DNA of 33,779 nucleotides from a bacterium (GTDB lineage Bacteria > Desulfobacterota > S145-22), in NCBI GenBank assembly GCA_029934085.1, contig JAOZMY010000019.1, positions 1-33,779 of the forward strand, written 5' to 3'. How positions within the stretch are numbered: the first letter of the stretch is position 1; each line of letters begins with the position of its first letter. Below the pieces are notes generated by a model, which had not been told where the DNA came from, made no database searches, and was given only the letters and a program-made list of their open reading frames with translations. Position numbers and translations under genes: made by a program. Below, one piece after another: positions 1 through 33,779 of the stretch.

Positions 1-19
1 AGAAAGGAGTCTATTATCC

Positions 20-2110
20 ATGAAAAATGTCGATACGGAATTCATCAGGAACATCGCTATTACCGGACACGGAGGAGACGGAAAGACCTCGATCACGGAA
101 GCCGCCCTCTTTCTTTCAGGCGTAAACACCCGTCTGGGCAAGGTGGATGACGGAAGCTCCCTGATGGATTTTGAGCCGGAAGAAGTCAAACGCGGAGGTT
201 CCATCCTCGCGTCCATCGCCAATTTTCCATGGGACAAACACCTCATTTACTGGATTGACACCCCCGGCTACGCAAACTTCATCGGGGACACCAAGGCCTG
301 CATGCGGGTCGTGGACGGATCCGTCGTCGTGGTATCGGCCAATGACGGGGTCAAGGTTCAGACCAATACCGTGTGGGACTACGCCGACGAATACGAAATC
401 CCAAGAGTGGTCTTTATCAATCGGATGGACTCGGAACGTGCGAATTTCGAAACCACCCTCGAAGATTTGGAAAGTAACTTCAAGGATATACGCATGGTCC
501 CCCTCTACTATCCCATCGGCAAGGAAGCCAATTTCAAGGGTATCATCGATCTCATGGCCCAAAAGGCCTACATCTTCGCGGATGACGCCTCCGGAAAGTT
601 CGAGACACAGGATATCCCCGGAGACCTGGCAGATACCGTGGCCTCCTTCCGGGAGCGCATGATCGAAACCCTCGTGGAAGCGGATGACGAAATAATGGAA
701 AAATATCTCGAGGGAAACGAACTTACAAACGAAGAGCTGCTGGCTTGCCTTAAGAAAGGGACATGCGAACGGCAGTTCGTCCCAGTTGTCTGTGGATCCG
801 CCGCGAAAAACATCGGTGTGGCCCAGCTTATCGATCTGGCGGTCGCCGCCCTCCCCTCTCCCATCGACCGGGGACCCGTCAAGGGTAAAAAACCTGGGAC
901 GGACGAGGAGATTACCCGCGACCCGAGCCCGGACGCGCCATTTTCCGCGTTCGTCTTCAAGACTATTACGGACCCATTCGCGGGACGGCTTACCATCTTC
1001 CGGGTCTACTCCGGCACGGTTCACGCCGACTCGACCCTTTATAACGCCACCAAGGATGTCAAGGAGAGGATCGGACAGATCTTCCGGCTCGTCGGGAAGA
1101 AACAGGAAGGCGTCGGTTCTGCGTCGGTAGGTGAGCTGATCGCCGTGGCCAAACTGAAGGAAACCACGACGGGAGACACCTTCTGCGACGAGAAGGACCC
1201 CATCATCTATGAACCTGCCAAGCTTCCGAACCCCATGATCACTTTCGCACTCAAGCCCAAGTCGCGGGGGGATGAAGACAAGGTTGCTTCTGCCCTTCAG
1301 CGTATGATGGAGGAAGACCTGACCATCCAGCTTGGCAGGGATGAGCAGACCCGTGAGCTCCTTATCACCGGGATGGGGCAGCTCCACATCGAAACCACCC
1401 TGGAAAAACTCAAAAGAAAATTCGGCGTGGAGGTTGATCTAAGCCTTCCGAAGGTTCCCTACAAGGAAACCATCAAGAAGACGGTCAAAGGTGTCATCTA
1501 CCGCCACAAAAAACAGACGGGCGGACATGGCCAGTTCGCCGAGGTCCATTTCGACATCTCTCCCCTCCCCCGCGGAAAGGGATTCGAGTTCGAAAATGCC
1601 CTGACGGGAATGAACGTGCCGAGGGGCTTTGTACCCGCTGTTGAAAAAGGTATTATGGAGGCCATGGCCAGCGGTGTCGTGGCGGGATATCCCGTTGTCG
1701 ATGTCAAGGTCCGGTTTTACGACGGAAAATCCCACGAGGTCGATTCCTCGGAAATGGCCTTCAAGATTGCTGCGTCCATGTGTTTCAAAAAAGGTGTGCA
1801 AGAAGCCAACCCGGTTCTTCTGGAACCAATCATGCAGATGGAAATCATCACACCGGAAGAGAATCTCGGCGACATCATGGGGGATATCAACAGCCGCCGG
1901 GGCAAAGTCCTTGGAATGGACTCCAAAGGAAAATACCAGATTGTCAAGGCACTGGTTCCCATGTCTGAGGTCCTCCAGTACGCCCCGGATCTGAGGTCCA
2001 TGACGGGCGGCCGAGGAAACTTCACGATGGAGTTTTCCCATTACGAAGAGGTTCCGGCCCATCTCAAGGACAAGATAGTGGCCCAGAAAGAGGCAGCGGA
2101 GGAAGAATAA
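20..2110 (+). CDS. Elongation factor G-like protein (EF-G2 / FusA paralogue family)
   Basis: 696 aa with G-domain, domain II and C-terminal EF-G motifs (FEFENALTGMNVPRGFVPAVEKGI, SMTGGRGNFTMEFSHYEEVP). Non-canonical P-loop GHGGDGKTS and switch II DTPGYANFIGD, as in EF-G2-type paralogues. Confidence 0.93.
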   Translation: MKNVDTEFIRNIAITGHGGDGKTSITEAALFLSGVNTRLGKVDDGSSLMDFEPEEVKRGGSILASIANFPWDKHLIYWIDTPGYANFIGDTKACMRVVDGSVVVVSANDGVKVQTNTVWDYADEYEIPRVVFINRMDSERANFETTLEDLESNFKDIRMVPLYYPIGKEANFKGIIDLMAQKAYIFADDASGKFETQDIPGDLADTVASFRERMIETLVEADDEIMEKYLEGNELTNEELLACLKKGTCERQFVPVVCGSAAKNIGVAQLIDLAVAALPSPIDRGPVKGKKPGTDEEITRDPSPDAPFSAFVFKTITDPFAGRLTIFRVYSGTVHADSTLYNATKDVKERIGQIFRLVGKKQEGVGSASVGELIAVAKLKETTTGDTFCDEKDPIIYEPAKLPNPMITFALKPKSRGDEDKVASALQRMMEEDLTIQLGRDEQTRELLITGMGQLHIETTLEKLKRKFGVEVDLSLPKVPYKETIKKTVKGVIYRHKKQTGGHGQFAEVHFDISPLPRGKGFEFENALTGMNVPRGFVPAVEKGIMEAMASGVVAGYPVVDVKVRFYDGKSHEVDSSEMAFKIAASMCFKKGVQEANPVLLEPIMQMEIITPEENLGDIMGDINSRRGKVLGMDSKGKYQIVKALVPMSEVLQYAPDLRSMTGGRGNFTMEFSHYEEVPAHLKDKIVAQKEAAEEE

Positions 2111-2174
2111 CTCCCGGATCCACCGAGGGGACCCCATATACAAAAACTTGAAACCCCGGGCGTAGAGGTGTAAA

Positions 2175-2621
2175 ATGAAAGCGGTGATTCAGAGGGTTTC
2201 ACAGGCATCCGTCAAGGTGAAGGGGCAGACCATCGCCGCTATCGATAACGGCTTACTCGTTCTCGTTGGAATCGGAAAGGGAGATTCAGAAAAGGATGCC
2301 GAATTTTTAGCCAAAAAGATCTCCGGGCTTCGCATGTTTGAGGATAAAAAAGGGCATATCCATTACAGTGTTAGGGAGGTGGACGGAGAAGTCATCGTTG
2401 TTTCTCAATTCACCCTCTACGGAGATTGTCGTAAAGGAAGGCGTCCTTCCTTCACAGGAGCGGAATCTCCGGAAAAGGCCAAAATTCTCTATCAGACCTT
2501 CGTTCAAAAACTGGCCCTGGAAGGAGTTCCCGTTCAAGAAGGCGTTTTCCAGGAGATGATGGAAGTCGCCCTGATCAATGACGGCCCTTTCACGCTTCTG
2601 GTGGAAAGCCCATCTAAGTAA
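2175..2621 (+). CDS. dtd: D-aminoacyl-tRNA deacylase
   Basis: 148 aa; MKAVIQRVSQASVKV start, VVSQFTLYGDCRKGRRPSFTGAESPE motif and C-terminal NDGPFTLLVES typical of Dtd. Confidence 0.96.
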   Translation: MKAVIQRVSQASVKVKGQTIAAIDNGLLVLVGIGKGDSEKDAEFLAKKISGLRMFEDKKGHIHYSVREVDGEVIVVSQFTLYGDCRKGRRPSFTGAESPEKAKILYQTFVQKLALEGVPVQEGVFQEMMEVALINDGPFTLLVESPSK

Positions 2622-2622
2622 G

Positions 2623-2645
2623 CAGGCAGCTAATAAGGCTGCCTG
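2623..2645 (+). terminator. Putative intrinsic terminator/hairpin after dtd
   Basis: CAGGCAGC-taataag-GCTGCCTG perfect 8-bp stem immediately after the dtd stop, followed by a modest T-rich stretch (agattttctt). Confidence 0.5.
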
Positions 2646-2680
2646 AGATTTTCTTCACCCTCTCACGGGAGGTGAGAAAA

Positions 2681-4087
2681 ATGGAAAAAGCCTCAAGAGA
2701 CAGGCAACCTGCTGTGGCCGGGATGTTTTATCCCGCCTACCCCGATGAGCTATCCGAACAAATCGACTCTTTTCTGAGAAACGCGAATCCCCCCACCATT
2801 CACGGCCAGATCTTGGCGCTCGTCAGCCCCCATGCGGGTTATGTCTACTCCGGACAGGTTGCCGCCTACGGATACAAAACCGTGAAGGGAAAATCCTATG
2901 ATCTCGTCATCGTCATCTCCCCAAGTCACCGCGCCTACTTCAAAGGGGCCTCTGTGTATGCCGTTGGAGATTACATCACCCCCCTTGGCGTCGCCAAGGT
3001 CGACCGGGAAGCCTGCACAGCCCTTATGGCCCAGGACCCGACCATCCAGTTTCACCCCCAGGTGCACGAACAGGAACACGCCTTAGAGGTTCAAATCCCC
3101 TTTCTCCAACGCGTTCTCAACGATTTCAAACTCCTCCCCATTGTCATGGGGAATCAAGACTACGCCACATGCGAGCGCCTCAAAGACGCGCTCCTCAAGG
3201 TTATCAAAGGGAAAAACATCCTCATCGTCGCAAGTTCCGATCTCTCTCACTACCACCCTGATCCCGAGGCCCGAACGTTAGACGCCCGGGTTGCAGAGGC
3301 CCTTGAGCGTTTTGATCCCAAGGCTCTACACGAAATCCTAAACTCCGGAAAGGCCGAAGCCTGCGGCGGTGGCCCCATGATTACTGCCATGCTCACGGCG
3401 GCTGCCCTTGGGGCGCACCAATCCAAGGTCTTAGTGTATGCGAATTCTGGGGATATCACCGGAGACCGCCAGGCCGTGGTAGGGTATCTGTCCGCCGTTT
3501 TTTATAAGGAAAATGGCGATTCCTCCCAGAAGAAGGTCGGGATCGACCTTGGCTTAACAGAAGAAGAAAAACAAATCCTGCACACAATCGCGAGAGAGGC
3601 CATCGAAAGCAGGCTTGAGGGGAAACCCCTTCCCCCACTGCCATCCCCCCTCACGCCAACCCTCGAAGAATACCGGGGAGCTTTTGTGACTCTCACCAAA
3701 AATGGGAATCTCAGGGGATGTATCGGGTTGATCCAGCCCGTCAAACCTCTGGCCGCCTCGGTTCAGGAAATGGCCGTGGCCGCGGCCTTCCAGGATCCGA
3801 GGTTCCCGCCGCTGACCAAGGAGGAATGGCCGTCCATAGATATCGAAATATCCGCGCTGACCCCCTTCAAGGAGATCCAGGACCTGTCGGAAATCCAGGT
3901 GGGCACCCATGGTCTTTACATCCAAAAAGGTCCTTATTCGGGGCTACTCCTCCCTCAGGTGGCCACGGAGTATGGTTGGAACCGCGAGGAGTTTCTCCAA
4001 CAGACCTGCATCAAGGCCGGCCTTCATCCCATGGCCTATAAAGATCCCGATGCGAAAATCTATATCTTCTCCGCGGATATCTTTTAA
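2681..4087 (+). CDS. Fused AmmeMemoRadiSam system protein B (MEMO1 family) plus protein A (AMMECR1 domain)
   Basis: N-terminal MEMO motifs (AVAGMFYPAYP, LVSPHAGYVYSGQVAAYGY, SSDLSHYHP) followed in the same frame by AMMECR1 (FVTLTKNGNLRGCIG, FQDPRFPPLTKEEW, GLLLPQVATEYGW). Start chosen at ATG 2681 behind GGGAGG; the ORF track uses GTG at 2672. Confidence 0.93.
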   Translation: MEKASRDRQPAVAGMFYPAYPDELSEQIDSFLRNANPPTIHGQILALVSPHAGYVYSGQVAAYGYKTVKGKSYDLVIVISPSHRAYFKGASVYAVGDYITPLGVAKVDREACTALMAQDPTIQFHPQVHEQEHALEVQIPFLQRVLNDFKLLPIVMGNQDYATCERLKDALLKVIKGKNILIVASSDLSHYHPDPEARTLDARVAEALERFDPKALHEILNSGKAEACGGGPMITAMLTAAALGAHQSKVLVYANSGDITGDRQAVVGYLSAVFYKENGDSSQKKVGIDLGLTEEEKQILHTIAREAIESRLEGKPLPPLPSPLTPTLEEYRGAFVTLTKNGNLRGCIGLIQPVKPLAASVQEMAVAAAFQDPRFPPLTKEEWPSIDIEISALTPFKEIQDLSEIQVGTHGLYIQKGPYSGLLLPQVATEYGWNREEFLQQTCIKAGLHPMAYKDPDAKIYIFSADIF

Positions 4088-4105
4088 CTCGACGAAAGGA
4101 GAAAA

Positions 4106-4516
4106 ATGGCAAAAAGACTCCTCGTGGTAGACGATGATACCATTTTTCGTCAGATGCTCATTGAAATCCTAAGTTCCCAAGGCTTTGAGATTCTCGAGGC
4201 TCGTGACGGTGAAGAAGGCCTCGAGCTATTTAAGGAGGGCGGCCCTGACCTGGTGGTTATCACGGACATTCGCATGCCCAAGAAAAACGGCTTTCAAATG
4301 GCCCAGGACATCCACGCCCTTTCTCCCACCACGCCCATTATCTTCATCAGCGGCTGGTACGATCCTGGTAAGATTTACGCAGGAAAAGGGATTGGGCCAT
4401 TGCTAACGAAAAACAAGTCTCCCCACATCTACTTTTTGAGGAAGCCTTTCAGAATCTCCCAGCTCGTTTCCCTGATTGAAGAGACCACCTTCACAACCCA
4501 GGCCCACGTGGCTTAG
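4106..4516 (+). CDS. Stand-alone CheY-like response regulator receiver protein
   Basis: LLVVDDDTIFRQML acidic cluster, phospho-acceptor context VVITDIRMPKKNG, conserved Lys in YFLRKPF; no output domain. Confidence 0.88.
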   Translation: MAKRLLVVDDDTIFRQMLIEILSSQGFEILEARDGEEGLELFKEGGPDLVVITDIRMPKKNGFQMAQDIHALSPTTPIIFISGWYDPGKIYAGKGIGPLLTKNKSPHIYFLRKPFRISQLVSLIEETTFTTQAHVA

Positions 4517-4585
4517 ATCTTCTCCCCGATCACATGGGAAGGGCTTAACGGCTTCGAATTTTCACCTAAACCGATCGAAAAAGGA

Positions 4586-4774
4586 TTAGGATTCCTTCCC
4601 GCCTTTCACCTTCCACGAAAAGAAGAGATAGATTCCCACTATGAGAAACGCAGAAACAATCAAGGTGAGAAGAAAGATATTATAATGAATGCTCGCCACA
4701 TGGTAGACGGAAATGAAATAGAATAGAATCACCCATATAATCAACGGAAACCACGAAAATACAGCTCGCTTCAT
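4586..4774 (-). CDS. Small two-helix membrane protein (62 aa)
   Basis: Short ORF with two predicted hydrophobic segments, 11 nt downstream of the TRAP permease and co-directional with it. Confidence 0.6.
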   Translation of the reverse strand: MKRAVFSWFPLIIWVILFYFISVYHVASIHYNIFLLTLIVSAFLIVGIYLFFSWKVKGGKES

Positions 4775-4784
4775 TGACAGATCC

Positions 4785-6728
4785 TTACGTAGCTGCCGGA
4801 ACAGAGGTCCGGCTTTTCTTTTTCAAATACCCAACCAGCACAACGAATACCACCACGCCCACCAAATTGTAATGCACGTGGGGCAGAAAAAGTAACACCG
4901 ATGGGACAAACATCAGGACCCTTGCCCCAATGGGAACCGAATCATACAACCACCCCTCCGTGACAATCGTCAAGGCAAACAACCCCAGGGTCGTGGCCAC
5001 GATCGCCCTCAGGATTTCGATCCACGATCCCACGAAAACCAGCCCCGGGCCATACACAAAAACAAAGGGGAGGATATATTTCGCGATTCCCAGGCGGAAC
5101 GAGGTAAATCCTGTCTCCATGGGGTTCGAATTGGCGATTCCTGCGGCGGCGAAGGCCGCGAGGGCGACGGGAGGTGTGATCGCAGAAACCAGTCCAAAAT
5201 AGAAGGCGAAGAGATGGGCCGCGATGGGCTCCACACCCATCTTTACCAGGGCGGGAATCACCAGGGCCGCTACGGTGATGTAGACCGCCGTAGTCGTCAA
5301 TCCCATCCCCAGGATCAACGAAGCAATCATGGTCAGGAACAGGGCCATCCAAAGCCTTCCCGCCGCGATGGTCACGATGAGATTGGTGAACTTGAGCCCT
5401 AGCCCGGAAACGAAAACAGAGCCAATAATAATCCCGGCGCAGGCGCATGCGATGGAGACGGGAATCGCCTTGGTCGCTCCGTCCTCAAGGGCCGAGAGGA
5501 GGCGCTGCGGTGACATGCGGGTCTCTTTCTTCATGAAGCTCAAAGCCAAGACGGAAACGATGGCCCAGAACGCCGCATACATGGGCGTGTATCCCACGAC
5601 CAGCAATCCAATAATCACGGCGAGAGAAATAAAAAGGTGCCCACCCCGTTTGAGCTCTTCCTTCGCGTTGGGAAGCTCTTCCTTCTCCAGCATGGCCAGA
5701 TCATTCTTCGCGGCCTCGAAATGCACCATGATGAAGATGGAGAAGAAATAGAGGATGGCGGGGAAGAAGGCCGCCAGGCAGACCTTCAAATAGGGAATCG
5801 AAAGGAACTCAGCGATAATGAAGGCAGCGGCTCCCATGACCGGCGGCATGATCTGTCCCCCGCTGGAGGAACAGGCCTCCACCGCGGCGGCAAAACGGGG
5901 CCGGTAGCCAATCTTCTTCATGAGGGGGATGGTAAAGGTCCCCGTCGTCACCACGTTGGCCACGGCACTGCCCGATACCGTCGCCATCAGGGCGCTGGAC
6001 ACGATGGAGGCCTTTGCGGGCCCGCCCCGGCGGCTCCCCGTCAAGGCAAGAGCCAGGTTGATGAAAAACCGCCCTGCCCCCGATTCCATCAGGATGGCCC
6101 CGAAGAGGATAAAGAGAAAGATGTAGGTTGCCATGACCATCAACGGGATCCCATAGATCCCATTCTCTCGCATGAAAAGATAGTCGACGATGGTAAACCA
6201 GGAATTGGGGGGGCCGTAAAAAATCCAGAAGAAATGATCGGAAAAGGCCGTGTGGAGGAGAAAAAAACCGGAGATGAGCACCATGGCCCAGCCGACGGTC
6301 CTCCGGGTCGCCTCCAGGAGGATGAAGATCATGGCCGTGCCCATCCAGAGGTCCCAATTCGTCAGATCCCCCCGCCTGAAGATGAAGGCCTCGATGTCAT
6401 AGAGGGTATAGACCTGGATGATGATGACCGCTGCGATGAGGGCAAAATCGATAAAGGAATACCACTTATAAGGTTCCCGCCATGACTTTCTGCCCAGCGG
6501 CTTGATCAGAAAGGCGACGACGAGCACAAAGGCAAGGTGCGTCGAGCGAAAGGCATGTGCCTCCACCGTTCCCGCGTAAGAGATGAAGAGATGATAAAGG
6601 GATAGCGAAATACTCAGAGACGTTGCGAAAAACGCAACTATGTAATGGGGAGGTCTCTCCTGTAAAAGGGTCTGCAAGATGGTCGGATTCTTTTCTTCTT
6701 CATAGGCAACTCTTCCAGCCAACGCCAC
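4785..6728 (-). CDS. TRAP transporter fused permease (4TM + 12TM; DctQM fusion of the TAXI type)
   Basis: About 647 aa polytopic; motifs SGSAVANVVTTGTFTIPLMKKIGY and EACSSSGGQIMPPVMGAAAFIIAEF. Start uncertain (GTG at 6728, TTG a few codons later behind GGAGG). Confidence 0.93.
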   Translation of the reverse strand: MALAGRVAYEEEKNPTILQTLLQERPPHYIVAFFATSLSISLSLYHLFISYAGTVEAHAFRSTHLAFVLVVAFLIKPLGRKSWREPYKWYSFIDFALIAAVIIIQVYTLYDIEAFIFRRGDLTNWDLWMGTAMIFILLEATRRTVGWAMVLISGFFLLHTAFSDHFFWIFYGPPNSWFTIVDYLFMRENGIYGIPLMVMATYIFLFILFGAILMESGAGRFFINLALALTGSRRGGPAKASIVSSALMATVSGSAVANVVTTGTFTIPLMKKIGYRPRFAAAVEACSSSGGQIMPPVMGAAAFIIAEFLSIPYLKVCLAAFFPAILYFFSIFIMVHFEAAKNDLAMLEKEELPNAKEELKRGGHLFISLAVIIGLLVVGYTPMYAAFWAIVSVLALSFMKKETRMSPQRLLSALEDGATKAIPVSIACACAGIIIGSVFVSGLGLKFTNLIVTIAAGRLWMALFLTMIASLILGMGLTTTAVYITVAALVIPALVKMGVEPIAAHLFAFYFGLVSAITPPVALAAFAAAGIANSNPMETGFTSFRLGIAKYILPFVFVYGPGLVFVGSWIEILRAIVATTLGLFALTIVTEGWLYDSVPIGARVLMFVPSVLLFLPHVHYNLVGVVVFVVLVGYLKKKSRTSVPAAT

Positions 6729-6849
6729 CTCCTGTAAGATCCCGCGCTCCTACCAGGGCCGTCAAATATAACCGTCTTGGTCCTCAGCCTACCCTTCCCG
6801 TCCACCTACACAAATATTTCTACTCCCGATCCGGATGGTAGACGAAAAA

Positions 6850-6880
6850 GGGCCCTTGGATTCACGGAATCCAGGGGCCC
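6850..6880 (-). terminator. Strong hairpin plus T-tract between the TAXI binding protein and TRAP permease genes
   Basis: + strand gggcccttggattc-acg-gaatccaggggccc (14-bp stem with one G-T-type wobble); on the - strand it is followed by TTTTT. Confidence 0.75.
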
Positions 6881-6897
6881 TATGATCGATTAGTCTC

Positions 6898-7881
6898 CTA
6901 CTTTATCTTAACACCCTTCTCTTTGTAGTATTTCATTGCACCCGGATGGACGGGGATCTTGCACCCGCGAAGGGCGTTCTCTAAGCTGACTTGGGAAATG
7001 GCCTTCTTCTTGATCTTGGCCAGTTCGTCGAGGTGCTCGAAAATGGCCTTGACCACCGCGTAGGCGACGTCATCTTCCACATCCGCAGAAATTATCAAAC
7101 TCGTCACAGTTCCCACCGTCGGGACATCTTCAGTCATCCCTTTATATGCCGTCTTTGGAATCACAGTGGCAAAGAGCCCAGGCTCCAGCTCCAGGACCTT
7201 TTTCATATGTTCTTTATCGATCCCAAGGAACCGAACACCGGGTCGGAAATTGAGGTCGATGATCGTGGACTGCGGGCAGGAAGTCACCGCCATGTACGCG
7301 TCCGTATGACCATCCTTCATCAAAGCGGCTGCGTCGGCGTACCCCACGAAGTCCACCTTTCCGCCGTTCTTTTTGATGCTACTAAAGGTAATTCCGTAGG
7401 CCTTCAGGACAACCTCGGCAATGGCTGTGCCCGTAAATCCTACCTTTCCCGGAACAATCCGTTTGTCCTTGAGGTCCTCAAACGACTTAATCTTGCTATT
7501 CTTCGGAACGGCCACCTGGAAGATGCCGGGATAGAGGGAGCAAAGATACCGCAGCTTCTTGTGAGGTTTCTTGAATTTTCCCTTACCGTTGTAGGCGTTG
7601 TAGGCCGTATGGGAGTAGGTCCATCCGAGGTCTGCGTTTCCTCTTTGGAGGGCCTTGCAGTTCCCCACACCACCGCCGGGACCGTTGGAGGTGGAAATAC
7701 CCGTGGCCTGCTCGACGAGTTTCATAATGCCGGATCCCAATGGATACCAGGAACCGCCCTCCGGGCCTGAAACCATTTTGAGGAACTTGCGGTTGTACTT
7801 CCCGGCAAACGCCGTTCCAGAAACCACCAGTGCCAAAGAACAAACCACTATCAACCCTGTTAAAAATAGCTTCTTTTTCAT
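6898..7881 (-). CDS. TAXI family TRAP transporter solute-binding protein
   Basis: Signal peptide MKKKLFLTGLIVVCSLALVVSGTAFA; KMVSGPEGGSWYPLGSGIMKLVEQATGISTSNGPGGGVGNCKALQRGNADLGWT is typical of TAXI proteins; SD AAGGAGGG. Confidence 0.95.
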   Translation of the reverse strand: MKKKLFLTGLIVVCSLALVVSGTAFAGKYNRKFLKMVSGPEGGSWYPLGSGIMKLVEQATGISTSNGPGGGVGNCKALQRGNADLGWTYSHTAYNAYNGKGKFKKPHKKLRYLCSLYPGIFQVAVPKNSKIKSFEDLKDKRIVPGKVGFTGTAIAEVVLKAYGITFSSIKKNGGKVDFVGYADAAALMKDGHTDAYMAVTSCPQSTIIDLNFRPGVRFLGIDKEHMKKVLELEPGLFATVIPKTAYKGMTEDVPTVGTVTSLIISADVEDDVAYAVVKAIFEHLDELAKIKKKAISQVSLENALRGCKIPVHPGAMKYYKEKGVKIK

Positions 7882-7925
7882 TCACATCCCTCCTTTTTAA
7901 TTGTTAACCCCATTTGATTTTTACC

Positions 7926-8681
7926 TTACAATATCAAATGCTGAGGGTCAATATGATTCCTCAAATGATTCAGAGACTCATCCGAGGGGGGAGGCTCCTC
8001 TTCGGCCCGACTTATGTCAAGTTCAAACCCAACCCTTCTTTCGATCGACCGCGGATCGTTCCCAGGAAAATAGGTTGCAAGATACATCCTCCGGGAATCA
8101 TTATCGAACATGAAAGTTCCCCCGTCCGTGATGACCACGTCCGGTCTCCCGTGATACATCGCTGCTTCATCTTTAGGGGATTTCCAGCCGGGGGTCGAGA
8201 AATAATCCAGCCGTTCCACGAAACGTCTCTTTTCCAGTCTCATAAAAATCATAACCCGGGCCGCGAAGACCGCCGCATCGCTGGCTCCCCCACTGCCCGG
8301 GAAACGAACCTTGGGCCGCCAGTAATCCCCGATGCAAGTGGAGTTGAGATTTCCGTAGGGGTCGATCTGAGCCGCACCGAGAACGGCAACGACGTGGGAA
8401 CCCGTCTGGGAATTCTGAAGGATGGCGAAGGAATCGACAAGCCCCGTTCCCACACTCGCCCCCGTCACGACCCTCGGGTCACCGACGGAGAGTGGCAGTT
8501 CCATGAGCCGGGAATCGATGGCCCCCGTCTCGAAGAAGATCACGCTGTTGGGGGCGTGGATCCGCTTGGCCGCCATGGCGGCGATCATGGAGATTCCTGT
8601 CCCGCAAAAGACAATCTCCTCGTCTCGGATTCGCCGCGCCGCCGCCAATACCATCCGTTCTCTCGGCGTAATCTCACTCAT
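7926..8681 (-). CDS. CoA-transferase subunit beta (glutaconate CoA-transferase/IpdB-like)
   Basis: 251 aa; RDEEIVFCGTGISMIAAMAAK, FFETGAIDSR, GAAQIDPYGNLNSTCIGDYWRPKVRFPGSGGASD. Start overlaps the stop of the alpha subunit (ATGA). Confidence 0.9.
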   Translation of the reverse strand: MSEITPRERMVLAAARRIRDEEIVFCGTGISMIAAMAAKRIHAPNSVIFFETGAIDSRLMELPLSVGDPRVVTGASVGTGLVDSFAILQNSQTGSHVVAVLGAAQIDPYGNLNSTCIGDYWRPKVRFPGSGGASDAAVFAARVMIFMRLEKRRFVERLDYFSTPGWKSPKDEAAMYHGRPDVVITDGGTFMFDNDSRRMYLATYFPGNDPRSIERRVGFELDISRAEEEPPPSDESLNHLRNHIDPQHLIL

Positions 8682-9667
8682 TCGCCGCTCCTGTCGAGTC
8701 CTGGAGCGTATCCCGCATCGGGATCCGCACGAAGCCGATTCAAGGTATCCTCCCCGATCAGGGACAGGTATTCCTCATGGTCCCGCGTCCCGAAAATGTA
8801 GGTTTCCAGATATGTCTTCAGGGTCTCTTCCGACTTTGCCATCTCCGCATAGTGCTTCATGTGAGCGGGATCGTAGTCGTAGTAGCCGTAACAGGCCGTC
8901 GGATGGGCCCCGAAAGGCATGGGGACGACGGCATCCACCATGAAGAAAGGGATCTGGTTTTGGACGGGGTCTCTCCGCAGCGTTTCGGGATCCACAAGTT
9001 CCTCGCAGCTCACGATGACCCTTTTTGAGGCCTTGATCTGCTCTACATCGGTAAAGGTAAGACCCTTGAACCTCACCGTCCCTTCCGAATCCGCCTGATG
9101 AGCGTGGATTAACGCCACGTCCGGCTGGAGGGCGGGAACAGCGATGAGATTCCCTTCCCCCGAGGTGTCAAAGGGATTTATTACGGTCGCCAGTTTCTTT
9201 TCCGGGAGCTTCGGGTTTTGCTTTCGGATTTCAGGTGGGATTCCCCACTTCCTTACTACGTCCGTCTCCGTGGACCCTCGCAGCGGTAGGAACGGCACGC
9301 CCATAGCCCCTGCGAGGAAGCGTAGGGTCATCTGAAAATTGGTATAGTCCTCGAACTGGACCTGCCCCCCCTCGATAGCCCGCCGAAAACAGGGACCCCC
9401 GCCGGGGGAAAACCGCGCCGTGCCCCCGTAGGCGACCTCGAGGACAGAGACACACCCCGCACCAATGAGCAGGTCGAAGGCCTGCCCTTGGGAATGAACG
9501 GCCACATGAAGGTCCTTCCTCTTTTGTCGGATAATCTCATGACAAAGGCCCATGGGATTTCGGGTGATGGTGAATCCGCCGAAGGTAATGAGATCGCCGT
9601 CGTGAACGAACCTCTCGACCGCCTCTCGGGCGCTCATGACCTTCGACTGTTTCTTCAGGGTCACCAC
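8678..9667 (-). CDS. CoA-transferase subunit alpha (glutaconate CoA-transferase/IpdA-like)
   Basis: 329 aa; FVHDGDLITFGGFTITRNPMGLCHEIIRQ, PDVALIHAHQADSEGTVRFKG; adjacent to and coupled with the beta subunit. Confidence 0.9.
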   Translation of the reverse strand: MVTLKKQSKVMSAREAVERFVHDGDLITFGGFTITRNPMGLCHEIIRQKRKDLHVAVHSQGQAFDLLIGAGCVSVLEVAYGGTARFSPGGGPCFRRAIEGGQVQFEDYTNFQMTLRFLAGAMGVPFLPLRGSTETDVVRKWGIPPEIRKQNPKLPEKKLATVINPFDTSGEGNLIAVPALQPDVALIHAHQADSEGTVRFKGLTFTDVEQIKASKRVIVSCEELVDPETLRRDPVQNQIPFFMVDAVVPMPFGAHPTACYGYYDYDPAHMKHYAEMAKSEETLKTYLETYIFGTRDHEEYLSLIGEDTLNRLRADPDAGYAPGLDRSGE

Positions 9668-9675
9668 GGCTTGTG

Positions 9676-10824
9676 CTACATCCTCCCCAGGATATTCCTC
9701 GCCACGATCAGCTTTTCGATCTCCTTGGTGCCTTCATAGATTTCCACGATCTTGGCGTCACGGTAGAGACGTTCTATTCCGTATTCCCGCAGGTATCCAT
9801 ACCCTCCGTGGATCTGAAGGGCCTCGTTGGTCACGTAAACCCCCACCTCCCCCGCAAACCACTTGGCCATAGCCACCAATTTGTGGTCCACGATGCCGTG
9901 GTCAATGTTCCATCCCGCCCGCCAGTAGAGAGAGCGGGCCGCCTCGATCCGGGTCGCCATCTCGGCCAGCTTGAACTGAATGGCCTGGAAGCTCCCGAGA
10001 TATTTCCCGAACTGTTGTCTCGATTTCACGTGTTTGACGGCCCGTTCGAAGGCCCCCTGAGCCACGCCCACCCCTTGGGCGCAGATGTGAACCCGCGTAT
10101 GGTTGAAAAACTCCATGAAGTGATAGAAACCCCGTCCTGCTTCTCCCACCAAGTGATCCTCCGGGACGGCCACGTTGCTGAAGGTCACTTCCGCCGTATC
10201 CGAGGCCCGGATACCCAACTTACCCTTCAATTTGTTCGCTTCGAACCCCTCTCGATCCGTCTCGACGATCAAGACACTCTGGCGTCGGTGGCGGTTTTCT
10301 TCTTCCGGATGAGTCACGCAGAGGACGGTCATGTAATCTGCGATGCTTCCATTGGAGATGAACATCTTGGTACCGTTGAGGATATACATTCCGTCTTTAA
10401 GCTCCGCCCGTGTTGTTCCGGACGCTACGTCGCTTCCCGCGTCCGGCTCCGTGATGGCGGATCCCATGATGGCCTCCCCCTTCGCCAAGGGCGTCAGGTA
10501 TCGCCTCTTCTGGTCCTCCGTCCCGAAGAGGTGAATCATCTGGGAACCGAAAAGGGCCCCCAAGACGGCCTGTCCGCAGCCGGGATCCACACGCCAGAAC
10601 TCCTCCATGATCAGGGCGTGTTCAAAAAATCCGAGCCCGGCGCCCCCATAGGCCTCGTCCCAAAAGACCCCCACAAAACCGAGATCACATCCTTTTTTCC
10701 ACAAGGCCCTCGGGAACGTCTCGTTCTCGTCCGCCTCGTCCGCATAATTAGGAAACTCCCCTTCCGCGAACTCCCTCGCGGCTCGCACAATGTCCTTCTG
10801 TTCATCCGAAAGTTCAAAATCCAT
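9676..10824 (-). CDS. Acyl-CoA dehydrogenase
   Basis: 382 aa; AITEPDAGSDVA, TKMFISNGSIADY, ALQIHGGYGYLREYGIERLYRDAKIVEIYEGTKEIEKLIVARNIL. Confidence 0.96.
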   Translation of the reverse strand: MDFELSDEQKDIVRAAREFAEGEFPNYADEADENETFPRALWKKGCDLGFVGVFWDEAYGGAGLGFFEHALIMEEFWRVDPGCGQAVLGALFGSQMIHLFGTEDQKRRYLTPLAKGEAIMGSAITEPDAGSDVASGTTRAELKDGMYILNGTKMFISNGSIADYMTVLCVTHPEEENRHRRQSVLIVETDREGFEANKLKGKLGIRASDTAEVTFSNVAVPEDHLVGEAGRGFYHFMEFFNHTRVHICAQGVGVAQGAFERAVKHVKSRQQFGKYLGSFQAIQFKLAEMATRIEAARSLYWRAGWNIDHGIVDHKLVAMAKWFAGEVGVYVTNEALQIHGGYGYLREYGIERLYRDAKIVEIYEGTKEIEKLIVARNILGRM

Positions 10825-10845
10825 TGGTTCTCGTCTCCCTTTCTC

Positions 10846-12093
10846 TCAAAATGTCTCCCTCTCCAGGATAGCGGCGATTCCCAGTCCGCCGCCGCCACAG
10901 ATACACTCAAGCCCATAACGGGCGTCTCTTCTCTTCATTTCATGAAGCAAGGTCACAAGCACGCGCGTTCCAGTGCAGGCAATGGGATGGCCAAGTGAGA
11001 TCCCCGAGCCGTTTACGTTAACCTTGTGATAGGCATCCGGTCTCACCCCCATCTCCTTCAGGTCCGCCAGAACCTGCGCGGCAAAGGCCTCTTGGATCTC
11101 GATAAGATCTACTCGATCGAGGGAAAGGTCCGTCTCCTTCAATACCTTCGAAACGGCGCGGGGAACGGTCTCATAGGCCTTCCTCGGATCGGCGCCCGCT
11201 ACCGCACACGCCCGGAAGGTGGCAAGCGGCTCCACCCCCAGTTCCTTTGCCTTGTCCGCGTGCGTCACCACCACGGCGGCCGCTCCGTCGTTCTCGCTGG
11301 AGGAATTACCCGCCGTGCAGACACCCCCCAAAACCGGGCGGAGGCGGCTGAGTTTTTCCATTGAGGTATCCCGTCGCGGGGTTTCGTCCCGATCGAAGGT
11401 GATGGGGTCCCCTTTCCGCTGGGGAATCGTAACGGAAATGATTTCCTCATCGAATTTCCCTTCGTCCATGGCAGCGCAGGCCTTCTGGTGACTTTCCAAG
11501 GCCCATTGGTCACAGGCCTCTCGGGATATTTCTTCTTCCTTCGCCGCGGTCTCCGCCCACGACATCATGGAGGGCAATACTCCGAACCGCTCGATGGGCT
11601 GCGACATGACGCGGGCCCGCTGGATACGGTCGTAGAAGGGAAGCCCCCAGATGGAAAGATCCCCATGCCCCCGGGGCATCCCCCCCGCGCCTCCCACCCC
11701 CCACTTGATGGTTCCGGGGAGGTAAAACTCGGCACGGCTCATACTCTCCACACCGCCCGCCACGACGATCTCCGCCTGTCCGGCCTGGATCATGGCTCCG
11801 GCCATCTTAACCACGTCCAGGCCCGTGCAGCAGCGCCGGTCAATCGTCACACCTGGAATCTCTTCCGGCCATCCCGCCTTCAGGAGGGCCATTCGAGCGA
11901 TATTAACGTATTCCCCACTTTGGTAGGACTGTCCCAAGACGACCTCATCCACCACGTCCGCTTCCACGCCCGCGCGACGGATGGCCTCGTTAAGGACCAG
12001 GGCCGCCAGATCATAAGCCTCGACATCACGTAACGCACCGAGATACCTTCCAACGGGCGTCCTAACCCCGCTGATGATGACAATTTCCCTCAT
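10846..12093 (-). CDS. Thiolase family protein (acetyl-CoA acyltransferase)
   Basis: Nucleophile context RRCCTGLDVVKMAG, NVNGSGISLGHPIACTGTRVLVTLLHEM, C-terminal CICGGGGLGIAAILE. Start set to ATG 12093 behind AAAGGA. Confidence 0.93.
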   Translation of the reverse strand: MREIVIISGVRTPVGRYLGALRDVEAYDLAALVLNEAIRRAGVEADVVDEVVLGQSYQSGEYVNIARMALLKAGWPEEIPGVTIDRRCCTGLDVVKMAGAMIQAGQAEIVVAGGVESMSRAEFYLPGTIKWGVGGAGGMPRGHGDLSIWGLPFYDRIQRARVMSQPIERFGVLPSMMSWAETAAKEEEISREACDQWALESHQKACAAMDEGKFDEEIISVTIPQRKGDPITFDRDETPRRDTSMEKLSRLRPVLGGVCTAGNSSSENDGAAAVVVTHADKAKELGVEPLATFRACAVAGADPRKAYETVPRAVSKVLKETDLSLDRVDLIEIQEAFAAQVLADLKEMGVRPDAYHKVNVNGSGISLGHPIACTGTRVLVTLLHEMKRRDARYGLECICGGGGLGIAAILERETF

Positions 12094-12243
12094 GATATTT
12101 TCCTTTCGCAAAACTTTTTCGGCCCAAATCTTTAGGTGTTATATAAAATGTTAAGGCAAGCAAAGCATCTCTTAATGGCAGGGGCCCCATCAACACGATA
12201 TCACGATCGCCACACCCCACGAGAGATGCCTCGAGACACGGCC

Positions 12244-13209
12244 CTACAACATGATCTGAACGTTCGCCTGTTTCTTGGCATTTTCAATCCACTCATCCAG
12301 CCGCCTTTCGGATTCCTTCTGATAAAGAATCCTTTCAATCTTCGGCTTCACATCCTCAAATTTCAATCCCTTCACCTGCTGGATATCCAAGACCTTGATG
12401 ATATGATATCCCAGCTTTGTCTCTATAACATCCGAAACCGCTCCTTTTTTCAATTTGAATGCCGCATCCGCGATAGGTTTCATCAGGTCCTTCCTTTTGA
12501 ACCATCCCATATCCTCGAACCCCCTGACAATCGGATTGTTCTTATACTTTTCTACGATAGCAAAGAAATTTTTCCCTTTATAAAGCTCTCCCTGTATCTT
12601 CATGATGAGGTTTTGACGCTCGAGCCGCCTTTCACTGGGCAGATCCTTGGGAACGGGAACAAAGATCTGGGCGATTTTGACCCGTTCTTCCCCCCCGAAT
12701 TCATCCTTGTGCTTTTCATAATAGGCCTTAATATCCTCGTCCGTAATCGTGATATGACTCTTGATGGCCAAACTAAAGAAACGCATCCGTTCGATCCGCT
12801 GTTTCAGGGCGATCCGGTATTCCTTGACCGTCAATCCCTTCTTTTCAAGGAACGTTTTGAACTGTTTATCCGTCATTTTGTTCTTCTTTTTTATGGACTC
12901 ATAGGCGGCATCAACTTCCTTGTCCGTAACCTCTCTCCCAATCTTTTTCAACTCGCTTTCTATCAGTATTGTCGAAATCATTTGGTCCAGAAAGAACTTT
13001 AAGGTCCGCGGATCATTCGGGTTCAAATCCCCAAACCTCTGAGGGTTCTCTAATTTGAGGACCTTCGCCTCTCGCTTCACGTCCGACAGGGTAATAATTT
13101 TCTCGTTTACCTTAGCCACTATGCGATCGACCACCCTCGCAGACACGGCGGCGTTCAATCCAAAAAAGAGCACAAAAATCATCCATAATATTCTACAAGT
13201 TCGTTTCAT
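12244..13209 (-). CDS. SurA/PpiC-type peptidyl-prolyl cis-trans isomerase, periplasmic
   Basis: Signal peptide MKRTCRILWMIFVLFFGLNAAVSA, SurA-like N-terminal region (VNEKIITLSDV) and parvulin domain (FEDMGWFKRKDLMKPIADAAFKLKKGAVSDVIETKLGYHIIKV). Confidence 0.9.
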   Translation of the reverse strand: MKRTCRILWMIFVLFFGLNAAVSARVVDRIVAKVNEKIITLSDVKREAKVLKLENPQRFGDLNPNDPRTLKFFLDQMISTILIESELKKIGREVTDKEVDAAYESIKKKNKMTDKQFKTFLEKKGLTVKEYRIALKQRIERMRFFSLAIKSHITITDEDIKAYYEKHKDEFGGEERVKIAQIFVPVPKDLPSERRLERQNLIMKIQGELYKGKNFFAIVEKYKNNPIVRGFEDMGWFKRKDLMKPIADAAFKLKKGAVSDVIETKLGYHIIKVLDIQQVKGLKFEDVKPKIERILYQKESERRLDEWIENAKKQANVQIML

Positions 13210-13223
13210 TGACATCTCCCTCG

Positions 13224-14135
13224 TCAATTGAGCCTTATCTCTTTCAGGACTTTAAAGTCGCGAACGATATGGGCCTTTTTCTTCAGTTCCTCAAGCCAGC
13301 GTATCTTCTCCTTTTCCCTTCTTTCCTGCCGCAGCTTCATCGCAATCTTGGGCCCCGCTTCACGCAGACTGAGGACCTTTGCCTCCTTGATTCCCGTCAG
13401 TTTTACAATGTGGTACCCATAAGGGGAGTGCAAAATTCCACTCGTTTCCCCTACACGCATTTGACGCACAATCTCAAACTCCTCCGGAAGCCGATCCTCT
13501 CGCCAGTACCCCAAATCCCCTCCCTGTTTTCCTTCAGGGAAAATCGAGAATCTCTTCGCAAGTTCCTTAAATTTATCTCCTTTTTTTAGCTTGTCCAAGA
13601 TCTGCTCCGCCAAGCTACGCGTAGGCACAACAATCTGGGCCATACGGTATTGGATAGGAATTTTGAACTCATCCAGGTGACCTTTGTAATACGTTTCTAT
13701 CTCTTCACGTGTAACGTCTTGAACGGTTCTCATGTGTCGCTTGATGACTTTGTCGATCAATAAATCCTGTCGCAGGGCGCTCTTCCACTCCTTGGGGGTA
13801 AGATGAAGCTTTTTGAGATATACCTCAAAGTCCTTCCCATAATCTTTTGCGATACCGGCATACAACCGATCGACTTCCTCATCACTTACCGTAACATCCA
13901 ACTTCGCCGCCTGCATCAACAGGAGTTTATCTTCGATAAGTCTCTCTAACAGCGATTTTTTGAGGTCCAAAGGAACAGATGCCTTGTGGCCATTCTTTTC
14001 CCATGAGGAGGGCACGAGGGTTCTATAATACCTCGCCAGATCCCTTTCAGTAATCTGGGTATCATCCACCTTCGCAATAACCTTGTCCTTGGTAAAAATT
14101 TGCGTATCCTTTCCGCAAGAAAGGACAAAAAGCAT
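13224..14135 (-). CDS. Parvulin-type peptidyl-prolyl isomerase, lipoprotein-like (SurA/PrsA-like)
   Basis: Parvulin domain (GGDLGYWREDRLPEEFEIVRQMRVGETSGILHSPYGYHIVKL), lipobox-like FVLSC. First ATG at 14135, but the true start may be upstream (see findings). Confidence 0.88.
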   Translation of the reverse strand: MLFVLSCGKDTQIFTKDKVIAKVDDTQITERDLARYYRTLVPSSWEKNGHKASVPLDLKKSLLERLIEDKLLLMQAAKLDVTVSDEEVDRLYAGIAKDYGKDFEVYLKKLHLTPKEWKSALRQDLLIDKVIKRHMRTVQDVTREEIETYYKGHLDEFKIPIQYRMAQIVVPTRSLAEQILDKLKKGDKFKELAKRFSIFPEGKQGGDLGYWREDRLPEEFEIVRQMRVGETSGILHSPYGYHIVKLTGIKEAKVLSLREAGPKIAMKLRQERREKEKIRWLEELKKKAHIVRDFKVLKEIRLN

Positions 14136-14210
14136 CCATAACCACAGGGGAATAATCCATGAACATCTTTTGAGATAAATCTTTATAGCCCCTTCAAATG
14201 TTATTTTCCA

Positions 14211-17200
14211 TCACTCGCGACTGCCTAAATTTCTATCATACCCCAGGAATTGCTTCAAGATGGAGTAGAGCTTTTGAAGATAGGCGTGGAAGGTTTCGGG
14301 CATCCTCATCCGTATGATCAGCTTCTGGGAAGGCGAGAGCTTGTAACACCTCGGATCTTCTTGTATCAGGGCCACGAGTCGGGATCGGTCAAGCGCGCTC
14401 TCCTCTGAAAAACTCACGGTGATCTCGTCTTTCTTGCCCTGGAGCGCGGTAATCCCTCGGACCGTCAGCCATATCTTGAGGCGAACCACGTCGAGAAGAC
14501 GCTCGGCTTCTTCCGGGAGGGGTCCAAAGCGGTCCCTCAACTCATCCCTGATCTCCTCGATCTCATCAACCTTCGTCGCCGTTGAGAGGCGTCGGTAAAA
14601 CATCAGGCGTAACCCCGTTTCGGGGATATAGGACTCTGGTAACAATAAGGCAAACGGCAATTTAAGATCCACGGGAGGTCGGGGCTCCACCCACTGTCCC
14701 TTGAGTTTCTTCACCTCCTCCTCAATAATCCTCGTGTAGAGCTCAAATCCCACCTCGGCAATCCGCCCCGACTGTCGCCTCCCAAGGAGATCTCCCCCAC
14801 CCCGCATATTCAAATCCATCAAGGAGAGTTTGAATCCTGACCCCAGCGTCGAGAACTCCTGAAGGGTCTGGAGTCGCTTGATGGCCTCCCTGGGCAGGGT
14901 GGACCGGTGGGGAATCAGGAAATAGGCGTAGGCCTGACGATCGGAGCGTCCAATCCGCCCTCGCAACTGATACAGGGTAGACAGACCAAACTGTTCGGCA
15001 TGATGGACAAAAAGGGTGTTCACGTTGGGAATATCCACCCCCGACTCGATGATTGTGGTGCAAACGAGAACCTCGATCTCATGGCGCATGAAAGCGAGCA
15101 TCACCTCTTCCAGGATCTTTTCATCCATCTGACCGTGGGCATAGGACACGCGGGCGGCGGGAACAAGTTCCTGAATTAAACGGGCCATCTTGGTTATCGT
15201 CTTGACGCGGTTGTGAACGAAAAAAACCTGGCCGCCACGTGCAAGTTCTCGTTCGATCCCTTCCGAGATAACATCCTTCCGGAACCGGGCAATCTTGGTG
15301 ATTATGGGAAGGCGGGCTCTGGGAGGCGTATTGATAAGACTCAAATCCCGGAGTCCAGAGAGGGACATCTGCAGGGTTCTGGGGATAGGCGTGGCCGTGA
15401 GGGTCAGGACATCCACCGTCGCCGAGAGTTTTTTGAGCAATTCCTTGTGAGTCACCCCGAAACGGTGTTCCTCATCGATAATTAAAAGCCCCAAGTCTCT
15501 GAAAGTAATGTCTTTTTGGAGTAGCCGATGGGTCCCGATAACGATATCCACCTTCCCTTTCTTCAAATCAGACACCACCTGCTTCTGGACCTGACGGCTT
15601 CGAAACCGGCTCAACAGCTCCACCCGAACGGGATAAGGAGAGAACCGTTGGGAGAAATTGACATAATGCTGTTCGGCGAGGACCGTGGTGGGGACGAGAA
15701 CAGCAACCTGCTTCCCCTCCATTACCGCCTTGAAGGCCGCTCGCATAGCTACCTCAGTCTTGCCGAAACCCACATCTCCACAAACGAGTCGATCCATGGG
15801 AATTTCTGACGTCATATCCCCGTAGATATCCTCAATGGCCCGTTTCTGGTCCGGTGTTTCCTGATAGGGAAACGATGTCTCAAACTCCCGCAGACCTTCC
15901 GTCTCGGTACCGAAGGCGTATCCCTTCACGGCCTTACGGGTCGCGTAGAGTTCCAAAAGCTCCCTAGCGACCTTGGCCACATCCTCCCGAAGCCGCGCTT
16001 TCTTTTTCTCCCAGGAAATGGTCCCGAGGGTGTCAAGAGGGGGCAGGGCGTCACCGGATCCCACATAACGTTGAATGGCATCCAGTTTGTCGATGGGCAC
16101 GAAGAGCTTATCCCCTTTGGCATACTCCATGACCAAAAACTCACCAGATTTTCCCAAGACATCCACCCGTTTCAGGCCGCGATAAAGGCCGATCCCATAA
16201 TCCAGGTGAACGAGGGGCTCCCCTTCTTTGTACATGGCCAAGTCCGAGAGACGCAGTCCCGAGCTTCTCTCTTTTTTTCGACGCACGGGCATGCCCCAAG
16301 ATCGCAAACGGGTGAGAAAGGCTAATTTTAGATGGGAAAAGAGGAACCCCTCTGGGAAAGCCGCCTCCACGATTCCACCTCGCCCTTCCCCGCTTTCCTC
16401 ACATTCAAGTCTGGGCCGCACGGGGAGTGCGAAATCTTTCTCTATCAACATCTCGGCCAAACGATCCCTTTCCCGTTTCGTGGCCTCGGCGATCCAGACC
16501 TCATATCCCTCTTCGTGTAGGCGGTGTGCCTCCTCCGCGATCACCTGAACCGGCCACGAGTTCCGGCGATCCTTTCGGATCATACGAGGCTGAAAGGGCT
16601 CAGACGTAAACGCGGAGAGGGTCTCTAAATCCTTTTTTCTTGTCACGTATAGCCCAAACGCAACGAGGGGAAAATCTTCCAGCTTCCTAACTACCTCATC
16701 GGGGGAAACGTAGAGGGCTTCTGGTTCAGGAAAGAGAGAAAACGCCGAAATCTTCTTGTCATGCTGTTTGCGTGCGGACTCATAAAACATCTCAAGGTTC
16801 GCGAGGCACTCCTCCGGATCCCACCAAAGAATCGGTGTTTCAGACGGAATGTAAGAAAAGACATCCGCTTTCAGATCAAAGAGATAAGGCGAAAGCCAGA
16901 GGCGATTCTCAATGGTATCCCCCACAGTTAAAGACTGGATCAGCCGCCGGATTTCTTTCTTCCCCTGCCTTGTGGTCTCAATTCCATAAAGCCTCTTCTG
17001 GATCTCCGGTAGTGGGCTCTGGGGATACAACTCTTGGACCGGCCCGATTCTATAGTTCTCGATGGTTTGGAAAGATCGTTGGGTCGCAGGATCGAACAGC
17101 CGGAGGGTTGCCACCTCGTCCCCTTCCAGTTCAATCCTGACGGGGGCATCTTCCAAGGGTGAAAACAGATCGATCACGCCACCTCGAACGGCCACGTCCC

Positions 17201-17768
17201 CCGGAAGCTCCACCGTGGGGGTTCGAGTGTAGCCACGGTAAAAAAGCTCCCGTAAAAAGGCGTCCCGATCCCCCATACTGTCCCCCGGCACCACCTTCAT
17301 CATCCCCTCTTGAAAATCCCCCGGAGGCACCATACGGGTCATTAAGGCCTCCGGCGTGGTCAAAAGGGCCACCGGTTTTCTCTCCAACAGCGCAGAAAGC
17401 CCTTTAACCCGAAGGGAGGCCACGCTGGGTTGCATCCATTCATCCAGATAGGGGGTTAGTTCCCATGAGGGGAAGGGCATGATCGGGGTTTCATTTGGCT
17501 TTCCAGGGGGAGGGCTTAGGATCTTACAGAAGGCAGCCAGCGCCTGAGCCACGTGGTTACGTGTCCTGATGTCCGGCAGCACCATCACGAGTGGCCCTCG
17601 GTGAACGGCCCAAAGGGCACAGGCGATAAACGTCCGAGCCTCTCCCCTCACGCCCGCCAACTGAAATGAGGAACTTCCCTTCAGAAGGGAGTGGAGGCGC
17701 TCCGCCTCTTTGATGAAACCGCTCAACCCCTTGAAGGCCGTCGGATACGGAGAATCTTTCTCTGGCAT
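14211..17768 (-). CDS. mfd: Transcription-repair coupling factor
   Basis: CarD-like RNAP-interaction region (VHLDYGIGLYRGLKR), helicase motifs (VCGDVGFGKTEVAMRAAFKA, DEEHRFGVTHKE, TLTATPIPRTLQMSL), C-terminal TRCF domain. Start set at MPEKD (17768). Confidence 0.97.
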   Translation of the reverse strand: MPEKDSPYPTAFKGLSGFIKEAERLHSLLKGSSSFQLAGVRGEARTFIACALWAVHRGPLVMVLPDIRTRNHVAQALAAFCKILSPPPGKPNETPIMPFPSWELTPYLDEWMQPSVASLRVKGLSALLERKPVALLTTPEALMTRMVPPGDFQEGMMKVVPGDSMGDRDAFLRELFYRGYTRTPTVELPGDVAVRGGVIDLFSPLEDAPVRIELEGDEVATLRLFDPATQRSFQTIENYRIGPVQELYPQSPLPEIQKRLYGIETTRQGKKEIRRLIQSLTVGDTIENRLWLSPYLFDLKADVFSYIPSETPILWWDPEECLANLEMFYESARKQHDKKISAFSLFPEPEALYVSPDEVVRKLEDFPLVAFGLYVTRKKDLETLSAFTSEPFQPRMIRKDRRNSWPVQVIAEEAHRLHEEGYEVWIAEATKRERDRLAEMLIEKDFALPVRPRLECEESGEGRGGIVEAAFPEGFLFSHLKLAFLTRLRSWGMPVRRKKERSSGLRLSDLAMYKEGEPLVHLDYGIGLYRGLKRVDVLGKSGEFLVMEYAKGDKLFVPIDKLDAIQRYVGSGDALPPLDTLGTISWEKKKARLREDVAKVARELLELYATRKAVKGYAFGTETEGLREFETSFPYQETPDQKRAIEDIYGDMTSEIPMDRLVCGDVGFGKTEVAMRAAFKAVMEGKQVAVLVPTTVLAEQHYVNFSQRFSPYPVRVELLSRFRSRQVQKQVVSDLKKGKVDIVIGTHRLLQKDITFRDLGLLIIDEEHRFGVTHKELLKKLSATVDVLTLTATPIPRTLQMSLSGLRDLSLINTPPRARLPIITKIARFRKDVISEGIERELARGGQVFFVHNRVKTITKMARLIQELVPAARVSYAHGQMDEKILEEVMLAFMRHEIEVLVCTTIIESGVDIPNVNTLFVHHAEQFGLSTLYQLRGRIGRSDRQAYAYFLIPHRSTLPREAIKRLQTLQEFSTLGSGFKLSLMDLNMRGGGDLLGRRQSGRIAEVGFELYTRIIEEEVKKLKGQWVEPRPPVDLKLPFALLLPESYIPETGLRLMFYRRLSTATKVDEIEEIRDELRDRFGPLPEEAERLLDVVRLKIWLTVRGITALQGKKDEITVSFSEESALDRSRLVALIQEDPRCYKLSPSQKLIIRMRMPETFHAYLQKLYSILKQFLGYDRNLGSRE

Positions 17769-17940
17769 CTCTTCATCTCTTTCGCACGCATCCAACATGG
17801 ACACCGCACAGGGGAGAATTCTAAAGGATAAGGGAAAAATCGGCAAGCCCAAAATTTTTCAACCCCCACAAACAAAAATTCGCTACCCCTTCCCGCCTCC
17901 CTACCGCTTCCAGGCGGAATATGCTATTTTTAATCGGCGC

Positions 17941-18936
17941 ATGGGTGAAGCAGAAAAAGAGATCCTCTTTCTAATTCAGGGAAGGAACGTGGCCTCGTCA
18001 CGGTATCGCATCCTCCAGTATCTCCCCTATCTAAATAGGGAAAACATCAAAACAGAGGTGGCCGATTTCGCGAGAAAGGCCTCGGAATGGCCCAAAGTTC
18101 TCAAAAAAGTTCGGAAGAGCGACGTGCTGGTGATCCAGAGAAAACAGATCGGGTTCATGAAAACGAAGATGCTCAAGAAAATTTCCCGCAAAATCGTATA
18201 CGACTTTGATGACACCCTCTGGGTCAAGAGTGCGAGGCATGGGAAAAACCAATCCATGAGTCGGAATCTCAAGTTCAAGTGGATGGTCGATCTTGCCGAC
18301 GAGGTCATCGCGGGGAATACCTTCCTGGCGGAAAGGGCCCTCAAGTACAACCCAAACGTCACCGTTATCCCCACACCTCTCGACCTCTCAAGATACTCAA
18401 TCCGATCTTATCCGAACACCAGCGATGAGGTAATCATTGGCTGGATCGGGGCCCACGGATCGATCCACTACCTAAAAAGAATCATCCCAATCCTTGAAAA
18501 AATCCACGCCATGAACCCCAAAATACGTCTGAAGGTCATATGCGATACCTTCCCCTCGAGCCGCACGCTTCCCATCGAAAAGGTAACCTGGAACGAAAAA
18601 ACGGAGGTTGATCATCTAAAAACCATGGATATCGGGCTAATGCCGCTCATGGAGGACGAATGGTCCCGAGGAAAATGTGGGCTAAAGGTCCTCCAGTACT
18701 TCGCAGTAGGGATTCCTGCCGTGGCTACCCCCGTCGGCATCAATCGAGATATTGTGAAGGACGGCGAGACCGGATTCTGGGCCCGAACGGAAAAGGAATG
18801 GATCGATCGGATCCTGCTCCTCGCATCAGACCCCTCTCTCCGAAGGACGATGGGATTGAAGGCGAGAGAGACCGTCGAAAATTACTACAGCGTGGAGGCC
18901 TGCTATCCCATTTTCAAAAAGGTATTAACCGCTTGA
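17941..18936 (+). CDS. Glycosyltransferase (GT4-like)
   Basis: EILFLIQGRNVASSRYRILQYLPYL; IGWIGAHGSIHYLKRIIPIL; CGLKVLQYFAVGIPAVATPVGINRDIVKDGETGFWA. Start ATG 17941 preferred over the 17710 ORF start, which overlaps mfd. Confidence 0.88.
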   Translation: MGEAEKEILFLIQGRNVASSRYRILQYLPYLNRENIKTEVADFARKASEWPKVLKKVRKSDVLVIQRKQIGFMKTKMLKKISRKIVYDFDDTLWVKSARHGKNQSMSRNLKFKWMVDLADEVIAGNTFLAERALKYNPNVTVIPTPLDLSRYSIRSYPNTSDEVIIGWIGAHGSIHYLKRIIPILEKIHAMNPKIRLKVICDTFPSSRTLPIEKVTWNEKTEVDHLKTMDIGLMPLMEDEWSRGKCGLKVLQYFAVGIPAVATPVGINRDIVKDGETGFWARTEKEWIDRILLLASDPSLRRTMGLKARETVENYYSVEACYPIFKKVLTA

Positions 18937-18981
18937 ACATTTCCACCTCCACCCAACAATAAAATGAAAGGAAACAACTCG

Positions 18982-19575
18982 ATGAACTACCCTGCATTCT
19001 TCGATGACGTCGAACCCATCATCCTAAAAGACAACCTAGCCAAATTCGTCGGCGTCAATAATGATGGGATTATTGAAATCACCTATCTGGAGATCGTGAA
19101 AATGGCCGGCCACAGTTGCGCGGTCGTCAGCGGGGCTTATCTCTGCGCCCAAAAAGGGCTCAAGGCCCTGTTCGGAAACGAGCTTCCAAAAAGGGGCGAA
19201 ATCAAGGTCGAACTGAGGAAAGCTCCCACTGAAGATAATACAGGTGTGGTAGGATGCGTCCTCTCCAACATCACCGGCGCCACCACCGACTACGGTTTCG
19301 GAGGCCTTGCAGGCGGAAAGTTCAACAGGAGAAACCTTCTTGTCTACAACGCACCGATCGACACGGACATCCGATTTACCCGGATGGACACGGGCGGGCA
19401 GGTCGGCATCAACTACCGGCCAGGAAAGCTGGTCAACCCGGCGGCACTTTTCGAAGGCGCCTTCGGGCCAAACGCTACCCCGGAACAGCAAAAAGCCTTT
19501 CCCCATCGCTTCCAGGAAATGGTCAGAACCATCCTCACAAACGGGGAAACGGTCATCGAAATCGTCGAAGGATAA
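18982..19575 (+). CDS. FmdE-like domain protein (distant formylmethanofuran dehydrogenase subunit E family)
   Basis: MAGHSCAVVSGAYLCAQKGLKALFG and TGVVGCVLSNITGATTDYGFGGLAGGKFNRRNLLVY resemble the FmdE His/Cys metal-binding fold. Start ATG 18982 behind AAAGGA. Confidence 0.6.
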   Translation: MNYPAFFDDVEPIILKDNLAKFVGVNNDGIIEITYLEIVKMAGHSCAVVSGAYLCAQKGLKALFGNELPKRGEIKVELRKAPTEDNTGVVGCVLSNITGATTDYGFGGLAGGKFNRRNLLVYNAPIDTDIRFTRMDTGGQVGINYRPGKLVNPAALFEGAFGPNATPEQQKAFPHRFQEMVRTILTNGETVIEIVEG

Positions 19576-19588
19576 TCCTATCCGGTCT

Positions 19589-20263
19589 ATGGATATCGAA
19601 ATCGAAAAAATCATTCGCTCTCGGAGAAAGACGATCGCGCTGCAGATAACCGAAAGGGCAACCCTCATCATCCGGGCCCCTTATAACCTAAGAAAGAAAA
19701 CCATTTGGGACATTGTCTCGAAGCACGAAAAATGGATCGAGAAAAAGAGAAGGGAAACAGAGGAAAGAAACCGGAAAATCCAGCCAAGGAGATTCATGGA
19801 CGGTGAAGAATTCCTCTATCTTGGAAAGCCCTATCCCTTGAAGATCGTTAATGACGGAACCCCTCAGTTGAAATTTGATGGCGGTTTCTTCCTTTCGCAA
19901 AACGCCCGGGACGTCGCAAGGGAGGTCTTCGAAACCTGGTATAAAAAAACGGCCCGTGAAATAATACCGGAAAGGGTCACTCTGCTCTCGGGAAAAGAGG
20001 AACTCAGCTACAACAGGGTTCGCATCACGAATGCACGGAAACGGTGGGGATCTTGTTCCTCCAAGGGCAATCTGAATTTCTCATGGCGTTTGATCATGGC
20101 CCCTCTTCCTGTCATTGACTACGTGGTCGTCCACGAGCTTGCCCACCTCGTTGAGAGGAATCATTCCACCCGTTTTTGGAACAAGGTTGGGAGTCTCATG
20201 CCAGACTTCAAAATCCATAAAAACTGGCTTAGAGAAAACGGCTATCTCCTGCAATCCTTCTAA
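19589..20263 (+). CDS. YgjP-like M48-family metallopeptidase (DUF45)
   Basis: VVVHELAHLVERNHSTRFWNKV (HELAH...H zinc site), RKRWGSCSSKGNLNFSWRLIMAP motif. Confidence 0.92.
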   Translation: MDIEIEKIIRSRRKTIALQITERATLIIRAPYNLRKKTIWDIVSKHEKWIEKKRRETEERNRKIQPRRFMDGEEFLYLGKPYPLKIVNDGTPQLKFDGGFFLSQNARDVAREVFETWYKKTAREIIPERVTLLSGKEELSYNRVRITNARKRWGSCSSKGNLNFSWRLIMAPLPVIDYVVVHELAHLVERNHSTRFWNKVGSLMPDFKIHKNWLRENGYLLQSF

Positions 20264-20312
20264 GATATAGGTAAAAATATTCAAAAACCTTAAAGGCCAG
20301 CAGAGCCCAAAC

Positions 20313-21140
20313 TCATTCGGGTGCCATTCTATCAAGAATCTCTTTCATGAGTTTAACGGCGACCATGGCGGTCACACCGGAAGGGTCTCGCTCTGGGTTA
20401 TATTCCACAAGATCCGCCCCTATCAAAGAAGGTAAGGAATGGATGAAGGAAATAAGTTCGCGAGTGCTCATGCCGCCGGGTTCGAAATGGGAAACCCCGG
20501 GGGCGTAGGCAGGGTCGAGAACATCCATATCAAGGGTGAGATAGACAGGTGGTTCAAGGGAGGTCATCGGTATTTCACGGATGTTACGGATGGATTTCAT
20601 CTCATAAGTCTCCACCCCAAAACGCCTCGCCTGGGCAAGTTGATGGCCGTTCGAGGCCCGGATGCCGATCTGAATCAAACGACGAACCAACCCTTCTTCC
20701 ATGATCCGCGCCATGGTGCATGCGTGAGAAAGGTGATCTCCCTCGTAAACATCATAGAGATCGGGATGGGCATCGAGGTGAATCAAAGTCACTGGTCCAC
20801 GATGGGCAGTAACTGCCTTGATAACGGGATAGGTTACCGCATGGTCTCCCCCAACCACGAGCAGGCGGTTGTTTTTCGAAAGGATATCAGAAACAGCCTC
20901 AACGACACGGTCATATCCATCCTCCCCATCGGCATCCGGCACATCCCCCACATCCGCCATCTTCCCAGACCCGAGGATATCCCGCCCAGATTCACTCCAC
21001 ATATTCATGGACCCAGAACGGAGAGCCTCCCGTATCCGAGCAGGAGCTTTGGCTGCCCCACGAAGAAAGGATGAATGTCTATCCGAGGGGACCCCCAGAA
21101 TCACAACAGAATCCATAGGCAGAGAGCTGTTTTCAACCAT
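20313..21140 (-). CDS. Agmatinase/arginase (ureohydrolase) family protein
   Basis: VVGGDHAVTYPV, HLDAHPDLYD, YLTLDMDVLDPAYAPG, ADLVEYNPERD manganese-binding motifs. Confidence 0.93.
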   Translation of the reverse strand: MVENSSLPMDSVVILGVPSDRHSSFLRGAAKAPARIREALRSGSMNMWSESGRDILGSGKMADVGDVPDADGEDGYDRVVEAVSDILSKNNRLLVVGGDHAVTYPVIKAVTAHRGPVTLIHLDAHPDLYDVYEGDHLSHACTMARIMEEGLVRRLIQIGIRASNGHQLAQARRFGVETYEMKSIRNIREIPMTSLEPPVYLTLDMDVLDPAYAPGVSHFEPGGMSTRELISFIHSLPSLIGADLVEYNPERDPSGVTAMVAVKLMKEILDRMAPE

Positions 21141-21207
21141 GCAAAGATCTTATCCGATACGCCCAGGAAAAGTCAAAAGATGCCTCACACAACCAAGTAA
21201 CGATCCT

Positions 21208-22452
21208 TTATCCCGCTTTCACACTCCGCTTGCAATCGATTTTTCTCAAAAACAAAACGCTTGTTGCGGTGATAAGAATGCTGACCCCAAACACAAAGGG
21301 ATATCCCAGATAAGAGATGAGGGCTCCGGCGATCATGGGGAAGACGATCGCGAAAATACCCCCCGCCCCGGAAAGGGCGGTATATAGGGCCCTGTTATGT
21401 TCTTGAGATATCTCGAGCAGAATGCCGGGCAAGGCGATTTGATAGGCCGAGATATTAAAGCCCGACAATAGAAAGATAAAAGGATAGATGGCTTTACTCC
21501 TGGAAAAAAGGAGCGCAAAAATCGGTAGCAAAGAACCGATCAAAGTGTAAATTTTGACCAGTCCTTTATAGGATCCTTTCCTTATAATGAAATGCCACAG
21601 CAGGTTTGACACGATCATCCCAATAATCTGCAACAGCAGGAAATTTCCGACCGCCTGGGCGGTCAATCCCAAGTGCTTTTTTGCAAGGGAAATATAAAAC
21701 GGGACCAAGGTCAGCCCTATGCCGGTGCTGTTTCTTAAAAGAATGTAATACCTCAAATTCACATCTTCTATAAACATCTTTTTCAGTGCCGAAAGCACGG
21801 ACATGAGGTGGATGCCCGAATCCTCAAAATCGGTCGGCTTTTCCCTTATCATCCAAAACCCAAGGGAGGCGATAAGAAGCAACACACCGGCGGACACGAA
21901 GAGCACACTATAATTGACGGGGTACGGATAGCGACGCACAAGGTGGCGGACAATCAGCGCGGACATCAAGATGCCAGCGCTGAGAATAACCTGTCTAAAC
22001 ACAAAAAACCTTTTCCTGTTGTCTCCTAAAATCGATTTCCCCAAGATATCCGTGTATGAGATGTTTGCGAACGAACCGCTGAAACTGAAGATGGAAATCA
22101 GGATGAAAATGGCGCCTATAACGTAAAATGCCGGCAATCCGCTCGCCTTGGAAAGCAGAAAGCCCAGTCCCAAAAGGGCCCCTACCCTCAGATAGATCCC
22201 CGTTAGTAGATACCCCTTTTTCCTCTCCTTCTTAAAGAGAAACCCCGCGAAGACGATCTGCATAAAGCTGGAGCCGCCTATCATGATCGCCGTCAATACC
22301 CCCAGCTCCGTGGTTGATCCGCCGGCGCTGATAAGCATGGCGGGGATAATCGTATTCACATCCATGAAGTTCTTCGCGAGCGCGAGAAACAGTGAATGCC
22401 ACAAAAAAGAAAAAAAGTTGACCTTGGCATCTGATATTTTCGAAGGACTCAT
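21208..22452 (-). CDS. MFS transporter
   Basis: Polytopic, about 12 hydrophobic segments, MFS-like topology (LLLIASLGFWMIREKPTDFED central loop). Start possibly ATG 22452 or 22482. Confidence 0.8.
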   Translation of the reverse strand: MSPSKISDAKVNFFSFLWHSLFLALAKNFMDVNTIIPAMLISAGGSTTELGVLTAIMIGGSSFMQIVFAGFLFKKERKKGYLLTGIYLRVGALLGLGFLLSKASGLPAFYVIGAIFILISIFSFSGSFANISYTDILGKSILGDNRKRFFVFRQVILSAGILMSALIVRHLVRRYPYPVNYSVLFVSAGVLLLIASLGFWMIREKPTDFEDSGIHLMSVLSALKKMFIEDVNLRYYILLRNSTGIGLTLVPFYISLAKKHLGLTAQAVGNFLLLQIIGMIVSNLLWHFIIRKGSYKGLVKIYTLIGSLLPIFALLFSRSKAIYPFIFLLSGFNISAYQIALPGILLEISQEHNRALYTALSGAGGIFAIVFPMIAGALISYLGYPFVFGVSILITATSVLFLRKIDCKRSVKAG

Positions 22453-22484
22453 CTCAGGATATCTCCGTAGCCTCACGAACAAAA

Positions 22485-22506
22485 GGGGGACTGTTTCCAG
22501 TCCCCC
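22485..22506 (-). terminator. Intrinsic terminator downstream of etfBA
   Basis: GGGGGACTG-tttc-CAGTCCCCC perfect 9-bp stem; followed on the - strand by TTTT. Confidence 0.8.
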
Positions 22507-22531
22507 CTCTCATTCCTTTGTCTTTCGTGGT

Positions 22532-23728
22532 TTATTTTCCGAGGCGCTTCTTGAATTCCTCTGTCAAGGCCGGAACCACCTGGAACAGATCGCCCACGAT
22601 GCCGTAGGTCGCGACCTTGAAGATCGGGGCATCCGGATCCTTGTTAATGGCCACAATGACATCTGAGGTTTTCATCCCAGCGAGATGCTGGATGGCTCCG
22701 GAGATACCACAGGCAATGTAGATCTTCGGGCGCACGGTCTTTCCCGTCTGGCCAACCTGATGTTCGTAAGGAATCCAACCCGCGTCGACCGTGGCACGAG
22801 AGGCACCCACCGCGGCTCCCAAGACATCCGCCAGCTCCCGAATAATCTTGAAGTTTTCCGGTTTTCCAAGCCCTCGACCACCGGAAACGATGATGTCGGC
22901 CTCTGTCAAATTGACCTTCTGCTCACTCTTGATGAACTCGACGACCTTCGTCCGGACCTCGTCTTCCGACATCTCGAGGGTTTCCTTGATAATCTCGCCC
23001 TGGCGGGAGTCATCTCGCTCCGGCATGGGCATGACCTTGGGGCGCACCGTCGACATCTGAGGACGGGTCCTCGGGCAGAGAATCGTCGCCATGATGTTTC
23101 CACCAAAGGCCGGACGGGTCTGGCGTAACAACTTTGTCTCGGGATCGATGTCCAACCCCGTACAATCCGCTGTCAGACCGGTATAGAGAGTCGTGGCCAC
23201 GTTCCCCGCAAAGTCCCTTCCTTGGGTGGTCGCGCCATAGATGACGATCTCTGGTTTATACTTCCGGATCAGGTTAACAGCACCCCTCGCAAAGGGCTCC
23301 GTCCGGTATTTTTCAAGGATGGGATCGTCAATGTAGTAGACCTTCTCCGCCCCATAGGCGATCGCCTCTTTCGCGAAATCCTCTACGCCGTGTCCCATGA
23401 GCATGCCGCAGAGCTGACATCCCAGATCGTCCGCCAGTTTCCGCCCCACGCCTAAAAGCTCGAAGGAAACGGTCGCGATCTTTCCGTGTTCATGTTCAAT
23501 GAAGACCCACACATCCTTGTAATCGGCGATGTCCTCCTGCACTCGCTTTTCATCCTTGGTTAGGACGATGGCTTCAACCGGGCAAACCTCCACACATGCA
23601 CCGCAATAGGTACATTTGTCCCCAATGACGGCAACGTCATCCTCTATCGTAATCGCACCAAACGGGCAGGCGTCAACGCAGCTCCCACACCCTGTACATT
23701 CATCCGTTAATACTTTTATATCAGCCAT
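22532..23728 (-). CDS. etfA: Electron transfer flavoprotein alpha subunit with N-terminal 2x[4Fe-4S] ferredoxin domain
   Basis: [12 protein letters not shown] and [12 protein letters not shown], then Etf alpha with FAD-binding [45 protein letters not shown]. Confidence 0.95.
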
Positions 23729-23753
23729 GGTTTTCCTCCTTTAACCCTCGACT

Positions 23754-24548
23754 TTACTGAATTATTTTCATGTCCATAAGTTTTTCCACAAGGGTGGAAA
23801 CCACCTCGGGGATCTCACCTTCCAGAATTTCACCTCCACCTCTCACCTCGGGTGAAAAGACATTGATAACCTCGGTAGGCGATCCCTTGAGGCCCAGCTT
23901 GTCCTTATCTACGGGAAGATCGTCTGCCGTCCAGGTGGGAATATCCAGCTTTGCCGCCTTCTTAATCCCAAACAGAGAGGGAAGCCTTGGCTCATTGATA
24001 TCCTTGACCACGGTAATCAAGGCCGGGAGGCTTGCCTCTACTACTTCCTTTCCGTCTTCCAGCAACCGCTCCACCTTGATTTTCTTGTTGTCAGGATCGA
24101 TTTCGACGACCTTGTCCACATAGGTTAACTGAGGAATATTCAACTGGGTGGCAATTCCAGGGCCTACCTGCGCGGTATCTCCGTCGATGGCCTGCTTGCC
24201 GCAAATAACCAGGTCAAAATCCCCTATCTTCTTGATTGCCGCAGACAGGGTATAGGCCGTCGCCCACGTGTCCGCGCCCGCGAAGGCCCTATCGGAAATA
24301 AGGTAGACATAATCCGAGCCCACGGCATAGGCGTTTTTCAGGACTTCTTTCGCCTGCGGCGGTCCCATGGTGATTACGTGGACCTCTCCGCCGTATTTCT
24401 CTTTCGTCAACAAACCCTCTTCAATGGCAAATTCGTCGAACGGGTTGGTAATGCTCTCGACACCTTCTCTCACCAGTGTCTTCGTCTCAGGGTCAATCTT
24501 GACCTCTGTGGTATCTGGCACCTGTTTGATACACACTACAATTTTCAC
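23754..24548 (-). CDS. etfB: Electron transfer flavoprotein beta subunit
   Basis: MKIVVCIKQVPDTTEVKIDPETKTLVREGVES; DLVICGKQAIDGDTAQVGPGIATQL. Confidence 0.97.
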   Translation of the reverse strand: MKIVVCIKQVPDTTEVKIDPETKTLVREGVESITNPFDEFAIEEGLLTKEKYGGEVHVITMGPPQAKEVLKNAYAVGSDYVYLISDRAFAGADTWATAYTLSAAIKKIGDFDLVICGKQAIDGDTAQVGPGIATQLNIPQLTYVDKVVEIDPDNKKIKVERLLEDGKEVVEASLPALITVVKDINEPRLPSLFGIKKAAKLDIPTWTADDLPVDKDKLGLKGSPTEVINVFSPEVRGGGEILEGEIPEVVSTLVEKLMDMKIIQ

Positions 24549-24589
24549 GACCAGTCCTCCTTACGTTGATCCAAGATTAAAGTTTAACC

Positions 24590-25372
24590 TTACCGCCCCT
24601 TGAAAACAGGTTTTCTCTTTTCAAGGAATGCCTTCATGCCCTCTTTTTTGTCTTCCGTAGAACAGCACATTCCAAAGCTTCGAGACTCCATGAGGCATCC
24701 ATCGTCCAGTGGGATATCATATCCCACATCCACCAAGTTCTTTGCAATATAGACCGCAATGGGGCCGTTCTTGGCGATCTGCGTGGCTACTTCCTTAACG
24801 GCATCCATCAGTTGATCCAGCGGAACGACCTTATTGACCATTCCCATCTCATAGGCCTCAGCCGCCGAGATCATCTTTCCCGTAAAGATCAACTCCTTGG
24901 CCCGGCTCTTTCCTATGAGACGGGGGAGCCGCTGCGTCCCGCCGAATCCGGGGAAGATCCCGAGTGTGACTTCAGGAAGCCCAAACTTCGCATTTTCCGA
25001 GGCGTAGATAAAGTCACACGCCAGGGCAAGCTCGGACCCGCCGCCAAGGGCGTATCCGTTCACGGCCGCGATGACGGGTTTTTTCAGATCCTGGACTTTC
25101 TGGAATACCAACTGTCCGAGCCGGGAGAAATTCGACCCTTCCAGCGGGCTCATCTCACTCATTTCCGCGATATCCGCTCCGGCCACAAAGGCTTTTTCCC
25201 CACTCCCCGTAATGATAACAACTCGTATTTCTTCATCCTCGTTTACGCGGTCCAAGGTTTTATCCAATTCCGCAAGGACCTTAGAATTCAAGGCATTCAG
25301 CGCCTTGGGGCGATTGATAGTAATCGTCGCCAACGGTGGTGTTTTCTCTAACAATACTAATTCTTCTGACAT
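24590..25372 (-). CDS. Enoyl-CoA hydratase/isomerase (crotonase)
   Basis: ITINRPKALNALN, AFVAGADIAEM, ALGGGSELALACDFIYASENAKFGLPEVTLGIFPGFGGTQRLPRLIG. Start ATG 25372 behind AAAGGAGGT. Confidence 0.96.
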   Translation of the reverse strand: MSEELVLLEKTPPLATITINRPKALNALNSKVLAELDKTLDRVNEDEEIRVVIITGSGEKAFVAGADIAEMSEMSPLEGSNFSRLGQLVFQKVQDLKKPVIAAVNGYALGGGSELALACDFIYASENAKFGLPEVTLGIFPGFGGTQRLPRLIGKSRAKELIFTGKMISAAEAYEMGMVNKVVPLDQLMDAVKEVATQIAKNGPIAVYIAKNLVDVGYDIPLDDGCLMESRSFGMCCSTEDKKEGMKAFLEKRKPVFKGR

Positions 25373-25386
25373 ATAGGTCACCTCCT

Positions 25387-26670
25387 TTATAATCTTTCAA
25401 TAATCATGGCCATTCCCTGTCCACCCCCGATGCACATGGTTGCCAGTCCGGTTTTCAGGTTTTGTCGCATCATCTCGTAGAGCAACGTCACAACAACCCG
25501 CGTGCCCGTGCACCCGATGGGGTGTCCCAGTGAAATTCCACTGCCATTTACATTGGTATTGTCCAAACTCAGACCAAGCTCCCGAATACAGGCGATCGCC
25601 TGAGAGGCAAAGGCCTCGTTCAACTCTATCAAATCGATATCCGACATCTTCATGCCCGCTATATCTAAAACCTTTTTGACCGCCGGGATGGGCCCCAACC
25701 CCATATAGGCCGGATCGACGCCACCCGAGGCATAAGCCACAATCTTGGCGAGCGGCTTGACACCGATCTCCTTCGCCTTACTTTCCGACATGACGAGCAC
25801 CGCCGCAGCCGCATCGTTAATCCCGGAGGCGTTTCCCGCTGTCACCGTTCCACCTTTTTTGAAAACGGTAGGCAGTTTCGCCATCTTCTCCAGCGATGTA
25901 TCCATAGGGCGTTCATCCGTATCGAAGACCACGGGATCCCCCTTCCTCTGTGGAACCTCCACGGGTACGATCTCCTCGGCGAATTTCCCCTCGGTGATCG
26001 CCTTCCGCGCCCGCTGGTGGCTCATGAGACCAAGCTTATCCTGTTCCTCTCGGGAGATATTGTATTTCTCAGCGATATTCTCCGCAGTGAGACCCATGTG
26101 ATATCCATAAAAAATCTCCCACAAACCATCGTGCACCATGAGATCCAGCATCTCAGCGTTGAACATCCGAGCTCCCCAGCGTCCCTTGGGAAAGGCATAC
26201 GGAGCCATGCTCATATTTTCCATGCCCCCTGCCACAACAACCTGGTTGATCCCGCTTCGGATAGACATATCCGCGATCGCGATGGTCTTCAAACCCGAGG
26301 CGCAGACCTTGTTGACTGTGATGGCGTTGGTCTCCTTCGGCATCCCGGCATAGATGGTGGCCTGTCGGCCGGTGTTCTGGCCCTGACCTCCCTGGAGAAC
26401 GTTCCCCATGATCACTTCGTCCACATTAATGGGCTTCGCCGAGTCGTCCCAGTTTCGGTACTTCTTTTCCAGTTCGCTGTAACCCGCCCCTTTCAGGGCC
26501 TCCGGCCCGTAGGATAAAACCTTTTCTGAAGGCTCCGGGCGCAGACCCACACGTTTCAGAACCTCTCGAATCACCAAGGCCCCCAACTGAACCACGGGGG
26601 TAGTCTTCAGTGACCCGCCGAACGAACCAATCGGGGTCCTTACCGCACTGCAAATAACGACGTTTTCCAT
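25387..26670 (-). CDS. Acetyl-CoA acetyltransferase (thiolase)
   Basis: VNKVCASGLKTIAIADMSI, NVNGSGISLGHPIGCTGTRVVVTLLYEM, MCIGGGQGMAMIIERL. Confidence 0.96.
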   Translation of the reverse strand: MENVVICSAVRTPIGSFGGSLKTTPVVQLGALVIREVLKRVGLRPEPSEKVLSYGPEALKGAGYSELEKKYRNWDDSAKPINVDEVIMGNVLQGGQGQNTGRQATIYAGMPKETNAITVNKVCASGLKTIAIADMSIRSGINQVVVAGGMENMSMAPYAFPKGRWGARMFNAEMLDLMVHDGLWEIFYGYHMGLTAENIAEKYNISREEQDKLGLMSHQRARKAITEGKFAEEIVPVEVPQRKGDPVVFDTDERPMDTSLEKMAKLPTVFKKGGTVTAGNASGINDAAAAVLVMSESKAKEIGVKPLAKIVAYASGGVDPAYMGLGPIPAVKKVLDIAGMKMSDIDLIELNEAFASQAIACIRELGLSLDNTNVNGSGISLGHPIGCTGTRVVVTLLYEMMRQNLKTGLATMCIGGGQGMAMIIERL

Positions 26671-26815
26671 ATTCTAACTCCTTTCAAGAACCAACTTAAT
26701 TAAACATTCATTCAAATTTTTCGAGTCCTGTGGCTACATACCCAAAAAACACAATCTTGTCAATTATAAATGTGAATTTTTGAACTATCAGCGTCTTGAG
26801 CTTATTCCCTGAACC

Positions 26816-27925
26816 TCACTTTTTCCCAACGGGTGGTTTGGATGGTGGAGGAGTCTTGGCTTTAGACCCTTGAGTAGGTGTGTGTTTCACAACCTTTCTC
26901 GCATAGATCGTCAGGGGAATTTCGATCAGCGACTGGACAGTGCTGTTCGTACGAACCAAGAGCTTCCCGCTATACGGATTCACAGGTGGAGTTCCACCAG
27001 GCCAGATAGCGGTCAGGTAATATTTCCTGCCCTCCACCACGGGAATAAGTTTGACCACAAGTCGTTTGATGGTCGAGGTTACCTCTTTAATCTTCAATCC
27101 CTCCTGGTTGGCATAAAGGCTGAATCCCGTTGTTGCCATCCCACCCACGATCGCCGGATCGCTAAACATGGAACTTCTCGTCGGCATCACAGTGATGGGC
27201 CCCTGCACCATGCCCGAAACCCTGAGATCATAGGTGGGGGCCTTTTTCAAGTTCGTGAAGAGCCGGATAAACCCTCGATAGGGTCCAATCCGCATCTTGG
27301 GTCCAAACGTTACCTTGATATTATAGTGCATACCATCCTTGTCCTTCCAGGACTTAATAACCTCGGCTGCCACGCCCTTCGCAAAGCTTTCAACCTTCTC
27401 CACCTTGAAATTAGGATCCACGGGCGACCAAACAGCCAAGGTTCTCGTAATCTCCTGGCCATACGACTTGGACACGGCAAGATACGGGGTCGGGCTACAT
27501 TCGATCAGAGGTTTGACCTGTGCGCTGATTCGTAGGAACCGCTTCGGTGTTTTGGGGTCGTTGGAGACCACCGTGGCACCCTTGACGATGTTGCCCCGGT
27601 ACCCTTTGGTGCGGACCTTCAACGTGACCTTTCCCTCCTTACCTGGAGGGATCAAACGGTCGAAAGAGACCGTAGAGCAGCCTCACCCGGGCTTCACGCT
27701 TTTAATCACCAGATCCTTGGTTCCTTTGTTCTGAATGATGAAGGTATGGACGATTTCCTCACCTTCCAGCACCTTTCCGGCCTCGAAGGTGGGTTGTGCC
27801 ACCACCAATGAGGGACCTTCTTTCGATTTGGTGGTTTTTTCAGCCGCTTTTAGTAGTGGCCCATAGAAAACAAGGAACGCCAGCAAAAAAATGTATAAAA
27901 GACTTTTAGCTCTCACATATCCCAT
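26816..27925 (-). CDS. DUF1573-domain secreted/envelope protein, candidate selenoprotein with in-frame TGA at 27685-27683
   Basis: Joining ORFs 27683..27952(-) and 26816..27655(-) across a single TGA in the same frame gives ...HTFIIQNKGTKDLVIKSVKPG-[TGA]-GCSTVSFDRLIPPGKEGKVTLKVRTKGYRG..., i.e. DUF1573 with its CGC motif as UGC. Start ATG 27925 behind GGAGGAG, encoding a signal peptide. Confidence 0.78.
27632..27651 (-). promoter_or_regulatory. Candidate SECIS-like hairpin 2
   Basis: - strand TCCCTCC-AGGTAA-GGAGGGA, perfect 7-bp stem, loop with G at position 2; the loop begins 39 nt after the TGA. Confidence 0.4.
27656..27673 (-). promoter_or_regulatory. Candidate SECIS-like hairpin 1
   Basis: - strand ACGGTC-TCTTTC-GACCGT, perfect 6-bp stem starting 10 nt after the TGA; the loop lacks the usual G. 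Confidence 0.4.
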
Positions 27926-27948
27926 TCGTGTCTCTCCTCCACGTATTT

Positions 27949-29316
27949 TCATCGCCTAAGTTTGAGAATCTTTTTCAGCGCATCTTTAACTTCATTGACC
28001 TTTATAAGCGCAAAATCCTTGGTCGGGGAAAATTGCGTTTGATACTTCTCCGGGCAGACACACGACGTAAATCCCATACGCATCGCCTCCTGAATCCGGA
28101 TATCTCCCTGCATCACCCCACGCACCTCTCCGGCCAGTCCCACCTCGCCAAAAACCACCATCTCGGCAGGCACCGCCTTTTCGTAAAAACTCGACGCGAT
28201 CGCCGCAACAATGCCCAGATCCACCGCCGTTTCCACGATCCTCAATCCCCCCGCGGCATTTACAAAGATATCCTGCTCTCCCAGGGGCATCCCCATTTTC
28301 TTTTCCAGAACGGCCACGAGCAATGCCAGTCGGTTCGGGTCCAGGCCGATGGCCGTTCGGCGGGGAACGCCGAAGTTTGTGGGGGTTACCAAGGCCTGAA
28401 TCTCCACCAAGAGGGGACGGCTCCCCTCGAGGCAGGGAACAACCACCGATCCCGGTGTCTCCTGGGACCGCTGCCCCATGAAAAGCTCCGACGGGTTAGT
28501 GACCTCCTTGATTCCCTCCCCTGTCATCTCAAACACGGCGATCTCATTGGTGGGGCCATACCGGTTCTTGATACCCCGCAGAACCCGGAAAGGCTGATCC
28601 TTCGGGCTCTCGAAATAGAGGACGGCATCCACCAGGTGCTCCAGAATCTTCGGGCCCGCGATGGCCCCTTCCTTCGTCACGTGTCCGATGAGGAAAATAG
28701 GGATCCCCATGGTCTTGGAAATTCGGGCAAACCGTCCCCCCGTCTCGCGAATCTGACCCACGCTTCCCGGGGCCGAGGGAAGGTCTCCCAGGTGCATCGT
28801 CTGGATGGAATCGATGACAACAATCTCCGGGGCCATCTCTTTGATGGTGTTCTCTATCAGTTCGTACATGGTTTCAAACACCACGTAGAGCTTATCGGAT
28901 ACCGCGTGAAGCCTCTGGGCACGAAGTCGGATCTGATTGGGGGATTCCTCTCCGGATACATACAGGACCCGATGTCCCTGCGAGGCCAAATGATTCAACA
29001 CCTGGAGAAAGAGAGTCGACTTCCCGATCCCCGGCTCTCCACCCACAAGAACCACGGAAGCCGGCATAATCCCCCCACCCAAAACCCGGTCGAACTCCCC
29101 GATTCCCGTCAGGATACGTCTCTCATGCTCTCCCTCGATCCGGGTCAGTGGAACGGGTTCGATCGCCTTTTTACCCTTGAGGGCGTGGGTCGCGGAGAGC
29201 GGTTGGACCACCTCTTCCACAAAGGTATCCCACTGTCCACATTGAGGGCATTTCCCCAACCATTTGGGCACCTGATACCCGCAGGATTGGCAGACATAAC
29301 GGACCTTCGTCTTCAT
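27949..29316 (-). CDS. radA: DNA repair protein RadA
   Basis: Zinc finger YVCQSCGYQVPKWLGKCPQCGQWDTF, Walker A LVGGEPGIGKSTLFLQ, KNRYG motif, Lon-like C-terminal domain. Confidence 0.98.
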   Translation of the reverse strand: MKTKVRYVCQSCGYQVPKWLGKCPQCGQWDTFVEEVVQPLSATHALKGKKAIEPVPLTRIEGEHERRILTGIGEFDRVLGGGIMPASVVLVGGEPGIGKSTLFLQVLNHLASQGHRVLYVSGEESPNQIRLRAQRLHAVSDKLYVVFETMYELIENTIKEMAPEIVVIDSIQTMHLGDLPSAPGSVGQIRETGGRFARISKTMGIPIFLIGHVTKEGAIAGPKILEHLVDAVLYFESPKDQPFRVLRGIKNRYGPTNEIAVFEMTGEGIKEVTNPSELFMGQRSQETPGSVVVPCLEGSRPLLVEIQALVTPTNFGVPRRTAIGLDPNRLALLVAVLEKKMGMPLGEQDIFVNAAGGLRIVETAVDLGIVAAIASSFYEKAVPAEMVVFGEVGLAGEVRGVMQGDIRIQEAMRMGFTSCVCPEKYQTQFSPTKDFALIKVNEVKDALKKILKLRR

Positions 29317-29489
29317 CTGTTCTTTACCATCTTGGCAGCCTCTTTTAGGGGCATTCTAACAAAAACCTTTCCACAATGGGGGCACCGTTCCTCCTTCACA
29401 TCTTTATCGGAGCCTACCTCTTGGGGAAGAACCTCGTCACAATAGGGACACCGCCTGGGCAACTGCTGCACGACCTGCTCTTCCACCAC
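29313..29489 (-). CDS. Small zinc-ribbon protein (58 aa)
   Basis: RRCPYCDEVLPQEVGSDKDVKEERCPHCGKVFV (CxxC...CxxC). GTG 29489 behind AAGGAG, which lies in the end of the upstream permease gene; stop overlaps the radA ATG (ATGA). Confidence 0.65.
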   Translation of the reverse strand: MVEEQVVQQLPRRCPYCDEVLPQEVGSDKDVKEERCPHCGKVFVRMPLKEAAKMVKNR

Positions 29490-29491
29490 CT

Positions 29492-30322
29492 TTATCGCTC
29501 CTTTAGCCTGGGGTCGAGGATGTCTCTCAGACCTTCTCCGAGGAGGTTGTATCCCAGGACCGTGACAAGGATCGCCAAACCAGGAAACACGGAAAGCCAC
29601 CAGGCGATTTCCATGTTATTCTTCCCCGCCGTCAACATATTCCCCCAGCTTGGCGTGGGCGGCTGCACCCCAATGCCGAGAAAGCTCAGGGCAGACTCCG
29701 TTAAAATCGCCCCCGCTACACCAAGCGTGGCCGCCACGATAACCGGATTCAGGGCATTGGGCAGGATATGGCGAAAAACGATCCTGAGATCGCTCGCCCC
29801 TATGGAACGGGCCGCCTTGACATAATCCATTTCCCGAATTCGTAAAAACTCCGCGCGAACAAGACGAGCCACACCCATCCAGCCCGTCAGGCCGATCACC
29901 GCCATGATATTGTAGATGCTTGGCTCCAGGATGGCGATAACGGCAAGGATCAAGAAAAAGGACGGGAAACAGAGCATCATGTCCACGAATCGCATGAGGA
30001 GATCGTCTATCCATCCCCCGTAATAACCTGCTGCTGCCCCAATAATAACCCCGATGATCACGGCGATTCCCACGGCCACAAAACCGACTTTTAATGAAAT
30101 CCTCGAACCCCAGATCATTCGCGACAAGACATCCCGTCCCAGCTCATCCGTGCCGAAGGGGTGCTGACGACTGGGGGGCATGAGAATCTCCTTGACATTA
30201 ATGGTATCCGGGTTGTAGGGGCTGATAATCGGCGCAAGAAAAGACACGGCGAACAGGATAACCACTACGATCCCCCCCATCAAGGCCAGCTTGTTCCGGA
30301 GAAGTTGTTTAAAGAATCCCAT
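29492..30322 (-). CDS. ABC transporter permease, DppC/OppC family
   Basis: HPFGTDELGRDVLSRMIWGSRISLKVG; EAA motif KAARSIGASDLRIVFRHILPNALNPVIV; SWGNMLTAG near the C terminus. Confidence 0.95.
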   Translation of the reverse strand: MGFFKQLLRNKLALMGGIVVVILFAVSFLAPIISPYNPDTINVKEILMPPSRQHPFGTDELGRDVLSRMIWGSRISLKVGFVAVGIAVIIGVIIGAAAGYYGGWIDDLLMRFVDMMLCFPSFFLILAVIAILEPSIYNIMAVIGLTGWMGVARLVRAEFLRIREMDYVKAARSIGASDLRIVFRHILPNALNPVIVAATLGVAGAILTESALSFLGIGVQPPTPSWGNMLTAGKNNMEIAWWLSVFPGLAILVTVLGYNLLGEGLRDILDPRLKER

Positions 30323-30323
30323 T

Positions 30324-31328
30324 TCAGCTCACCCGTATCCTCGGATCCGCAAGGGCGTAGGAGATATCGGCAATGAGATTTCCCAACAGCGTCAAAACAG
30401 CACCTATGACCAGCATTCCCATGATGAGCGGGTAGTCCCGCGCCATCACACCGTTATAGAAGAGCTGCCCCATCCCGGGAATGGCGAAGATCGTCTCAAA
30501 GATGACGCTCCCGCCGATCAGGCCAGGGATGGAAAACCCCAAGATCGTGATAATGGGAAGGAGGGCATTCCGGAAGGCATGAACGTAAATCACGCGCCAT
30601 TCGCTCAATCCCTTCGCCCGCGCCGTGGTGATGTAATCTTGACGAATCACCTCCAGCATGTTCGATCTCATGTAACGGGAAAATCCGGCCAGCCCCCCAA
30701 AAGCGGAGATCAGAACGGGGAGCAGGAGATGCTTGGTCAGATCCCAGAATTTCCCCATGGCACTCAGATGCGGATAGCTCATGGACCTCAAACCAGAGAT
30801 GGGAAGCCAGTGCAGATGCACCCCAAACAGCATCATACACAACAGGGCCAGCCAGAACGTGGGTACGGCAAACCCGATGAAAACGAAGAGGGTCGAGGCA
30901 TGATCGAAGAGCGATCCCTTGTGGGTCGCGGAATAGATCCCGATGGGGAGGGAAACGAGGATAATCAAGATCAATGACAGGACATTGATAGTCACCGTGA
31001 TGGGAATTCGTTCCTTGATCTTATCGATGACGGGACGCCCGTCCGGGGCAAAAGAATTCCCGAAATTGAGGAAAACCACCCGCTTTAACCAGAGTCCGTA
31101 CTGGACAATCAGGGGTTTGTCGAGACCATAATAGGCCCGAAGCCTCTGACGCACCTCAGCCGTAATCTTCGGGTTCAAATCCGTCGCCAACCCCGTGGGT
31201 TCCCCCGGTGCCAAGTGGATCACCATGAATGAAATCAGAGTAATCCCCAAAAGCAACGGAATCATTCCTACCAACCGTTTGGAAAGATAGGCAATCATTG
31301 TGTGTAATTTAGCACGATTGCCGTCCAT
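30324..31328 (-). CDS. ABC transporter permease, DppB/OppB family
   Basis: [97 protein letters not shown]. Start may be ATG 31298. Confidence 0.95.
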
Positions 31329-31390
31329 GAAAAAGGGGGAGTAGTAGAAACCAGGGATTTTTTAGCCATGATCTCTAAAGGGGCCCTCGT

Positions 31391-31420
31391 TGACTTTAGC
31401 GGTCTCTTCACCTAAAGTCA
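31391..31420. promoter_or_regulatory. 9-bp perfect inverted repeat (possible operator) upstream of the MFS gene
   Basis: TGACTTTAG-cggtctcttcac-CTAAAGTCA, 38 nt before the ATG at 31459, in the divergent dppB/MFS intergenic region. Confidence 0.4.
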
Positions 31421-31458
31421 TGGGACAAATTCTTTGAGGAAGGAACGGCCTCACCCAT

Positions 31459-32625
31459 ATGAGACGATACATTATCCTGGCGGCTGCCGTCTTCATGCAA
31501 ATGTGCCTCGGGGCTACCTACTCTTGGGCCGTTTTCGTGCGTCCTTTGAAGGAGATCACCGGCCTATTGCAAGGCACACTGCAGTCCCCCTTTTCCATCT
31601 TCTATTTCGTCTTTCCCCTGACCCTCATCTTTTCCGACAGAATTCTCCGATGGCTTGGACCACGGAAGGCCTCCCTTCTCGGTGGTATTCTCTTTGGAGG
31701 GGGATGGATTCTCGCGAGCCTTGGGAATCATACTTTTGCCTTCACTGCCGCAGGTGTCGGCGTCCTCAGTGGGGTCGGAGTGGGAACGGTTTACCTCGTT
31801 CCAGTCACGGTAGGGCTCGCGTGGTTCCCGGAACACAAAGGACTCGTAACAGGAATTACCGTTGCGGGGTTTGGAGGGGGAGCCGCCCTTTTCAGTCAAG
31901 TAGCCGGGTGGGGAATGGCCAGCGCGGGCATCTCCCCTTATACGATGTTTCTCTACCTTGGAATCGGTTATATCCTCATCATTAGCCTCTGCGGCCTCAC
32001 GATGGTCAATCCTCCAGACGTGAAAATTAAGGAGACGATCCCTCTGAACTACACCGTCATCCTCAAGAGCAAGCTCTTCAGAGCCCTCTGCCTAGCCATG
32101 TTCGCCGGTCTGGCGGCAGGCCTGACCGTCAATGCCAACATGAAAGAGCTGACCCCTCTCGTTTCCGTAAAAACGGGGATCATGGCAGTGGCCTTCTTCG
32201 CCGTCGCCAATGCCATCGGACGTGTGATATGGGGGCTCATTTTCGACCGTATCCCCCCGGAAAGGGCCATCCAGGCAAACCTGCTCAGCCAGGCCCTCGT
32301 CCTCACCTGCAGCCCTTTCCTTCTCCACTCGCCTGCCGGACTGGAGGTTTTTGCCTTTCTAACGGGCTTCAACTATGGTGGGATCCTCGTTCTCTACGCC
32401 TCGACCATCGCCCGGGTCTGGGGAATTGAACGAGTGTCCCAGGTGTATGGTCTTCTCTTTTCCGTTCACCTCATTGCCACCTTCAGCCCCATGGCCGCTG
32501 GATATGCCTATGATTTCACGGGCAGCTTCACCCTACCCTTCGTAGCACTTGTCCTTTTACTCCTCTTGGCTACGGGCGTCATCCAGTGGAACCGTAAATT
32601 CTTCGCTACTCAATCCACAGGATAA
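31459..32625 (+). CDS. OFA-type MFS transporter (oxalate/formate antiporter-like family)
   Basis: QMCLGATYSWAVFVRPLKEITGLLQGTLQSPFSIFYFVFPL; GVGTVYLVPVTVGLAWFPEHKGLVTGITVAGFGGGAALFS; NAIGRVIWGLIFDRI. Confidence 0.88.
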   Translation: MRRYIILAAAVFMQMCLGATYSWAVFVRPLKEITGLLQGTLQSPFSIFYFVFPLTLIFSDRILRWLGPRKASLLGGILFGGGWILASLGNHTFAFTAAGVGVLSGVGVGTVYLVPVTVGLAWFPEHKGLVTGITVAGFGGGAALFSQVAGWGMASAGISPYTMFLYLGIGYILIISLCGLTMVNPPDVKIKETIPLNYTVILKSKLFRALCLAMFAGLAAGLTVNANMKELTPLVSVKTGIMAVAFFAVANAIGRVIWGLIFDRIPPERAIQANLLSQALVLTCSPFLLHSPAGLEVFAFLTGFNYGGILVLYASTIARVWGIERVSQVYGLLFSVHLIATFSPMAAGYAYDFTGSFTLPFVALVLLLLLATGVIQWNRKFFATQSTG

Positions 32626-32652
32626 TCAGGCAGGTAACACCTCAAACACAAC

Positions 32653-33561
32653 TTATTTGGCATCCACCTTCTCTGGAGCGAAAAACATCGTGTCAACCTT
32701 CTCACCGGCCTTATAGGTCAGGGCCAACCGGTTTCCCACGAAGCTAAATCCCATTGATCCCTTCAAGGCCTCCAGATACCGTGCCTCCAAAGCCATGATC
32801 TCCTTCGGGCACGCCTTTTTCGTGCTTATCAGGCCCTTGATCTTGATCTCCCCCACAATATCCTCCGGTATCAGGGCCTTTCCCTGGTAACGATTACACC
32901 CGGCACTTCCGTGTATCTTTCCCCCATCGAAAACGAGCGTGACCCGGTGCTCCGAAGGAACAGGCTTTCCCTTGTAACGCATGCTTTTCAGGACCCAAAC
33001 CACACCGCCGAGATCCCTGACCGAAAACTTTCCCAGAATCTTCGTTTTCCCCGCCACCAGCTTATTTCCCCTCAAGGTCCAGATCCGGAGGGCCTTCTGG
33101 GAAGGGCAACATCGGGGATCTTTGGGACCATGCCGGAGCACCTTCAACTCGATCTGGCCATCACGAATTCCCCCTCCAAGGATTTGGATCCTGTCTCCGA
33201 GGGGAGCTGTAGCAATATTCACCAACTGGTTCCCCTTCCTCGTCAAAACAGCAAGAAAGTAAAACGTTCCCGATCCCCCCGAGTTCTGCCAGAGGATCAC
33301 GGCCTCTTCAGGCTTTCCATCCCCGGTGAGATCGCCAGTTACTCGAAATCCCTCCATGAGCCCTACCGTTGGACGACTCGCCCCTCCTGAGACAAAAGGC
33401 TTGCCCTTCCACTGGCCATCCTTAAGTGTAATCGATTTTTTACCTTCTACGATTCCAAAATAGGTGGCGTTACCGGGATCGGTCGCCGCAGTAGCGGCCC
33501 CAAGGCCCATCAGAAGAAAGATTACTCCGACAGTCATCCCTAAAAACATCTTGATTTTCAT
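32653..33561 (-). CDS. Secreted META (HslJ-like) domain protein
   Basis: Signal peptide MKIKMFLGMTVGVIFLLMGLGAATAA; C-terminal GVVWVLKSMRYKGKPVPSEHRVTLVFDGGKIHGSAGCNRYQGKA...STKKACP motif. Start ATG 33561 behind AAGGGG. Confidence 0.85.
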   Translation of the reverse strand: MKIKMFLGMTVGVIFLLMGLGAATAATDPGNATYFGIVEGKKSITLKDGQWKGKPFVSGGASRPTVGLMEGFRVTGDLTGDGKPEEAVILWQNSGGSGTFYFLAVLTRKGNQLVNIATAPLGDRIQILGGGIRDGQIELKVLRHGPKDPRCCPSQKALRIWTLRGNKLVAGKTKILGKFSVRDLGGVVWVLKSMRYKGKPVPSEHRVTLVFDGGKIHGSAGCNRYQGKALIPEDIVGEIKIKGLISTKKACPKEIMALEARYLEALKGSMGFSFVGNRLALTYKAGEKVDTMFFAPEKVDAK

Positions 33562-33595
33562 ATTTCTCCCCTTTCTCAAATAATGTTCCTCGCTA

Positions 33596-33778
33596 TCATA
33601 TTCCGCTTATCTTTTCAAACTCCTGACAGAAATCCCCCGCCATGGGCGACTTGAAACGCAACGTTATTTCACCAGACCACTCATCATGAAACAAAGAGGG
33701 ATCAAAAGAAATTTCGATCCTATTTCTATGACATAAAACCCCGACTCCCGATAATTCACGTGCATCCAGAGAGACATC
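33596..33778 (-). CDS. Partial C-terminal end of an unidentified protein (runs off the right edge)
   Basis: Open frame from the window edge to TGA: DVSLDARELSGVGVLCHRNRIEISFDPSLFHDEWSGEITLRFKSPMAGDFCQEFEKISGI*. Co-directional and 17 nt upstream of the ORF-track start of the META gene; my own translation, not in the ORF track. Confidence 0.35.
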   Translation of the reverse strand, partial: DVSLDARELSGVGVLCHRNRIEISFDPSLFHDEWSGEITLRFKSPMAGDFCQEFEKISGI

Positions 33779-33779
33779 G

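Follow-up and report, generated by a model that had tools for sequence, protein, structure and literature searches.

The window, by which we refer to the whole analyzed stretch of 33,779 nucleotides, carries on its minus strand a gene for a predicted selenoprotein of the OS_HP2/DUF1573 type, together with a radA-like gene and a thiolase gene. The features of this locus are the following:

26816..27925, minus strand: OS_HP2/DUF1573 gene, predicted to encode a selenoprotein; ATG-to-stop frame containing a single in-frame TGA; product of 369 aa
27683..27685, minus strand: in-frame TGA, almost certainly the selenocysteine (Sec) codon; residue 81 of the 369-aa protein and first position of U-G-C
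27934..27940, minus strand: Shine-Dalgarno sequence GGAGGAG, read from the sequence; precedes the ATG at 27925
27866..27916, minus strand: N-terminal hydrophobic helix (predicted, residues 4-20), presumed signal peptide
27518..27802, minus strand: DUF1573 domain, i.e., the first Ig-like domain, which holds the UGC motif (PF07610, 3.7e-22; NF041425, 112 bits)
26891..27502, minus strand: two further β-sandwich (Ig-like) domains with approximate boundaries (AlphaFold2 model, mean pLDDT 92)
27949..29316, minus strand: radA-like gene, directly upstream (Pfam; synteny in genomes G001, G002 and G005)
25387..26670, minus strand: thiolase gene, downstream (Pfam; synteny with G001 and G005), with no evident functional link

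The minus-strand frame extends from the ATG at 27925 to the stop at 26818-26816, with the TGA at 27685-27683 as its sole interruption. This codon separates two ORFs of the same frame, 27683..27952 and 26816..27655 (both minus); counted from 27952, the frame comprises 379 codons, both TGAs included, and the start ATG at 27925 was selected from the Shine-Dalgarno sequence at 27940-27934 and the N-termini of the orthologues. In the joined protein, the PF07610 (DUF1573) match runs across the TGA (3.7e-22), and this DUF1573 domain was the only one found in the host genome. In the window's own family, the gene neighbors are radA and a set comprising thiolase, enoyl-CoA hydratase and ETF genes—a context that tells little about the function of OS_HP2.

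A sequence-only reading of the window had put the in-frame TGA in the place of the first Cys in the DUF1573 Cys-Gly-Cys motif, and the frame, the domain match across the TGA and the alignment of homologues all bore this out. C-G-C was invariant in 51 aligned homologues (members picked by a motif that itself includes C-G-C), and the TGA aligned with the conserved Cys, always the first of the pair. Moreover, a TGA occupied the same column in 4/4 orthologues covering the site (G001, G002, G003 and G005, with 48-69% identity), all assigned by GTDB to the genus or family of the host (G000); the orthologue match in G004 ends at a contig end, such that the site is not covered. For the part after the TGA, the comparison of G000 with G001 gave a pN of 0.18 and a pS of 0.65, and a pN well below pS indicates that the downstream part evolves as translated sequence under purifying selection. 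The close homologues hence carry TGA rather than Cys, with no sign of downstream decay—the outcome that the selenoprotein proposal called for.

These observations bear directly on the possibility that the gene is decaying and its TGA either a genuine stop or an error of the assembly. The assembly is indeed a draft of 170 contigs, but the same TGA is found in each of four independent orthologues with 48-69% identity, the frames after it are open with a low pN/pS, and 75 TGA-bearing members were found in the phylum; the conserved TGA and the coding constraint refute a pseudogene or sequencing error, for which we see next to no probability. Two separate proteins, the first ending at the TGA and the second re-initiated at the TTG at 27655, appear just as improbable: a TTG-initiated ORF does exist at 26816..27655, yet no Shine-Dalgarno sequence precedes 27655, the break would fall within one β-sandwich domain, and the Cys homologues are uninterrupted. 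A global code change was likewise ruled out, in agreement with the earlier view of TGA as an ordinary stop in neighboring genes, since TGA terminates both the OS_HP2 gene itself and radA.

We also examined the Sec machinery of the host, the draft genome of which amounts to 2.4 Mb in 170 contigs and is 94% complete. The genome contains tRNA-Sec (selC, anticodon tca), selA (618 bits) and selD (379 bits), the latter with an in-frame TGA of its own. This selD gene lies at L052 (G000:C117), about 1867-2900 (minus strand), with its TGA in SGSGUASKL and a single-hairpin SECIS 13 nt on. For selB, no match over the cut-off was obtained in the 94% complete host draft; the best one (102 bits) fell in an 884-residue open frame, taken to be IF-2. 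A selB match over the cut-off was present in 9 of the 10 relatives searched, including G001 from the host's genus and three genomes from its family (G002, G003 and G004), and the missing gene is read as an assembly gap. Of the sel genes expected in the host, selA, selC and selD were thus found, and selB is missing from the draft but present in the sister genomes.

The orthologue TGAs, the coding constraint after the TGA and the sel genes jointly support the selenoprotein reading. Judged from these comparisons of sequences, the TGA at 27685-27683 is almost certainly a selenocysteine codon, and Sec insertion itself at codon 81 is very probable. We place the probability that the gene encodes a Sec-inserting OS_HP2 protein at about 0.92, a figure that excludes the roles of the hairpins and of redox chemistry discussed below.

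The sequence-only reading had further suggested that a DUF1573 selenoprotein would be novel; the family is, however, already established as predicted selenoproteins (OS_HP2/NF041425). OS_HP2 is given together with pfam07610 and UxC in a 2008 article (PLoS Genet, PMC2398784), and DUF1573 with the motif UGC in reviews from 2022 and 2026 (PMC9312934 and PMC13188914, respectively). The window protein matches NCBIfam NF041425, 'OS_HP2 family (seleno)protein', with 112 bits and an E value of 1.4e-32 (curated cut-off, 100 bits), and it has the domain, the UGC motif and Sec at the first Cys in common with this entry, although the match spans only the first of its three Ig-like domains. The OS_HP2 literature passages searched make no mention of the two-hairpin signal described below. 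The protein is therefore a member added to a known selenoprotein family, in which only the recoding signal may be new.

Across a survey of 395 genomes of the phylum, presumably Desulfobacterota, the family model matched in 160 and exceeded the cut-off in 44. Motif extraction in the phylum yielded 75 TGA and 24 Cys members, i.e., 99 of 100 extracted frames, with one spurious frame (L114) dropped. At least 11 Sec/Cys changes are needed on the tree, a quick and weakly supported reconstruction. The residue before Sec is Gly in 62/75 members, whereas Gly precedes Cys in only 2/24. Tandem copies of the family were observed in G040 (L020, one Sec and one Cys) and in G388 (L093/L110, two Sec), and the copy at L040 (G051:C274) displays a second TGA and a TAA ~40 codons past the UGC motif and is possibly broken.

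Within the decoding scheme that we propose, tRNA-Sec and SelB would read UGA codon 81 as Sec, guided by mRNA structure 3' of the codon. Sec members contain two consecutive hairpins after the UGA, the stems of which begin at about +11 (HP1) and about +33 (HP2). In the window, they are located as follows:

27656..27673, minus strand: hairpin HP1, ACGGUC-UCUUUC-GACCGU, 9 nt past the UGA, with a G-less loop (covariation and synonymous-shuffle tests)
27632..27651, minus strand: hairpin HP2, UCCCUCC-AGGUAA-GGAGGGA, with the loop 38 nt from the UGA and containing GG; the probable SelB-binding SECIS

Synonymous shuffling gave a mean z of -2.27 for HP1 in Sec forms versus -0.62 in Cys forms (p 1.5e-7), and of -1.11 versus -0.31 for HP2 (p 5e-4), with p values that treat sequences as independent. 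HP1 was more stable than the shuffle expectation in 99% of the Sec forms and HP2 in 95%, while z was not lower in Sec forms for control windows placed before and after the hairpins. Independent Sec/Cys pairs on supported branches numbered four, too few for significance, and the direction for HP1 nearly always agreed. As the HP1 register shifts between subfamilies, the main length class, with its 59 sequences, could not be treated as a whole in gap-free RNAalifold and was analyzed register by register. In gap-free alignments of two register classes, 0/500 shuffles reached the observed HP1 covariation score, with far lower values for slid controls; in the first class, 6/7 HP1 pairs had changed on both sides in a compensatory manner, and few compensatory changes were found in HP2. 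The window sequence falls outside the two covariation classes, in a third and smaller one with six sequences, and its own synonymous-shuffle z values were -2.0 (HP1) and -2.5 (HP2). HP1 shows covariation, together with selection above that on the encoded protein, chiefly in Sec forms. Searches with Rfam SECIS_1 returned no match in the host and none in 14 control genomes either, and are hence uninformative; an Rfam search of the region with a threshold of E<=10 gave chance-level matches only.

Which of the two hairpins serves SelB was assessed against the bSECIS model as set out in a review (PMC13188914), which specifies a G at loop position 1 or 2, 16-37 nt from the UGA to the apical loop, a loop of 3-9 nt, a stem of 4-16 bp and an energy <= -7.5 kcal/mol; according to the same source, some elements do not fit this model. 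HP2, with loop AGGUAA and -13.2 kcal/mol, agrees with the model in loop size, stem, G position and energy, and is the only hairpin in the window to satisfy those for loop, stem and energy; its distance of 38 nt lies 1 nt beyond the range. The window gene also departs from the standard model in that the qualifying hairpin stands behind a conserved one without a loop G. This layout recurs in the family: a model-type hairpin occurs only at 38-43 nt in 51/75 Sec members, and inside the range in 19/75. GG is present in the HP2 loop of 98-100% of the Sec forms and in the HP1 loop of 0%. The selD genes of the same genomes have one hairpin at a median of 13 nt past the UGA, and a G occupies loop position 1 or 2 in 27/27. 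With HP1 folded, HP2 begins 13 nt past the UGA in the window—the spacing of the host selD stem—and mostly at 8-16 nt across the main class. The HP2 GG is also dictated by a conserved Pro-Gly of the protein, and an HP2-like hairpin is present in 14/24 Cys forms.

On this basis, HP1 probably folds out the spacer, bringing HP2 to ~13 nt from the UGA, and the GG apical loop of HP2 would then be bound by SelB; we lean slightly towards this assignment of HP2 as the SelB site with HP1 as spacer. The chances are about even that the recoding signal of OS_HP2 genes constitutes a separate, two-hairpin class of bacterial SECIS, in which the conserved, G-less HP1 would shorten the path and thereby enable the canonical GG-loop HP2 to act for SelB from outside the accepted range. 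Alternatively, HP1 itself could be the SelB-binding SECIS, with HP2 incidental or merely slowing the ribosome. The usual distance of HP1 from the UGA, and covariation and synonymous-site signals stronger than those of HP2, speak for this arrangement, but GG was found in the HP1 loop of 0/74 Sec members scored, only 14-27% have a G at loop position 1 or 2, and a loop G is required by the bSECIS model as presented in PMC13188914 and present in all selD elements of the same genomes. We consider a SelB-binding HP1 possible, with odds clearly below even.

From a structural perspective, the AlphaFold2 model of the protein (mean pLDDT 92) consists of an N-terminal helix and β-sandwich domains. A Foldseek comparison with the PDB returned generic Ig-like domain matches only, including 2qsv from P. 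gingivalis, a protein of unknown function, and no solved structure related by sequence was found. The Ig-like β-sandwich fold is common to the HYDIN/CFA65/VesB-like (ASH) Ig domains and 2qsv (PF22544; Foldseek), but the low whole-chain TM-scores indicate that the domain fold alone is shared with the window protein. To our knowledge, no redox function is known for any of these domains or for 2qsv.

In other lineages, neighbor clusters were named by Pfam from one or two members per cluster. At 12 loci (11 with TGA; e.g., L059:7392-8012, plus strand), OS_HP2 is followed on the same strand by a gene for a HAD-like hydrolase, and at nine it is preceded by a polysaccharide deacetylase gene. Furthermore, MauE/DoxX plus rhodanese, or DsbD_TM, is encoded upstream of OS_HP2 at about three or four loci each, as at L064:6445-7400 (minus), L092:2-1312 (plus) and L126:2064-2861 (minus), and one of the DsbD_TM loci has the Cys form. 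None of these redox-linked neighbors was seen in the window's own family. MauE and DsbD_TM proteins belong to families linked to transmembrane thiol redox, and this link makes a periplasmic selenol/thiol redox role the best guess; the upstream MauE/DoxX plus rhodanese or DsbD_TM genes provide a lead to the electron partners of OS_HP2. We thus envisage an exported three-domain Ig-like protein in which Sec-Gly-Cys of the first domain would probably act as an extracytoplasmic selenol/thiol redox pair. Binding of a metal or metalloid at the UGC site, instead of thiol redox chemistry, is rather unlikely. Being compact, the Sec-Gly-Cys pair could act as a chelator of soft metals, and a cation-efflux domain lies beside MauE upstream in one relative; however, the surroundings of the motif contain only one further conserved His, Cys or Met, namely His60 of the 369-aa protein, and the MauE, rhodanese and DsbD_TM neighbors indicate thiol redox. 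Gene neighbors in other lineages therefore give redox a moderate advantage over metal binding as the role of the UGC site.

If the two-hairpin signal is true, it would account for part of the bSECIS elements outside the published model, and scanners built on a one-hairpin model would miss genes of this layout. A simple rule would then follow—measuring the UGA distance with intervening hairpins folded—and selenoprotein annotation would improve. The Sec form is common in the phylum, and OS_HP2 is a predicted family for which no functional study was found; the Sec, Cys and neighbor-gene data now render the function of the DUF1573 Cys-Gly-Cys proteins testable.
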